A stretch of DNA of 64,000 nucleotides from Rheinheimera sp. UJ63 (lineage in GTDB: Bacteria > Pseudomonadota > Gammaproteobacteria > Enterobacterales > Alteromonadaceae), in NCBI RefSeq assembly GCF_021568285.1, contig NZ_JAKGTQ010000001.1, forward strand, positions 558,001 through 622,000, in the 5' to 3' direction. Positions 1 to 64,000 of the stretch are shown here, one piece after another. Within the stretch, counting starts at the first letter, position 1. Each line of letters starts with the position of its first letter. Under the pieces are notes generated by a model. The model was not told the DNA's origin. It made no database searches and was given only the letters and a program-made list of their open reading frames with translations. The position numbers and the translations under genes were made by a program.

Positions 1-1449
1 GAGCATGCTACCAAGGGTGTAGCGACCCCGTTGTGCCAACGCTTCTAAAAAAATGGCCGGTTTAATTAAACTGCCAATAGGCCGCCGCGCTTCCAGTGCA
101 CGGTTAAAACCCGCATACCCCGCAGTTTTACCGCCTACCAAGGCTTGTACAGCGCCCCGTTGATAATCCACCACCAGCATCGCCGCTTCTAGCTCTTTAT
201 CCATAGCCGGAACCAGCTGAGTCACCGTGCGCTCGGCTTGGGTTTGCGCCATCGGATCCAAATAAGTAAACACTTTAATGCCACTGTGCATCAGATTGCT
301 GGCCAGCGCTAATTGCCGTAATTCACGTTTCACGGCATCCATATAAGCCGGGAAGTTGGCATTTAAGTATTGCCCTCTTGCCACCACTTCTACCGGCCGA
401 GTTAACGCCTGCTCGTAAGCACGTTGATCTAATAAATGTTGCTCAAACATCAGCCGCAGCACTAAGTCTCGCCGCTGCTTGGCACGCTCTGGAAACCGGC
501 GTGGATCGTAATAACCTGGGCCTTTCACAATGCCGATTAACAAGGCGTACTGATCGGCATTCAGTTCCGTGAGCGGTTTACCAAAATAAAAACGGCTGCC
601 TAAACCAAAACCGTGCACCGCCGTGGCATGATTTTGCCCAAGGTAAATCTCATTCAGGTAAGCCTCAAGGATCTGATCCTTACTAAAACGATAATCGAGT
701 ACCAAGGCAATCATCGCTTCGTTAATCTTGCGCAGCAGCGTGCGATCCTGCGTTAAATACATATTCTTGGCTAACTGCTGGGTCAGCGTCGAGCCGCCCT
801 GCACGGTGCGCCCCGCCGTAATATTTACCCACAAGGCACGTAATACCGATAACGGCGATACGCCACGATGTTGATAAAAATCGCGATCTTCTACCAGCAA
901 TAGCGTTTCTTTCAGCAAGCTTGGCACCCACTCTAAGCGCACTAATTCACGATCTTCTTGGTGGGGTGACACCAAATGCTCGATTAATTGCGGCTCAAGG
1001 CGTGCCATGCTTAATGATGACTTTTGTTGCAGCAATGCACTGATGCCACTGCGATTAAACTCGACACTAAAACGTGAAGCGGCTTGAGTGCCATCGACAA
1101 AGGTAAAACTACGGCGAAAAATCTCTACGGTGTTGCCACTGGTGCGAAATTGTCCTGGCCCAGACACTGCATTTACGCGTTGGTATTGCAGCTGTTCCAG
1201 CTCTTGCACCAACTGTTTCTGTGTCAGGTATTTGCCAGGAAACAGCTCTAAGCTGCGGCCATAAATTTGTGCTGGCACTTGCCATTTTTGCCCTGAAAAG
1301 GTGCTGGTGATCTTACTGTCGAGATATATAAAATACAAAAACAGCCCTAGAAATCCTGCCAAAGCGAGCTTTAAAGAGGTTGTCCAAATCAATCGCCACC
1401 AGCGGGCTGGCCGAGCGGAGGTGGGCACTTTTTTACGAGTTCGAGTCAT
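1..1449 (-). CDS. mrcB: Penicillin-binding protein 1B, bifunctional transglycosylase/transpeptidase (3' end cut by window edge)
   Basis: This class A PBP polymerises lipid II into glycan strands and cross-links them in the periplasm. The first 483 codons are present. A short basic cytoplasmic tail (TRTRKK) precedes one membrane anchor at about residues 19-41. A UB2H-like region follows. The GT51 domain has the catalytic EDRDFYQHRG motif (Glu187) and GGSTLTQQLAKN. Near the window edge, PIGSLIKP holds the transpeptidase SxxK motif (Ser460, Lys463), so the call covers both activities. The later KTG motif lies outside. The ATG at 1449 overlaps the end of hrpB by 17 bases, so translation is probably coupled. 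The hrpB-mrcB order matches E. coli. The C-terminal half cannot be judged. Confidence 0.95.
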   Translation of the reverse strand, partial: MTRTRKKVPTSARPARWWRLIWTTSLKLALAGFLGLFLYFIYLDSKITSTFSGQKWQVPAQIYGRSLELFPGKYLTQKQLVQELEQLQYQRVNAVSGPGQFRTSGNTVEIFRRSFTFVDGTQAASRFSVEFNRSGISALLQQKSSLSMARLEPQLIEHLVSPHQEDRELVRLEWVPSLLKETLLLVEDRDFYQHRGVSPLSVLRALWVNITAGRTVQGGSTLTQQLAKNMYLTQDRTLLRKINEAMIALVLDYRFSKDQILEAYLNEIYLGQNHATAVHGFGLGSRFYFGKPLTELNADQYALLIGIVKGPGYYDPRRFPERAKQRRDLVLRLMFEQHLLDQRAYEQALTRPVEVVARGQYLNANFPAYMDAVKRELRQLALASNLMHSGIKVFTYLDPMAQTQAERTVTQLVPAMDKELEAAMLVVDYQRGAVQALVGGKTAGYAGFNRALEARRPIGSLIKPAIFLEALAQRGRYTLGSML

Positions 1450-3892
1450 AGCGCATCGCTTTTTTGGTTTTAGTCGTCGGTAAGGCTTTCGCAGGATCGT
1501 CCGGCCAAAAATGTTTCGGATAACGGCCTTTCATTTCTTTTTTTACTTCATGCCAGCCTTGCTGCCAAAAACTGGCCAAGTCACGGGTAATTTGTAGTGG
1601 TTGTCGGCCAGGCGATAGCAAGGTCACACTTAACGCCAATTTACCATCTAGCACTTGCGGCGTGGTCAGTTGACCATACATTTCCTGAACCCTTACTGAA
1701 AAACCCGGCCCGCCAGGTAAGCAATAATCAATCGCCACCCGGCTGTCTGCCGGCGTGGTAAAAAACTCGGGTAAGCATTGATTCAGTTGTTGCTGCTGGC
1801 TGTAACTGAGTTGCTGCCAGAGAAGATCATACAGGGGTAATTGCGCTAGCTGATTAACTTTATTGATATTCGCTAAATAAGGTCCTAACCAGCTCGCCAT
1901 ATTCGTGGTCAGCCCTGACAGACTGAGATCAGGCAAGCCAGCATACTGGTGTTGCGTTAACAAGGCGACACGCTGCTGTAACTGCTGACAGCGCGCATTA
2001 AAGGGTAATATCGCTATGCCTTTTTTCGCTAAGTAAGCTAACCAAGCTTGTTGCTTTTCAGCGGCAGTAAGCTGCAAGGGTTGCGGCCGCCGCTGAAGCA
2101 CAATTTCACCAAACAGACGTTGCGACTCACTATAAAAACCCGCTTGCTTTTCATCCCAGCCGGTATGAGGCTGCCATGCCAGCGCGGGCCAATCGTCTAG
2201 AATATCGGGCAGCGCTATGGCGACCGCTTGTTGTATCCGGTTGCTTTGCGCTGTTTGCGTAATACTAACGGCCACCACTAAATCTTGCTGCTGTAACGGA
2301 TGGTTGGCGGGGAAACTGGCGCCCACGCCATTGGCTAACAAATAACCCTGGCCACGGCGCTGTGCTAACCGATCTGGAAATGCTCGTAACAATAAGACGG
2401 GTAACAAGCCAAGTGGCAAGCTGGTATATTTTTTAGCGGCCAATCGCTTAGCAAATACTTCAGCTTGTTGATAACGCCGCTGCTCTTGCGCTGGGCGTTC
2501 TGCTAAGCGCTGCACTTGGCGGTAAAGATCCTCGTGCAAATCGCGGCTATCTTCTAGCAACGCCGCCAGCAAAGCGGCTAGCCACAGCGCACCGGGTTGA
2601 GTGGTTTCTAACGTTTTGGCATGCTGCAGCATACTGGCTAAGCGAATATCGGTGCCAAATTGATAAAGTGTTTGACCATAAGCCGTAATTTGCCCACGTT
2701 GATCTAGCACTTCAAGTTGTTGCAACAGGGCTGTTGCCGCCGCTAAGTTTGCTGATTGTGGCGAGGTTAACCAGTTTAGGTCTGCCGGTTGGCAACCCCA
2801 AACGGCAATCTCTAAGCGTAAGCTGGTTAACTCGCTGATCTCAATTTCTGCAGGTTCAAAAGCCGTTCGCCGCTGCCATTGTTCTGCACTGTCTAAGCGA
2901 TAACACCAACCTTCACCAAGTCGCCCAGCTCGACCGGCTCGTTGTGTTGCCGCTGCTTGGCTAATGGCAACCGTATCTAAGCGCGTTAGACCACTGCGGG
3001 CATGATAACTAGCACGTCTTGCGACACCACTGTCGATCACCACATGAATGCCTTCAATGGTTAAACTGGTTTCCGCTAAATTCGTGGCCAGCACAATTTT
3101 ATAATGCCCTGCCGCCGGAGCGGCAATCGCGGCTTGTTGTGCCGCCAAACTCATACTGCCCAACAGAGGCAATACGCGCAAATTTGCCGCTAAGTCTTGC
3201 TGAGCTAACCACTGCGCCGCCTGATTAATTTCTGCTTGGCCGGGTAAAAAGACCAAAACACTACTTTGATGACGCCAAAAGCCCTGCAGAGCTAAGCGGG
3301 CACTTTGCAGCGCGATGGGTTCTTTATTCAGCGGTTGATAAACGATATTTACCGGATAACTGCGCCCTTCGCTTTGCAATACCGGTGCCTGTAAATAGCG
3401 GGCCAGCATACTGGTGTCCAAGGTCGCCGACATCACTAAGATACGCAGCTGTTCGTTCAGTTGTTGTACTTCCAGCGCCAGTGCTAAACCAAAGTCAGCA
3501 TGCAAAGAGCGTTCGTGAAACTCATCAAAAATCAGGATATCCACACTACTCAGCTCAGGATCTTGCTGAATTTTCCGCGTTAAAATACCTTCGGTGACAA
3601 TAAGCAGCCGAGTTTCAGCGCAATATTGGCTGTCTTGGCGAATTTGATACCCCACCGTCTGTCCAACGGGCTCATTCAGTTGGGCGGCGAGATAACTGGC
3701 GATGGTGCGTGCGGCTAAGCGCCGTGGCTCAAGCAATAACAGCCGCTTACCTGCAAAAGCGGGGTGCTTGAGCAAATACAACGGTAAAAAAGTCGATTTG
3801 CCGGCACCCGGTGGCGCCGACAGAATAACCTTAGGCTCATGCTGCAGTAGCTGACAGAGCCTGGGCATAATCTCGTTTACAGGTAACACCAA
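1433..3892 (-). CDS. hrpB: ATP-dependent RNA helicase HrpB
   Basis: DEAH-type helicase of 819 residues, about the usual HrpB length (E. coli 809). Visible motifs are Walker A (APPGAGKST, residues 26-34), the Walker B variant DEFH (123-126), SATL, and motif VI QRAGRAGR. A long C-terminal HrpB-specific region follows. The cellular substrate of HrpB is not well defined in any species. The gene overlaps the start of mrcB downstream. The start used has no competing in-frame ATG that would remove Walker A, so it is well supported. Confidence 0.95.
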   Translation of the reverse strand: MVLPVNEIMPRLCQLLQHEPKVILSAPPGAGKSTFLPLYLLKHPAFAGKRLLLLEPRRLAARTIASYLAAQLNEPVGQTVGYQIRQDSQYCAETRLLIVTEGILTRKIQQDPELSSVDILIFDEFHERSLHADFGLALALEVQQLNEQLRILVMSATLDTSMLARYLQAPVLQSEGRSYPVNIVYQPLNKEPIALQSARLALQGFWRHQSSVLVFLPGQAEINQAAQWLAQQDLAANLRVLPLLGSMSLAAQQAAIAAPAAGHYKIVLATNLAETSLTIEGIHVVIDSGVARRASYHARSGLTRLDTVAISQAAATQRAGRAGRLGEGWCYRLDSAEQWQRRTAFEPAEIEISELTSLRLEIAVWGCQPADLNWLTSPQSANLAAATALLQQLEVLDQRGQITAYGQTLYQFGTDIRLASMLQHAKTLETTQPGALWLAALLAALLEDSRDLHEDLYRQVQRLAERPAQEQRRYQQAEVFAKRLAAKKYTSLPLGLLPVLLLRAFPDRLAQRRGQGYLLANGVGASFPANHPLQQQDLVVAVSITQTAQSNRIQQAVAIALPDILDDWPALAWQPHTGWDEKQAGFYSESQRLFGEIVLQRRPQPLQLTAAEKQQAWLAYLAKKGIAILPFNARCQQLQQRVALLTQHQYAGLPDLSLSGLTTNMASWLGPYLANINKVNQLAQLPLYDLLWQQLSYSQQQQLNQCLPEFFTTPADSRVAIDYCLPGGPGFSVRVQEMYGQLTTPQVLDGKLALSVTLLSPGRQPLQITRDLASFWQQGWHEVKKEMKGRYPKHFWPDDPAKALPTTKTKKAMRYDSNS

Positions 3893-3941
3893 CCGCTACT
3901 CAGCAAGGGCCGCAGAAATGCGGCCAGGGTGACAAGGTAAA

Positions 3942-5249
3942 TTACGCCGATAATTCATGTAATAACATCGCCGCGATTGTGCGGATCCCTTGACCCGTTG
4001 CGCCCACGGCTAAAAAGCCATTAGCGCTATCACGATAGGCTGCCGCTAAATCAAAGTGCAACCAACCTTGGCCATTATTTGGCACAAAGCGACTTAAGAA
4101 ACCGGCTGCATTACTGGCCCCCCCCGCGCCACCGCCTTTTACTGGCCGGCTGTTAGCGGTATCGGCAAAGGCCGACGGACACTGTTGCTGATGCCAAGGC
4201 TCTAAAGGCAGTTGCCACAGTAACTCTTGTTGCTGCTCGGCATAACTTAACGCGCGTTGTGCTAAGGGTTTATCTAATGCAAACAGGGCATTGTATTCTG
4301 AGCCAACCGCCGTTACGGCTGCACCGGTTAACGTCGCCGCATCAATAATTAGCGGCGCACCACTTTCCGCTGCCATTTGTAAGCCATCGGCCAATACTAA
4401 ACGCCCTTCAGCATCGGTATTAACAATTTCGACTGTGGTGCCATTTTTATAAGTAATAATATCGCCCAATTTGTAAGCATGACCACTGATCAAGTTTTCA
4501 GCACAGCACAAAATCAGTTTAACCCGCTGGGTTAAGCCCTGCAAAATAGCCAAGGCTAACGCCGCTGTCACCGTAGCGGCACCGCCCATATCACATTTCA
4601 TATGCAACATGCCTTCGGTCGCTTTGATCGAATAACCACCACTATCAAAGGTAATACCTTTACCGACCAAGGCAGCCGCCACCGGGGTATCCGCTTTACC
4701 GCTGGGGTTAAAATCCAGTTCTAACATCGCGGGCGCTCGCACGCTACCGCGACCTACTTGATAAATACCATGCCAGCCTTCGCTGACTAATTGCTCGCCA
4801 CTGATCACGCGATAGCTCACTTTGGCAGTGCCAGCCACCTCTTCAATAAAGGCTGCGGCTTGTGCGGCTAACTTCTCTGGTGATAATTGCTCAGGGGTTT
4901 GATTAATTAACGCTTTAGCAAACTGGAAACAACGCGCTTGTTGCTCTAACCGTGTGACTGTGGCGCTATCACCGGTAAAGTGCACGCCACCTTGGCGCTT
5001 GGCATTCACAAAACCTTGATAAAATGCCCACTGTAATTCCAGCGGCCACTCACCGCTTAATTGCAACGCCGTTACGCCTAAGCCATCAAGCATCCGAGCG
5101 GCTTTTTGCACGATACGGCGTTCTTGACCTGCGCTAAGATGAATTTGATAACCTTGCTCACTGGGGCTAATCAACGCATTAGCGCCAAACTGGGCCGCGG
5201 CGGGTTGCTGTTGCAAACTGATGTGAAGTACTGAACTGTTTGAATTCAT
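3942..5249 (-). CDS. pepB: Leucyl aminopeptidase family protein, peptidase B-like (M17)
   Basis: Two-metal cytosolic aminopeptidase that removes N-terminal residues from peptides. The C-terminal half has the M17 signature NTDAEGRL and the metal/catalytic segment VGKGITFDSGGYSIK; the final third has the GGGAGGASNAAGFL stretch typical of the family. The length from the chosen start is 435 residues, close to E. coli PepB (427). An in-frame ATG 36 codons upstream (5357) exists, but the ATG at 5249 has a GGAG ribosome site eight bases before it and fits family N-termini better. It is divergent from dksA. PepA versus PepB is decided only by length and overall look. Confidence 0.88.
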   Translation of the reverse strand: MNSNSSVLHISLQQQPAAAQFGANALISPSEQGYQIHLSAGQERRIVQKAARMLDGLGVTALQLSGEWPLELQWAFYQGFVNAKRQGGVHFTGDSATVTRLEQQARCFQFAKALINQTPEQLSPEKLAAQAAAFIEEVAGTAKVSYRVISGEQLVSEGWHGIYQVGRGSVRAPAMLELDFNPSGKADTPVAAALVGKGITFDSGGYSIKATEGMLHMKCDMGGAATVTAALALAILQGLTQRVKLILCCAENLISGHAYKLGDIITYKNGTTVEIVNTDAEGRLVLADGLQMAAESGAPLIIDAATLTGAAVTAVGSEYNALFALDKPLAQRALSYAEQQQELLWQLPLEPWHQQQCPSAFADTANSRPVKGGGAGGASNAAGFLSRFVPNNGQGWLHFDLAAAYRDSANGFLAVGATGQGIRTIAAMLLHELSA

Positions 5250-5539
5250 TCTTAGCTCCGAAAATAAAAGGGCAAAGTAAGCCATCTGTTGGCTGATGGC
5301 GTATTGTAGCACACTGCAGTACTTTGCTAACGGCAGTGCGCTTAACAAAAAACGCAAAATAAGTGTTTATTATTACTCACTTGAGCGAAAGTCAATGCAG
5401 ACTTATCGAAAATAAGTGACGGCAAGGCGGTCTGTCTGTATACTTCCGCGGTTTTTTATTAGTGATTGCGGTAGCGGTGATATTCTGCTATCTATAGCCG
5501 CCAGCTTTTTGGCTTGGTGGGATTGTACAGGAGAGAATC

Positions 5540-5989
5540 ATGCCAGTAGGCAATAACAATAAATCCCTTGGGCTATTAGCGCTAGCGGGCGTAGTACCCT
5601 ATGAAGCAGCGGTCGGGGAAGAGTACATGAACCCGAAGCAGTTGGAGCATTTCCGGAAAATTCTGGATGCATGGCGCCAACAACTTCGTGAAGAAGTGGA
5701 TCGCACTAAAACACATATGGCTGATGAAGCAGCTAATTTTCCTGATCCAGTGGATCGTGCAGCTCAAGAAGAAGAGTTCAGTTTAGAATTACGCGCACGG
5801 GATCGTGAACGTAAGTTGCTGAAGAAAATTGAAAAAACGTTACAAAAGATCGAAAATGACGACTTTGGTTTCTGTGATACCTGCGGTATCGAAATCGGTA
5901 TCAAACGGTTAGAAGCACGTCCTACTGCTGATCAATGTATTGATTGTAAGACGCTTGCTGAAATCAAAGAGAAGCAACTCGGCGGTTAA
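5540..5989 (+). CDS. dksA: RNA polymerase-binding transcription factor DksA
   Basis: DksA binds the RNA polymerase secondary channel and, with ppGpp, adjusts rRNA, amino-acid and virulence promoters. The 149-residue protein has the coiled-coil with the tip motif DPVDRA (69-74), whose aspartates contact the polymerase active-site region. It also has a complete four-cysteine zinc finger (Cys112, 115, 133, 136), so this is the zinc-containing form rather than a cysteine-poor paralogue. A good ribosome site (AGGAGA) precedes the ATG. gluQ follows almost directly, as in enterobacteria. Confidence 0.97.
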
Positions 5990-6005
5990 CGCTGCGGCAA
6001 CCTCA

Positions 6006-6911
6006 GTGTCAGCGCATCTTGCAAGGCAAACGGCCGGTTATCGCGGCCGTTTTGCTCCCTCCCCCTCGGGGCCATTACATTTTGGCTCACTCGTGGCGGC
6101 TGTTGGTAGTTATCTTCAAGCAAAAAGTCAGCACGGCCAATGGCTGTTACGTATCGAAGATATTGATACGCCTCGCATGCAAGCCAATGCCGATAGCGAC
6201 ATTATGCACACCCTAGAAAGCTTTGGTTTATGCTGGGATGGCCCGGTTATTTATCAAAGCCAACGGTTGGATCGCTATCAAGACGTATTTAATCAACTCC
6301 AGCAACAAGGCTTGCTGTACGGTTGCCAATGTTCACGCAAAGCAATCCAAGCCGCCGGCGGCCTCTATAACGGGCGCTGTGCCGCTAAACAATTGACGAC
6401 ACCGCCGTTAGCCTGGCGTCTGCGTGCGGCAGATGTGCATTGTCATTTCCATGATCAGGTGTTTGGTAACCAGCGTATCGATGCCGCTTTAGCTGCAGAA
6501 GATTATATCGTTAAGCGCCGCGATGGGTTATTTAGTTATCAACTGGTGGTGGTGATTGATGATCAGGATCAACAGATCAGCGAAGTGATCCGAGGGGCCG
6601 ATTTACTCAGTATGACTCCCAGGCAACAACATTTGTTTCAATTGCTGGGGCAAACCGCGCCACTGTACGGCCATTTACCCTTAGCCGTTACCGCGCCGGG
6701 GCAAAAACTGAGTAAACAAAACCATGCAAGCGCCCTCGCTCATTGGCCAAATCATCACAGTTTAACGGCGGCATTACGTTTGCTAGGCCATGCCCCGCCT
6801 GATGAACTACGGCAAGCGCCAGTAACGGAAATACTTGCTTGGGCCACCCAGCACTGGCAGCTGGCGAAGGTACCAAAACAACTCGAAATTCGCTGTGCAG
6901 ATTTTGCGTAA
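6006..6911 (+). CDS. gluQ: Glutamyl-Q tRNA(Asp) synthetase
   Basis: GluQ is a truncated glutamyl-tRNA synthetase that attaches glutamate to queuosine at the wobble position of tRNA-Asp. It has the class I HIGH-like segment (FAPSPSGPLHFGSL) near the N-terminus and the KMSKS-like KLSKQNH segment. A cysteine set (CQCS...C) matches the zinc site of the family. It lacks an anticodon-binding domain, as expected at about 300 residues. The start is uncertain. The only ATG in frame (5940) lies inside dksA and would add 22 unrelated residues. The GTG at 6006, 17 bases after the dksA stop, gives 301 residues and is preferred, though neither has a clear ribosome site. Confidence 0.93.
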   Translation: MSAHLARQTAGYRGRFAPSPSGPLHFGSLVAAVGSYLQAKSQHGQWLLRIEDIDTPRMQANADSDIMHTLESFGLCWDGPVIYQSQRLDRYQDVFNQLQQQGLLYGCQCSRKAIQAAGGLYNGRCAAKQLTTPPLAWRLRAADVHCHFHDQVFGNQRIDAALAAEDYIVKRRDGLFSYQLVVVIDDQDQQISEVIRGADLLSMTPRQQHLFQLLGQTAPLYGHLPLAVTAPGQKLSKQNHASALAHWPNHHSLTAALRLLGHAPPDELRQAPVTEILAWATQHWQLAKVPKQLEIRCADFA

Positions 6912-7034
6912 TTTGCGCGACATTGACTCAGCGTAATTAAAATACAGAGAGTGCCGCCTTGCATTCTCATTTTCCGCAGATTCAGGTATGATACGCCGGT
7001 TTTTTCGGCTCAAAACAGCCCGTTCGTTTCCATT

Positions 7035-7050
7035 GAGGAGAAACACCATT
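7035..7050 (+). promoter_or_regulatory. Ribosome binding site and AUU initiation codon of pcnB
   Basis: A strong GAGGAG (7035-7040) lies seven bases before an ATT at 7048-7050. No ATG, GTG or TTG lies at that distance in the pcnB frame. The residues after the ATT align with the start of E. coli PcnB, which is known to begin at AUU. The nearest in-frame ATG (6988) has no comparable ribosome site. Confidence 0.8.
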
Positions 7051-8475
7051 ATTTCGCGCGTGATTGACTTTTGCCGTCGTACCCTTGGCGCAAAAAATAC
7101 CGAAACCGTAACGACCGAGCCAGTGGCTGCCGTTGCAAAAACTGCCGTGTCTAGCTTACCGCCGATGCGGGTTATTGGCCGTGATCAACACTCGATTTCT
7201 CGCAAAGACATCAGCCCGAATGCGCTGAAGGTGCTTTATCGTCTGAAAGACGCTGGCTTTGAGGCATATTTGGTGGGCGGCTGTATCCGCGATTTACTGA
7301 TTGGTTTAAAACCCAAAGATTTTGATGTGGTGACCAATGCTCGCCCAGAAGAAATTAAACAGGTCTTTCGTAACTGCCGCTTAATTGGCCGCCGCTTTCG
7401 CTTAGCGCATGTGGTTTTTGGCCGTGAAGTCATCGAAGTGGCAACGTTTCGTGGCCACCATAGCGGTGCCGAAGACGATGAAAATGTTAACAAAATCGCT
7501 AGCTTAAGCGATCATGGTCAGATCCTGCGGGATAATGTCTATGGCACCATCGAAGAAGATGCTGAACGTCGTGACTTCACCGTTAACGCGCTGTATTACT
7601 CGATCAAAGATTTTACCATTTACGATTTTGCCGAGGGCATGCAAAGCATCGCCAATCGCAATATCGAGTTAATTGGCGATCCTGACGTGCGTTACCGTGA
7701 AGATCCGGTGCGGATTTTGCGCGCCATCCGTTTTGCCACCAAACTGAATATGCAATTGGCGGCGAAAACGGCTGCGCCGATCCCGCAATTAGCGGTATTG
7801 CTGAAAAACATTCCGGCACCACGCTTATTTGATGAGCTGGTAAAAATGTGGTTAGCCGGAAAAGGTTTCGATAACTTCATGCTGATGCGTGAGTTAAAAG
7901 TGCTGAAGCAATTGTTACCGCAGTTAGAAAAACTGCTGAAACAAGAGCCTGAAGGTAAAGCCTTTCAACTGATCACCCGCGCGTTACAAGATACTGATCA
8001 ACGTGTAGCGCAAGATAAACCGGTGACTCCCGCCTTTATTTTTGCGGCATTACTCTGGTATCCGGTTGAAGTACGCGCTCAAACCTTACTGATTGAAAGC
8101 GGTTTAAACGAGAACGACGCTTTTAGTATCGCCATGACCGAAATTTTGGATGATGTGCAGCGCAATATTGCCATTCCTAAACGCTTTAGCCTAGCCATGC
8201 GTGACATCTGGATGTTACAAGGTCGCCTGACTAAGCGCGCGGGTCGGCGTGCCTATAAGCTTATGGAACAAACCAAGTTTCGCGGTGCTTATGATTTTCT
8301 GGTGCTGCGAGCAGCGGCCGAAGGCGGCGATTTGCCTGAATTAGCGCAGTGGTGGGAACAATTTCAGTTTACCGACGAAGCGAATCGATTAGAGTTAATT
8401 CAGCAATTGGGGCGCGCCGGACAAGAAAGACCGAAGCGTCGGCGTAATTACAAACGTAAACCGAGCCATGATTAA
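7048..8475 (+). CDS. pcnB: Poly(A) polymerase I, probable AUU start
   Basis: PcnB adds poly(A) tails to RNA 3' ends and so marks them for decay. The nucleotidyltransferase signature is clear: GGCIRDLLIGLKPKDFDVV, with the two catalytic aspartates in the DFD. RRDFTVNALYYS and the RYREDPVRILRAIRF segment follow, then a basic, Arg/Lys-rich tail (RPKRRRNYKRKP). From the ATT at 7048 the protein has 475 residues and its start (SRVIDFCRRTL) matches E. coli PcnB (TRVANFCRKVL). Starting at the upstream ATG (6988) would add 20 residues with no counterpart. The stop overlaps the folK start by eight bases. Confidence 0.95.
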   Translation: MISRVIDFCRRTLGAKNTETVTTEPVAAVAKTAVSSLPPMRVIGRDQHSISRKDISPNALKVLYRLKDAGFEAYLVGGCIRDLLIGLKPKDFDVVTNARPEEIKQVFRNCRLIGRRFRLAHVVFGREVIEVATFRGHHSGAEDDENVNKIASLSDHGQILRDNVYGTIEEDAERRDFTVNALYYSIKDFTIYDFAEGMQSIANRNIELIGDPDVRYREDPVRILRAIRFATKLNMQLAAKTAAPIPQLAVLLKNIPAPRLFDELVKMWLAGKGFDNFMLMRELKVLKQLLPQLEKLLKQEPEGKAFQLITRALQDTDQRVAQDKPVTPAFIFAALLWYPVEVRAQTLLIESGLNENDAFSIAMTEILDDVQRNIAIPKRFSLAMRDIWMLQGRLTKRAGRRAYKLMEQTKFRGAYDFLVLRAAAEGGDLPELAQWWEQFQFTDEANRLELIQQLGRAGQERPKRRRNYKRKPSHD

Positions 8476-9007
8476 GCAGACAGAATTATGCTATATCGGC
8501 TTGGGAGCGAATCTCACAGAGCCCGTCGCCCAGTTACAGCGAGCCGTTGCGGCATTAGCGCAACTGCCTGCTTGCCAACTGTTGCACGTATCACGTTTTT
8601 ACAGTTCTAAGCCGATGGGGCCGCAAGACCAGCCTGACTATGTCAATGCGGTGGCGGCCTTAAATACCGAGCTTAGTGCACAGCAATTACTGCAGGCTTT
8701 GCAACAGATTGAACGGGAACAAGGGCGGCAGCGTAAAGCCGAACGCTGGGGGCCGCGCACTCTCGATCTGGACATATTATTATTTGGGCAACAGCAGATT
8801 GCTACACCAAGCCTCACCGTGCCGCATTACGGTATGACGAAACGCGAATTTGTGCTGTACCCATTAGCAGAGATTGCGCCGAACTTAGTATTACCCGACG
8901 GCACCGCTCTATCGCAATGGCTTAGCGCCGTGCCGTTAAATGGCTTGCAACCGCTGCAACTTGCCGCTCAAGGTACTTTGTGCGAAGGTGCACCCTCAGA
9001 CAATTAG
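8468..9007 (+). CDS. folK: 6-hydroxymethyl-7,8-dihydropterin pyrophosphokinase (HPPK)
   Basis: FolK transfers pyrophosphate from ATP to 6-hydroxymethyl-dihydropterin in folate synthesis. The HPPK signature [13 protein letters not shown] is present, with the two metal-binding aspartates in LDLD. The N-terminal GLGANL and the [15 protein letters not shown] substrate segment are also present. It is 179 residues long, slightly longer than E. coli FolK (159), through a C-terminal extension. The ATG overlaps the end of pcnB by eight bases, implying coupled translation, and panB follows. Confidence 0.96.
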
Positions 9008-9021
9008 TCGGATACGATGAT

Positions 9022-9816
9022 ATGGCGAAGATAACCACCGCAGTCTTACAAAAAATGAAACAACAAGCCGATAAAATCAGCATGTTGACCGCTTACGATG
9101 CTAGCTTTGCTAAACTGTTTGCTGAGCAAGGCGTTGATGTTCTACTGATAGGTGACTCTCTCGGTATGGTGTTACAAGGCCATAGCGATACCCTGCCTGT
9201 GACTGTCCAAGATATCGCTTACCATACTCGCGCTGTACGTGCAGGCGCGCCAGAAGCTTTCGTTATCGCTGATATGCCTTTTATGAGTTACGGCAGTACC
9301 GAGCAAGCGTTGCAAAGCGTCGTACCCTTGATGCAAGCGGGTGCCAATATGGTCAAGCTAGAGGGCGGTGACTTTTTATTACCCACCATTACCGCCTTAA
9401 CTGAGCGCGGTGTTCCGGTGTGTGGTCACTTAGGCCTAACACCGCAATCTGTACATATTTTAGGGGGGTATAAAGTACAGGGTAAAACGGCAGAGAAAGC
9501 CGATGCCATGCTGCGCCAAGCTTTAGCCTTAGAAGCTGCAGGGGCACAGTTATTAGTCCTGGAGTGCATTCCAACGCCACTGGCACAGCGGATCACCGCG
9601 GCTCTGACTATTCCGGTGATCGGCATTGGAGCCGGTAATGTTACCGATGGCCAAGTACTGGTGATGCATGATCTCTTAGGTATTAGCAGTGGTTACATCC
9701 CGAAATTTTCTAAAAATTATTTAGCCCAAACGGGCGAGATCCGCAGCGCCATTGCCAGCTATGTCAGTGAAGTCAAATCCGGCGTTTTTCCAAGCCAAGA
9801 GCACAGTTTTAATTAA
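9022..9816 (+). CDS. panB: 3-methyl-2-oxobutanoate hydroxymethyltransferase
   Basis: PanB makes ketopantoate from 2-oxoisovalerate and methylene-tetrahydrofolate, the first step of pantothenate synthesis. Family segments visible include [10 protein letters not shown], the metal site [16 protein letters not shown] and the late IGIGAG. From the ATG at 9022 the protein has 264 residues, the same as E. coli PanB. An upstream in-frame ATG at 8980 lies inside folK and adds 14 unrelated residues. Its stop directly abuts the panC start codon. Confidence 0.97.
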
Positions 9817-10659
9817 ATGAATATTCTGCAATCTGTTAATGAGCTGCGCAGCCACATTCTGCGCTGGCGACAAGCGGGGCAAAGCATCGCTTTTGTGCCG
9901 ACGATGGGTAATCTGCATGCTGGCCATCTAAAATTAGTTGATGTTGCGAAGCAACAAGCCGATCAAGTGATTTGCAGCATCTTTGTCAATCCCATGCAGT
10001 TTGGTAAAAACGAAGATCTGGCCAGCTATCCACGCACTTTAGAGGATGATATTGCCGGTTTAACACAGCACGGCGCCGCCGCTTTGTTTACCCCCACTCC
10101 TGAGATCATGTACCCACGCGGTTTAGACGTACAAAGTTATGTTGAAGTGCCTTTACTTGGCGATCTGCATTGTGGCGCCAGCCGTGCCGGGCATTTTCGC
10201 GGTGTCAGTACCGTCGTCAGTAAACTGTTTAATTTAGTGCAGCCCGATGTTGCCTGTTTTGGTCAAAAAGACTATCAACAACTGGCGATTATCCGGCAAA
10301 TGGTCACCGACTTGTCTTTTCCTATTCGGATCATTGGTGTGCCTACTGAGCGCGCTGCCGATGGCTTAGCCTTAAGTTCGCGTAACGGCTATTTAAGCGC
10401 AAGTCAGCGCCAACAAGCGCCGGCGCTATATCAGATTTTACAGCAAGTAAAAGCGGCCATTTTGGCCGGCCAGCATGATTATCGGGCACTTGAGCGCCAA
10501 GCCAAAGCCGACTTAACTGAAGCGGGTTTTCGTCCTGATTATTTTGATATTAGCCATCAACACACCTTGGCCCTGGCAGAGCACGCCACCGAGCCGAAAG
10601 TGATTTTAGCGGCTGCAGCGCTTGGCACAACCCGATTGATTGATAATCTGGAAGTTTAA
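9817..10659 (+). CDS. panC: Pantothenate synthetase
   Basis: PanC condenses pantoate with beta-alanine using ATP, the last step of pantothenate synthesis. The nucleotidylyl-transferase HIGH-type motif is in VPTMGNLHAGHLKLV, and FGQKDYQQLAIIRQMV and LSSRNGYL are family hallmarks. The length of 280 residues is normal (E. coli 283). It begins on the base after the panB stop. No panD gene for the beta-alanine supply is seen nearby; see panP. Confidence 0.97.
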   Translation: MNILQSVNELRSHILRWRQAGQSIAFVPTMGNLHAGHLKLVDVAKQQADQVICSIFVNPMQFGKNEDLASYPRTLEDDIAGLTQHGAAALFTPTPEIMYPRGLDVQSYVEVPLLGDLHCGASRAGHFRGVSTVVSKLFNLVQPDVACFGQKDYQQLAIIRQMVTDLSFPIRIIGVPTERAADGLALSSRNGYLSASQRQQAPALYQILQQVKAAILAGQHDYRALERQAKADLTEAGFRPDYFDISHQHTLALAEHATEPKVILAAAALGTTRLIDNLEV

Positions 10660-10662
10660 ACA

Positions 10663-11523
10663 GTGCAGTTGTATTTAGGCTGCCCGATGTGGGCCAACCC
10701 GCAGTGGAAAGGCAGCCTGTACCCTGATGATACACCGCAACACGCCTTTTTAGCCCAATATGCCGCCGTGTTTAACACGGTGGAAGGCAATACCAGTTTT
10801 TATGCCGATCCAGATGCCAAAACAATAGCACGCTGGGCCTCGCTGTTACCTGCAGACTTTCGCTTACAATTAAAAGTCCCTTCGCGGCTGTCACATCAGT
10901 TACACAGTGATAATACCGCTGAACTGCAAGCCTGGTGGCAATTGCTCAGCCCGCTGCATCCGTTATTGGGTATGGTCCATTTACAACTGCCTGCCAGCAC
11001 AGGCCCGGCCAATCTCGATTGGCTAACGCAACAACTGGATATCTTAAGGCCGTTAACCCCCATTTGTGTTGAGGTTCGCCATCCCGCTTTTTTTGACAAA
11101 GGCGAAGCAGAAGTGCAGTTAAATCGCCTACTGAGCCGCTATCAAACCGAGCGCGTAGTGTTAGATAGCCGAGCGCTATTTTCGGTACCCGCTAATAGCC
11201 CTGCACTGCTGGATGCACAGCAAAAGAAACCACGCCTACCGGTGCATGCCATTTGTTTAACTGAAACGCCCGTGATGCGCTTTATTGGTTGTGCTGACGC
11301 CAGCATTAACCAGCATTATTACCAACCTTGGCTAACTAAAATTGCCAGCTGGCTGCGTGCAGGTAAAACACCCTATTGCTATTTTCATACCCCTGACAAT
11401 CAGGGGGCACCTGCGTTAGCACGGCAATTTACCCGTGATTTACAACATCAACTACCTGAGCTACAACACGCGGTACTTGCACCCTGGCCAGGCGAGCAGC
11501 GCGACCAATTAGCCTTATGGTAG
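10663..11523 (+). CDS. DUF72 (YecE-like) family protein
   Basis: This 286-residue protein starts at a GTG three bases after the panC stop. It opens with LGCPMWANPQWKGSLYP, typical of DUF72 proteins, and carries NTVEGNTSFYADP and a CVEVRHPAFF segment. DUF72 proteins are predicted TIM barrels of unknown reaction. Tight spacing to panC suggests cotranscription with the pantothenate genes, but that does not establish a role in that pathway. The next gene starts 306 bases further on behind its own promoter. Confidence 0.85.
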   Translation: MQLYLGCPMWANPQWKGSLYPDDTPQHAFLAQYAAVFNTVEGNTSFYADPDAKTIARWASLLPADFRLQLKVPSRLSHQLHSDNTAELQAWWQLLSPLHPLLGMVHLQLPASTGPANLDWLTQQLDILRPLTPICVEVRHPAFFDKGEAEVQLNRLLSRYQTERVVLDSRALFSVPANSPALLDAQQKKPRLPVHAICLTETPVMRFIGCADASINQHYYQPWLTKIASWLRAGKTPYCYFHTPDNQGAPALARQFTRDLQHQLPELQHAVLAPWPGEQRDQLALW

Positions 11524-11612
11524 CGCTATTTGCTTTTCCTGATAACTCCTCCTAACCTTTAAATAAGCTCGCTCACTGGCTTGCGCAGGTGTTGCCACTA
11601 AACAACGCAATC

Positions 11613-11654
11613 ATAATGTAGATCAAACCGCTGTTAACACAATTCCCTTACTAT
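11613..11654 (+). promoter_or_regulatory. FNR-like site and -10 element upstream of the prenyltransferase/frd operon
   Basis: The 306-base gap 11524-11829 holds ATAATgtagATCAA (11613-11626), an 8 of 10 match to the FNR consensus TTGAT-N4-ATCAA. A -10-like TACTAT lies at 11649-11654. This predicts transcription from about 11661, which puts the site centre at exactly -41.5, the class II activator position. The leader would be about 169 bases. Nothing else recognisable was seen in the gap. Confidence 0.55.
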
Positions 11655-11829
11655 GACAGGGTTGATGTTTGGCATTATGCCGCAGCTAACGGCTGACAGG
11701 CTTTACTGATGCTGCTGAGCTCTGTGAGTGTTGTGCCGGCTACAGCAGGACACAGCTGTTATTGCAACCTGCCGCCATACTCAATAAGCATAGCCTCAGC
11801 GTATTGTATTTATTAAACAACATAAGGAT

Positions 11830-12729
11830 ATGATCTTGCTTGCAGTACTTTTCGGCGTCAGTCGCGCAAATTTTCTTACTTTAACGCTAGTGTGTGTGTT
11901 ACTGGCTGCTACGGCAGGATGGCAAATGGTGGCCATGTCAACATGGCAAAACTACCTACTGGTGACCTTAATTGCGCTCAGTGCTCATATCAGCGTCAAT
12001 GCCTTTAATGAATACTTTGATTTTAAATCGGGGCTCGATTTTTTAACCCAGCGTACGCCATTTAGTGGCGGCAGTGGTACCTTAGTAGACCACCCTGAGG
12101 CCAGTAATATTGCGCTGAAACTGGCGATTATTTCGTTATGTGTGGTCATTCTTGCCGGTCTTTATCTGAGCTTTCAACAAAGCTGGCAATTACTGTTAAT
12201 TGGTATTCCCGGTGTACTGATTATTTATGCCTATACTCAGTATTTGAATAAAAACCCATTAGCCTGCTTATTGGCACCCGGATTTGGCTTTGGCTTACTG
12301 ATGACACTGGGCGCCTTTTGGGTGTTTGCTGGGGGCTTAACCGCCGGTGCTTGGGTACTGGCGATGATTATCAGTTTGTTAGTCAGTAATTTACTGCTAC
12401 TAAATCAATTTCCAGATGTTGAAGCGGATCGTCAAGTCGGCCGAAACCATCTGCCCATCGTTATTGGTCGCCGACGCAGTGCCATGGTGTTTACTGCTTT
12501 ATTGCTAGCCAGTTATGGCTTATTGATCATAGCCGTTGTTATGCAATTACTCCCCTGGCAAACCTTGCTAGGCTTACTCAGTTTACCCTTATTGCTGAAG
12601 TTACTGCCGGGCATTTTTAAGTATGCCGACCAACCGACCGAACTTAGTCCCTATCTTGGGATAAACGTCATACTTTGCCATGTGTATCCCTTGTTACTTT
12701 GTGCCGGCCTCGCTTGGGCGGCAGTTTAA
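11830..12729 (+). CDS. UbiA-family prenyltransferase (possible quinone-ring prenyltransferase, MenA-like)
   Basis: Integral membrane enzyme of 299 residues with about eight or nine hydrophobic helices. It carries both aspartate-rich motifs of the UbiA superfamily: N57-A-F-N-E-Y-F-D...D70 and D196-VEA-D200, which bind Mg and the polyprenyl diphosphate. Such enzymes attach prenyl chains to aromatic rings in quinone, heme O or related synthesis. The gene sits 27 bases before frdA on the same strand, so a role in making the low-potential quinone (menaquinone type) used by fumarate reductase is a reasonable inference. The sequence is not close to E. coli MenA, so the substrate is unproven. A weak AAGGA site precedes the ATG. 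Confidence 0.75.
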   Translation: MILLAVLFGVSRANFLTLTLVCVLLAATAGWQMVAMSTWQNYLLVTLIALSAHISVNAFNEYFDFKSGLDFLTQRTPFSGGSGTLVDHPEASNIALKLAIISLCVVILAGLYLSFQQSWQLLLIGIPGVLIIYAYTQYLNKNPLACLLAPGFGFGLLMTLGAFWVFAGGLTAGAWVLAMIISLLVSNLLLLNQFPDVEADRQVGRNHLPIVIGRRRSAMVFTALLLASYGLLIIAVVMQLLPWQTLLGLLSLPLLLKLLPGIFKYADQPTELSPYLGINVILCHVYPLLLCAGLAWAAV

Positions 12730-12756
12730 ACACTCGCACACTTTTAAGGATTTTAG

Positions 12757-14532
12757 ATGCAGGTACTAGAAACGGATATCGCCATCATAGGTGGGGGTGG
12801 CGCGGGGTTAAGAGCGGCGATCGCTGCAGCAGAGGCCGACCCGGCTTGTCGGATCACCCTGTTATCTAAAGTGTATCCCATGCGATCACATACCGTTGCT
12901 GCCGAAGGAGGGGCCGCCGCAGTGACCTTGGCGCAAGACAGTATGCAAGGCCACTTTGAGGACACTGTTACGGGTGGCGATTGGTTAGCAGACCAAGATG
13001 TCGTCGAGTATTTTGTGCAGCATGCCTATGAAGAATTAGTTAATTTAGAACGTTGGGGTTGCCCTTGGAGCCGACGCGAGGATGGCAGTATTCAAGTCAG
13101 ACGCTTTGGCGGCATGAAAACCGAGCGAACCTGGTTCGCCGCAGATAAAACCGGTTTTCATATTTTACATACGTTGTTTCAAACATCTTTTAAATACCCG
13201 AATATTCAGCGTTTAGATGAGTTTTTTGTTTTGGATTTATTAGTACATGAGCAACAGATAGTTGGTGTGCTTGCCATACAACTCAACACTGGCGAACTGT
13301 ATCAGATCCATGCCAAAAGCGTCATTCTGGCAACGGGGGGCGCTGGCCGAGTATTTCACCACAACACCAATGGTGGCATTGTTACGGGTGATGGCATGGC
13401 ACTGGCCTATCGGCATGGTGTCGCGCTGCGCGATATGGAGTTTGTGCAATACCATCCAACCGGTTTGCCCGGCTCTGGCATCTTAATTACCGAGGCATGC
13501 CGAGGTGAAGGCGGCATTTTACTCAATCGTGACGGTTACCGTTACCTGCAAGATTATGGCCTAGGCCCTCAAACCCCGCTGGGTAAGCCGGAAAATAAAT
13601 GTATGGAGCTTGGCCCGCGCGATAAATTATCGCAAGCCTTTTGGCATGAACAGCAGCAGGGCCGAACGGGTGATTGTCAGGGGCATGCGGTTGTCTATTT
13701 AGATTTGCGCCATTTAGGCGAACGCCATCTGCAACAACGACTGCCCTTTATTTGTGAATTAGCTAAGGCTTATGTCAATGTCGATCCCGCAAAAGCCTTA
13801 ATACCGATCAGACCGGCCGTGCACTACACCATGGGGGGTATTTTAACTGATGCCCAATGCCAAACCAGTATCGCCGGTTTATTTGCCGTCGGCGAATGTG
13901 CCTCTGTTGGGCTGCACGGGGCCAACCGCTTGGGATCTAACTCTTTAAGCGAATTACTGGTGTTTGGCCATGTTGCCGGTAAGCAAGCGGCCAGCTTTGC
14001 TAAAACGGCAAAGGCCGCTGCTCGCACTGAAGTGGATCAGTACTGCCAGCAGCAACAGCAACAGTTACAAGCCAAACTCGGCGTAAAAAGCGCCGACAGT
14101 ATCGCTGCAATTCGCCATGAGATGACACTGGCAATGGAACAAGGTTGTGGTATCTATCGTGATACTGCGGGTATGCAACAATGTTTAGCTACTCTGGCGC
14201 ACTTGCAGCAACGTTATCAACAGGTGTTCGTCAGCGACCACAGTAAGGTCTTTAATACTGAGTTAATTCAACATTATGAGCTGGGCTTCGGCTTAGATGT
14301 GGCCAACGCTATGGTCAGTAGTGCATTGGCACGGCAAGAGTCTCGAGGCGCTCATCAGCGGATCGATGAAGGTATGCAACAGCGTAATGATGAGCGCTTC
14401 CTACAACATAGCCTAGCCCAGTTAACCGAGCAAGGTGCCGCCAGTATTCGTTATCAGCCCGTGCGTATCACTCAGAGCAAACCGGCGGTCAGACGTTATG
14501 GTGCAGAGCCCAGCCAACAGGAGCAGCGTTAA
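12757..14532 (+). CDS. frdA: Fumarate reductase flavoprotein subunit
   Basis: Catalytic subunit of quinol:fumarate reductase, which reduces fumarate to succinate on the cytoplasmic face of the inner membrane in anaerobic respiration. The FAD dinucleotide motif [11 protein letters not shown] and the covalent FAD attachment site [11 protein letters not shown] (His45) are present. Substrate-site segments [18 protein letters not shown] and [13 protein letters not shown] follow. Its 591 residues and long identical runs match E. coli FrdA rather than SdhA ([20 protein letters not shown] segment). AAGGA lies eight bases before the ATG. The stop and frdB start overlap as TAATG. Confidence 0.95.
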
Positions 14533-15245
14533 TGCAGAAAACACTGGTGATTCAACGCTACAACCCAGAGCAAGATCACAAACCGCATCCGCAGCATTTC
14601 ACTGTACCCTGCGATGACAGCACCTCGGTGCTCGATGCATTGTTATATATTCAGCAGCAACTGGATCCAACGCTGGCTTTTCGATGGTCTTGCCGCATGG
14701 CTATTTGTGGCTCCTGTGGCGTGATGGTCAATGGCATACCGAAGCTTGGTTGTAAAACTTTTCTGCGTGATTATAAAGATGACATCACGGTGGAAGCCTT
14801 AGCACACTTTGCCACCGAAAAAGATCTGATTTCTGATATGTCAGTGTTTTTAACCCATTTGCAGGCAGTCAAACCTTACCTCATCAACCACGACACCCGC
14901 CCACAGCCGCATCAGCAAACACCAAAACAGCTGGCGAAGTATGCTAAGTTTTCCAACTGTATTAATTGTGGTTTATGTTATTCCGCCTGTCCGCAATTTG
15001 GTTTAAACCCAGCCTTTTTAGGCCCTGCCGCACTGACTTTAGCGCAGCGTTATAATCTCGATAGTCGCGATCAGGGGAAAGCACAGCGCATGCCGCAGCT
15101 TAACGGTAAAAATGGCGTCTGGGGGTGTACCTTTGTCGGCTTTTGCTCGGATGTCTGCCCAAAACAACTCGATCCGGCCGCTGCCGTCAATCAGGGTAAA
15201 GTAGCGTCTGCTGCTGACTTTGTGATTGGTATCTTTAAACCTTAG
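14532..15245 (+). CDS. frdB: Fumarate reductase iron-sulfur subunit
   Basis: Electron-transfer subunit linking quinol to FrdA. Three cluster sites are visible: [2Fe-2S] cysteines 54, 59, 62 and 74 ([10 protein letters not shown]...C), a ferredoxin-like [12 protein letters not shown] (143-153) for [4Fe-4S], and C199, C205, C209 ([12 protein letters not shown]) for the [3Fe-4S] cluster. The length of 237 is near E. coli FrdB (244). It starts inside the frdA stop codon and ends nine bases before frdC. Confidence 0.95.
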
Positions 15246-15254
15246 GAGCGCATC

Positions 15255-15644
15255 ATGTCAGAACCCCGTCAGGTTAACCGAGCCTATCAGAGTCAACTGC
15301 GGCGCAATTGGTGGTTAAAGCATGGCTACTATCAACGTTATATGCTGCGTGAAGCAACCGTTTTACCCTTATTGTTTTTTTGTGGTTGCCTACTAACCGG
15401 CCTGTACAGTTTGCAACATAGCGAACAAAGCTGGTTGAATTGGCTTGCCTTTATGGCCACCCCTTGGGTAATTGGCCTAAACCTTTTGACCTTTTTTGCT
15501 AGTTTGTTTCATGCCAAAACCTTTTTTGAATTGTTTCCTCGGGTGTTACCCATTTTGCCGGCGCCGTTAATGATTGCGGGGCAATGGCTTGGCACACTCA
15601 GCGTGGCGTTATTACTCGCATTGTTATTAGGGGGTGTGCTATGA
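15255..15644 (+). CDS. frdC: Fumarate reductase membrane anchor subunit C
   Basis: Small membrane subunit of 129 residues with three hydrophobic segments. With FrdD it anchors FrdAB and forms the quinol site. The pattern NWWLKHGYYQRYMLREATVLP is typical of heme-free, E. coli-type FrdC (E. coli 131 residues). AGGAG lies six bases before the ATG. Its stop overlaps the frdD ATG (ATGA). Confidence 0.9.
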   Translation: MSEPRQVNRAYQSQLRRNWWLKHGYYQRYMLREATVLPLLFFCGCLLTGLYSLQHSEQSWLNWLAFMATPWVIGLNLLTFFASLFHAKTFFELFPRVLPILPAPLMIAGQWLGTLSVALLLALLLGGVL

Positions 15645-16021
15645 CCCAACCGACCCGTTCTGATGAACCGATTTGGTGGGCTTTATTTAGTGCCGGCGGT
15701 GTGTGTTTTGCCGTGCTGATCCCAGGGTTAATTCTTACCCTCGCGATTGCTTATCCTTTGGGATTATTACCGGAAAACGCTTTAGATTATGCCCAAATAC
15801 GCCAGTGGCTCTTTAGCGATTATTGGGGATTGGCAGGCTTAGTGCTAGTGGGCGCGGGGCTGTGTTTGCCCCTGTTTCATGCCATGCACCGCGTGCATCA
15901 TGGTATGCATGACTTAATGCTCAGAGCGGGCGGCTGGGGTAAAGTGCTCTGCTATGGTAGCGCCAGCTTGTTAAGTGTGCTGGCGCTGTATTTTTGGTAT
16001 TTAGGCCTAAGTGCAAGCTAA
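15641..16021 (+). CDS. frdD: Fumarate reductase membrane anchor subunit D
   Basis: Second membrane anchor, 126 residues with three hydrophobic helices. The N-terminal DEPIWWALFSAGG and central LFHAMHRVHHGMHD match FrdD, whose histidines lie near the quinol site. The ATG at 15641 overlaps the frdC stop by four bases; a longer frame beginning at 15584 lies inside frdC and is unlikely. It is the last gene of the operon, facing panP. Confidence 0.9.
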   Translation: MTQPTRSDEPIWWALFSAGGVCFAVLIPGLILTLAIAYPLGLLPENALDYAQIRQWLFSDYWGLAGLVLVGAGLCLPLFHAMHRVHHGMHDLMLRAGGWGKVLCYGSASLLSVLALYFWYLGLSAS

Positions 16022-16026
16022 CCCCC

Positions 16027-16052
16027 CTGACGCCGCAGCGTCAGAGTCAGGG
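16027..16052. terminator. Hairpin between converging frdD and panP
   Basis: CTGACGC (16027-16033) pairs with GCGTCAG (16038-16044) around a four-base loop; an alternative outer pairing CCCTGAC/GTCAGGG is also possible. It fills the gap between the two convergent stop codons. No good U tract follows on either strand, so terminator function is only probable. Confidence 0.45.
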
Positions 16053-17699
16053 TTAAGCTAAGATATCAGCAGCAAATTGGCGTAATCTGGGATAGAAGTC
16101 TTTGTCTAATTGCGCCAACTGATCTTGTTCCACTAAGACCTCACGCAAAATCTCTTCTGTGGTAAGGGGGTTCGCCAGTACCACACGAAACACGATCGTT
16201 TCTTGTCGATCATAGCGCACAGGAGTTAACCGGGTACGAGAAACAAAAGATTTCCCCTCCTCCCGCTGCCGTTTTTGAATAAACTGCGTTAAACCATTTA
16301 ACAGCTCGTTGATACGGCGGCGTTGCTCAGGCGTGCCATGCGCCAGCGCTTTTTGCACCTGCGCGGGAACATAGCGGTAGGTCAAAATGCACAGTTCAGG
16401 CTCAGTGATCAGCTCAAAATCAATATTATGGCTAATCAGCGTGGCAAAGTACTTGGCTTTTTCGATGCTGCGTTCAATTAAGATCTGATAGCCTTTATAG
16501 CCAATCACTTGCAAACACGCGTGCACCAGCATGGCCATGCCCGGCCTAGACCCTTCTAAGGTTTGACTGCCGAGATCTTTCGAGCCCTTACGCAAAATAT
16601 ATTCGGCATGATGCTCAATCGCATTCGCCGCAGACGGATGCTTAAACACCACCATGCCAGCGCCCATTGGCACATACATTTGTTTATGCGCATCAATGGT
16701 CACCGAGTCGGCGCGCTCAATGCCCGCAAGCAGGGTTCGGTGCTTAGCCGAAAATAACGTCGCACCGCCCCAGGCCGCATCAACATGGAAATGACACTGA
16801 TATTCTGCCGCCAGATCGGCCAATTTATCTAACGGATCCACGTTACCGGTTTCTGTCGCGCCGGCCACTCCGACAATCGCTAACACTTTAATCTGCTTTT
16901 GCTGTAGCTCGTTTAACACCCGGCGCATCTCGGTAATATCGGCTTTGTTATTCGCGTCAGTTTTTACCGAAATAACCGAATCACGGCCAATGCCAAGCAC
17001 ATCTGCCGCTTTACCTAACGAGTAATGCCCCCGCTCAGACACGACAATGGCTAAACCTTGATAACCGTAATGCTGCATCGCGCGGAATAAGCCCTCTTTT
17101 GCAATGCCTTTAAAATCACCCTCAGCTTTCAGCAGTTTGTTACGCGCAATCCATAAGGCGGTAATATTGGCAATGGTGCCGCCAGAACAAAACGCGCCGA
17201 GCGAGTGATTCGCACTGTGCATCCATTTTTTATAGAAACCTTCGCGCTCGCCGTACACTAAATGGTGCATCATGCCGAGCACTTGCCGCTCTAATGGCGT
17301 AAAGGCTTTCGAGGTTTCAATCTTCACCAAGTTTTGATTAAGCCCTACCATCATTTTCGATAGCGGCAACACAAAATAGGGTAAGGCTGACGTCATATGG
17401 CCAATAAAGCTGGGCGCTGCTGTATGCACCGAGTGTGCAACCAGCTTTTGCATAATGCTTTCGGTATAGTCAGAGACAAAACTGGGTTGTTCTGGGATCT
17501 GGTATGCCTGAAAATCCCGTTCGATTTGCCATAGCGGTTTTTCGACAGCAACAATGCTCTCGTTTAAAAAACCAGCCAAATTCTGTGACAAATTCTGCTC
17601 AATAATACTCAGTGTCGAGTCCGGCGCTTCCGGTACAGTAAAGATCCGCCACAACGCTTCTTCCGAAGCGGTTGCTTGGCGTTTTGTTTGGTCATTCAT
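16053..17699 (-). CDS. panP: PLP-dependent aspartate 1-decarboxylase, PanP type
   Basis: Group II pyridoxal-phosphate decarboxylase of 548 residues. Visible PLP motifs are the VDAAWGGA aspartate segment and TIDAHKQMYVP, whose lysine forms the Schiff base. Overall it matches the glutamate-decarboxylase-like family TIGR03799, shown in Vibrio-type bacteria to make beta-alanine from aspartate in place of PanD. The context supports this: panB and panC lie 5-7 kb away and no panD is seen. The ATG at 17699 gives the family N-terminus (NDQTKRQATASEEALW); an upstream ATG at 17786 adds 29 residues spanning repeat DNA and is rejected. The alternative is a related amino-acid decarboxylase. Confidence 0.88.
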   Translation of the reverse strand: MNDQTKRQATASEEALWRIFTVPEAPDSTLSIIEQNLSQNLAGFLNESIVAVEKPLWQIERDFQAYQIPEQPSFVSDYTESIMQKLVAHSVHTAAPSFIGHMTSALPYFVLPLSKMMVGLNQNLVKIETSKAFTPLERQVLGMMHHLVYGEREGFYKKWMHSANHSLGAFCSGGTIANITALWIARNKLLKAEGDFKGIAKEGLFRAMQHYGYQGLAIVVSERGHYSLGKAADVLGIGRDSVISVKTDANNKADITEMRRVLNELQQKQIKVLAIVGVAGATETGNVDPLDKLADLAAEYQCHFHVDAAWGGATLFSAKHRTLLAGIERADSVTIDAHKQMYVPMGAGMVVFKHPSAANAIEHHAEYILRKGSKDLGSQTLEGSRPGMAMLVHACLQVIGYKGYQILIERSIEKAKYFATLISHNIDFELITEPELCILTYRYVPAQVQKALAHGTPEQRRRINELLNGLTQFIQKRQREEGKSFVSRTRLTPVRYDRQETIVFRVVLANPLTTEEILREVLVEQDQLAQLDKDFYPRLRQFAADILA

Positions 17700-17728
17700 G
17701 CCTGTCAGTACCTTGCTGCATTCGATTA

Positions 17729-17773
17729 ACCCTAGGTCTATACACCAACCTAGGGTGTTATGGTTGCAACCAT
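17729..17773. repeat. Paired inverted repeats upstream of panP
   Basis: ACCCTAGGT (17729-17737) and ACCTAGGGT (17748-17756) form a perfect nine-base inverted repeat with a ten-base spacer, 30-57 bases before the panP ATG. Next to it is a perfect 14-base palindrome, ATGGTTGCAACCAT (17760-17773). These look like regulator sites, but no known consensus was recognised. Confidence 0.5.
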
Positions 17774-17789
17774 TAAATGTCTGCAAAAA

Positions 17790-17812
17790 TCATATCCCTG
17801 TATCCGGGATTT
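17790..17812 (-). terminator. Weak hairpin after the ABC permease gene
   Basis: On the minus strand ATCCC and GGGAT pair around a seven-base loop just after the permease stop, followed within a few bases by five Ts. The short stem makes this a weak intrinsic terminator candidate separating yadH from panP. Confidence 0.35.
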
Positions 17813-17817
17813 AGTAT

Positions 17818-18588
17818 TTAGCTACGCAAACCTATACCTTTGTTAATAAGATACATGGCATAACTGAATAAAACGATGATAAATCCTAAAACTACCGCTA
17901 GCGCTAACCACAGACTGACGTCTGAATACCCTAAGAAACCATAGCGAAAGGCATTAACCATATACACTATTGGATTTAAAGCGGCAACTTTTTGCCAAAA
18001 ACCAGGCAATAATGTCAACGAATAAAACACCCCACCTAAATAGGTTAATGGCGTTAAAACAAAGGTGGGGATGATACTAATATCATCAAAGGTTTTCGCA
18101 TACACCGCGTTGATTAAGCCACCTAAGGCGAACAGCATAGACGTTAAAATCACCGTAACAATAATGATCGCCAAATTATGAATTTGGATCGTCACAAAAA
18201 ACAACGACAAGATGGTTACGATTAAACCAACCAACATGCCACGGGCCATACCACCGCCAATATAACCCAGCACGATAATAAAATTTGGCACTGGCGCAAC
18301 TAACAACTCTTCGACATTGCGTTGAAACTTCGCACTAAAAAACGATGAGGCAACATTAGTGTAAGAATTGGTGATCACCGACATCATAATTAGGCCAGGT
18401 ACAATAAACTCCATGTAGCTAAAGCCATTCATCTGACCAATACGTGAGCCAATCAAGCTACCAAAAATAACAAAATACAAACTCATGGTAATGGCGGGTG
18501 GCACCAAGGTTTGCACCCAGATCCGCATAAAGCGGGTAATTTCTTTATTTAAAATACTTTGTAATGCAATCAAGTACTGGCTTCTCAT
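17818..18588 (-). CDS. yadH: ABC-2 type exporter permease
   Basis: Inner-membrane permease of 256 residues with about six hydrophobic helices, of the ABC-2 family. Segments such as FIVPGLIMMSVITNSY and the SSFFSAKFQRNVEELLVAPVP amphipathic loop match E. coli YadH. The substrate is unknown. The start overlaps the end of the ATPase gene by four bases (ATGA), so the two form one transporter. In E. coli yadG-yadH also sits in the pan gene neighbourhood. Confidence 0.9.
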   Translation of the reverse strand: MRSQYLIALQSILNKEITRFMRIWVQTLVPPAITMSLYFVIFGSLIGSRIGQMNGFSYMEFIVPGLIMMSVITNSYTNVASSFFSAKFQRNVEELLVAPVPNFIIVLGYIGGGMARGMLVGLIVTILSLFFVTIQIHNLAIIIVTVILTSMLFALGGLINAVYAKTFDDISIIPTFVLTPLTYLGGVFYSLTLLPGFWQKVAALNPIVYMVNAFRYGFLGYSDVSLWLALAVVLGFIIVLFSYAMYLINKGIGLRS

Positions 18589-19511
18589 ACTGCCGCCTCC
18601 CGACCATGCTCGACTAAGGCGACAAATAACTCTTCTAAACGATTCGCTTTATTGCGCATCGATAGCACTTTGACGTCTTGTGCACTCAGTTGGCTAAAGA
18701 TAGGGTTTAAACCTTGCGATTTTTCTACATCTACTTCAATACTTTGTTCATCTAACTGTCGCCAAACAAAGTCGGTTAATTGTAAATTCGCAGGCAACTG
18801 TGCCACATCGAATATAAAGGTTTCTTTGCCCAGCTTGGCCAGCAATGCCTTCATGGTGGTGTTCTCAACAATATTGCCTTTATCAATAATGGCAATATTG
18901 CGACAGAGCATTTCGGCTTCTTCTAAATAATGCGTGGTCAGAATAATGGTGACACCTTGCTGATTAATGGTTTTTAAGAACTCCCACATCGAGCGGCGTA
19001 ATTCGATATCCACACCGGCGGTAGGTTCATCTAATATCAATAGTTTAGGCTCATGCATTAGCGCCCGCGCAATCATCAAACGCCGCTTCATCCCCCCGGA
19101 TAACTCACGGGCCGGCGCCGACCGTTTTTCCCACAAACCAAGCTGCCCGAGGTACTTTTCGGCGCGTTTTAACGCCACCGCTTTCGGTACCCCATAATAA
19201 CCCGCTTGATTGATCACAATCTGTAACACCGTTTCAAACTGGTTAAAGTTAAATTCTTGCGGTACCAGCCCTAAACAACTTTTCGCTGCTTCTAACTGTG
19301 TATCGATATCGAAGCCAAACACCCGCACCTTACCTTGCGTTTTATTCACCAACGAACTGATCACACCAATAGTGGTGCTTTTACCTGCGCCATTCGGGCC
19401 AAGTAAGGCAAAGAAATCACCCTGCTTAACTTGCAAATCAATGCCTGACAACGCCACCGTGCCGCTGCCATAAACTTTATGCAGATCTGAAATATCCAGT
19501 GCAATTTCCAA
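18585..19511 (-). CDS. yadG: ABC transporter ATP-binding protein
   Basis: ATPase subunit of 308 residues paired with the adjacent permease. It has Walker A (GPNGAGKST), a Q-loop region (PQEFNFNQF), signature LSGGMKRR, Walker B with catalytic Glu (LLILDEPTAGVD) and the H-loop (TTHYLEEAE). It belongs to the ABC-2 exporter ATPase group and resembles E. coli YadG. The exported substrate is not known. Confidence 0.92.
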   Translation of the reverse strand: MEIALDISDLHKVYGSGTVALSGIDLQVKQGDFFALLGPNGAGKSTTIGVISSLVNKTQGKVRVFGFDIDTQLEAAKSCLGLVPQEFNFNQFETVLQIVINQAGYYGVPKAVALKRAEKYLGQLGLWEKRSAPARELSGGMKRRLMIARALMHEPKLLILDEPTAGVDIELRRSMWEFLKTINQQGVTIILTTHYLEEAEMLCRNIAIIDKGNIVENTTMKALLAKLGKETFIFDVAQLPANLQLTDFVWRQLDEQSIEVDVEKSQGLNPIFSQLSAQDVKVLSMRNKANRLEELFVALVEHGREAAV

Positions 19512-19532
19512 CGTTAACTCCTCTTTGAATAC

Positions 19533-20153
19533 TTAGTTACCACCGTAGCCCCAACGTGCGACTAATTGCTGCGACAAACCCAGCTGGTCGAGAATACGTG
19601 CCACCATAAAATCCACTAAATCGCTGATCTGCTGTGGCTGATGATAAAAGCCAGGTGCGGCAGGCATAATACAAACCCCTAGCCGACTTAGCTTTAACAT
19701 GTTTTCTAAATGGATGGCACTGAGTGGGCTTTCTCGCACCACTAAAATTAACTTACCGCCCTCTTTAATAACGACATCGGCCGCGCGCTCTATCAAGTTA
19801 TCACTGGCGCCTTGAGCAATCGCCGACAGACTCCCAGTTGAGCAGGGACACACCGCCATCTGTCGCGGCGCCGCTGAGCCAGACGCCACCGGTGAAAACC
19901 AATCATCTTTGCCATACACCTTGAGCAATTCAGCATCACATTGAAAATGTTGCTGTAATTGCGCAGCACAGCGCTCAGCGGCGGCGGGTAACTTAATATC
20001 ATGTTCGGTAGCAAAGACCACCCGCGCCGCACTAGAAATCAGCAAGTGCACTTTGACCTGTTGCTTTAACAACAATTCTAATAAGCGCCAGCCATAGGGC
20101 GCACCTGATGCACCGGTAAAGGCTAAGGTGATTTCTGTTGGGGATTGATTCAT
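19533..20153 (-). CDS. ubiX: Flavin prenyltransferase UbiX
   Basis: UbiX attaches a dimethylallyl group to FMN, making the prenylated flavin cofactor of the decarboxylase UbiD in ubiquinone synthesis. The FMN-binding start ([15 protein letters not shown]), the ISSAAR segment, and the [16 protein letters not shown] and [10 protein letters not shown] blocks are characteristic. The start is chosen at the ATG inside the mpl stop codon (TAATG), with GGAA eight bases upstream; an ATG four codons earlier lacks a ribosome site. It has 206 residues. It lies directly behind mpl, so the two are likely cotranscribed. Confidence 0.94.
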
Positions 20154-21511
20154 TAAGTGTTCCATTTATCTGTGAGGGCAGTCAGTAGTTTCTGATGAAT
20201 CCCGCCGAAGCCGCCATTACTCATAATGACAATGCTGTCACCGGGTTGAGCGGTTGCCACTAAACGCGTCAATAATTCATCAATATCGTAACTCACACTG
20301 GCCGGGCCATGAAGCCGCGCAACCAATTCACTCATCGACCAACCGGCATTGCGTGGTTCAAACAGTAACACTTCATCGGCACTGAGTAACGCTTGCGGTA
20401 GCGCGGCTTGATGCACGCCCAGTCGCATGGTGTTCGAGCGTGGTTCCAATACGGCTATAATACGTTGCTGGCCCACTTTGGCACGTAAACCTTTCAAGGT
20501 CGTTTCGATGGCCGTGGGGTGATGTGCAAAATCATCATAGATGGCAATATTACCCGGCGCCCCTTTTAATTCCATGCGACGTTTCGGCGCAATAAAACGG
20601 GCTAAAGCTTCAATACTGACGGCAACCGGCACACCCGCATGACGAGCCGCGGCAATGGCCATCATACCGTTATCGACATTGTGCTGGCCGGTTAGCTGCC
20701 AAGTGACGCTACCTTGCAACTGTTGTTGCCAAAACACCTGAAATGCCGAACCATCCGCCACCGTTAACGCGACTCGCCAATCGGTACCATAAGCTTCGCG
20801 TTGACTCCAGCAGCCTAAGGCGAGTGTTTGCGCTACGGCCGGTACACCTTCCGGCGACACCACTAAACCTGAAGCCGGTACCGTGCGCAACAGATGATGA
20901 AATTGCCGTTGAATGGCTGCCAAATCTGGGAAAATATCCGCATGATCATATTCAAGGTTATTAATCACTAAGGTGCGTGGCCGGTAATGCACAAACTTCG
21001 AGCGTTTATCAAAAAACGCGGTGTCATATTCGTCGGCTTCAATCACAAAAAATGGCGCATCGCCTAAACGGGCAGAGCAATCGAAGTTTTGTGGCACACC
21101 ACCAATTAAGAAGCCCGGTTTTAAACCGGCATACTCGAGGATCCAAGCTAACATACTTGCGGTGGTGGTTTTACCATGCGTGCCAGCGACGGCAATCACC
21201 CAGCGCTGCTGCAAGAGTTGCTCGGATAACCATTGCGGCCCTGAGCTATAAGCTAAGCCGTGCTCAAGTACATACTCTACCGCGGGGTTGCCGCGAGACA
21301 GCGCATTACCAATAATCACCAAGTCAGGTGCCGGTTCCAACTGGGCAGGATCGTAACCTTGCGTTAAACTGATGCCAAGCTGTTGCAGTTGCGTGCTCAT
21401 TGGCGGGTAAACATTGAGATCGGAGCCGGTGACGTGATGTCCCAAGGCTTTCGCTAATGCGGCAATGCCACCCATAAAGGTGCCACAAATACCTAAAATA
21501 TGAATATGCAT
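20153..21511 (-). CDS. mpl: UDP-N-acetylmuramate:L-alanyl-gamma-D-glutamyl-meso-diaminopimelate ligase
   Basis: Mpl recycles cell-wall tripeptide by joining it to UDP-MurNAc in the cytoplasm. It is a Mur ligase homologue of 452 residues with the ATP-binding loop [11 protein letters not shown], an N-terminal [14 protein letters not shown] start typical of Mpl rather than MurC, and the [14 protein letters not shown] segment. Mpl divergent from fbp is also seen in E. coli. The ATG at 21511 leaves 145 bases to the fbp start. Confidence 0.95.
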
Positions 21512-21656
21512 ATATCTTTTCTCTTAACAATCGCCGGCTATTGTAACAAATGCAGATAAAGCTGCGATGAAAACTGCAATTTAAGGAAAACTTCTTTAAA
21601 ATAACTATTGCTGTAAACAGCAACCCTCTGACCCGATAAGAAAAGGACCTACTATA

Positions 21657-22637
21657 ATGCGTCGCATCTCCCCCGTACTGCAACAAGATGGCGTGGATCC
21701 AGACCTGATCTCGCTTTTAAAAACTATTCTCGCTGCCTGTCGTGAAATTGCCTTTCGGGTAAGTCAAGGTGAACTGGCCGGTGTTTTAGGATCAACCCTG
21801 GCCGAAAATGTCCAAGGCGAAACACAAAAAAAACTCGATATTATCGCCAACGAATTACTCAAAGAAATTATCTTAGAAACCGGTGTTGTCAAAGCGATTA
21901 GCTCTGAAGAAGAAGACACCATAGTACCGGGTAACCCTAATGGGCGTTACTTAGTCACGTTTGATCCGCTCGACGGCTCATCTAACACCGATATTAACAG
22001 CCTACTCGGCACCATTTTCTCAATTCTTCCCGCTGATGCAGCAAAAGAGGCTGACGATGCCAGTCAATTTTTACAACCCGGTACGGCTCAAGTTGCCGCA
22101 GGTTATGTGCTCTATGGTCCGTCGACCATGTTAGCGCTAACGACCGGTAAAGGCACGCGTCTGTACACCTTAGATAAAACCTATGGCGGCTTCTTATTAA
22201 CCGAAGACACGGCGACTATTCCTAAATACACCGCCGAATTTGCGATTAACATGTCAAACCAACGTTTTTGGCAGCCTGCTATGCAGGGATATATGGCCGA
22301 TTTACTAAAAGGCAAGGAAGGGCCTCGTGGCAAAAACTTTAATATGCGCTGGATCGCCGCGATGGTCGGTGATGTGCATCGCGTATTGTGCCGTGGCGGT
22401 ATCTTTATGTACCCACGCGATAACAAAGACCCGAGCAAGCCCGATAAACTGCGTTTAATGTACGAAGCTAACCCGATGAGCTTTTTAGTAGAGCAAGCCG
22501 GTGGGGCAAGTTCAACCGGCTATGAACGTATTATGGATATCGTACCCACCGATATTCACCAGCGTGTGGCCGTTATTTTAGGCTCAAAACATGAGGTCGA
22601 GACCTGTATTGGCTATCATGCTAAGCAGCCCAACTAA
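21657..22637 (+). CDS. fbp: Fructose-1,6-bisphosphatase class 1
   Basis: Gluconeogenic phosphatase converting fructose 1,6-bisphosphate to fructose 6-phosphate. The metal-binding core [13 protein letters not shown] is clear, preceded by SSEEED. Late segments include GGIFMYPRD and [19 protein letters not shown]. The 326 residues match the family length (E. coli 332). The ATG at 21657 has an AGGA about eleven bases upstream. Confidence 0.96.
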
Positions 22638-22672
22638 GACCAATAACTTATAGCGAATTTTACGGGCGTCAT

Positions 22673-22678
22673 TATAAT
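22673..22678 (+). promoter_or_regulatory. -10 element of ppa
   Basis: A perfect TATAAT stands 32 bases before the ppa ATG. The matching -35 region (about 22650) is poor, so this is a single-element prediction. Confidence 0.45.
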
Positions 22679-22709
22679 GTCGCCCAGCCATTAACCAGAG
22701 GACCAAGCG

Positions 22710-23237
22710 ATGAGCTTAAGCGATGTAGCTGCAGGTAAAAATCTGCCAGACGAAATTAACGTCATTATTGAAATTCCAGCGAATGCTGACCCGATTAAAT
22801 ACGAAGTTGATAAAGATACTGGCACGGTGTGGGTTGACCGCTTTATGTCGACCCCGATGTTCTACCCTTGTAACTATGGTTTCGTTAACCAAACCTTATC
22901 GTTAGATGGGGACCCAGTTGACGTTTTAGTGCCAACACCTTATCCATTAGTACCAGGTGCGGTGATTAAATGTCGTCCGGTTGCCGTTCTGCATATGGAA
23001 GATGAAGCAGGCCAAGATGCCAAAGTATTAGCGGTTCCAGTCAGTAAACTGACGAAACTGTATGATCATATCCATGATGTGAATGACGTGCCTGAACTGC
23101 TGAAAAAACAAATTCAGCACTTCTTTGAACGTTATAAAGAACTGGAAAGCGGTAAGTGGGTAAAAGTAACGGGTTGGGGCGATGTTGCTGCTGCCAAAGC
23201 CGAGATCATGACCTCATTTGAACGCGCGAGCAAGTAA
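22710..23237 (+). CDS. ppa: Inorganic pyrophosphatase (family I)
   Basis: Soluble enzyme hydrolysing pyrophosphate to phosphate, pulling biosynthetic reactions forward. The signature DGDPVDVLV and the catalytic stretch [17 protein letters not shown] are present, as is the late [12 protein letters not shown]. The 175 residues match E. coli Ppa (176). AGAGG precedes the ATG. A strong terminator follows. Confidence 0.97.
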
Positions 23238-23244
23238 CCTCATT

Positions 23245-23277
23245 ACGCCATAAGCTAGCATCACTGGCTTATGGCGT
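23245..23277 (+). terminator. Terminator between ppa and the converging signalling gene
   Basis: A perfect 11-base stem, ACGCCATAAGC (23245-23255) with GCTTATGGCGT (23267-23277), ends in TTT. It can act for ppa and, less clearly, for the opposite gene. Confidence 0.75.
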
Positions 23278-23286
23278 TTAACCGCA

Positions 23287-25503
23287 TTAATTTTCTGCTA
23301 AGTAAGCCATTAATTCAGCATGTGGCAGCGGTTTCGCGAAGAAATAACCTTGTACTTCATCACACTGCATTTGAGTAATCACCGCCAACTGCTCTGCCGT
23401 TTCTACGCCTTCAGCAATGGTTTGTAAGCCAATACGTTTACCTAAATTGATAATGGTTTCAGCAATTAAGCCACCATCTTGCTGATCCATTGCATTAATA
23501 AAAGCTCTGTCTACTTTAATGCGATCCAGTGGTAATTGTTGTAAATAACTTAACGACGAAAAGCCGATACCAAAATCATCTATCGCGACCTTAATACCAA
23601 AGCTTTTCAGCTTTTGTAATGCACTGATCACCCTATTCGGTTCGTCCATCACCACCGATTCAGTGATTTCCAGCTCTAACAGGTGCGGCGCAACCTGATA
23701 ACGCTGAATGGTTTCGATAACCGAGGGCACAAACTGTGCAGAACGAAATTGCGGCATCGACACGTTCACGGCAATGCGCAGATTAGGATAACCGGCCTCA
23801 GCTAAGCGCTGTAATTGCTGACAAGCCTGCTCTAGCACCCATAAACCAATCTCCACAATCAGCCCTGAATACTCCGCCAGCGGAATAAACACGGCCGGTG
23901 AAATATATTGATTCGGCTGATGTGGCCAACGTAATAAGGCTTCCATTCCAACCACTTTTTGCGTTTTGATACACAGTTGTGGCTGATACCATAACTCCAA
24001 TTTGTCTAGGGCAAAGTCGGCTCTGAGCTTACGCAACATGTTTAAGCGATTACTGACTTCATCCTCCATCGAAGGCTCGTAATATTGATGGTGCACTCCC
24101 AAAGTCTTTTTGGCTTTATTCAGCGCAATATAAACATGCTTCATAATAACCATACCCTGCTCACCCGAGTCGCGTAAATGACAAAGACCAAAGGTAGCAT
24201 TAACTTGCAGGCTATGCTCAAACGCTTGAAATGGTGTACTAAATACCGCTTTTAACCGTGAAGGGGTTAACTGGTCTTCTGGCCCCACTAAGGCGAAGAC
24301 ATCCGCCCCCACTCGACCCAACTGGCAGCTAATGCCAAAATGTTCAATCAAGCGCAGCGTAACAGCAACCAGCAGTTCATTACCCACCTCTTGGCCCAGG
24401 CCATCATTCACATCTGAGAAATGATCAATATCCACCAGTACGGCAACCATATTATCGGGTTCAAACCGTCGCGTATCCTGCAAGATTTGAATAAACTCAT
24501 TACGATTGGGCGTTTTGGTTAACGGGTCAATGTAGGCCGCATGTCTTAACTGTTGGAATAAAGCGACATTCTCATAACCAATCGAGATATTAGTTAAAAA
24601 TACTTCGATAAGTTGCTGATCAGCTGCATCAATAGACCGATTGGTTTCAATATAAACGGCGGCATTGTGTTTCTCGTTGCCTAAGTACAAAACGGTGTCA
24701 CGTTCCGTGAAGATATGCCGTTTACTCAAGAGGCACAGATTAATTTGTTCGACAATCCGTTTGTTCTCTAAGCGTTCTAATTGGCATTTGATGTAGGGCG
24801 CGTAATGCCCGGCCGCACCCAACACATAAATACGATCACTCGCCGAGCCATCATCTTCAATTTGTGCACACAAGACACCTTCAGCGTGCAAACCAATTAA
24901 CGAAGAAATTTGCGTGACTACGCCTTCAGAGAATTCATGTAATGAATGCTGTTCCAGTAAATTGGCACCGGCACTGATGATTTTTTGTAAACCAAGGCGA
25001 TTTTGATTAATGGTTTTAATTTGCTGATAAGAACGAATGGAAGAAATAATCGAGGTAACCAGTCTACTGCGGGTCAGTTCTGTTTTCGTTTTGTAATCAT
25101 TGATATCATATTCTTTGATAACACTTTCTTCAGGCGCATAACCTGGCTGACCGGTGCGCAAGACAATACGTAACTCTTCCATTCGCAATTCGTCACGAAT
25201 ACGCCGCACGACCTGTAAACCGGCGTCATCGGTCTCCATCACCACATCGAGTAAAACCAACGCCGTATCAGGCTGTTTCAGCAAAAAATCGATGGCTTGC
25301 TGCCCAGAGTAGGCATGATGAAATTGCAAACGTTTACCCAGCACGATCAAATCATTCAGCGCCAGCTTGGTTACGGTGTGGATTTCTTCATCGTCATCGA
25401 CGATCAACAAGTGCCAAACGTCGAGATCATGCATCGGTGTAATCGGCGCATGCTCATCGTCTGCTAAAAACAGAAATCCTTCATCTGCGTTATTTTGTAT
25501 CAT
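23287..25503 (-). CDS. Response regulator with DUF3369, degenerate GGDEF and intact EAL domains
   Basis: A 738-residue signalling protein. The N-terminal receiver has acidic residues D36-D38 and the phosphorylatable Asp86 (LLDVVM). A DUF3369 sensory domain spans about 170-310. The GGDEF-like domain (about 325-470) reads GADVF at the active site, so diguanylate cyclase activity is unlikely. The EAL domain (about 490-738) keeps the catalytic set: EALLRW, NVS, EITE, DDFGIG, KVD and AEGVE. The likely output is c-di-GMP breakdown under control of a sensor kinase. The next gene upstream encodes a sensor-like protein with its own receiver, 99 bases away, and may be functionally linked. Confidence 0.88.
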   Translation of the reverse strand: MIQNNADEGFLFLADDEHAPITPMHDLDVWHLLIVDDDEEIHTVTKLALNDLIVLGKRLQFHHAYSGQQAIDFLLKQPDTALVLLDVVMETDDAGLQVVRRIRDELRMEELRIVLRTGQPGYAPEESVIKEYDINDYKTKTELTRSRLVTSIISSIRSYQQIKTINQNRLGLQKIISAGANLLEQHSLHEFSEGVVTQISSLIGLHAEGVLCAQIEDDGSASDRIYVLGAAGHYAPYIKCQLERLENKRIVEQINLCLLSKRHIFTERDTVLYLGNEKHNAAVYIETNRSIDAADQQLIEVFLTNISIGYENVALFQQLRHAAYIDPLTKTPNRNEFIQILQDTRRFEPDNMVAVLVDIDHFSDVNDGLGQEVGNELLVAVTLRLIEHFGISCQLGRVGADVFALVGPEDQLTPSRLKAVFSTPFQAFEHSLQVNATFGLCHLRDSGEQGMVIMKHVYIALNKAKKTLGVHHQYYEPSMEDEVSNRLNMLRKLRADFALDKLELWYQPQLCIKTQKVVGMEALLRWPHQPNQYISPAVFIPLAEYSGLIVEIGLWVLEQACQQLQRLAEAGYPNLRIAVNVSMPQFRSAQFVPSVIETIQRYQVAPHLLELEITESVVMDEPNRVISALQKLKSFGIKVAIDDFGIGFSSLSYLQQLPLDRIKVDRAFINAMDQQDGGLIAETIINLGKRIGLQTIAEGVETAEQLAVITQMQCDEVQGYFFAKPLPHAELMAYLAEN

Positions 25504-25602
25504 CGGCCAACCTTTATATTAACGTCCTGCTAATTTAACCGCTTCCTAACTGCAAAGGGCGTGCTGCTAATACCCTAATAGGTATGCGCATAGCTTAGAT
25601 TT

Positions 25603-27720
25603 TTAATGTAGCTGATAATGCGCCAACAGTGCTGCAAATTTACTCGGTTCTAACGGCTTTAACAAGATATCATCCATGCCTGCTTTTTTAAATTCGGCAA
25701 TTTCTGCCGGTAACGCATGCGCGGTAAACGCTAAAATGGGTGTATGTTTATAACCGGGTAAAGCTCGCAACTGTTTCGCTACTTCAATACCCGACATATC
25801 AGGCAAACGAATATCTAATAAAATCATATCAAATTGCTGATGCAAGCACAGCTGTAACACCTGCTTACCGGTTAAAGCTGAAGCGAGCTGCACCGGCTTG
25901 TTTTGCAGCAGGATATTAATAAAAGCTTGGTTCGTTTCATTGTCGTCGACCACTAATAAACTTTTATGCCGCTGGCTTTTTAACACTTCGACAGCGTGTT
26001 GCTGTAGCATCATTAAACTAAACTCTGCACTCGCTAAGCAAGGCAGTACTGCTTGCCAATGCGATAACGTTAACTCTGTAGCAAAAGCTTGTATGTTAAT
26101 ACTGGCTTGATAAGAGGATAGCAATTGCTGCCAAGCTTCATTGGGTTGTTCCGCCGGCAAAAACAATAATAAACGCTGTGGCGCAGTCTGCTCTAATTTG
26201 CGTTTTAACTCGGTAAAATGACTGCAAGCACTAACCTGCACCGCTTGGCTGGCTAAGCCCGCTAAACGGCCCTGTAGCCTATCGCTATCTTGATCAAACA
26301 CCAGTAAGCGATCCATCGGACTATTAAAGGTTACCGCTTTTAGCGCCACCGGAAAACGCAAACGAATACTAGAGCCAAGCCCTTCTAATGATTGCACCTG
26401 TAACTCAGCCTGTAACAACTTGGCCATCAATTGTAATAGCGCCACATCCACATCGCGCCATTGCCAGCTTGACGATTTGGCCTGGCTGATATGCTCGGTA
26501 ATATGCGCAGGTAAGCCATTGCCATCACAGCTCAGATGCAGCAGCAGATGAGGCTGCGCTGTGGCTTCTAAGGTGACTCGGCACAAAATACGCTGAGTAT
26601 TCTCAGAGCGTACCGCCAACAACAACATCGCTTGTAAACTGGCTTGCAGCACTTCCTCATCTAACAATACATCAAAATGTATATTGTCTGGGCCTTCTAC
26701 CCAATCAATACTGGTTCCTTGTGCCAAGATCTTATGCAAAGCATTGAACTGTTGCGGTAACCAATGCACCAGCGATAACGGATCTTTTTTTAAATCACGC
26801 GGATTAAACTGAAAGAGCCCATACAAAAAATGCAACCGCAATAACGTTTGAAACACCGCCACTGATAATTGCTCTTGTCGCTGCCACAGTAATTTACAGT
26901 GCTGTAACCACGCTGACATTTGTTGGCGCAGTATGTCAGCCTGCTCGGTCAAGGCGCTGCTTTGCTGTTGTTGTGCCGTACATTGCTGTTGCAATAATTG
27001 CTGCTGTTGCGCCGCACTCTCCAGCTGCTGCTGCAAACTCAGTTGCTGTTGCTCTGCCTGCACACGCCAGTCAAATAACGCCTGTACATCAGACGGCACA
27101 CGCGACAGCGCACAGGTTTCGGTATCATCGGCTGTCAGGCGATTAAGCCATAGGTTGCGTTGTTGTTGCCACAGATAGACCAGCCACACCGTTAGCATAA
27201 AAAATACAGTAAAAATTAACCCACTAATACTTAGCGGTAACAGCACTGGCGGCCAACTTTCGGTGGTTTCCGGTAGGATTAATAGAAAAGCATCGGGCGT
27301 TTTAAAATGATCAAATTGACCTGACGAGGCAGACCAAATCATCAAAGGTTGTAACGCCACCCGACCTTGTTCAGTTTGTAACAACTGATATTGCCGACCT
27401 TGCGTGTCAATTTTAGACGGTAATGCGGTCAAGGCACCGGTGCTGGCTAATTGTATGCCATCAGATTGATAGACGCCGAGTGCGGCAATCGGTAGTAAGG
27501 CACTGTACTGTAATTCATTAAGATGGGAACTAAGCTGCTCAGCTGACGTTTGTAATAACAAGGGTCTTAAACTGATTTTTAACAGATCGGCATACTGCTG
27601 CAGCTGGCGCTGCGCCTGTTGATCGGCGACACGGACTTGCCAGCTAAATAAGACGGCCGCCAGCATAAGGCAGGCGGCGACATAGATAAGCGTAAGATTT
27701 CGGAAAAGCGGCGTCAACAT
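25603..27720 (-). CDS. BarA-like membrane sensor with degenerate kinase core and C-terminal receiver
   Basis: A 705-residue protein. Two membrane helices (about 10-30 and 160-184) flank a periplasmic domain, an architecture like BarA. A glutamine-rich coiled coil (about 215-265) follows. The expected H-box (SHELRTP type) is not visible. The ATPase-like region has only a DGNGLP trace of the G1 box and no clear N-box asparagine. A pseudo-receiver comes next. The C-terminal receiver is intact (VVDDNETN, LLDIRLPDMSG, AFTAHA, LLKP). It may have lost kinase activity and act as a phospho-acceptor or scaffold. The family identity is uncertain. Confidence 0.7.
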   Translation of the reverse strand: MLTPLFRNLTLIYVAACLMLAAVLFSWQVRVADQQAQRQLQQYADLLKISLRPLLLQTSAEQLSSHLNELQYSALLPIAALGVYQSDGIQLASTGALTALPSKIDTQGRQYQLLQTEQGRVALQPLMIWSASSGQFDHFKTPDAFLLILPETTESWPPVLLPLSISGLIFTVFFMLTVWLVYLWQQQRNLWLNRLTADDTETCALSRVPSDVQALFDWRVQAEQQQLSLQQQLESAAQQQQLLQQQCTAQQQQSSALTEQADILRQQMSAWLQHCKLLWQRQEQLSVAVFQTLLRLHFLYGLFQFNPRDLKKDPLSLVHWLPQQFNALHKILAQGTSIDWVEGPDNIHFDVLLDEEVLQASLQAMLLLAVRSENTQRILCRVTLEATAQPHLLLHLSCDGNGLPAHITEHISQAKSSSWQWRDVDVALLQLMAKLLQAELQVQSLEGLGSSIRLRFPVALKAVTFNSPMDRLLVFDQDSDRLQGRLAGLASQAVQVSACSHFTELKRKLEQTAPQRLLLFLPAEQPNEAWQQLLSSYQASINIQAFATELTLSHWQAVLPCLASAEFSLMMLQQHAVEVLKSQRHKSLLVVDDNETNQAFINILLQNKPVQLASALTGKQVLQLCLHQQFDMILLDIRLPDMSGIEVAKQLRALPGYKHTPILAFTAHALPAEIAEFKKAGMDDILLKPLEPSKFAALLAHYQLH

Positions 27721-27809
27721 CGTGCTCTTTACAGCATAATAAAGACGGTTACTATATGGCTTAAGGCTAATAGTAACAAGTCAAACCAGAATACTTAGGC
27801 TTTTTTTAA

Positions 27810-28556
27810 CTAAAAGTGCAATTCTACGCCGGCAAAAGCGCCTTTAAATTGTAAATCGGCGTACAAATCATCGATATCATCCAAACGTAAATCGACTGTG
27901 CGATAACCCACTTTCAGGCGCAGATCTATCAGCAAATTGTCAACCAGCTGGTAGCCAATTCCCGCTTGAGCATCATATAAATGACTGTCTTGCCAGCGCG
28001 TTGCATTCGCCGTTGCAAACACATCTAACCCCGTACCGAGGATGCCAATACGCGTATCGACATACAGCATCGGCACAACTTGGTTAATATCTTGGATCGC
28101 GCCGACGGAAGCTGAACGGGCAGCGGCATAGCCTTTTAAATGTTTCGCAGTGACACCTAGGTCGAGTGTGATTAAGCCATTATCTAGCACTTCATAATAC
28201 AAGACATAATCCGTACTGCTAAGATCCAGTTCAGTGGCTATGTTAGTCCCTTGACTGTAATTGATGCCACCAAAAGTAAAAGTGCTATTGAGCAGCGTAT
28301 TACCTTGCGTTTCCAATGTTTGATATTGAATACGCAAATTAGGCAGTAGCGGCAACGGGTGCTCTAACGCCAAGTAAAACGATTGCTGAGATTCATCTTC
28401 AAAGTTAAAGGCCTGTGTTTGCTCAGAATTAGCGAAACCGCCATTCACTTGAGTTTGCCAGAAATCGGCACCGGCATAGAGACCTAATACGGTATCTGCT
28501 TGCACTGTCGTGCTTAACAGCAACAAAGAACCCACTACACCCATACATCTTTTCAT
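27810..28556 (-). CDS. Outer-membrane beta-barrel protein, TIGR04219 family
   Basis: Predicted exported barrel of 248 residues. The signal peptide (about 1-20, cleaved near VQA-DTV) is followed by alternating hydrophobic strands and a C-terminal phenylalanine (VELHF), as in outer-membrane proteins. Segments LGLYAGADFWQT and the final FKGAFAGVELHF match TIGR04219, a family of unknown function in marine gammaproteobacteria. It lies five bases after the DUF2333 gene, probably cotranscribed. Confidence 0.75.
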   Translation of the reverse strand: MKRCMGVVGSLLLLSTTVQADTVLGLYAGADFWQTQVNGGFANSEQTQAFNFEDESQQSFYLALEHPLPLLPNLRIQYQTLETQGNTLLNSTFTFGGINYSQGTNIATELDLSSTDYVLYYEVLDNGLITLDLGVTAKHLKGYAAARSASVGAIQDINQVVPMLYVDTRIGILGTGLDVFATANATRWQDSHLYDAQAGIGYQLVDNLLIDLRLKVGYRTVDLRLDDIDDLYADLQFKGAFAGVELHF

Positions 28557-28560
28557 TTTA

Positions 28561-29538
28561 CTATCCTTGTATTAATAACTCTGATAAATCAATTAATGCC
28601 GCATTAGCGCGTGAAATATAATTGGCCATCACTAAACTATGGTTAGCGAGCACCCCAAAACCACTACCGTTTAACACCATTGGGCTCCAAATCGGTTGTT
28701 GTGTCGCTTCCAGTTCGCGAATAATTTGCTGCAAACTGACCATGGCATTACGACGTTCTAGTACATCAGCAAAATCAACCTCAATCGCCCGCAGGTACTG
28801 TAATAACGCCCAGGTCGCACCACGGGCTTCGTAAAATTCGTCATCCAATTTCCACCAACTGGTTTTTAACCACTGTTTTTCGGGGGTCGTTGTAGATTGC
28901 CGTGCGGCAGCATCACCCGCTAAATCCGTATTTAAACGCTCCTGCCCTACACTTGCACTTAAGCGTTGCGAATAACTGCCTAAGCGCTTTTCAACGTTCT
29001 TTAGCCAATCGCGTAAATTATCCGCACGGGCATAAAATTGGCTATCGTTCTGTTTTGGATCCATTAAAGCTTGGCGATACAAATAAAACTGTTCAATCGC
29101 TTTACGGTATTCTGATTCGGCGCTGGGTAACATCCAGCTTTGATGATCAATATTTAATTGCGGCTGCGCCACTTTAAGAAACGCATTTTCGGCCGATTGG
29201 GATTGCGAACGGCTGAAATCTTTACGCAGGGCTAGCGCTAGATCACGTGACATTTCTAGTACACCAAATTCCCAAGCAGGCATATTGTCTAGCAAGCTAA
29301 AAGGCGGTAAGACATCATTTGCCATATAACCGCCCGGCTTGTTTAACAGGGTTTCACTTACTTGAATTAAAGCGGTAGTGGTACTGTAGCCAGCAACACG
29401 CTGCTGCTCAGTACTCATGCTGTTTGTTGCAGTGGCGGGTAACACCATGGCGGGCTCTCGGCTGACCCACCAACTAAGCATCCAAAACAACAATAACAAG
29501 ATAATGGCAGACCAACTGCCAATCATAGATTTATTCAT
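28561..29538 (-). CDS. DUF2333 family protein
   Basis: Protein of 325 residues with one N-terminal membrane helix (about 8-27, ending in WWVSR) and a long, mostly helical outer domain. The NKPGGYMANDVLPPF and MPAWEFGVLEMSRDLALALRKDFSRSQSQS segments are typical of DUF2333, a conserved gammaproteobacterial family without known function. It probably faces the periplasm. It is between the PCuAC gene (upstream) and the barrel gene (downstream) on the same strand. Confidence 0.8.
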   Translation of the reverse strand: MNKSMIGSWSAIILLLLFWMLSWWVSREPAMVLPATATNSMSTEQQRVAGYSTTTALIQVSETLLNKPGGYMANDVLPPFSLLDNMPAWEFGVLEMSRDLALALRKDFSRSQSQSAENAFLKVAQPQLNIDHQSWMLPSAESEYRKAIEQFYLYRQALMDPKQNDSQFYARADNLRDWLKNVEKRLGSYSQRLSASVGQERLNTDLAGDAAARQSTTTPEKQWLKTSWWKLDDEFYEARGATWALLQYLRAIEVDFADVLERRNAMVSLQQIIRELEATQQPIWSPMVLNGSGFGVLANHSLVMANYISRANAALIDLSELLIQG

Positions 29539-29546
29539 GGTTTCTC

Positions 29547-29981
29547 CTATCGGCGTGGCATGGCCACTAACGGGAATGCAAACTGTAACTGACTACCATC
29601 TTTAAATTGAAGAGTGACCGGTACCGTTTCACCTATCACCAGCGGTTGCGTTGGCGTAAACATCATCATATGCAAACCGCCTGGGGCAAAAATCAAGCGC
29701 GCACCGGCATCCACTTCAATGCTGGCCACTTCAACCATGCGCATCATGCCGTCTTGTTCGATATGTTGGTGTAGTTCAATTACCTCAAAAGCGGGGCTAC
29801 TGGCAGAGACTAACTCAATGGATTTTGTCGAGTCATTTTGCAATTGAAAGTAACCTGCCGTTACCGTACGACCGGGCAAGGGCGCACGCACTTCTGCATG
29901 TGTTAACTGCAGCTCAGCTGCACTTAATGCCGCACTGGCTAAACACAAAGCACTGCAGCACATAAAGAAAAAATAGCGCAT
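29547..29981 (-). CDS. Periplasmic copper chaperone PCuAC
   Basis: PCuAC proteins carry copper(I) in the periplasm to the CuA site of cytochrome c oxidase. This 144-residue protein has a signal peptide (about 1-21, ending ALSAAE). The copper-ligand pattern is visible: ELHQH with MMRM downstream, and later GGLHMMMF. It ends eight bases before the DUF2333 start. A neighbouring small membrane-protein gene lies just upstream. No oxidase genes are in the window. Confidence 0.88.
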   Translation of the reverse strand: MRYFFFMCCSALCLASAALSAAELQLTHAEVRAPLPGRTVTAGYFQLQNDSTKSIELVSASSPAFEVIELHQHIEQDGMMRMVEVASIEVDAGARLIFAPGGLHMMMFTPTQPLVIGETVPVTLQFKDGSQLQFAFPLVAMPRR

Positions 29982-30030
29982 CTTACTTATCCTTGCTGGT
30001 TTGACCTGCCTTTATCTTACACCAAAACCA

Positions 30031-30207
30031 CTACAGCGACAGTGTAAATCCGGTTTTGATCCGTGCAGCTTGTTCAATCGTTGGCGTTTTTTTGCGACGA
30101 GGCTTACTAAAGCGCCACACCACCAAAGCCGGTAACATGCCTAAAATAAAGCCAAGTAACGGCATAAGGTAAATCAACAGCAGGGTATCATGTTGAAATA
30201 ACATCAT
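30031..30207 (-). CDS. Small (58-residue) predicted membrane protein
   Basis: An open frame from the ATG at 30207 (a second ATG follows directly) to a TAG at 30031. An AGGTGG ribosome site lies just before the start. The product has one strong hydrophobic segment (about residues 8-31), then a basic patch (FSKPRRKK) and a polar tail, so it is probably a single-pass protein with an inside basic region. It ends 49 bases before the PCuAC start on the same strand. No family was recognised. It could be missed by length cut-offs. Confidence 0.6.
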   Translation of the reverse strand: MMLFQHDTLLLIYLMPLLGFILGMLPALVVWRFSKPRRKKTPTIEQAARIKTGFTLSL

Positions 30208-30417
30208 TTGCCACCTGCCTTATGATGACACAGGCGGTTTAACGGCATTAACAATGGCATAGACGGCTCCTTGCTTAAGCATCATCCTAGAATCAGGAAC
30301 ATACCTAAGTTGTTTCAAGTGCCGTGCCAGTCAGCAGAAAAACCATAAACCATTGAATTATATATAAAATAACTAAAGACAGCGAAATACTAAGGTGATT
30401 TTTCGATAGCTGAAAAT

Positions 30418-30447
30418 AAAAAAAGTGGCGAAAATCACCACTTTTTT
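30418..30447 (-). terminator. Intrinsic terminator after dusA
   Basis: AAAAAAGTGG (30419-30428) pairs with CCACTTTTTT (30438-30447) around a nine-base loop, ten bases after the dusA stop, with a run of Ts on the minus strand. It is A/T flanked on both sides, so it may work in both directions. Confidence 0.75.
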
Positions 30448-30457
30448 AAGATTTAGC

Positions 30458-31432
30458 TTACTCAGGTACTTTGGCCAAAGCCGCTTCAAGTAAGGCCGGA
30501 GTGGCGCTGCTGAGATGGCCTTGCTCACTGAGTAAACGCCGCCATTGACGTGCTCCCGGTAAGCCCTGAAATAGCCCGAGCATATGCCTGGCGATATGCC
30601 AAAACCGCGCACCTTGCTGCATCTGCTGCTCTATGTAAGGTAACATCTGCCGCACTAGCTGATGCTGCGAAAGTACCGGATGCGTATCGCCATAAAGCTG
30701 CGCATCCACTTCGCTCAAGATGTAAGGGTTAGTGTAGGCTTCTCGCCCAATCATCACACCATCAAGTTGTGTTAAATGTGTCGCGGCTTCAGCTAAGGTT
30801 TTAATACCGCCGTTAATACTGATATCTAACGTCGGGAAATCCTGTTTTAATTGATAAACCCGCGCATAATTAAGCGGTGGAACTTCTCGATTCTCTTTTG
30901 GGCTTAAGCCCTTTAACCACGCTTTACGCGCATGGATCACAAACTGCTGACACCCCGCATCCGCCACCATTTGCACAAAATCTTGTAAGAATTGATATTC
31001 ATCTGAATCATCAATACCAATACGTGTTTTTACTGTAATGGGAATCGCAACCTGATCTTGCATGGCTTTCACGCAATCAGCTACCCGCTGCGGCTGCGCC
31101 ATAAGACAGGCGCCAAACATGCCGTTTTGCACCCGATCTGACGGGCAACCAACATTAATATTGATTGCATCATAACCACGCTGTTCCGCCAGTTTAGCGC
31201 AAGTGGCCATATCCTTTGGATCAGATCCGCCTAATTGCAATACCAACGGATGCTCTTGTTCGTTATAGCCCAGGTAATCGCCTTTACCGTGAATAATGGC
31301 ACCGGTAGTGACCATTTCGGTGTACAACACCGCATGCTGGCTCATCAAGCGATGAAAATAACGACAATGCTGATCGGTCCAATCGAGCATGGGGGCAACG
31401 GAGAGTCGTTGCGGTAACAATTTTAGCGTCAA
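30458..31432 (-). CDS. dusA: tRNA-dihydrouridine(20/20a) synthase
   Basis: Flavoenzyme reducing uridine 20 and 20a of tRNA D-loops. It has 324 residues (E. coli 330). Dus motifs are visible: [37 protein letters not shown] and [19 protein letters not shown], where the cysteine is the catalytic proton donor. The long N-terminal DWTD segment and INGGIKT favour DusA over DusB or DusC. The ATG at 31432 is 26 bases below the end of the DUF2798 gene. Confidence 0.94.
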
Positions 31433-31458
31433 AACAGGATGTCCTCTTAACAGCGCAA

Positions 31459-31689
31459 TTAGGCATGTACCAAATAGCTAGTGAGTTTTTTCACCATAGG
31501 CAGTACCAATAACAAGGTAGGAAAAGCAATTACCCAAGACAAACCCCAAGCGGATAACCAACCCGTAAAAGTAAATGCAGACCAACCCAGACTACTTAGC
31601 GTACTCACCAAGGACACAATACAGGTCATCATAATAGATAATAACAAGGGCATAACCAGCCCTGCCGTTTTCGCGGGTAATCGAGGCAT
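31459..31689 (-). CDS. DUF2798 family membrane protein
   Basis: Small protein of 76 residues with two hydrophobic helices (about 11-32 and 42-64). The start with a basic PRLP segment and the later [12 protein letters not shown] and [15 protein letters not shown] match DUF2798, a two-helix family of unknown function. It is divergent from the zur-like gene. Confidence 0.72.
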
Positions 31690-31820
31690 AAGATTTTTAT
31701 TTATCTCTACAAAAGAGTGAGTGACTCACCAATAAAACTGCCGGCAATGATACCAAAAACCTAAGCAGAAAGCAGTTGTTGTCAGCAAGCTTATGACATT
31801 AGCTAACAACATGCGCAAGC

Positions 31821-31852
31821 TGGCAGTGTGCAAGCAATATGGTACACTGCCA
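31821..31852. repeat. Inverted repeat upstream of the zur-like gene
   Basis: TGGCAGTGT (31821-31829) and ACACTGCCA (31844-31852) form a perfect nine-base inverted repeat with a 14-base spacer, ending 24 bases before the zur start. It could be an operator or a leader hairpin. It does not resemble the Zur consensus. Confidence 0.5.
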
Positions 31853-31876
31853 CCAGAAATGGAGTGGAGACTAAGT

Positions 31877-32314
31877 ATGTCAACTGAGAGTTTAGTGTCA
31901 CGAGCCAAAGCCATCTGTGTGCAAAATGGCGCGCGCTTTACCGCGATCCGCGAAAAGGTCTTTCGTTTAATGGCTGAAAACCAAGGTGGCCAAGGTGCTT
32001 ATGATTTATTAGAGCAGTTAAAACAAAGCGAACCCGCCGCTAAACCGGCAACCATCTATCGCGCTTTAGAGTTTCTGACAGAACAAGGTTTTATCCACAA
32101 AATTGAATCTAGCAATGCCTTTATGTTGTGTCATCATTTTGAAAAACACCACCCTGCACAGTTACTGATTTGTGAAGTGTGTGGCAATGTTACCGAATTG
32201 CACTCTAGCGCTTTGCAAACCGAATTTAGCCGTCAAGCGGCCTTGCAAGGATTTGATATTCACCATCAAACCATTGAAGCTCGAGGTAAGTGTCGGAATT
32301 GCCGCGAAAATTAA
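31877..32314 (+). CDS. zur: Fur-family transcriptional regulator, Zur-like
   Basis: Metal-responsive repressor of 145 residues. The winged-helix region includes RFTAIREKVFRLMAE and the KPATIYRALEFLTEQGFIHKIES recognition segment. The C-terminal half has the metal-site residues HHFEKHHP and two CxxC pairs (CEVCG, CRNC) that bind structural zinc. The pattern SNAFMLCHH fits Zur rather than Fur (which has a HHDH segment). The ATG at 31877 has GGAGA six bases before it; the longer frame from 31793 crosses the inverted repeat and is less likely. Zur represses zinc uptake genes when zinc is plentiful. Confidence 0.85.
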   Translation: MSTESLVSRAKAICVQNGARFTAIREKVFRLMAENQGGQGAYDLLEQLKQSEPAAKPATIYRALEFLTEQGFIHKIESSNAFMLCHHFEKHHPAQLLICEVCGNVTELHSSALQTEFSRQAALQGFDIHHQTIEARGKCRNCREN

Positions 32315-32413
32315 GTATCTTGCGAGCAATCATGCTTGTATTACCCTAAAAAAACTTCTAGGCTTAGTATTGCGTGTTAGGCGAACGCTTGTATAAATTC
32401 CAAAGGCATTTAA

Positions 32414-32878
32414 ATGAATGTTGAATACGTAAACCCATTTCTGTCCTCTTTGGTCAATGTGTTATCGACGATGGCCAATACCAAAATAGTGCCGGGACAG
32501 CCTCGCATTAAAAAGAATGAAATTGCAAATGGCGATGTCTCTGGTTTAATTGGCATGGTTGGACCCACCATGAAGGGGTCTTTTTCGGTTAGCTTTGATG
32601 AGTCGTTAGCCATTGAAATTATGTTTCGGATGCTAGGCGAGCGGCCAACAAAAATAGATGCCGATGTTACGGATATGGTCGGTGAGATCACGAACATGGT
32701 TACCGGCGGCGCTAAGCGGATGTTAGGTGAAAAAGGCTACGAATTTACCATGGCCACACCGATTATTGTGTCTGGCAAAAACCACACCATTACTCATCGC
32801 TGCGAAGGCCCTACGATCTTAATGCCGTTCACTTCAGACTTTGGCAAAGTGCACATTGAAGTGACCTTTGATAAATAG
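32414..32878 (+). CDS. cheX: Chemotaxis phosphatase CheX-like protein
   Basis: CheX-type proteins dephosphorylate CheY-P. This 154-residue protein opens with NVEYVNPFLSSLVNVLSTMA, as in CheX, and carries the ExxN phosphatase motif in GEITNMVTGGAK. It stands alone on its strand rather than in a chemotaxis cluster. Together with motX at 42.5-43.1 kb it indicates a motile organism. The C-terminal GPTILMPF...IEVTF is also typical. Confidence 0.87.
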   Translation: MNVEYVNPFLSSLVNVLSTMANTKIVPGQPRIKKNEIANGDVSGLIGMVGPTMKGSFSVSFDESLAIEIMFRMLGERPTKIDADVTDMVGEITNMVTGGAKRMLGEKGYEFTMATPIIVSGKNHTITHRCEGPTILMPFTSDFGKVHIEVTFDK

Positions 32879-32890
32879 CGATAACGCACA

Positions 32891-32914
32891 AACGGCTGGG
32901 CCTCCTCAGCCGTT
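32891..32914. terminator. Hairpin between converging cheX and alr
   Basis: AACGGCTG (32891-32898) pairs with CAGCCGTT (32907-32914) with an eight-base loop. It overlaps the alr stop codon. There is no clear U tract, so the strength is uncertain. Confidence 0.5.
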
Positions 32915-33994
32915 ATCACCTAAATACTGATACTGCACGCGTGGCGTAATATTACACAGCAATTCATAAGCGATGGTTTCTGCTTGAGCAGCCACTCGCT
33001 CTATTGCCAGTTCGGGCCCCCACAATACCGCTTCATCACCGATCTTATCTTTGCAGAAATGACCTAAATCAACGGTAATCATATCCATTGATACCCTACC
33101 CGCTAAAGGCACTTCACGGCCATTTAGCCACACCGGCGTGCCATTGGCCGCATGCCGGGGATAACCATCACCATAACCCACCGCGATCACGCCGATAAAA
33201 GTATCTGTTTTTGCTCGCCAAAGCCCAGCATAACCGACCGTGTCACCCGCCTTCACCTTACGGATAGCAATTAAACGGCTACTTAAACGCATCACGGGCT
33301 GCAATTGATGATCCGCCCCCTGTTTACCGGCAAAAGGTGAAATACCATGCAGCATTAAGCCGGGTCTAACCCATTGGCCATGCGTGGCAGGCCAGGCTAA
33401 AATTGCCGCAGAATTGGCTAGACTGTGCTGCTCGGCTTTATCGGCACACAGCTGTTGAAATAACGCGAGCTGCTGCGATGTGGTAGCTGAATCAAGTTCA
33501 TCAGCGCAACTAAAATGACTCATCAAACGAATGCCGGGCAACACATTAGAGCATTGCCACAAACGTCGATACATATTATCCACTTCAGCAGGGTCAATGC
33601 CCAAACGGTGCATACCCGTATCAATTTTCAGCCAAACCTTTAATTGGCCATCTAACGGCGTTTGCTCTAACGCTTGCAATTGCAGCTCGTTATGAACAAT
33701 GGTTTGCAGGTTATTGGCTAATAATAAGGGTAACTCTGCCGCCTCGTAAAACCCTTCTAACAACACTATGGGTTTAACAATACCCGCGGTTCGCAAAGCG
33801 AGTGCCTCATCAATGCGCGCCACGGCAAAAGCATCAGCGGCAGTCAGTTTTTGTGCCACCTTCACTAAACCATGACCATAGGCATTAGCTTTCAACACCG
33901 CGAGCACCTGACTGTCTGGCGCTAATTGCTTCACCCGCTGTAAATTCTGTTGTAACGCCAGCAGATCGATCTGCGCAACAGGACGCCGACTCAT
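32906..33994 (-). CDS. alr: Alanine racemase
   Basis: PLP enzyme that interconverts L- and D-alanine for peptidoglycan. The PLP lysine is in AVLKANAYGHG, and the second catalytic tyrosine region is GYAGLWRA. VSMDMITVDLG is also conserved. The 362 residues match E. coli Alr (359). The start overlaps the dnaB stop by one base, so the two are cotranscribed, as in E. coli. Confidence 0.95.
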   Translation of the reverse strand: MSRRPVAQIDLLALQQNLQRVKQLAPDSQVLAVLKANAYGHGLVKVAQKLTAADAFAVARIDEALALRTAGIVKPIVLLEGFYEAAELPLLLANNLQTIVHNELQLQALEQTPLDGQLKVWLKIDTGMHRLGIDPAEVDNMYRRLWQCSNVLPGIRLMSHFSCADELDSATTSQQLALFQQLCADKAEQHSLANSAAILAWPATHGQWVRPGLMLHGISPFAGKQGADHQLQPVMRLSSRLIAIRKVKAGDTVGYAGLWRAKTDTFIGVIAVGYGDGYPRHAANGTPVWLNGREVPLAGRVSMDMITVDLGHFCKDKIGDEAVLWGPELAIERVAAQAETIAYELLCNITPRVQYQYLGDNG

Positions 33995-35379
33995 TAATAC
34001 TCGTCCTCAAAACGCGCACTGCCGGCATAATTATCAAAGCGCGAGTAATGGCCATGAAAGGTTAAGCGCACTTTGCCGATGGGGCCATTCCGCTGTTTAC
34101 CGATGATGATTTCCGCCAAACCTTTATCTTGGCTTTCATCGTTGTACACTTCATCCCGGTAAATAAACATAATCAAGTCGGCATCTTGCTCAATAGAGCC
34201 CGATTCACGTAGGTCTGAGTTTACCGGTCTTTTATCTGCCCGCTGCTCTAACGAGCGGTTTAACTGCGACAAGGCCACCACCGGCACTTTTAATTCTTTG
34301 GCCAGCGCTTTTAATGAACGAGAAATTTCAGCGATTTCTAAGGTGCGGTTTTCTGACATGCCTGGCACCGTCATTAACTGCAGATAGTCGACCATGATCA
34401 TACTCAGGCCACCGTGCTCTCGGGCAATGCGTCGTGCCCGCGAACGCACTTCTGTTGGGGTTAAACCTGAAGCATCATCAATATACATTTTGCCTTTGCT
34501 GTTTAGTAACTCAATGGCGGATGATAAGCGCGCCCAATCTTCATCTTCTAATTGGCCGGTGCGTACCTTAGTTTGATTGATCCGGCCCAACGAGGCCAAC
34601 ATCCGCATCATGATTTGGTCAGCGGGCATCTCTAAGCTGAAAATTAATACCGGCTTATCACTGGTAATCGCAGCATGTTCGCACAGGTTCATCGCAAAGG
34701 TGGTTTTACCCATCGATGGACGTGCCGCCACGATAATTAAATCGGAAGGCTGCAAACCATTGGTCATTTTATCTAAATCGGTGTAACCCGAAGAAAGCCC
34801 CGTTACGCCTGTTTGCGGGCTGCGGTATAAAGCATCGATTTTATCAATGGTCTTCGCCAAGATATTATTAATTGGCTCAGGACCTTCATTAGCATTAGCG
34901 CGTTGCTCGGCAATTTTAAACACTTTGGTTTCGGCAAAGTCGAGTAATTCGGCACTGGTACGCCCTTGCGTATCATAGCCGGCATCGGCAATATCATGCG
35001 CTACTGAGATCATGTCGCGCACCACAGCACGCTCACGGACGATCTCCGCATAGGCCATTATGTTGGCGGCACTGGGCGTATTTTTAGCTATTTCGCCCAA
35101 GTAGGCAAAACCACCAATATCATCTAATTGTTGATTGGCTTCTAAGGCTTCGGAAACGGTAATTAAGTCTATCGGCTGATTGGCTTCAGCTAAGCGTGAC
35201 ATCGCACTGAAAATAAAACGGTGCGAGCGTAAATAGAAGTCTTGCTCCACCACTTTTTCTGAGACGCGATCCCAGGCTTCATTATCTAACATCATGCCAC
35301 CAAGCACAGACTGTTCAGCTTCAATAGAATGCGGCGGCATCTTTATGGCGGCGACTTGCTTATCTTTTACGTTACTCAT
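33994..35379 (-). CDS. dnaB: Replicative DNA helicase DnaB
   Basis: Hexameric helicase at the replication fork. It has 461 residues (E. coli 471). The N-terminal domain begins PPHSIEAEQSVLGGMMLD. The RecA-like domain has Walker A ARPSMGKTTFAMN, Walker B MIMVDYLQLM and the arginine-rich LRESGSIEQDADLIMFIYRDE. No intein or frameshift is present. A short gap of 186 bases separates it from rplI, and a terminator lies in that gap. Confidence 0.97.
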   Translation of the reverse strand: MSNVKDKQVAAIKMPPHSIEAEQSVLGGMMLDNEAWDRVSEKVVEQDFYLRSHRFIFSAMSRLAEANQPIDLITVSEALEANQQLDDIGGFAYLGEIAKNTPSAANIMAYAEIVRERAVVRDMISVAHDIADAGYDTQGRTSAELLDFAETKVFKIAEQRANANEGPEPINNILAKTIDKIDALYRSPQTGVTGLSSGYTDLDKMTNGLQPSDLIIVAARPSMGKTTFAMNLCEHAAITSDKPVLIFSLEMPADQIMMRMLASLGRINQTKVRTGQLEDEDWARLSSAIELLNSKGKMYIDDASGLTPTEVRSRARRIAREHGGLSMIMVDYLQLMTVPGMSENRTLEIAEISRSLKALAKELKVPVVALSQLNRSLEQRADKRPVNSDLRESGSIEQDADLIMFIYRDEVYNDESQDKGLAEIIIGKQRNGPIGKVRLTFHGHYSRFDNYAGSARFEDEY

Positions 35380-35531
35380 AGGGTGTTCAAACTGCCGAGG
35401 GGAAATAACGGAATACTGTCTGTCATGCTAACCTGCAGCGCGCAGAAGTCAAAGTAAAGTCTGAAAAAATCTTAGGGTAATGCGGGGTGTAATGCAGAGT
35501 AAAATAGCAAGTTGGAACGAGGAGTAGAGGA

Positions 35532-35559
35532 AAGCACACCGCCGCAGGGCAGTGTGCTT
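35532..35559 (-). terminator. Terminator after rplI
   Basis: AAGCACAC (35532-35539) and GTGTGCTT (35552-35559) form a stem just after rplI, with partly pairing loop bases and a pyrimidine-rich 3' side. It probably ends most rpsF operon transcripts before dnaB. Confidence 0.6.
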
Positions 35560-35565
35560 AATGCC

Positions 35566-36018
35566 TTAGGCTTCAGCGATCACAACAACTTTGATTGTTG
35601 CGATAACTTCAGCGTGTAACTGCAGATCGATTTCGAACTCGCCAGTTTCACGTAAAGTACCGTTTGGTAATTTAACTTCAGCTTTAGAAACAGCAACACC
35701 GGCTTCAGTGATCGCATCAGCGATATCACGAGTACCGATAGAACCGAACAGCTTGCCTTCGTCACCCGCTTTAGAAGCGATAGTCACTTCTGCAAGCTCA
35801 GTGATTTTTGCTGCACGCTCAGTTGCCGCAGCTAAATCAGTGGCCAATTTGGCTTCTAATTCAGCACGACGTGCTTCAAATTTCTCAATGTTAGCCTGAG
35901 TTGCTGGCACTGCTTTACCCTGTGGGAATAAGAAGTTGCGAGCATAACCAGACTTAACAGTTACATTGTCACCTAAACCACCAAGGTTCGAGACTTTGTC
36001 TAACAAAATAATTTGCAT
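35566..36018 (-). CDS. rplI: 50S ribosomal protein L9
   Basis: L9 has 150 residues (E. coli 149). The start [30 protein letters not shown] is diagnostic in part (LGDxVxVKxGYARNFL). A central helix links it to the C-terminal domain ([15 protein letters not shown]). It is the last gene of the rpsF-priB-rpsR-rplI operon, 18 bases after rpsR. Confidence 0.98.
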
Positions 36019-36036
36019 TGTCTATACCCCTCTGTA

Positions 36037-36264
36037 TTAGCTGTGTGAGTCGCTGTATGGTAACAGGGCCAGGTAACGCGCACGCTTGATAGCGCGAGCT
36101 AACTGACGCTGATATTTAGCGCTAGTGCCAGTAATACGGCTAGGTACGATCTTGCCGCTTTCAGTAACGTAGTTCTTCAGAACGGCGGTATCTTTGTAAT
36201 CAATCTCTACAGTGCCTTCTGCAGAAAAACGGCAGAATTTACGGCGACGGAAAAAACGTGACAT
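36037..36264 (-). CDS. rpsR: 30S ribosomal protein S18
   Basis: S18 of 75 residues, the standard length. It has a basic start with [10 protein letters not shown], then DYKD, and the conserved [21 protein letters not shown]. It pairs with S6 on the small subunit. It is 11 bases after priB in the operon. Confidence 0.98.
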
Positions 36265-36275
36265 TTGTCTGTCTC

Positions 36276-36581
36276 CTAACTTAATTGTTCAATCTGTTGC
36301 GCATGCAGGACCAGTTTAGCCTGACCACTGCGATTCTGATGTCGGTTTAAAAAACCTGCCACCCGAACCTGATTGCCCAACGTCAAATGCTGAGCTTGTT
36401 GCTGTAACACGGTACCGCTAAGAACAACCTGCATTCGCACATAAGCTTGCCGGTTTAACCCCGACTCTTGTTGCATACTGCGGTGTTCTAAGGTTAATAC
36501 AGTGTGCGGAATACCCGCCGGACTTTCACTGCGTTCAGGGTGCCGACATATGGCGCCACTAAGCACAAAGTAATTGTCCAT
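36276..36581 (-). CDS. priB: Primosomal replication protein N (PriB)
   Basis: Single-strand DNA-binding OB-fold protein that helps PriA restart stalled forks. It has 101 residues (E. coli 104). The core contains [16 protein letters not shown] and [16 protein letters not shown]. The ATG at 36581 is preferred; a TTG two codons upstream is also in frame. It lies eight bases after rpsF. Confidence 0.92.
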
Positions 36582-36588
36582 TAACAAC

Positions 36589-36966
36589 TTACTCGTCGTT
36601 TGCTACTTGCTCTTCAGAATCACGAGGAGCACGTTCACGGCGCTCATCACGTACCTTTGCCATTGGTGATGGCTCGATTACTGCACCATTAGTGCGCATA
36701 ACCAGGTTACGTAAAACAGCATCGTTGTAGCGGAAGTTAGTTTCCAGCTCATCGATCACAGTCTGTGGTGCTTCCACGTTCATTAACACATAGTGTGCTT
36801 TATGTAACTTTTGGATTGGGTAAGCCAGTTGACGACGGCCCCAATCTTCAAGACGGTGGATAGTACCGCCAGCTTCTTTGATCGAACCAGTGTAACGTTC
36901 AATCATACCAGGCACTTGTTCACTCTGATCAGGGTGAACCATAAAAACGATTTCGTAATGACGCAT
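36589..36966 (-). CDS. rpsF: 30S ribosomal protein S6
   Basis: S6 of 125 residues. The start [20 protein letters not shown] and the [22 protein letters not shown] region are standard. The C-terminal tail is acidic (EEQVANDE), a site modified by RimK in E. coli, where glutamates are added. It is the first gene of the operon, with a strong ribosome site (AAGGAGC) upstream and a structured leader. Confidence 0.98.
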
Positions 36967-36997
36967 TGTAGCTCCTTACGGTTAGTAAGCCTCGGGG

Positions 36998-37085
36998 GAA
37001 CTCGGCCGGGTTCTCATAAAGGCAAGGAACGTGAGTTGAATGGCCGAAGGTCGCGTATTTTACGGAGTTAGCGGATAAATAACAA
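36998..37085 (-). promoter_or_regulatory. rpsF promoter and structured leader
   Basis: A -35 TTGTTA (37080-37085) and -10 TAAAAT (37057-37062) are 17 bases apart. The predicted transcript starts near 37050 and has a leader of about 84 bases. The leader holds a near-perfect 16-base palindrome, GAACyCGGCCGrGTTC (36998-37013), and a nearby CCCCCGAGG. Such leaders of rpsF are bound by the S6:S18 complex in many bacteria; the match here is inferred by eye. Confidence 0.55.
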
Positions 37086-37169
37086 GCACTGATATGAGCA
37101 TGACCAAAATACTTCAGAAAAACCCCGTTCGCAGTCGCCGCTCGGGGTTATTTCAAAGGTCAAAACCGA

Positions 37170-37553
37170 TTAAAGCGTGTTTACGGGTAGCACTTTACAA
37201 CGTGCCGCAGTGAGCAAAGCGCTGTTACCCGAAGCGGGATGTTGGATCAGGCAGCCTCGTGCTGATTTCAGTAACACAAACCGATAAGCCGGCAGGGCAT
37301 GCCGGCCATCTAAAGGGTTACCCTTAGCATCTAAGGGCATCCGCTGGCTAATATACAGCTCAGCTTGCTGCATAAAGACATCATCGGCCAGTATCACTGA
37401 GTTCCCCCCCACGATGTCGGTTATAAAGGCTGACAGCTGTTGTTTTAAGGCGGCATCAACAGCCTCTAGTACCGCTGGCTCAGCCGCTCGACTTAACTGG
37501 CAACCACTTAACATCAGCGCTAAAGATGCACCGATTAACAGCAGGCGTTTCAC
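37170..37553 (-). CDS. Putative lipoprotein of unknown function
   Basis: Protein of 127 residues with a lipoprotein signal (about 1-18, lipobox LMLSGC). The mature part has two more cysteines (RGCLIQ, ARCKVL) that could form a disulfide. No family was recognised. Its start overlaps the S41 protease stop by four bases, so the pair is probably cotranslated and may act together in the envelope. Confidence 0.7.
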   Translation of the reverse strand: MKRLLLIGASLALMLSGCQLSRAAEPAVLEAVDAALKQQLSAFITDIVGGNSVILADDVFMQQAELYISQRMPLDAKGNPLDGRHALPAYRFVLLKSARGCLIQHPASGNSALLTAARCKVLPVNTL

Positions 37554-39214
37554 GGTTGTTGCTCCGCAGGTGCCAGCTCCGTGATCACTTTGTTGTGCAA
37601 GATAACATCACGATAGCGAGGATCTAACAGCGGCATTCCACCGCTCAAAGAGGCTTCGCCAGTAGCCGATTGTACATTGCTTGTCACACTGGCTTGGCCA
37701 ACTGCCAGCGGTGGACAACTGTTATTTTGAGCATAATATAACGCCGCAGAAAATAAGCGTTCACTGGGATCGCCCAGCGGTTTGCTGAAATCATCATTCA
37801 AAGCACAGCCTTTCACGTCGGCCGCAAACACTGGGTTATTTTTAGGAATGAATCCATCCGCATATTCGCCAAAGCCTTTCGCATTGACACCGGTAAACTG
37901 GATAGTAAAGTAGGTTGTGCCGCAGTTATCTGTCGGATAAAAACCGTAAGGCTTACCACAGGTCTTGTTACCGACCAAGATCACCTCGACATTAATGCCT
38001 CGCAAACCATTGAGCAGCGCTTCACTGGCCGAGCAAGTGTTACCGGTACTTAAAATAAATACCCGGCTTAAATTTAAAGAAGGCAAGTCGGTGTTAGTCA
38101 GTCGATTACCTTCGTAATCGATCACTTTAGAATAAAACGGGATTGGCGCTAAGGTCGCCCCCGTGATCGGATTCGTATTGGGATACTTATCATTAAAAAT
38201 AGTTCGTTCAAAAAACTGGTTTTGAATAATGGCAGGCCCCGTTATCATATAGCCAAGCTGTGAAGCTAAAGCCAACAAGCCGCCGCCGTTATAGCGTAGG
38301 TCAATGACCAAATCTTTGACATTAGCATTAGCAAATTGCTGTACCGCACTGATCAATTGCGGCTGAGCAGGCGCGATATGCGTATTAAACTGCATATAAC
38401 CCACTTTACCCGTTGGTGTGTCTAATACCGCCACATTTTGTACTGCCGAAGTACTGACATTCGCCGAGGTCATGCTGACCGTTTTACGAGTGCCATCGAC
38501 CGCAGTAAACACAAAGTTAAAGGTTAAACCCGTGTCTGAGGGAAAAAGCGCGCGGTTGAGTAAATCGACCCCGGCTTCAGAATTATCATTCACAAAGTCG
38601 ACACCATTGATACTGACCAATTGATCACCGCGCGCTAAGCCGGCGTTACGCGCCGGAGAATTGGGTTCGGTATAAGCAATGGTGATAGAGCGAGGTGGGC
38701 TATTTCGGCCAAACGACCATTTAATACCGTAACCTGCGGTTACGCCCGCTTGGGTTTGTTGTTGATATTCAGCGGTGACTTCGGTGAAATGAAAATTGTC
38801 TTTAGGGGATCCCGAATCGGTCAATTGCTCGGTTCTGAGCAAGTCGAAATAGTTAGCGACCGAAAAAGGCGCAGGATCACGATCCGCGACTTCTCGATAC
38901 CATAAATAACTGTTATTGGTCCAAGAACGCAGCCACATTTTTTCATGCATGCTGCTACCCGCGCGATCGGGATAGGCTTGGTTACTGAACGGGTCAATAC
39001 CGCTTCGAGGTGTCTGGCAATAGTTTTTTAAGGTGCTTTCAGCCGGATATTGACCCGCGATCCACGTGGGTGGGGTAACACCGCTGCCGCCGCCTGAGCC
39101 AGAACCGCCACCGCTGGTAGGGGTTGAACTACCCCCGCCTCCGCCGCCACAAGCCGTTAAACTTAAAGCAGCGCAAGACATCAGTATAGCTGTTGCAATA
39201 ATTTTGCGATCCAT
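37550..39214 (-). CDS. S41-family peptidase, lipoprotein with PDZ domain
   Basis: Envelope protease of 554 residues. The N-terminal lipobox (LTAC) is followed by a run of Gly/Ser (about 22-46) that tethers the protein to the membrane. A PDZ-like domain has the ITIAYTEPNSPARNAGLARGDQL segment. The protease domain has DLRYNGGG and the catalytic serine in STGNTCSASEALLNGL, with the lysine in GNKTCGKPYG. The active-site pattern is like C-terminal processing peptidases. The target is unknown. Confidence 0.86.
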   Translation of the reverse strand: MDRKIIATAILMSCAALSLTACGGGGGGSSTPTSGGGSGSGGGSGVTPPTWIAGQYPAESTLKNYCQTPRSGIDPFSNQAYPDRAGSSMHEKMWLRSWTNNSYLWYREVADRDPAPFSVANYFDLLRTEQLTDSGSPKDNFHFTEVTAEYQQQTQAGVTAGYGIKWSFGRNSPPRSITIAYTEPNSPARNAGLARGDQLVSINGVDFVNDNSEAGVDLLNRALFPSDTGLTFNFVFTAVDGTRKTVSMTSANVSTSAVQNVAVLDTPTGKVGYMQFNTHIAPAQPQLISAVQQFANANVKDLVIDLRYNGGGLLALASQLGYMITGPAIIQNQFFERTIFNDKYPNTNPITGATLAPIPFYSKVIDYEGNRLTNTDLPSLNLSRVFILSTGNTCSASEALLNGLRGINVEVILVGNKTCGKPYGFYPTDNCGTTYFTIQFTGVNAKGFGEYADGFIPKNNPVFAADVKGCALNDDFSKPLGDPSERLFSAALYYAQNNSCPPLAVGQASVTSNVQSATGEASLSGGMPLLDPRYRDVILHNKVITELAPAEQQP

Positions 39215-39338
39215 GAACGAACCCTCGATTTAGCACCATAAAACCGGCAAAGATAAATTTACCAAAACTTAACATGGCTATTTAGCGTTATCAAGTGTGT
39301 TTACGCTAAATGAGGGCGCTAGGATCGGCTAAGGCCTG

Positions 39339-40073
39339 TTATTGAGCACGTTGACGTACCGCTTCAAATAAACAAATACCCGTCGCAACCGAGACATTTA
39401 AGCTAGAAACACTGCCAAACATCGGAATTTTTACCAATACATCACAGGTTTCACGCGTTAAACGGCGCAGTCCTTCACCCTCAGCGCCTAACACTAAGGC
39501 TAATGGCCCTTGCAAATCAGCTTGATAGACTAAGGTTTCTGTTTCGCCAGCCGTACCCACCACCCATACCCCAGCTTCTTGCAGTTGACGTAAGGTACGC
39601 GCTAAGTTAGTCACGGTAATAAAAGGCACGCTTTCAGCGGCGCCGCAAGCCACTTTTCGTACCACTGACGTAAGCTTAACAGAGCGATCTTTAGGCGCAA
39701 TCACCGCATGCACACCGGCGGCATCAGCACTGCGCAAAATAGCGCCTAAATTGTGTGGATCGGTGACACCGTCTAACACTAATAAAAACGGTTTAGTTTG
39801 GCTCTCTAACAAGGCGGCCAGATCAGCTTCATTGCCACCACTGCTTAAACGCGCTTTAGCCACAATACCTTGATGCTGACCACCCGTCATATCATCTAAA
39901 GTGCGGCGATTGCAGAACTGGATAGAAATGCCTGCTTGCCGCGCTTGTTGCAACAACGGTTGCATTCTTTTGTCTTCGCGATCTTTTAACGCGAAAATTT
40001 CTAATACATCGGCTGGCGAACGTTCTAATATCGCGCTAACCGCGTGAAAACCAAATACAACATCATTACTCAT
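39339..40073 (-). CDS. rlmB: 23S rRNA (guanosine-2'-O-)-methyltransferase
   Basis: SPOUT methyltransferase that modifies G2251 in the 23S peptidyl-transferase region. It has 244 residues from the chosen ATG (E. coli 243). The three motifs are visible: [24 protein letters not shown] and [26 protein letters not shown] four codons upstream is also in frame but adds nothing conserved. It follows rnr by 31 bases, as in related genomes. Confidence 0.95.
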
Positions 40074-40104
40074 GTTTATCGTCACTCATCTAGCCTTACG
40101 GCCT

Positions 40105-42447
40105 TTATTTCTTTTTGGCACGCCGTGGCTTTTTCGCCGCCGTGGCTTTAGCTTTTACGGGTTTTTTCGCGGCCGCCGCTTTAGGCTTTTTCGCTTTGCT
40201 ACCGGTGTTTTGCATTTTCGCTTCAAAGGCTGCATTACGGCTGGCTTTCACTTTACGACCTGACACCTTCGTATGCTCAACGCCCACCATGGCTAAATCA
40301 ATTTTTCGCGCTTCAAGGTTAACGGCAACCACTTTCACTTGCACCAGATCGCCCATACGATAACTGACACCAGAGTGCTCACCGGTTAGAACTTGGCGCT
40401 CTGCATCAAACCGATAGTAATCGTTGTTTAACGACGTAACATGCACCAAGCCTTCGATATATAAATCGCTTAAGCGCACAAATAAACCAAAGTTAGTGAC
40501 CGTTGATACCACACCGGCAAACTCACTGCCTAAGTGATCTTGCATGTATTCACACTTTAGCCAATCGGCGACTTCACGCGTTGCATCATCCGCACGGCGT
40601 TCTGTCATCGAGCATTGCTCACCTAAGGGCGCAATTTCTTTTTCAGTGTAGGCTTTTGGCCCCGTAACCGGTTGTTGCTGTTTGGCTAATAACGCCTTAA
40701 TGGCGCGATGCAATACCAGATCTGGGTAACGGCGTATCGGTGAAGTGAAGTGCGCATAGGCCTCCAGCGCTAACCCAAAGTGACCTTGGTTATCCCCTTG
40801 ATAAACAGCTTGCTTCATCGAACGCAGCATCGTCATTTCGATCAACTCGCGATCGGGACGATCAGCTAACGCGGCTAAGGTGGTGGTTAACTCTAATGGC
40901 GTGGGTTCAGCTGATAAATTGGCTTCGATACCCAATTCGGCTAAAAAGCGCCGGAAATTGGCAAAACGATCGCTATCGGGGCGTTCATGTACGCGGAATA
41001 ACGCATGCGCTTCATGCTTTTCAATAAAGCGGGCAGACGCCACGTTCGCCATGATCATACATTCTTCAATAATCTTGTGCGCTTCGTTACGATGCACCGG
41101 CACAATTTGTTCAATCTTGCGATGGCTATTAAAGATAAAGCGCGTTTCAACCGTTTCGAATTCAATAGCGCCTCGCTGTGCACGAACTTTGGCTAGCTTT
41201 TTATACAAGCTGTACAGCGTTTCTAAATTGGTCAGTTGCTCAGCATATTCCTGCCGTAACTTGGCATCGCCCTGTAAAATGGCGTGTACTTTGTTATAAG
41301 TAAACCGCGCCGCTGAATGCATGACCGCTTCATAAAATTGGTAGCTTTCCAGTTTACCTTGGCTGCTAATTTGCATTTCACAGACTAAGCACAGTCGATC
41401 AGTATGCGGATTCAGTGAACACAAACCATTTGAAAGTGCTTCTGGTAACATCGGCACCACATGGTCAGGGAAATACACCGAGTTACCACGCTCTAAGGCA
41501 CTGTGATCAAGTGCGGTACCAAATTTCACATAGGCACTGACATCGGCAATGGCAACCCATAGCGTCCAGCCACCATTATCTTTGGCTTTGGCATAAACCG
41601 CGTCATCAAAATCACGAGCATCTTCACCATCAATCGTCACTAAAGGCAGTGCCGTTAAATCAACACGCCCCTGCTTAGCGGCAGCAGGCACTTCTTCGCC
41701 ATATTCCGCCACTTGGGCTAATACTGCGTCAGAGAAAACATGCGGAATTTGATGATTACGAATAGCGACTTCAATTTCCATACCCGGCGCCATATGCTCG
41801 CCCAGTACTTCAATTACGCGACCCGTTGCACTAACACGTTTCGAAGGCCGCTGGCTAATTTCAACCAAGACAACTTGGCCATGTCGTGCTGCGCCCTGCT
41901 GGCCATCAGGAATAATGATATCCTGACAGATCCGTGCATCATCGGGTACCACCACACAGATGGCAGAATCTTTGTAATAGCGGCCAACAATGGGCTCGCT
42001 GCGGGGCTCAAGCACGCGTACCACGCGCGCTTCCACTTTATCTTTGCTTTTGATGGTGGTGGCCGTTGCCAACACCAAATCACCGGGGATCACCCGCTGC
42101 ATTTCATGAAAAGGCAAATACCAATCAGGGCCGCCTTGTTCTAATTTGATAAAACCAAAACCGTCACGGTGACCAATCACCGTGCCTTTGACCAAATCCA
42201 TGTGTTCAACCAAGCCATAACGCTTGCTCTTAGTGAACAACAATTGACCATCACGCTCCATCGCTCGTAAACGCTTTTTCAGGGCAAAAATGGCATCATC
42301 ATCCGTTAAGGCTAATTCAGAGACGAGTTCTTCAAAGTAGGCAGGTTGTTGCCGTTTCTCAATATGCTCGAGAATAAATTCACGGCTGGGGATAGGGTTC
42401 TCGTATTTTTCTTGCTCACGCGCAAGATGCGGATCATTTACCGTCAT
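40105..42447 (-). CDS. rnr: Ribonuclease R
   Basis: Processive 3'-5' exoribonuclease that degrades structured RNA. It has 780 residues (E. coli 813). An N-terminal helix-turn-helix region and cold-shock domains are followed by the RNB domain with catalytic aspartates in TIDGEDARDFDDAV. A C-terminal S1 domain (FAGVVSTVTNFGLFVRL) and a very basic Lys/Ala tail (about the last 50 residues) follow. The gene is between motX and rlmB. Confidence 0.96.
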   Translation of the reverse strand: MTVNDPHLAREQEKYENPIPSREFILEHIEKRQQPAYFEELVSELALTDDDAIFALKKRLRAMERDGQLLFTKSKRYGLVEHMDLVKGTVIGHRDGFGFIKLEQGGPDWYLPFHEMQRVIPGDLVLATATTIKSKDKVEARVVRVLEPRSEPIVGRYYKDSAICVVVPDDARICQDIIIPDGQQGAARHGQVVLVEISQRPSKRVSATGRVIEVLGEHMAPGMEIEVAIRNHQIPHVFSDAVLAQVAEYGEEVPAAAKQGRVDLTALPLVTIDGEDARDFDDAVYAKAKDNGGWTLWVAIADVSAYVKFGTALDHSALERGNSVYFPDHVVPMLPEALSNGLCSLNPHTDRLCLVCEMQISSQGKLESYQFYEAVMHSAARFTYNKVHAILQGDAKLRQEYAEQLTNLETLYSLYKKLAKVRAQRGAIEFETVETRFIFNSHRKIEQIVPVHRNEAHKIIEECMIMANVASARFIEKHEAHALFRVHERPDSDRFANFRRFLAELGIEANLSAEPTPLELTTTLAALADRPDRELIEMTMLRSMKQAVYQGDNQGHFGLALEAYAHFTSPIRRYPDLVLHRAIKALLAKQQQPVTGPKAYTEKEIAPLGEQCSMTERRADDATREVADWLKCEYMQDHLGSEFAGVVSTVTNFGLFVRLSDLYIEGLVHVTSLNNDYYRFDAERQVLTGEHSGVSYRMGDLVQVKVVAVNLEARKIDLAMVGVEHTKVSGRKVKASRNAAFEAKMQNTGSKAKKPKAAAAKKPVKAKATAAKKPRRAKKK

Positions 42448-42514
42448 TAATTAAACTTAGTTTTCCTTTTAATACTATTCAGTGTAACAGCTTGGCAAGA
42501 AAATAGGATGAATT

Positions 42515-43135
42515 TCATTTGACAGGCCGTTCGGCATTCGCAACCACTCTGGCAGGCATTTTTTCTGCCAGACGTTGCTTTAACTTAGTTAGTTTAGCAT
42601 GAACCGCAGGATCTGCGGTAATAGCATGATGTAACCAGCGATAACTCTGCTCAAAATCGGTAGGGCTACCCTGCCCTGCTACCAAGATTTCAGCTAAACG
42701 GATCTTGGCGTTAAGATTGCCCACCGCAGCGGCTTCGCGCAGATAAATAATCGCTTTGTGCAGGTCTTTTTGCACAAAGCGGCCAATATGATAATAACGG
42801 CCAATTTGCTCTAAACCTTCAGGCAAACCTTGTGCCGCGGCTTGTAACATAAAATCCCAGCCACGCTCTACATCGCGCGGCACACAAACGCCGTAGGCTA
42901 ACATGTCACCAAATAAAAACTGGTAAGACGGCAATTTCATAATATCGGCGCGGGCTTCAATATCGCGCACGAGCTGGCAATCATCAGCTTTTACCCGTTG
43001 TAAATGCGCATTACGCTTTATCAGCGTTAATAACTCATCTTGTGAATACAATTCGACTGCTTGCAACTCTTGTGCTTGAGCCGTGGTGTTCAGCAATGAG
43101 CCCACCAACAGTGTTCCAACCAATAATTTATGCAT
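42515..43135 (-). CDS. motX: Sodium-type flagellar motor protein MotX
   Basis: MotX is a periplasmic component of the T-ring that assembles the Na+-driven PomAB stator of polar flagella. The protein has 206 residues with a signal peptide (about 1-21, ending TAQA-QEL). The core HLQRVKADDCQLVRDIEARA is the MotX-specific block. Sel1-like repeats (about 70-170) follow, with QGLPEGLEQIGRYYHIGRFV. The ATG at 43135 directly precedes the signal; an ATG ten codons earlier is not favoured. The purA-motX-rnr-rlmB order is like that in Shewanella. The absence of other flagellar genes here is normal for motX. Confidence 0.85.
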   Translation of the reverse strand: MHKLLVGTLLVGSLLNTTAQAQELQAVELYSQDELLTLIKRNAHLQRVKADDCQLVRDIEARADIMKLPSYQFLFGDMLAYGVCVPRDVERGWDFMLQAAAQGLPEGLEQIGRYYHIGRFVQKDLHKAIIYLREAAAVGNLNAKIRLAEILVAGQGSPTDFEQSYRWLHHAITADPAVHAKLTKLKQRLAEKMPARVVANAERPVK

Positions 43136-43288
43136 AGTGTCAATTAACCGTAATAGAGGCGGCAAAAATGCCTAAATGCTAATTATTAAGCAAAAATTAG
43201 ACCAGCTTATAAAATCACCAGCCTATGCAGCCTAGTACATCACAAAGAATGGCATGTCAAAGCGACAGGCGCTGAACGGCGAGCAAAA

Positions 43289-43314
43289 AAAACGCTACTC
43301 TAAGGTAGCGTTTT
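43289..43314 (-). terminator. Intrinsic terminator after purA
   Basis: AAAACGCTAC (43289-43298) pairs with GTAGCGTTTT (43305-43314) around a six-base loop, 19 bases after the purA stop, with a T run on the minus strand. Confidence 0.85.
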
Positions 43315-43332
43315 TCAATGCAAAACCAAGGT

Positions 43333-44685
<1,353 letters not shown>

Positions 44686-44706
44686 TCAGCCGTCCAGACG
44701 AAAAAA

Positions 44707-44728
44707 AGGCCAAATTTTTATTTGGCCT
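44707..44728 (-). terminator. Intrinsic terminator after the aminotransferase gene
   Basis: AGGCCAAAT (44707-44715) pairs with ATTTGGCCT (44720-44728) with a four-base loop. On the minus strand the stem is followed by seven Ts, so the aminotransferase and purA are separate units. Confidence 0.88.
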
Positions 44729-44743
44729 AAATAACTTGTTTAT

Positions 44744-45907
44744 TTACAGTGCCTTAAGGCATGACAAATCAAACTGTTCGAGATTTTGATACAAAGCAAA
44801 ACCAAAACGTAGCCGATCACCGCGATAATCTGTTTCAATTTTGTGCTGTTTTAGCAAGCCTGCCAGCTCGGCTACCTGACTACTGCTGCCTAATCGAAAT
44901 GTAAAAAAGTGGCCATGATGCGCCTGATTGTGCATAAGCAAGTGCTCACGGTTTAATAGCGGATGCTGTAATTGATCCAGCAACTGTAAGAAGCCCTGCT
45001 GTAATTGCTGCACATAACGATGCATGCGTCCTACCGTAATACCTTGCTGCTTATAAAGCAGTAGCGCCGCTTCTAATCGGTATAAGGCAGTGAAGTCCAT
45101 CGTGGCACCGGCAAAGCGATAACCATCTTCACTGTATAACACCAACGCCGATTTGGCGGCGGCTAAGGTGCCAAACTCGGCAAACCAACCGGTATAAAGC
45201 GGTCGTTGTTCACTGCCCGCTGGCACTGCCATAAAACAGCATCCCTCACCACCTTGCGCATATTTATAACTGCCTGAAATATAAAAAATCCGCTCAGCAA
45301 TCGTAGATAAGTCTGTCGGCAACGCCATAAAGCCGTGATAACCATCAATCGCAATCATCGCCTCAGTAACGGCAGCCAATTGCTTTACAAAGTGGCTCAA
45401 ATCAGCAATCGCATAACCAGAATTAAAGAAGACCTGACTGCAAAACACCATATCGTGGCCACCTTTTGCGGCCGCCTCGATAAAACGCTGCTCAAAGCTG
45501 GCAAAGGGTTCAGTAGCAATCACCTCGACGTCGACACTCTCCCACTCGGCTAAACGTTTAACTTGCCGTTGAAAGCTATAAAACTCGCTGTCGGTAGTCA
45601 GAATTTTTAAGGGCTTTTGCCAATCGAAACAACTGAGTAAACGCATCACTAATTCATGGGTATTAGGTGCAAACACTAGTTGTTCGGGCAAGGGTAAATT
45701 CAGTACATCGGCAATTAATTGCTGGGTATGCGGGATCTTGGTACCAAAAATGTAATGCCATTTTTGGTCAACTAAGCGGGCACTGTCATCCCAATAAGCG
45801 AGGGTTGCAGCGCGGGTCACATCAGGCCAGTAATGATGTGAATGACAGGCAAAATGTTGAGTACCTTGGTTCGCTTGTAAAAAATGCGAAAAAAACTGTT
45901 GATACAT
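44744..45907 (-). CDS. Class V aminotransferase-fold PLP-dependent enzyme
   Basis: Fold type I PLP enzyme of 387 residues. The cofactor aspartate is in AIDGYHGFMALP and the Schiff-base lysine in SGSYKYAQGGEG. The N-terminal FACHSHHYWPDVTR and later LYTGWFAEFG are like kynureninase- and cysteine-desulfurase-related members with unassigned substrates. It lies between hflC and purA, where many relatives have the small gene yjeT. It has its own terminator. The substrate cannot be deduced. Confidence 0.78.
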   Translation of the reverse strand: MYQQFFSHFLQANQGTQHFACHSHHYWPDVTRAATLAYWDDSARLVDQKWHYIFGTKIPHTQQLIADVLNLPLPEQLVFAPNTHELVMRLLSCFDWQKPLKILTTDSEFYSFQRQVKRLAEWESVDVEVIATEPFASFEQRFIEAAAKGGHDMVFCSQVFFNSGYAIADLSHFVKQLAAVTEAMIAIDGYHGFMALPTDLSTIAERIFYISGSYKYAQGGEGCCFMAVPAGSEQRPLYTGWFAEFGTLAAAKSALVLYSEDGYRFAGATMDFTALYRLEAALLLYKQQGITVGRMHRYVQQLQQGFLQLLDQLQHPLLNREHLLMHNQAHHGHFFTFRLGSSSQVAELAGLLKQHKIETDYRGDRLRFGFALYQNLEQFDLSCLKAL

Positions 45908-45953
45908 AATTGACCCCTAACGTGTTTAAACGCGCTGCCGCTTTAGTTGAACA

Positions 45954-45973
45954 AAAGGCCCTTTCGGGCCTTT
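45954..45973 (-). terminator. Intrinsic terminator after hflC
   Basis: AAAGGCCC (45954-45961) and GGGCCTTT (45966-45973) around a TTTC loop form a strong GC hairpin, 40 bases after the hflC stop. It ends the hfq superoperon. Confidence 0.8.
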
Positions 45974-46012
45974 AAATGTTACGCAATATGTGTGGCTACA
46001 GTAGCGCAGCCA

Positions 46013-46894
46013 TTAGTTTTGCGGTTCTTCGGTACGCATATATTTGAAGAACTCGTTATCTGGTTGCACAACCAGGATATCGCTCTTCGAATTAAAGCTA
46101 TTCCGATAAGCCTCTAAACTACGTACAAAAGAATAGAACTCGGCATTCTTGTTGTACATATCTGCATAGACCTTCGCTGCGACTGCATCGCCTTCACCGC
46201 GCACTGAACGAGAATTACGTTCTGCATCCGCGATCATAACGGTAACACGCGCATCGACATCAGCACGAATGATTTCAGCTTGCTCACGACCACGTGCACG
46301 GTGCTCATCAGCTACCGCTTTACGCTCAGCGCGCATCCGCGCAAAAATCGAATCGCTGATTTCAGTCGGTAAGTTAATTTGCTTAACTCGCACATCGATG
46401 ACTTCAATGCCTAGTTCATTTGCTGCTTGCGCGGCTTGTGATAGTGCACTTTGCATTAACTGGGTACGTTCACCTGAAACGATCTCTTGGATCGTTCTGG
46501 CACCGAACTCAGTACGTAAGCCGTTATTGATGTACTGTTTTAACAACACTTCAGCTTGAGACTTAATGCCACCCGTAGATAAGAAATAAGCACCAAAATC
46601 TTTGATACGCCATTTCACATAGCTATCAACTAATAAGTCTTTTTTCTCTGCGGTAACAAAACGGTCAGCCTGATCATCCAGGGTTTGAATTCGCGAATCT
46701 AACGACCGCACCACTTGGATAAAAGGAATTTTGAACTGTAAACCCGGTTCATAAACGCGCACCTGGTTTTCAGCATCACGTTGGATCTTACCGAATTGAA
46801 TAACGATCGCACGCTCACCTTCAGGCACTACAAACAACGCTGAGGTAACAACGATACCAAGCACGACGGCAATGGCAATAATAAAGTTTTTCAT
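46013..46894 (-). CDS. hflC: Modulator of FtsH protease HflC
   Basis: Inner-membrane SPFH/band 7 protein that with HflK forms the cage around FtsH. It has 293 residues (E. coli 334). A membrane helix (about 4-22) precedes VPEGERAIVIQFGKI. The SPFH core and the long coiled stretch RAERKAVADEHRARGREQAEIIRADVDARV match. It lies six bases after hflK. Confidence 0.95.
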   Translation of the reverse strand: MKNFIIAIAVVLGIVVTSALFVVPEGERAIVIQFGKIQRDAENQVRVYEPGLQFKIPFIQVVRSLDSRIQTLDDQADRFVTAEKKDLLVDSYVKWRIKDFGAYFLSTGGIKSQAEVLLKQYINNGLRTEFGARTIQEIVSGERTQLMQSALSQAAQAANELGIEVIDVRVKQINLPTEISDSIFARMRAERKAVADEHRARGREQAEIIRADVDARVTVMIADAERNSRSVRGEGDAVAAKVYADMYNKNAEFYSFVRSLEAYRNSFNSKSDILVVQPDNEFFKYMRTEEPQN

Positions 46895-46900
46895 TGGCGC

Positions 46901-48058
46901 TTATCTCCCACTTCCGGTTCGAGGCGAACTAGCGCGACTGGTTTCAGGGAACACTGGCGCGGTCGACATATCCTGGCTATTGCGCGCAGGTAATGGCGTC
47001 ACGGCTTTACCTTGCGTAGCAGCTGCACCTTGATTCATCAACTTATCTAGCGGCAGATACATCAGGTTGTTGCTGTTTTTAACATCAACCAAAATTTTAG
47101 AGGTATTCGAGTACACGTATTCCATGGTCTCTAAATACATCCGATCACGTGTAACCTTAGGTGCAGCGAGATACTGCGGCAGTAATTGTTCAAAGCGTGA
47201 TACTTCACCTTGAGCCCGTAACACGATTTGTTGCTTGTATGCTTCGGCTTCTTGCATTACCCGATTGACCTGACCACGAGCACGCGGTTCAATCTCACGA
47301 GCATAAGCGGTTGCTTCTTGCACAAAACGTTCTTGATCTTCTTGCGCTTTAATTGCGTCATCGAAGGCATCGCGCACTTCTTCTGGCGGTCTGGCATCGC
47401 GGAAGTTAACATCCACTAAGGTTAAACCCATGTTGTAAGGGTTGATGATGCTTTCTAACTCGATCCGCGTATCTTGACGAACCACTTCACGACCACGCGT
47501 TAACACATCATCCATAATAGAATGACCGATAACAAAACGTAGCGCCGCATCGGTAGCTTCGCGCAAACTACTGTCGGCATCAACCACAGAGAACAAGTAT
47601 TGGCGAGCATTGAAGATACGATATTGCACTTCAAAGGTCACTCGAACCAAATTTTGGTCTTGCGTTAACATAAAGCCATCTGCACGTAATGAACGTACTT
47701 CTTGAGTGTTCACTGGTGTTACAGTATCAATAAAAGTAGGTTTCCAGTGAATACCCGCACCCACTTCTTCATGATATTGGCCAAAGCGTAAAATCACACC
47801 GCGTTCTGCGTCTTTAATGGTGTAAAAACCACTTAAAGCCCAAACCGCAATCGCAACGATTAACACCACTATCATTAAGATAGAGCTACCACCGCTACCT
47901 GCGTTGCCAGAGCCACCGCCTTTACCACCAAAAACTCCGCCTAGTTTTTTACCTAAATTGCGGAATACTTCATCTAAATCGGGCGGGCCTTGATCACGAC
48001 CACCTTGTTTCCAAGGGTCGTTATTCTTGCCGTTATTGCCCGGCTCGTTCCAAGCCAT
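46901..48058 (-). CDS. hflK: Modulator of FtsH protease HflK
   Basis: Partner of HflC, 385 residues. The start MAWNEPGNNGKNNDPW is the HflK signature. A glycine-rich N-terminal region precedes a membrane helix (about 61-81), then KDAERGVILRFGQYHEE and the SPFH domain. The ATG at 48058 has GGAG seven bases before it, so it is preferred over the ATG four codons upstream. It ends with a polar Ser/Arg tail. Confidence 0.95.
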   Translation of the reverse strand: MAWNEPGNNGKNNDPWKQGGRDQGPPDLDEVFRNLGKKLGGVFGGKGGGSGNAGSGGSSILMIVVLIVAIAVWALSGFYTIKDAERGVILRFGQYHEEVGAGIHWKPTFIDTVTPVNTQEVRSLRADGFMLTQDQNLVRVTFEVQYRIFNARQYLFSVVDADSSLREATDAALRFVIGHSIMDDVLTRGREVVRQDTRIELESIINPYNMGLTLVDVNFRDARPPEEVRDAFDDAIKAQEDQERFVQEATAYAREIEPRARGQVNRVMQEAEAYKQQIVLRAQGEVSRFEQLLPQYLAAPKVTRDRMYLETMEYVYSNTSKILVDVKNSNNLMYLPLDKLMNQGAAATQGKAVTPLPARNSQDMSTAPVFPETSRASSPRTGSGR

Positions 48059-48112
48059 GCTTAACTCCATTACCGTAAGTTGTCATTAAGGGTTAATGTA
48101 TCAAAAAAGTGT

Positions 48113-49393
48113 CTAGCTGACGATATAGTTTTCGAGTTGTTGCTCACTCTGTTTTAACAAACGAGCCCACTGTGCTGCCGACAGCTGAATTTTTAACTGG
48201 CAACGGCCATCACTCAAAAAGGTTTCCTCTAACACAGCTTGCAGCTGATAAAGCCGTGCTCGCCAATTACCCGCCTCTGGCGGTAATAATAAGGTTAATT
48301 GCAAATGTTGTTGCGACAACAACATCGCTAAAGCTTGCTCAAGTAAGTCGAGCCCCACGCCGGCTAATGCCGACAGATAAACGGCAACCGGTAAACCGTC
48401 ATCGTTGTATTCTATACGTGGCTGCTGGCCTAATTGGTCAATTTTGTTGAAAACCAATAACTGTGGTACATCTGCTGCGTCAATTTCTTGCAACACCAAT
48501 TGTACCTGACGCATATTTTCATCGCGCCGAGCGTCTGCCGCATCAATCACGTGCAATTGAATATCGGCATCCCGAGTTTCTTGTAAGGTTGATTTAAACG
48601 CAGCCACGAGATCATGCGGTAAATGGCGGATAAATCCTACTGTGTCAGCCAGAATCGCTTCACCAAAATTCGGCAAGTTAATTTTACGTAAGGTAGGATC
48701 CAGTGTCGCAAAAAGTTGATCAGCAGCATACACACTGGCACTGGTTAGCCGATTAAACAGCGTCGACTTGCCTGCATTGGTGTAACCTACAATCGACAGC
48801 ACAGGTTGTTCAGAACGTTGTCTGGCACGCCGCCCTTGCTCCCGCTGCCGTGACATTTTTTGCAAACGCTGTTTTAACGCTTTAACCCGCTCACGCAATA
48901 AGCGTCGATCGCTTTCAAGCTGCGTTTCACCCGGCCCGCGTAAACCAATACCGCCCTTTTGCCGTTCGTTGTCAAAACCACGGATCAGACGGGAGGCAAG
49001 ATGCTGTAACTGGGCCAGTTCGACTTGCAGCTTACCTTCGTAAGTGCGAGCGCGCTGCGCAAAAATATCGAGGATCAAGCTGGTGCGATCAATTACCCTA
49101 ACCTGACAATGTCTTTCCAGGTTGCGAGTTTGGCCAGGCGACAGCTCGTGATTAAAAATCACCACTGTAGCGGCGAGTTCTTCTACCAGCGCAGCCAATT
49201 CATCTGCTTTGCCGGTACCAATAAAAAACTTTGCATCTGGCGCAGGCCGATTGCTTGAGAGGATTTGCAAGGTGGCAACGCCCGCAGACGACACCAACAT
49301 CTGCAATTCTTGCAAATCTTCGGTTGACGCTTCCTGCGGAAAATTAACGTGCACTAATACGGCTTGTTCTGCAAGCTCAGAGAGTTCAAACAA
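48113..49393 (-). CDS. hflX: GTPase HflX
   Basis: Ribosome-associated GTPase that splits stalled or heat-stressed 70S ribosomes. It has 426 residues (E. coli 426). An N-terminal HflX domain (with RTNLERHCQVRVIDRTSLILDIFAQRA-type segment) and a basic coiled region precede the G domain: G1 GYTNAGKST, G3 DTVGFI and G4 NKID. It sits between hfq and hflK, as in enterobacteria. Confidence 0.96.
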   Translation of the reverse strand: MFELSELAEQAVLVHVNFPQEASTEDLQELQMLVSSAGVATLQILSSNRPAPDAKFFIGTGKADELAALVEELAATVVIFNHELSPGQTRNLERHCQVRVIDRTSLILDIFAQRARTYEGKLQVELAQLQHLASRLIRGFDNERQKGGIGLRGPGETQLESDRRLLRERVKALKQRLQKMSRQREQGRRARQRSEQPVLSIVGYTNAGKSTLFNRLTSASVYAADQLFATLDPTLRKINLPNFGEAILADTVGFIRHLPHDLVAAFKSTLQETRDADIQLHVIDAADARRDENMRQVQLVLQEIDAADVPQLLVFNKIDQLGQQPRIEYNDDGLPVAVYLSALAGVGLDLLEQALAMLLSQQHLQLTLLLPPEAGNWRARLYQLQAVLEETFLSDGRCQLKIQLSAAQWARLLKQSEQQLENYIVS

Positions 49394-49411
49394 GCGCTGC
49401 TACTCCGCTAA

Positions 49412-49699
<288 letters not shown>

Positions 49700-49759
49700 T
49701 TATATTGGTATTATTATTTTTATTTCAAGTTGTTAAACCTGAAATATTTGCTGCCTCTG

Positions 49760-50689
49760 TTAGCTTAGCGAAGAAATGACAGCTTGCAAGTTTTCCTCAA
49801 GTTTCACTTCACTTTTTAACCAATGCAATTCTGGCCAACTGCGCAGCCAAGTTAACTGGCGCTTCGCTAATTGCCGCGTTGCAGCAATGCCTTGAGCTTC
49901 CATCTCCTGATAAGTAAGCTTTCCAGCGATATAATCCCACATTTGCCGATAACCAACACATCTTATTGATGGTAAATCAGCGTGTAAATCTGTGCGCTGT
50001 GCTAACGCACGCACTTCTTGCTCAAAACCTTGCGCTAACATTTGCTCGAAGCGTAATGCTATACGTTGATGTAATACCGCACGATCGGTCGGCGCAATGG
50101 CAAATTGGTACACTTTATACGGAAAAGGTTCAGGTTTTTCCGCAGTTAATTCCGTTAAGCTGCGCCCGGTTAAGCGATAAACTTCTAGAGCACGATTAAT
50201 CCGCTGTGGATCATTCGGATGGATCCGTTGTGCGGCTGCAGGATCCACGGCTGCGAGCTGTTGATGCAAATAAGCCCAGCCATGTTCGGCCGCTTCAGCT
50301 TCCAGTGTAGCACGAATGGCCTTGTCCGCAGCGGGTAGCTCCGAAATCCCTTGGAGTAAGGCTTTAAAATACAACATGGTACCGCCGACTAAAATCGGCA
50401 CATTGCCACGCTGCTGGATCTGCGCAATCAACTGTAACGCATCAGCACGAAAATCGGCTGCAGAATAACTTTCTGCCGGATCGCGAATATCTAACAAAAA
50501 ATGTGGGGCTTGCGCCAACTCTGCAGCGGTGGGCTTAGCCGTGCCAATATCCATACCGCGATAGACTAAAGCGCTGTCTACGCTAATCAGCTCTGCGTTA
50601 ACCAGCTGTTGCTTTAAAGCGATAGCTAAAGCGGTTTTGCCCGACGCCGTGGGGCCCATTAAACAAATCACCGGTAAATCAGTGGCCAT
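49760..50689 (-). CDS. miaA: tRNA dimethylallyltransferase
   Basis: MiaA transfers a dimethylallyl group to A37 of tRNAs reading codons that begin with U. It has 309 residues (E. coli 316). The P-loop GPTASGKT (12-19), the [16 protein letters not shown] segment and [13 protein letters not shown] are visible. The ATG at 50689 overlaps the end of mutL by 11 bases and has a GGAAGG site upstream, so the longer frame from 50725 is rejected. Confidence 0.96.
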
Positions 50690-52466
50690 CGTTAGCCTTC
50701 CGTATTTGCAGCGTTGCCGCATCAAAACTGAGCGCCAGCGCCCGGCGTTGCGCTTTGCTCAGTGCTGCGGGATACACACCTAACAATAAATCGGCTTGTA
50801 AAAAGCCTTGGCGCAACAACACATCGAGTAATGCTTCGGCTAAGCCGTCAGTTTGCACTGTACTTAGTGTAGACAAAAACTCACCGAACCATTGGCCTAT
50901 TGCCGTATGTCTTAGCCAAATGGGCACTGCGCGAATAATCACCGTGCGATCTTTTAACAGTAAATCGAAACCTAAAGCCGACAAGTTGTCAGCCGCCGCG
51001 AGCAAGGGTTCAAATTCAGCCGACGCCACGGTTAAGCGCACCGGTAATAATAATGGGGCACTTTGTACCTTTAACTGCCACTGAATAGCAATACTGGCGG
51101 GCAAATCAACCATAAATAATTGCTCAGCCTCCTGACAAAGTGCAAACCGATTCTCTAACAAAAAATAATGCGGTGCAGGGCTAGCAACTTGCTCGGTCGC
51201 GGCCTGCAACGTTGCTGCCTGATAATTGATTTGCGCTTGCACTGAAGCCACAGCCGGTTTAGCGGCTACGCTGTCGTGAACAGCACGCGCCGCGACATGG
51301 CCTTGTTGCGGCTGATATAACGGCGCTTTCGTATCTCCCGTTGCAGCATGTCGCGTGGCATAAGCGGCGTGTGCCGCTGCTGAGTTTGGCTGCGGCGATG
51401 CGACCTGCGCTTGTGAAGACGTCATGCTAGGTGATTCAGCCGCTAAAGCAGGCTTAGGCTCACTGTCTTGCCCTTGCGTTAAGGCATCGGCTAAAGCACT
51501 CACCACAAAATCATGCACCAAACGGGCTTGATGAAAACGGACTTCGTGTTTAGCGGGGTGCACATTGACATCCACGTCGTTAGCCGGCAGCTCTAGATAC
51601 AGTACAAAAGCCGGTTGTAGTTCAGCCGCTAACCATTCACCGTAGGCTTGTCGGATCGCATGATTTAACAATTTATCGCGCATCATACGACCATTCACAT
51701 AACTGTATTGGCCGCTACTGACCGCTTGGCAAGCCATCGCTGGTAAAATCCAACCACTGAGCTTGATCTCACCATATTGATTTTCAATCCACAGTGCTTG
51801 CTCAGCAAAATTACGACCACAGATCAGCGCTAAGCGTTTTTGCTTGGCCGCAGCCGTATCAGCAACCGGTAAACGACGCACCACTTGGCCGTTATGGCTC
51901 AGTTGCCATGCCACATCAAAACGACTTAAGGCTAAGCGTTTGATTAATTCATCAATATGCGTAAATTCGGTTTTATCGCTTCTTAAAAAACGCCGACGAG
52001 CTGGGGTGTTAAAAAATAAATCAACCACGTCGATGCTCGTACCATCGGGATGGGCGGCAGGTCGCAATTCTACTGCCATATCGCGGCCTTCAGCACTGGC
52101 TTGCCAAGCAGCGGCTTGCTGCGCCGGTTTTGATGTGAGGGTTAAACGCGCCACTGAACTGATACTGGCTAGCGCTTCACCGCGAAAGCCTAAACTTACA
52201 ATCTGTTCCAGATCCGCTAAGCTGCTAATTTTACTGGTGGCATGCCGACTTAGCGCCAATACTAATTCCGCTTCAGCGATGCCCACACCATTATCGCGGA
52301 TCCGGATCAGCTTGCTGCCACCCTTTTCTAATTCAATATCAATTTGAGTGGCTTGCGCATCCAAACTGTTTTCAACCAATTCTTTTACGACGGAGGCGGG
52401 GCGCTCCACCACCTCACCAGCCGCAATTTGGTTAGCTAATTGCGCGGGTAATAATTGAATGGGCAT
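50679..52466 (-). CDS. mutL: DNA mismatch repair protein MutL
   Basis: ATP-driven matchmaker linking MutS to MutH in mismatch repair. It has 595 residues (E. coli 615). The GHKL motifs are present: [17 protein letters not shown] and [15 protein letters not shown]. The linker (about 345-410) is rich in Ala, Gln and Ser. The C-terminal dimer domain ends with LRKANDGH-like residues. It lacks the DQHA(X)2E(X)4E endonuclease motif, consistent with a MutH-using lineage. The ATG at 52466 lies one base after the amiB stop. Confidence 0.96.
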
Positions 52467-52467
52467 A

Positions 52468-53844
52468 TTAGGGGATCCGCAACACCTGACCAATGCGAAT
52501 GCTGTCGTTACGCAGTTCGTTATGGCGGCGTAACTCGTCTAGTGACACATTATAACGCTGTGCTAATAACGATAAAGACTCCCCTGCTTGCACGCGGTGC
52601 TCTTTTGAACGACGCTGCGCAAATAACGAATCGGCTGGAGGCGATAACTCAAAGTGACGGCGCAAACCATTAAATAATGACTGCACTAATTTTTGCTGAT
52701 GCGAACTACTGCGCAATAAACGCTCTTCTTGCGGGTTAGAAATAAAACCGACTTCAACTAAAATGGACGGAATATCCGGCGCGCGCAACACCCCTAAGCT
52801 AGCAGCTTGCGGCTCTTTTTTGTGCAGAGTCGTCACTTTGCCCAATTCAGACAAGACCTGGTTAGCCACTTGATGTGCCGTTACCATCGAATGATTCATT
52901 GATAAATCGAGTACCGTTTGCGCTAAATAGCGCTCATTAGCCGAGTCTTTAATCACTTCCGCGACACCGCCTAACAACTCACCGTGTCGCTCCGTTTGCT
53001 CTAGCATGCGGCCGACCTCTGAGGTCGCTCGACGTAACGATAACACCCATACTGAAGCGCCTTTCGGTTGAGGTGAAGTAAAGGCGTCCGCGTGAATGGA
53101 TACTAATAAATCTGCTTGCATGCGCCGCGCAATATCAGTGCGGCTATTCACATGCACATAGTAATCACCGGTACGCACCATGGTGGCTTTCATACCGGGC
53201 TCACGGTTAATGGTTTCCAGTAATTGCTTGGCAATAGGCAGGGTTAAGTTTTTTTCATAAATGCCGCTGGGGCCAATGGAACCGGGGTCTTCGCCACCGT
53301 GTCCGGCATCGATAGCAATAATGATATCGCGAGCGGCACGCACTGTCGCAGGAATCGCCTGGCGACTACTGCCTGTGTTGGCGCTGCTGTTCGTCGCAGG
53401 GCGAGTTTCAACCGGCGCGCTACTGGCACTGCTGCTACTGGCTTTACTATCGGGTAAATCCACCACCAAACGATGGCCATAAGGAGGTGTCGGGGTCAGT
53501 GCAAAAATCGTCGGTTTAACAGCGCTGCTTAAATCGAGCACAATGCGCATGGTGTTTTTAGTGCCACTGCTGCGAATATCTCGGATCAGCGGGGCTTCAC
53601 CGCTAATCGCTGGCAGTGTGGTCGCGCCCGTGACGCGACTTAAGTCAATGACTAAGCGTTCTGGGTTTTCTAAGGTGAAATATTTATATTCTGGGGCAGC
53701 AGCTAAATCAAATACCACACGGGTATTGTCTGGCGAGGGCCAAATACGAATATTCTGTACCTGATTACTGGCAAACGCCACCGCACTTTGCAGTAACAGA
53801 CAACACAATATGAGATGAGCAAGCAGCGCGTTAGTTTTTTTCAT
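52468..53844 (-). CDS. amiB: N-acetylmuramoyl-L-alanine amidase AmiB
   Basis: Periplasmic zinc amidase that splits septal peptidoglycan. It has 458 residues (E. coli AmiB 445). The order is: signal peptide (about 1-25), AMIN domain (26-130, targeting to the septum), Ser/Ala linker, amidase_3 with the zinc motif [11 protein letters not shown] and SIHADAF, and a C-terminal LysM ([19 protein letters not shown]). AmiB with LysM is usual in non-enteric relatives. It overlaps tsaE by 14 bases. Confidence 0.94.
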
Positions 53845-54304
53845 TATCCGTCAATGCTGTCAATAAAGTTTGAACATGTGCGTTATGCGCCGTGATAACC
53901 AAATGACGCGAAGTGGCATCCAGCGAAAAAGCCAGCGTTAAATCAGGTTCAGGCAAACAGCCAAAACCACGTTCAGGCCATTCAATTAAACATAGGCTAT
54001 CAGCATTAAAATAATCTCTGATCCCCATAAATTCCAGTTCTTCTGCATCATGTAACCGATACAAATCAAAATGATAAACTTGTAGGCCTACCAAATCATA
54101 GGGTTCAACTAAGGTATAGGTTGGGCTTTTTACTTTACCTGTGTGGCCTAAGCTTTGAATTAAACCTCGAGAGAAGGTGGTTTTACCCGCGCCTAAAGGC
54201 CCTTGCAGAAACAGAACTAAACCACCGTGCAGTTGCGCCGCCAGTTTTGCCGCGAACGCTGCCGTTTGCGCTTCGCTATCAATTTGTACCTTAAGTTCTA
54301 CCAC
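53831..54304 (-). CDS. tsaE: tRNA threonylcarbamoyladenosine synthesis ATPase
   Basis: TsaE works with TsaBD to make t6A37 of ANN-decoding tRNAs. It has 157 residues (E. coli 153). The P-loop GPLGAGKTTFSRG, the segment KSPTYTLVEPY and DLYRLHDAEELEFMGIRDY are typical, as is LIEWPERG. It is the first gene of the amiB-mutL-miaA-hfq string and is divergent from queG. Confidence 0.95.
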   Translation of the reverse strand: MVELKVQIDSEAQTAAFAAKLAAQLHGGLVLFLQGPLGAGKTTFSRGLIQSLGHTGKVKSPTYTLVEPYDLVGLQVYHFDLYRLHDAEELEFMGIRDYFNADSLCLIEWPERGFGCLPEPDLTLAFSLDATSRHLVITAHNAHVQTLLTALTDNEKN

Positions 54305-54516
54305 AGTAATAACTCAACACCCTATCTTTAATTGCCGTTGGCTATGTTAACAAACTTGTAGGGCATGCAGGAAGAAAAACCGCTCAAGCTTGTGGTCAGA
54401 CTAAGTAAATTGCCTCAAGTTCCCGTTAGTTAGCCACTTATAGCCATCGGGGTGAAGTCTAAATGCCAAAAGACCATGGACAATTTATGTTAAAGTAGCG
54501 CCTAGAAAAGCGCGAT

Positions 54517-55665
54517 ATGACGAATACAGAGTTCAGTATGGAAAAACAGCAGCTAGCCGAGCAAATTAAACAATGGGCCGCTGAATTAGGTTTTCAGGCC
54601 TGTGGTATTACTAAACCTGACTTAGCTGAGCATGAAGCGCACTTACAGCAATGGTTAGACGCTGGCTTTCATGGTGATATGCATTATATGGCGCAACACG
54701 GCATGTTGCGTGCCAGGCCCACTGAATTACACCCCGGTACGCTCAGTGTCATTAGCGTACGCCTAGATTATTTACCGCAGCAAGCCGGTTTTGCCACTAA
54801 CTTAGCCGATCCTAACTTGGCCTATATTAGCCGTTATGCGCTGGGGCGAGATTATCATAAATTAATGCGCCAACGTTTAAAGCAACTGGGCCAGAAGATT
54901 GCCACGCTCAGTGCTGAATTAGCCGGCCGCCCTTTTGTCGACTCGGCGCCCATTTTAGAACGGCCTTTAGCACAAAAAGCCGGTATAGGCTGGGTTGGCA
55001 AACATAGCTTGGTGTTGGCCGAACAAGCCGGTTCGTGGTTTTTCCTTGGCGAATTACTGGTGAATCTCGATTTGCCCATCGACACGCCACACAACGGCGA
55101 TTGCGGTAGCTGCGTGGCCTGCATAACCAGTTGCCCAACAGGTGCCATAGTGGCGCCTTATGTTGTTGATGCCCGCCGCTGTATCTCGTATCTCACCATC
55201 GAATTAGCCGAGGCGATCCCTGAACAGTTTCGAGCGCAAATTGGCAATCGTATTTATGGCTGTGATGATTGCCAATTAGTCTGCCCGATAAATCGAGCCG
55301 CGCCGTTGAGTCAAGAAAGCGATTTTCAACGTCGTCCACAATGGCAAGATCAGTCACTGCTGGCACTTTTTCAATGGGATGAGGCGACCTTTTTGCAGTT
55401 AACCGAAGGCAGTGCCATTAGGCGGATTGGCTTTGAACGCTGGCAACGAAACATTGCCGTTGCACTAGGCAATGCGCCTTATGATCCTGCTATTAGTGAG
55501 TTATTACAGCATCGGTTGGCTGACGCCAGTGAGTTAGTAAAAGAACATATTCGCTGGGCGCTAGCACAGCAAAAACAAAAAAGCTGGCAACAAGCCAATT
55601 TATTACCAAGAAGTACCGAACGTTTGGTACGGATTATTCAGAAGGGTCTGCCGCGAGATAGTTAA
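54517..55665 (+). CDS. queG: Epoxyqueuosine reductase
   Basis: Cobalamin- and iron-sulfur-dependent enzyme for the last step of queuosine synthesis. It has 382 residues (E. coli 379). The conserved middle includes RPFVDSAPILERPLAEKAG-like residues. Two [4Fe-4S] sites are visible: CGSCVACITSCP and GCDDCQLVCP. The ATG at 54517 is used; an ATG seven codons later (54538) is also plausible and has AGAG nearby. Queuosine production fits gluQ at 6 kb, which also acts on Q-tRNA. Its end overlaps the DUF1289 gene on the other strand by 32 bases. Confidence 0.95.
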   Translation: MTNTEFSMEKQQLAEQIKQWAAELGFQACGITKPDLAEHEAHLQQWLDAGFHGDMHYMAQHGMLRARPTELHPGTLSVISVRLDYLPQQAGFATNLADPNLAYISRYALGRDYHKLMRQRLKQLGQKIATLSAELAGRPFVDSAPILERPLAQKAGIGWVGKHSLVLAEQAGSWFFLGELLVNLDLPIDTPHNGDCGSCVACITSCPTGAIVAPYVVDARRCISYLTIELAEAIPEQFRAQIGNRIYGCDDCQLVCPINRAAPLSQESDFQRRPQWQDQSLLALFQWDEATFLQLTEGSAIRRIGFERWQRNIAVALGNAPYDPAISELLQHRLADASELVKEHIRWALAQQKQKSWQQANLLPRSTERLVRIIQKGLPRDS

Positions 55666-55837
55666 GCGGATGAACAGGCCGCTCTGCTCGTCGTGCTGCC
55701 GCCTGCTGGACAATTTCCGTTTTTCGTTGCTCGTCAGCCTGATGCCATTCGGTAATTTCAGCCAATAAACGGCCACATCCCAAACAGCAGTCGTGTTGGT
55801 CTAGGCAGCAATTTCTAACACATGGGGAGAGCGCCAT
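55634..55837 (-). CDS. DUF1289 family small cysteine-rich protein
   Basis: Protein of 67 residues with SPCVRNCCLDQHDCCLGCGRLLAEITEWHQ, the DUF1289 pattern (like E. coli YdhL). The cysteines probably bind metal. Function unknown. Its 3' end converges on, and overlaps, queG by 32 bases. An aspartate-free tail follows the conserved WHQA(D) segment. Confidence 0.8.
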   Translation of the reverse strand: MALSPCVRNCCLDQHDCCLGCGRLLAEITEWHQADEQRKTEIVQQAAARRAERPVHPLNYLAADPSE

Positions 55838-55930
55838 CGCAAATCCTTAGCAGTGTGTCTCAACATAACATTTCGCTAGAAATTGTTGTCTAAAAAAAGA
55901 CATTTGGCAATATCGCAGATTCAGAAAAGC

Positions 55931-55957
55931 GAAAAGCAGCCACAAGGGCTGCTTTTC
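55931..55957 (-). terminator. Terminator after tRNA-Gly
   Basis: GAAAAGCAGCC (55931-55941) pairs with GGCTGCTTTTC (55947-55957) around a five-base loop, six bases after the tRNA 3' end. The T-rich half of the stem supplies the U tract. Confidence 0.75.
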
Positions 55958-55962
55958 TAATT

Positions 55963-56038
55963 TGGAGCGAGTTACGAGATTCGAACTCGTGACCTCGACC
56001 TTGGCAAGGTAGCGCTCTACCAACTGAGCTAAACTCGC
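55963..56038 (-). tRNA. tRNA-Gly (anticodon GCC)
   Basis: A 76-base cloverleaf with encoded CCA. Acceptor GCGAGTT/AACTCGC is fully paired, D arm GCTC/GAGC, T arm ACGAG-TTCGAAT-CTCGT. Anticodon loop TTGCCAA gives GCC, which reads GGC and GGU. The anticodon stem CTACC/GGTCG has one mismatch, a U28-C42 opposition, where E. coli has G-C. It stands alone, between DUF1289 and orn. Confidence 0.95.
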
Positions 56039-56112
56039 ATCATGCTTGCAACCGAAGTTGCTTACTGATGGCGCGCATTTTACAAAACTGGCCAATCGAT
56101 GCAAGCATTTTT

Positions 56113-56661
56113 TTAAGGAATTCGAAAAAAATGTGTGCGATAGGTCACTAATTCAGCAATTGACTCACGAATGTCGTCCATCGCCAAGTGACTGTTGGTT
56201 TTTTGTACGTGTTTAATCACTTCAGGCGCCCAGCGTTTCGCTAACTCTTTTATCGTGCTGACATCGACATTTCGATAATGAAAGAAGCTTTCGAACTCAG
56301 GCGCATATTCTGCCAAAAAACGCCGGTCTTGACCTATGCTATTGCCACACATCGGCGATTTACCCGGGCTAACATAGCGACTTAAAAAGGCCAGTGTTTG
56401 CTCAACCGCGTCGGCTAGCGTAACGTCACTGGCACGACAGCGAGCCGTTAAGCCACTCTTACCGTGTTGCTCAACACACCAAGAGTTCATATTCGCCAAC
56501 ACATCATCCGCGGTTTTAATGGCAAAGACCGGACCTTCCGCTAAGATATTTAACTCGCTGTCCGTCACAATAGTGGCCATCTCTAAAATAACATCGGTTT
56601 TTGGTTCCAGCCCCGTCATTTCTAAATCAAGCCAAACCAAGTTGCTATCATTCACTGTCAT
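56113..56661 (-). CDS. orn: Oligoribonuclease
   Basis: Essential 3'-5' exonuclease that clears 2-mer RNAs, including pGpG from c-di-GMP breakdown. It has 182 residues (E. coli 181). The DEDDh set is visible: [13 protein letters not shown], the [12 protein letters not shown] segment, and the final histidine/aspartate in [10 protein letters not shown]. It is divergent from rsgA. The link to the EAL protein at 23-25 kb is functional only (pGpG). Confidence 0.97.
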
Positions 56662-56789
56662 AATTATTCAGTACCTTTCTGAAGTGAGTGGGCTGAAACG
56701 TTTGCTGCTTTGTTACAACCCAGATTGCAGGTATGATACACGTCCTAAGCTTAACAGTAATAGCATCCTTTACAGAAAAACGGTAACCA

Positions 56790-57824
56790 GTGACCAAGAA
56801 AAAACATCTAACACAGCGCCAGCACGATCGAATTGCCAAAAATGAGCAGCGACGTTTACAACGTAATGCGAAAAAAGGTGCCGTCGACTGGGATGAACAA
56901 CTTTTATTAGCGCCTGAGCCAGGTTTGGTACTCAGTCGCTTTGGCCAGCATGCCGACGTTGAAGATGCCCAAGGTAAGGTGATCCGTTGCAGTATGCGTC
57001 GCACCATCAGTTCGGTGGTGACTGGCGATAAAGTACTGTGGCGGCGCAGCACGCAAGCGACCGGCAGTATTGATGGTGTTATTGAAGCAGTGGAAGATCG
57101 CAGCTCTGTTTTATTACGCCCTGATTTTTATGATGGCCTAAAGCCTGTAGCTGCCAATATTGACTTGATGATTATTGTCTCGGCCATTTTGCCAGCGCTG
57201 TCTTTAAACATTATCGACCGTTATTTGGTTGCTGCTGAAATCACCGGCATTAAACCGCTGCTGGTTATTAACAAAGCGGATTTATTAGATGCTGCTGCAC
57301 AAGCTGAACTTCAGCGGCAACTTGAGCTGTATCGTGGTTTAGGTTATCCCTGTTTATTATTGAGTGCCAAAACTGGCCAAGGCATGGCTGAATTGCAACA
57401 GCATTTGCACAGCGGAACCAGTATCTTTGTTGGTCAATCTGGGGTTGGCAAATCGTCATTAATGAACTCGCTCATGCCCAGCCTAGCGGTCACTACACAG
57501 GAGGTCTCAGCGCTGTCTGGCTTGGGCCAACATACCACGACGGTGTCGCGTCTTTATCACTTGCCAGAAGGTGGCGAACTGATCGATTCGCCAGGGATCC
57601 GTGAATTTGCCTTATGGCACTTATCACCTGAAGAAGTAACGCAAGGTTTTATTGAATTTCGACCTTGGCTGGGTCGCTGTAAATTCCGCGACTGTAAACA
57701 TATCACAGACCCCGGCTGCGCCATTCAACATGCCGTAGCTGAAAACGCGATCAGCCAAGAACGTTACGACAGTTATTTAAAAATCCTGACCAGTATGACC
57801 CAGGATAAACCGAATCATTTTTAA
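56790..57824 (+). CDS. rsgA: Small ribosomal subunit biogenesis GTPase RsgA
   Basis: Circularly permuted GTPase that checks 30S maturation. It has 344 residues (E. coli 350) and starts at a GTG. A basic N-terminus and an OB fold precede the permuted G domain (NKAD before GQSGVGKSSLMNS, then DSPGIRE). The C-terminal zinc knuckle C-x4-C-x-H-x6-C (CKFRDCKHITDPGC) is present. psd follows 21 bases after its stop, as in E. coli. Confidence 0.96.
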   Translation: MTKKKHLTQRQHDRIAKNEQRRLQRNAKKGAVDWDEQLLLAPEPGLVLSRFGQHADVEDAQGKVIRCSMRRTISSVVTGDKVLWRRSTQATGSIDGVIEAVEDRSSVLLRPDFYDGLKPVAANIDLMIIVSAILPALSLNIIDRYLVAAEITGIKPLLVINKADLLDAAAQAELQRQLELYRGLGYPCLLLSAKTGQGMAELQQHLHSGTSIFVGQSGVGKSSLMNSLMPSLAVTTQEVSALSGLGQHTTTVSRLYHLPEGGELIDSPGIREFALWHLSPEEVTQGFIEFRPWLGRCKFRDCKHITDPGCAIQHAVAENAISQERYDSYLKILTSMTQDKPNHF

Positions 57825-57845
57825 TTTTAAGAGTATCGACCCGCT

Positions 57846-58703
57846 ATGGATAAACTAAAAATCACCCTGCAATATATGCTACCTAAGCATTTAATTTCCC
57901 GCTTAGTGGGTAAATTGGCCGCTGCCCGTTTAGGCTTTATCAGCCATGCGCTGATTAAGCTGTTTATCAAAGCCTATAACATCAACATGCAGGAAGCTAA
58001 ATTTGAACGCGCCAGTGACTATGCCAGTTTTAATGAGTTTTTTACTCGGCCGTTAAAAGACGGTATTCGCCCGCTGGACAGCGATCCGGCGATTATCGCC
58101 CATCCAGTAGACGGCGCCATTAGCCAGCTGGGTGAAATTGTCTCAGGCCAACTGGTGCAAGCTAAAAACCATAACTACAGCTTACAAAGCTTATTAGGGG
58201 GTAAAGAACAAACCGCCGCGCCTTTCTTAGGTGGTGAATTTGCGACCATTTACTTAGCCCCCAAAGACTATCACCGTATTCATATGCCGGTAACTGGCGT
58301 GTTGCGTGAAATGATCTATGTGCCCGGCGAGCTGTTTTCGGTTAATCCATTAACGGCTGAAAACGTGCCTGATTTATTTGCCCGTAACGAACGCGTGGTA
58401 ACGATTTTTGATACCGAGTTTGGCCCAATGGCCTTGGTATTAGTTGGTGCTACGATCGTTGCTAGCATTGAAACCGTCTGGGCCGGTACCGTCACGCCCC
58501 CAGCGGGCAGCAGTATTTTCCGTTGGAATTATCCGGCGAGCGGTTTAAACAGTGTTCGTTTAGAAAAAGGCGCCGAAATGGGCCGCTTTAAACTCGGCTC
58601 AACGGTGATCTTAGCTTTCCCTGCTGGCAAAGTAGCATTCTTAGCCGATCAGCAACCCGGCACCGTCACTCGCATGGGTACGCCATTTGCTAACATAACC
58701 TAA
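57846..58703 (+). CDS. psd: Phosphatidylserine decarboxylase proenzyme
   Basis: Makes phosphatidylethanolamine at the inner membrane. It has 285 residues (E. coli 322). The self-cleavage motif LGST (Gly251-Ser252) yields the pyruvoyl group on the small subunit. The catalytic segment [13 protein letters not shown] and the [10 protein letters not shown] histidine block are present. Cotranscribed with rsgA. Confidence 0.95.
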
Positions 58704-58715
58704 ACAGTAACACCT

Positions 58716-58741
58716 GAGCAGGATATACGGATGTCCTGCTC
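58716..58741 (+). terminator. Terminator after psd
   Basis: GAGCAGGA (58716-58723) pairs with TCCTGCTC (58734-58741) around a ten-base loop, followed by a pyrimidine-rich TTCTCTTCTTTCTC stretch. Confidence 0.6.
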
Positions 58742-58907
58742 TTCTCTTCTTTCTCGTCACAACGCCCTTTTTCTCTAAGCCTCCTCAGCTAAACCTCTCT
58801 AATCTAGGCTATTTACCTTCAGTTGCCGCGACAAGCTGATGAAAAAAATCCGCAACCGGCCCTTTATCTGCAGTAAACTAAGCAAAAAGGGGTTTTAAGG
58901 AATGAGT

Positions 58908-59609
58908 ATGCAAATCATCGCGCATCGTGGTGCCAGTGGTGAGTATCCAGAAAATACGCTATTGGCGATTGAGCAAGCGATAGCTCAAGGCGCAGATGCT
59001 ATTGAGATAGATGTGTTTGCACTGCAAGGTGAGCTGATTGTTATCCATGATCATCATGTGGCACGCACCACGAATGGCCAAGGCAGCTTATATCAGTTTT
59101 CTTTAGCCCAATTACAGCAGCTAGATGCCGGGCGCGGTGAGCGCGTACCGACACTGTGGCAAGTGTTGCACTATTTGCAGGCAACCAAGGCGTGGTTAAA
59201 TATTGAATTAAAAGGCGCGGATACCGCCGAGCCCTTGCTTAAATTACTGCAACGAGCCGAGCAAGAATTGGCTTTCGATTGCCAACGCTTGCTGATTTCT
59301 TCGTTTAATCACCATTTACTGCATACCATCAAACGCGCGCAGCCTAGTTTAAAACTGGGGGCGTTAACGGCCAGCTTACCGCTTGATTATGCGGCTTTTG
59401 CAGAGCAACTGGGGGCTTACTCGGTGCATTGTGATGTTAGCTTTATTGACCAAGCGTTTGTCGATGACGCCAAAACCCGTGGCTTAAAAGTTTATGTGTA
59501 TACCGTGGATCAAGCCGATGATATTGCGCGGCTGCAGCACTATGGCGTAGATGGGATCTTTAGCAATTATCCGGCGCGCAGCAGACAGCGCCTTTCAGCG
59601 TCAAACTAA
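58908..59609 (+). CDS. Glycerophosphodiester phosphodiesterase
   Basis: TIM-barrel enzyme of the GDPD family, hydrolysing glycerophosphodiesters to glycerol 3-phosphate and alcohol. The start MQIIAHRGASGEYPENTLLA and the EIDVFALQGELIVIHDHHVARTT block hold the metal and catalytic histidine residues. It has 233 residues and no signal peptide, so it is cytoplasmic (UgpQ-like). The ATG at 58908 is chosen because AAGGA is six bases before it but abuts an ATG at 58902. Confidence 0.9.
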   Translation: MQIIAHRGASGEYPENTLLAIEQAIAQGADAIEIDVFALQGELIVIHDHHVARTTNGQGSLYQFSLAQLQQLDAGRGERVPTLWQVLHYLQATKAWLNIELKGADTAEPLLKLLQRAEQELAFDCQRLLISSFNHHLLHTIKRAQPSLKLGALTASLPLDYAAFAEQLGAYSVHCDVSFIDQAFVDDAKTRGLKVYVYTVDQADDIARLQHYGVDGIFSNYPARSRQRLSASN

Positions 59610-59640
59610 ACGGCGCAAAAAGCAGTAAATCATCAGAAAC

Positions 59641-59666
59641 AAAAATCCCGCCGTAGCGGGATTTTT
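59641..59666. terminator. Bidirectional terminator between the phosphodiesterase and MerC genes
   Basis: AAAAATCCCGC (59641-59651) pairs with GCGGGATTTTT (59656-59666) around a CGTA loop. T runs exist on both strands, so it serves both convergent genes. Confidence 0.88.
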
Positions 59667-59682
59667 AGATGGGTTTGCAGAA

Positions 59683-60084
59683 TTAAGACGGTTGATGTTC
59701 GTCTTCGCAACTATTGCAACTGTTACATAAGCGCATATTCATAATATGCGCTGACACCACTAAGGTGGCACCGATAATCAAAATGAGGTGTTCGTATTCG
59801 CTACCCCAAGCGCCGCGTTGCCAATAAATAAAACCACCTAAAAACAACGCATAAAATGGGTAAAGTTTACGATGATAACGATGAAAACCCACAAATAACG
59901 TGAAGAAACCTAAGGCCATGGTCAGCAGTAACACTATGCCTTCAAACGCATGGTTGTGGCCGGCAGTTAAACCTAACAAAGGTAGGATAGGCAGAATGAC
60001 AGGTAGCATAATGCAATGAATGGCACATAACGATGTGACCATTATTCCTACCTTATCAAACAACACTCTCGCTTTGGCAATCAC
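59683..60084 (-). CDS. MerC-domain membrane protein
   Basis: Membrane protein of 133 residues with four hydrophobic helices. The first helix has CAIHC, the metal-site type pattern of MerC, and the tail is rich in Cys, His and Asp/Glu (CNSCNSCEDEH). The GTG at 60084 is chosen because AAGGA lies seven bases upstream and the product starts like relatives (IAKARVLFDKVG); a longer frame from an ATG at 60132 crosses the promoter. Metal transport is likely but the metal is unknown. No other mer genes are nearby. A Zur-like box covers its promoter. Confidence 0.78.
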   Translation of the reverse strand: MIAKARVLFDKVGIMVTSLCAIHCIMLPVILPILPLLGLTAGHNHAFEGIVLLLTMALGFFTLFVGFHRYHRKLYPFYALFLGGFIYWQRGAWGSEYEHLILIIGATLVVSAHIMNMRLCNSCNSCEDEHQPS

Positions 60085-60116
60085 TGCGATATCCTTAAAA
60101 CACGAAATCAAAGAAA

Positions 60117-60131
60117 CGATATAGTATAACA
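60117..60131. promoter_or_regulatory. Zur-like operator before the MerC-domain gene
   Basis: CGATATAGTATAACA matches 12 of 14 defined positions of the gammaproteobacterial Zur core TGTTATANTATAACA. It overlaps TATACT, a possible -10 of the minus-strand gene, 33 bases upstream of the GTG. The A/T-rich nature makes chance matches easier. Confidence 0.5.
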
Positions 60132-60243
60132 AAACATTTTATAATGGAATGGCTCGGCACAAATTATCTCTGTTTTGGACTCTGCTACCACAGCCTTTAT
60201 GGCATAATAGCTCGCTAATTTTAATGATTTGAAAAGATGCGTT

Positions 60244-60549
60244 ATGGATACTCTACTGGAACAACTGGATGACAATCTAAAAGAGCTTTATCGTAAAGCC
60301 CTCGATGCCGATGCACTGCTAGAGCAATTGCAACAAGAAGGTAAGGCTAATCATCAGGCGGTATTTGCTAAAGAAGCAGGATTTAGTGCGCAAAGTAATC
60401 GTTTTATGCCTTACTTAGCTGAAACTGCAGAACACATCGCGGCGATGCGGCAAAGCCAGCAATTCAATACCGCAACTTTAGAGCGTGTGGTTCGACAACT
60501 CAAACTATTACACAAAACCTTGGCGGAGTTTCGACACATCACCAAATAA
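60244..60549 (+). CDS. Small helical protein of unknown function
   Basis: Protein of 101 residues predicted as mainly alpha-helical, with heptad-like leucines (LLEQLDDNLKELYRKALDADALLEQLQQ). It has no membrane segment or signal. A distant resemblance to the PriC family was considered, but PriC is about 170 residues. The ATG at 60244 is used; an upstream TTG at 60229 is also in frame. A bidirectional terminator follows. Confidence 0.6.
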   Translation: MDTLLEQLDDNLKELYRKALDADALLEQLQQEGKANHQAVFAKEAGFSAQSNRFMPYLAETAEHIAAMRQSQQFNTATLERVVRQLKLLHKTLAEFRHITK

Positions 60550-60553
60550 CAAA

Positions 60554-60584
60554 AAAGGGGTAACCGCTTAGCCGTTACCCCTTT
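60554..60584. terminator. Bidirectional terminator after the small helical gene
   Basis: AAAGGGGTAAC (60554-60564) pairs with GTTACCCCTTT (60574-60584) around a nine-base loop. It lies between the convergent small helical and DUF3016 genes. Confidence 0.82.
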
Positions 60585-60619
60585 CACACATCGTTTGTGA
60601 TTCACTACCGATACCGGTA

Positions 60620-61120
60620 CTAGTCATTCAAAGCAGGCTTTACCGTTTTCTTAAACCAGTCTTCCAGCATTTTATGCTCAAATTCAAATTCTTTACGCGA
60701 ATTGGCTCGGCCTAAGCGCTGCAAAAAGCCCATATCACGCTCCTTTACCTCGCCACTTAACACCGTCTGACCACTGGCATCGAGTAATTGGTGTGTAAAG
60801 CGAATAGCAGGCGAATGAATATCTTTAACAATGCGTAAAGCTTGACCGGCTGGCCCAGCAAAATAGTCAACATCACCCGCTAAATCAATATCGGTTACCG
60901 TGACTTGCCATTTATATCCAGCAGGCATTGCTGCGGCCAACTCGTTAAAGGAATCAGTAAATGCCGCGACCACTCTTTCAGAATAGCGACTACGGGTATC
61001 ATTAGTCGGCCTTACATCAGTAAAACCTTTGGGATCATCAAAGTTTAGTGTTAGCTCGGCTGCTGCGGCACTAAACCCTGACCACGCTAGCAGCGTCATT
61101 GCTAATATACTGTTACGCAT
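60620..61120 (-). CDS. DUF3016 family periplasmic protein
   Basis: Exported protein of 166 residues: signal peptide (about 1-20, ending SAAAAE) then LTLNFDDPKGFTDVRPTND, the DUF3016 start. The function is unknown. A strong GGAGG ribosome site precedes the ATG. A seven-base inverted repeat (AATAACT-gatg-AGTTATT, 61134-61151) lies just upstream and may be regulatory. Confidence 0.78.
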   Translation of the reverse strand: MRNSILAMTLLAWSGFSAAAAELTLNFDDPKGFTDVRPTNDTRSRYSERVVAAFTDSFNELAAAMPAGYKWQVTVTDIDLAGDVDYFAGPAGQALRIVKDIHSPAIRFTHQLLDASGQTVLSGEVKERDMGFLQRLGRANSRKEFEFEHKMLEDWFKKTVKPALND

Positions 61121-61732
61121 TTTAACCTCCTCGAATAACTGATGAGTTATTACAACATTTAAAGGTATAGGCTAAGTTAGCTTTATGCAAGCTGAACACG
61201 GTAACTGACAAACGGCATGCTGTTGCTTAACCGCATAAAATGGCCATACAAACTGACACTTTGCCGAAGTAAAAGCGCCTCTCCATCCGAGCAAGTCGTA
61301 TCGCTTCTGTAATTAGGCCCCACGTTGACATGGTTAAAGCCCCTTTCAAAGGTGCCTGCCTACACCTGACGTTATCAAAATCGCTTTGCCTCACCGCTGC
61401 TAAGCACTTAATAAATCAATCATTAACGTAATAGTGCGCCCTCTCTTGGCCTGCACTTTCTCAGATGAATCCAAACTGAACCCAGCAATAAAAAAATTTG
61501 AAATTAAGCTATTGAATTTATTTATAAAAAAATAAAGAGCTTAAAAAACCTGCTTAAATTCTGACAAAAACAGTTGACGGCAGAATTATTAATCGAGAAT
61601 ATGCTCAAGCACTGAGCTAATGCCCGAATATAAAAAACGAATCGGAGTGAGCATTAATGCCCAGAAGTTTTTGACCACCTCGCTGTAGGTTAAAACACAT
61701 AAAAATGACGTTCCAAGACAAGGGTTTTAAAC
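61121..61732. other. 612-base intergenic region upstream of the porin-like gene
   Basis: No convincing coding frame was found. The left end carries the promoter area of the DUF3016 gene. The right half is A/T-rich. A -35-like TTGACG (61574-61579) with a weak GAATAT (61597-61602) 17 bases on may be the porin promoter, leaving a leader of over 120 bases. A ten-base palindrome GCATTAATGC lies at 61651-61660. A regulated sugar-responsive promoter is possible but unproved. Confidence 0.4.
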
Positions 61733-63004
61733 ATGACATTATTCAACAACACGAAACATTCGTTTTCAGTGTTGGCCTCAGCCTTGCTTTGCGCAGGCTT
61801 CAGCGCCACACCTGTAGATGCCGCAGAATTTTTTGATGATCGCCTAAAAGTAAATGCTCTTTTTATGCAGGGCTTTCAAAATATCGAAGCCGATCCCGGT
61901 GCTTTTGATCCTATTAACGAAAACATGTCGGCAGGCTTTCAGCGCCTGCGCTTTAACTTAGAACTGACATTTAAGATCACCGATGACATCACTGCCTTTG
62001 TCGATTTAGGTGAAGAACCGAATGATTTTGGCAGCGATGACAAATTTGAGATCTCGCAAGATTTTGGCTATATCGATTTCAACGTACTAGGCTTATTAAA
62101 AGTCACGGATACCCCTCACGAATTGCATGTAAAAGCCGGTAATATCGAATCGTCCGTGTTTGATTTCAGAGGTTTTTCTGATGGCGCGGCGGTACAAAAC
62201 AACCCATTGATCGGTAACTCTATTGCCGACTTTGTTACGGCTGAATCAGGCGTACAAGTGGCTTGGGCTTATAAGCTACAGCAATACAATATCGACAAAG
62301 TTAATGCCAATATCACCGTAACAGTACCCACCTTTGACGAGGACTATGGTGATGGCCGCGGCTACAACGTTTTTGGTGATGTTTCTGTTAATACCAACTT
62401 TGGCCTAGATTTAGGCATCGGCTGGTTTGTTAGCGACCTGGGCGGTCAAGTGGGTTTACGTGACTTTGCTGATATCCAAGTGGCGGGATTAATTTTTGGT
62501 GACGGTGATAACTACAATTTTGTCTCTAGTGGCAATAGCTCTCGCGATACGCATGCCGGCTTACTGCCGGGGTTAAACGTGACGATTGTGCAATTAAACA
62601 GCCAATATCGCCTTTCTGAGAACACCTTGTTCAGAGGCTGGTTCGGTACCGCCGAGGATGACTATAGCTTTGTCGATGTTAACGGTAATCAAGCCGTTGC
62701 CACTCAAGGTGTGGCTTATGCGGCGATCAGCAGCAAAATGCGCTTTTTCGGGCTAGAAGCATCACATTACATTATTCCTGATAAACTTTATCTGGCAACC
62801 CGCTTTTCTCAAGTCAGCAATGAAACAGAGGGTGTGAGTGGCGATACCGATTTAACTCGGCTGCAATTAGGGGCTGGCTGGTGGCTAGCAGAAAACACCT
62901 TATTAAAAGCAGAGTGGGTTGAGCAACGCGAAGGCGCTAACTCAGCGGGCCAAATCGGCACAGACTGGGGCGGTTTTACTGCTGAAGTCTCGGTACGCTT
63001 TTAA
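61733..63004 (+). CDS. Porin-like outer-membrane beta-barrel protein
   Basis: Exported protein of 423 residues. The signal peptide (about 1-30, ending VDAAE) is followed by amphipathic strands and a C-terminal aromatic Phe (VSVRF) typical of outer-membrane barrels. Its segments VNALFMQGFQNIE and RLRFNLELTFKITDDITAFVDLGEE look like carbohydrate-porin type barrels, but no exact family was recognised. It lies 44 bases before a sugar-binding protein gene on the same strand, so it likely admits the same substrate through the outer membrane. Confidence 0.7.
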   Translation: MTLFNNTKHSFSVLASALLCAGFSATPVDAAEFFDDRLKVNALFMQGFQNIEADPGAFDPINENMSAGFQRLRFNLELTFKITDDITAFVDLGEEPNDFGSDDKFEISQDFGYIDFNVLGLLKVTDTPHELHVKAGNIESSVFDFRGFSDGAAVQNNPLIGNSIADFVTAESGVQVAWAYKLQQYNIDKVNANITVTVPTFDEDYGDGRGYNVFGDVSVNTNFGLDLGIGWFVSDLGGQVGLRDFADIQVAGLIFGDGDNYNFVSSGNSSRDTHAGLLPGLNVTIVQLNSQYRLSENTLFRGWFGTAEDDYSFVDVNGNQAVATQGVAYAAISSKMRFFGLEASHYIIPDKLYLATRFSQVSNETEGVSGDTDLTRLQLGAGWWLAENTLLKAEWVEQREGANSAGQIGTDWGGFTAEVSVRF

Positions 63005-63048
63005 TCTGTTGATACACGCTTTACCAGCCAGAATCTAAGGAATTATCT

Positions 63049-64000
63049 ATGTCTATCAGAACGTTCAGTTTTGCATGCCTAGCCATGCTCGCGACTGTCG
63101 CAACCGCCGCAGAAACCATTACCATCGCCACAGTCAACAATGGCGACATGATCACGATGAAAGAGCTTAGCAGCGAGTTTGAGCAAGCGCATCCGAACAT
63201 TAAACTGCAATGGATCACGTTAGAAGAGAATATCTTACGCCAGCGTGTCACCACCGATGTGGCGACGGGCGGTGGTCAATATGATGTGATGACCATCGGT
63301 ACTTATGAAGTACCGATCTGGAGCAAATTAGGTTGGTTGAAAAAGCTCGATAATTTTGCCGCAGATTATGATGTGGACGATATTCTGCCATCCATTAAAA
63401 ATGGCTTGTCCTATCAAGACGAGTTATATGCCGCCCCCTTCTATGGCGAAAGCTCGATGGTGATGTATCGCAAAGACTTAATGCAAAAAGCCGGTTTAGA
63501 GATGCCTAATACCCCTAGCTGGCAGTTTATTAAACAAGCGGCAGCGGCCATGACCGATAAAGAGGCCGGCGTGTACGGGATCTGTTTACGCGGTAAGGCT
63601 GGTTGGGGTGAGAATGTCGCGCTCATCACGGCCATGGCTAACTCGTTTGGCGCACGCTGGTTTGACGAAAAATGGCAGCCACAATTTAACACTAAAGCTT
63701 GGCAAGATACGCTGAATTACTATGTTGAAGTGATGAATCAATATGGACCACCAGGTGCTTCAGCCAACGGCTTTAACGAAAACCTCGCATTATTTCAAAC
63801 CGGTAAATGCGGTATCTGGATCGACGCCACTGTTGCTGGCGCCTTTGTGACCAACCCAGCCGATTCAAACATCGCCGATCAAGTGGGTTTTGCCATGGCA
63901 CCTGATAATGGCCTAGGTAAACGAGGCAACTGGTTATGGGCTTGGACGCTGGCGATCCCATCAAGCAGTAAAAAATCAGATGCGGCCATGACCTTTATCA
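63049..64000 (+). CDS. ABC transporter extracellular sugar/polyol-binding protein (3' end cut)
   Basis: Family 1 solute-binding protein; 317 codons are in the window. The signal peptide (about 1-21, ending ATAAE) is followed by ITIATVNNGDMITMKELSSEFEQ, and the family block YDVMTIGTYEVPIW, then YGESSMVMYRKDLM. The GNWLWAWTLAIPSSSKKSD region resembles polyol (sorbitol/mannitol)-binding proteins. TAAGGA precedes the ATG. Permease and ATPase genes probably follow beyond the edge. The exact ligand cannot be read from the sequence. Confidence 0.88.
   Translation, partial: MSIRTFSFACLAMLATVATAAETITIATVNNGDMITMKELSSEFEQAHPNIKLQWITLEENILRQRVTTDVATGGGQYDVMTIGTYEVPIWSKLGWLKKLDNFAADYDVDDILPSIKNGLSYQDELYAAPFYGESSMVMYRKDLMQKAGLEMPNTPSWQFIKQAAAAMTDKEAGVYGICLRGKAGWGENVALITAMANSFGARWFDEKWQPQFNTKAWQDTLNYYVEVMNQYGPPGASANGFNENLALFQTGKCGIWIDATVAGAFVTNPADSNIADQVGFAMAPDNGLGKRGNWLWAWTLAIPSSSKKSDAAMTFI

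Follow-up and report, generated by a model that had tools for sequence, protein, structure and literature searches.

The pcnB gene of Rheinheimera sp. UJ63, encoding poly(A) polymerase I, probably starts at an AUU codon, the one at position 7048, and codons of the form AUH (AU followed by any base but G) occupy the aligned start of pcnB throughout the genus and in most of the order. That a near-cognate start lies at this place, and that such a start is conserved, is well supported by the comparison of sequences. All positions refer to the window, the stretch of 64,000 nucleotides that was analyzed, and the features used below, all on the plus strand, were as follows.

5540..5989, + strand: dksA, upstream neighbor (TIGR02420, over cut-off)
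5940..6911, + strand: gluQ, tRNA glutamyl-Q synthetase (NF004314 and TIGR03838, both over cut-off)
6964..6992, + strand: promoter-like site, TTCTCA - 17 nt - TATGAT, the sole promoter-like match in 6850-7200
6988..6990, + strand: ATG, probably the mis-assigned start of a public 495-aa protein (P0001 and P0002 begin here); no favorable Shine-Dalgarno (SD) score
7033..7035, + strand: TTG, an unlikely start that overlaps the SD; with ATG 6988, one of the two in-frame NTG codons from the upstream stop to 7048
7035..7040, + strand: SD GAGGAG, duplex with the 16S tail -9.3 kcal/mol, with a counterpart in relatives
7048..7050, + strand: ATT, most likely the pcnB start codon by SD score, profile alignment and alignment with E. 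coli; aligned spacing 5
7051..7053, + strand: second ATT in tandem, residue 2, an alternative start from the sequence; spacing 8
7048..8475, + strand: pcnB, poly(A) polymerase I, 475 aa from ATT 7048 (TIGR01942)
8468..9007, + strand: folK, downstream neighbor (TIGR01498, over cut-off)

The identity of the gene was examined using profile models and gene order. Its product scored 527.4 bits against the subfamily model TIGR01942 (cut-off 305.65) and 569.5 bits against the narrower equivalog NF008634 (PRK11623), which is below the cut-off of 702 for that model. The NF008634 match was nearly full length (profile 1-463 of 469), and we read the lower score as divergence from the narrow model. The window carries the order dksA-gluQ-pcnB-folK-panB, an arrangement that E. 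coli K-12 shares for the first four genes; the listed gluQ open reading frame begins at a TTG overlapping dksA. The best named relatives of the window PcnB were from Alishewanella tabrizica (87% identity) and A. longhuensis (86%), indicating an Alishewanella-type genome.

Every in-frame ATG, GTG, TTG, CTG, ATT, ATC and ATA before the conserved core was scored by pairing with the 16S rRNA tail and a spacing penalty, without a bonus for codon type. ATT 7048 was the best of the frame at -9.3 kcal/mol and an aligned spacing of 5, and ATT 7051 scored -8.15 kcal/mol at a spacing of 8. The sequence-only reading had placed GAGGAG at 7035-7040, followed by seven bases (7041-7047) and ATT at 7048-7050, and these coordinates were correct; its claim that no ATG, GTG or TTG suits this SD also held, with ATG 6988 and TTG 7033 both lacking a favorable score. 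A hidden canonical start was ruled out, as no in-frame ATG, GTG, TTG or CTG competed with ATT 7048 in SD score. The AUU thus sits at the conserved N-terminus of PcnB with an SD at working distance, in a frame free of any competing ATG, GTG or TTG with a usable SD. Position 1 of the NF008634 profile aligned to residue 1 of the product from 7048 and to residue 21 of the product from 6988. The tandem ATT at 7051-7053, directly after the first, had not been remarked on in the sequence-only reading; the sequence into the gene reads TTGAGGAGAAACACC-ATT-ATT-TCG-CGC-GTG and the predicted N-terminus from ATT 7048 is (f)M-I-S-R-V-I-D-F-C. The proposed alignment of SRVIDFCRRTL with TRVANFCRKVL of E. coli was sound, except that these segments begin at residue 3 and not at the very start of the protein.

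As a control, the same scoring was applied to 40 E. coli genes whose starts are annotated. In only 25 of them did the SD model put the annotated start in first place; an ATH codon scored above the best NTG at all in eight and by more than 2 kcal/mol in two. The SD at 7048 was strong (-9.3 compared with a median of -5.97 kcal/mol for the 40 control genes). The site would therefore pair a weak codon with a good SD, and by analogy with E. coli its translation may be limited by the codon. A leader hairpin covering the start was considered and is not claimed: folding of the leader in three stretches, run without a shuffled control, gave structures that differed between stretches.

To determine how far the start is conserved, the aligned codon was compared within the genus. 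A PcnB search found matches in 31/31 genus genomes, and 30 loci were fetched, the window's own included. The aligned start codon was ATT in 21 loci, ATA in eight and ATC in one, each at a spacing of 5. ATG at this position, fixed beforehand as the observation that would speak against the proposal, was sought in the 30 loci and found in none. A counterpart of the GAGGAG was present in the 5' regions of the relatives' pcnB genes. The expectation that the non-AUG start is conserved was upheld for AUH and failed for AUU itself: strict AUU conservation was ruled out by the AUA and AUC codons at the aligned position in 9/30 genus loci. The conserved feature is a codon of AU plus any base but G that follows a good SD, not AUU as such.

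The comparison was extended to the GTDB order using 169 pcnB loci from several searches and fetched stretches. Two loci (L121 and L216) were dropped, and the 167 readable loci include the 30 of the window's genus (with the window) and more than one locus for several genera; many were fetched for their best scores, and not every matched genus was fetched. A non-AUG start was conserved in these relatives as well, with AUH as the top call in 147/167 order loci alongside 30/30 in the genus; the order calls comprised 105 ATT, 31 ATC and 11 ATA. In 136/167 loci the ATH codon had a margin of 2 kcal/mol or more over the best in-frame NTG; these loci span 83/109 genera and 18/25 families, and among the E. 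coli control genes 2/40 had a margin of more than 2. For 81 of the 147 ATH loci the open frame upstream held no ATG, GTG or TTG whatsoever, the preceding stop sometimes lying 1-5 codons away, and 72 of these 81 also had no downstream NTG scoring below -3 before the conserved core. The 147 ATH starts had a median SD score of -7.01 and the E. coli control genes one of -5.97, a comparison biased in favor of the first set by its selection on score. With SDs this good, it is the codon that would be weak at these sites. No ATH call was made in 20/167 loci. Among them, ATG was read in four genera of family f177 and, one codon upstream, in two of family f189; the others include single GTG or TTG cases, reduced genomes lacking the N-terminus and diverged members. 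In f177 (L192, L198, L199 and L206), which belongs to the same order, pcnB seems to be ATG-initiated, making it a natural contrast group for the level of poly(A) polymerase I.

The picture was mixed among the 118 loci from outside the order, three of which are duplicates, and conservation in all Gammaproteobacteria is unsupported. Burkholderiales loci showed a conserved M-I-K-x-F/L start, with TTG in two (L084 and L104). A loose rule flagged 29 loci as strong ATH, and the same rule also caught false sites deep in the gene, as in the Methylophaga loci L063, L065 and L067, which carry ATG. Only 12 of the 29 had no ATG, GTG or TTG in the examined stretch ahead of the conserved core, and they serve as leads only. 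In these twelve (L062, L071, L075, L145, L155, L157, L161, L165, L283, L287, L291 and L315) the ATH codon was well scored. Non-AUG pcnB starts may recur in other Gammaproteobacteria.

We also examined the third base of the start codon on a quick, approximate tree of 166 PcnB cores (about 150 residues; L230 left out), with f177 loci L192, L198, L199 and L206 labelled NTG by hand. As minimum counts on this tree, there were at least 32 third-base changes within the set T, C and A and at least 14 exchanges between ATH and NTG, some of the latter from weak calls. At four-fold sites of these pcnB genes the share of G is 20%; if G were as welcome at the start codon as elsewhere, the chance of at most one change to G among 33 would be roughly 0.006, a rough figure because tree changes are not fully independent and the single change to G (f177) is our own reading. 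Since fMet is inserted whichever codon is used, the pattern is consistent with selection against a codon that pairs fully with the initiator tRNA. A rival account concerns the cause of AUH and not the position of the start: AUH would persist through drift or because of the surrounding nucleotides (mRNA folding near the SD, for instance), and not through selection for weak initiation. The loss of AUH in some lineages and the invariance of further early codons in the genus are consistent with it. Against it, a change to AUG is free at the protein level, and T, C and A have interchanged at least as often as counted above. In the available portion of an ancestral reconstruction survey (PMC5622118), one of 61,358 starts that were ancestrally AUG had switched to AUU, and shifts of GUG and UUG starts to AUG were commoner than those in the opposite direction. 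We consider drift or context an unlikely explanation.

The foremost of the alternative start positions is the second ATT, 7051, used alone or along with 7048. Codon 7051 was ATT in 30/30 genus loci, while the first codon varied (ATT, ATA, ATC) and all four conserved internal Ile codons of the PcnB core varied as well. The codon after the called start was also ATH in 80/95 loci of the window's family compared with 2/52 in other families, and in some loci of that family, as well as in two further families (for example L138, L183, L261 and L167), the residue-2 codon alone was ATH and was the called start. Codon 5, GTG 7060, was equally invariant (30/30) yet is no plausible start for this SD, and part of the invariance of 7051 may reflect a general constraint on early codons. 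In addition, it is 7048 and not 7051 that aligns with the E. coli AUU, and the spacing of 7051 is 8 compared with 5 for 7048. The spacing of 5 for the first codon in 30/30 genus loci is the reason that 7048 is kept as the likelier start, and initiation at 7051, alone or together with 7048, appears improbable. Runs of two or three AUH codons were seen at the start among L005-L033 (AUC-AUU-AUU, AUC-AUA-AUU), and some lineages had AUH at the second position only, as if the start had slid by one codon.

Translation from ATG 6988, which would add a 20-residue N-terminal extension, is very improbable. This codon is the first ATG of the frame, and the sequence-only reading foresaw that gene finders would place the start there; two matching public proteins (495 aa) do begin at it, and a third begins at an internal Met (436 aa). 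The same ATG opens a frame in L007-L009, as in the window locus. It has no favorable SD score and it lies within the -10 box TATGAT (6987-6992), so that a transcript from that promoter would begin downstream of it. In L005 and L006, the two closest relatives, the frame of the same ATG meets TAA after 8 codons. Within 110 bases upstream of pcnB, TATGAT was found in 6 of the 30 genus loci and TATTAT, which leaves no such ATG, in 22; neither was found in two. The -10 box is therefore kept in the genus (28/30 loci), and the reading frame from its ATG is not always kept. As 0.3 promoter-like matches are expected by chance in 6850-7200, the match at 6964..6992 is weak evidence alone.

Several observations concern the same leader. 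In many families a TATNAT -10 box is followed by a GC-rich stretch of the TAGCGCC/ACGCCGG type (6987-6998 in the window). A -10 box with a GC-rich stretch is the promoter type held down by ppGpp and DksA. The dksA gene itself lies two genes upstream of pcnB in the window. In four loci of the genus (L019, L022, L024 and L027), tandem units of about 21-24 bases before the SD seem to have lengthened the pcnB leader, and by eye these units have inverted symmetry of the CAGCTCA-GGCTGT type.

Analysis of the 120 public relatives listed (the best of 7,896) revealed 51 with an upstream extension, 29 beginning from residue 5 (S-R-V) and 40 beginning elsewhere; none of these 120 used the predicted start codon. 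Three of the 51 (P0061, P0064 and P0067) begin M-A-I-I-S-R-V and so would have an NTG two codons before the AUH pair, which counts against 7048. For E. coli, the AUU start is annotated in the two PGAP-annotated RefSeq records that were opened. The 29 entries from residue 5 illustrate the last alternative, in which GTG 7060 is the start and the AUH run is an incidental pair of hydrophobic codons. GTG can serve as a start codon and stands at this position in 30/30 genus loci, but it lies 19 nt from the SD, the valine codon is GTC in E. coli and often not GTG across the order, and conserved residues would be lost, so that this start too can be set aside as highly implausible. With AUU 7048 as the probable start, N-terminal comparisons and expression constructs based on such public entries are likely off.

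We then compared the site with known systems. That E. coli pcnB uses AUU, as had been stated in the earlier reading, was verified: the K-12 RefSeq start is at ATT in the same context as in the window, and it scored -7.19 kcal/mol at a spacing of 4. The 50 bases around the E. coli start were matched in 5,372/5,426 genomes, 5,367 of them at 99% identity or higher. In the E. coli genome collection three pcnB places fell on plasmid-labelled records, which are mislabelled or are chromosomal pieces. The passages available from two papers (PMC9764084, PMC9410913) give the AUU start of E. coli pcnB with citation of Binns & Masters 2002. The two genes share the gene family, the neighbors dksA-gluQ-pcnB-folK, AUU at the aligned codon and TATGAT upstream. 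They differ in the spacing of the AUU (4 in E. coli, 5 here), in the SD (UUGAGGAGA at -9.3 here, CGAGGUG at -7.2 in E. coli) and in the second codon, AUU here and UUU in E. coli; other species of the window's genus also have AUA or AUC, unlike the AUU of E. coli. The strong SD of the window locus conflicts with the 'poor ribosome-binding site' ascribed to E. coli pcnB in an excerpt of PMC9764084.

The other known AUU gene is infC, and IF3 discrimination against AUU is named as the basis of infC self-regulation in the part of PMC9410913 that was available. In the genus, infC had ATT in 19/19 genomes examined, behind UCGGAGGA. Both genes thus have a near-cognate AUH start; infC keeps ATT in the genus, whereas the aligned pcnB codon can be ATT, ATA or ATC there. 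The autocontrol of infC targets the factor's own gene, whereas pcnB would be a passenger of IF3 discrimination. The infC gene of one genus of the order (L346) seems to have an ATA start (ACT-ATA-AAT-AAC) instead of ATT. A further parallel comes from Staphylococcus aureus, for which the accessible text of PMC13009471 reports non-canonical starts with an extended SD for infC (AUA), cvfC1 (AUU) and ccpN (AUA). These are likewise near-cognate AUH codons paired with strong SDs, and in the same text within-group conservation is reported for cvfC1 and ccpN ('novel and conserved'). The S. aureus cases involve other genes in another phylum and were mapped by Ribo-Ret in that account, whereas the start described here is deduced by comparison.

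By analogy with E. coli, a mechanism can be proposed for the window locus. A sigma-70-type promoter with its -10 box at 6987-6992 would give a short-leader mRNA from about 7000, on which GAGGAG at 7035-7040 would place the 30S subunit on AUU 7048. The initiator tRNA would read this AUU with a third-base mismatch, and rejection of such codons by IF3 would hold synthesis of poly(A) polymerase I at a low rate despite the good SD. The window pcnB may accordingly be translated at a low, IF3-sensitive rate, as E. coli pcnB would lead one to expect. AUU initiation of E. coli pcnB was already known; the breadth over the order and the AUA and AUC variants are newer, and no report of either was found in the open literature, with Binns & Masters 2002 known through citing papers. 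On a wider interpretation, to which we give even weight for and against, selection across the order, which takes in E. coli-like families and many others besides the window's genus, would hold pcnB to any AUH codon and not AUG, the start would slide within AUH runs and good SDs would set the low output; pcnB and infC would then form an ancient IF3-reading pair tying polyadenylation and decay to the state of initiation. Taken together, these data extend a two-gene E. coli curiosity to a comparative data set, and the retention of AU plus a base other than G at the start across many genera offers a natural case in which to test whether IF3 proofreading acts as a regulatory device.
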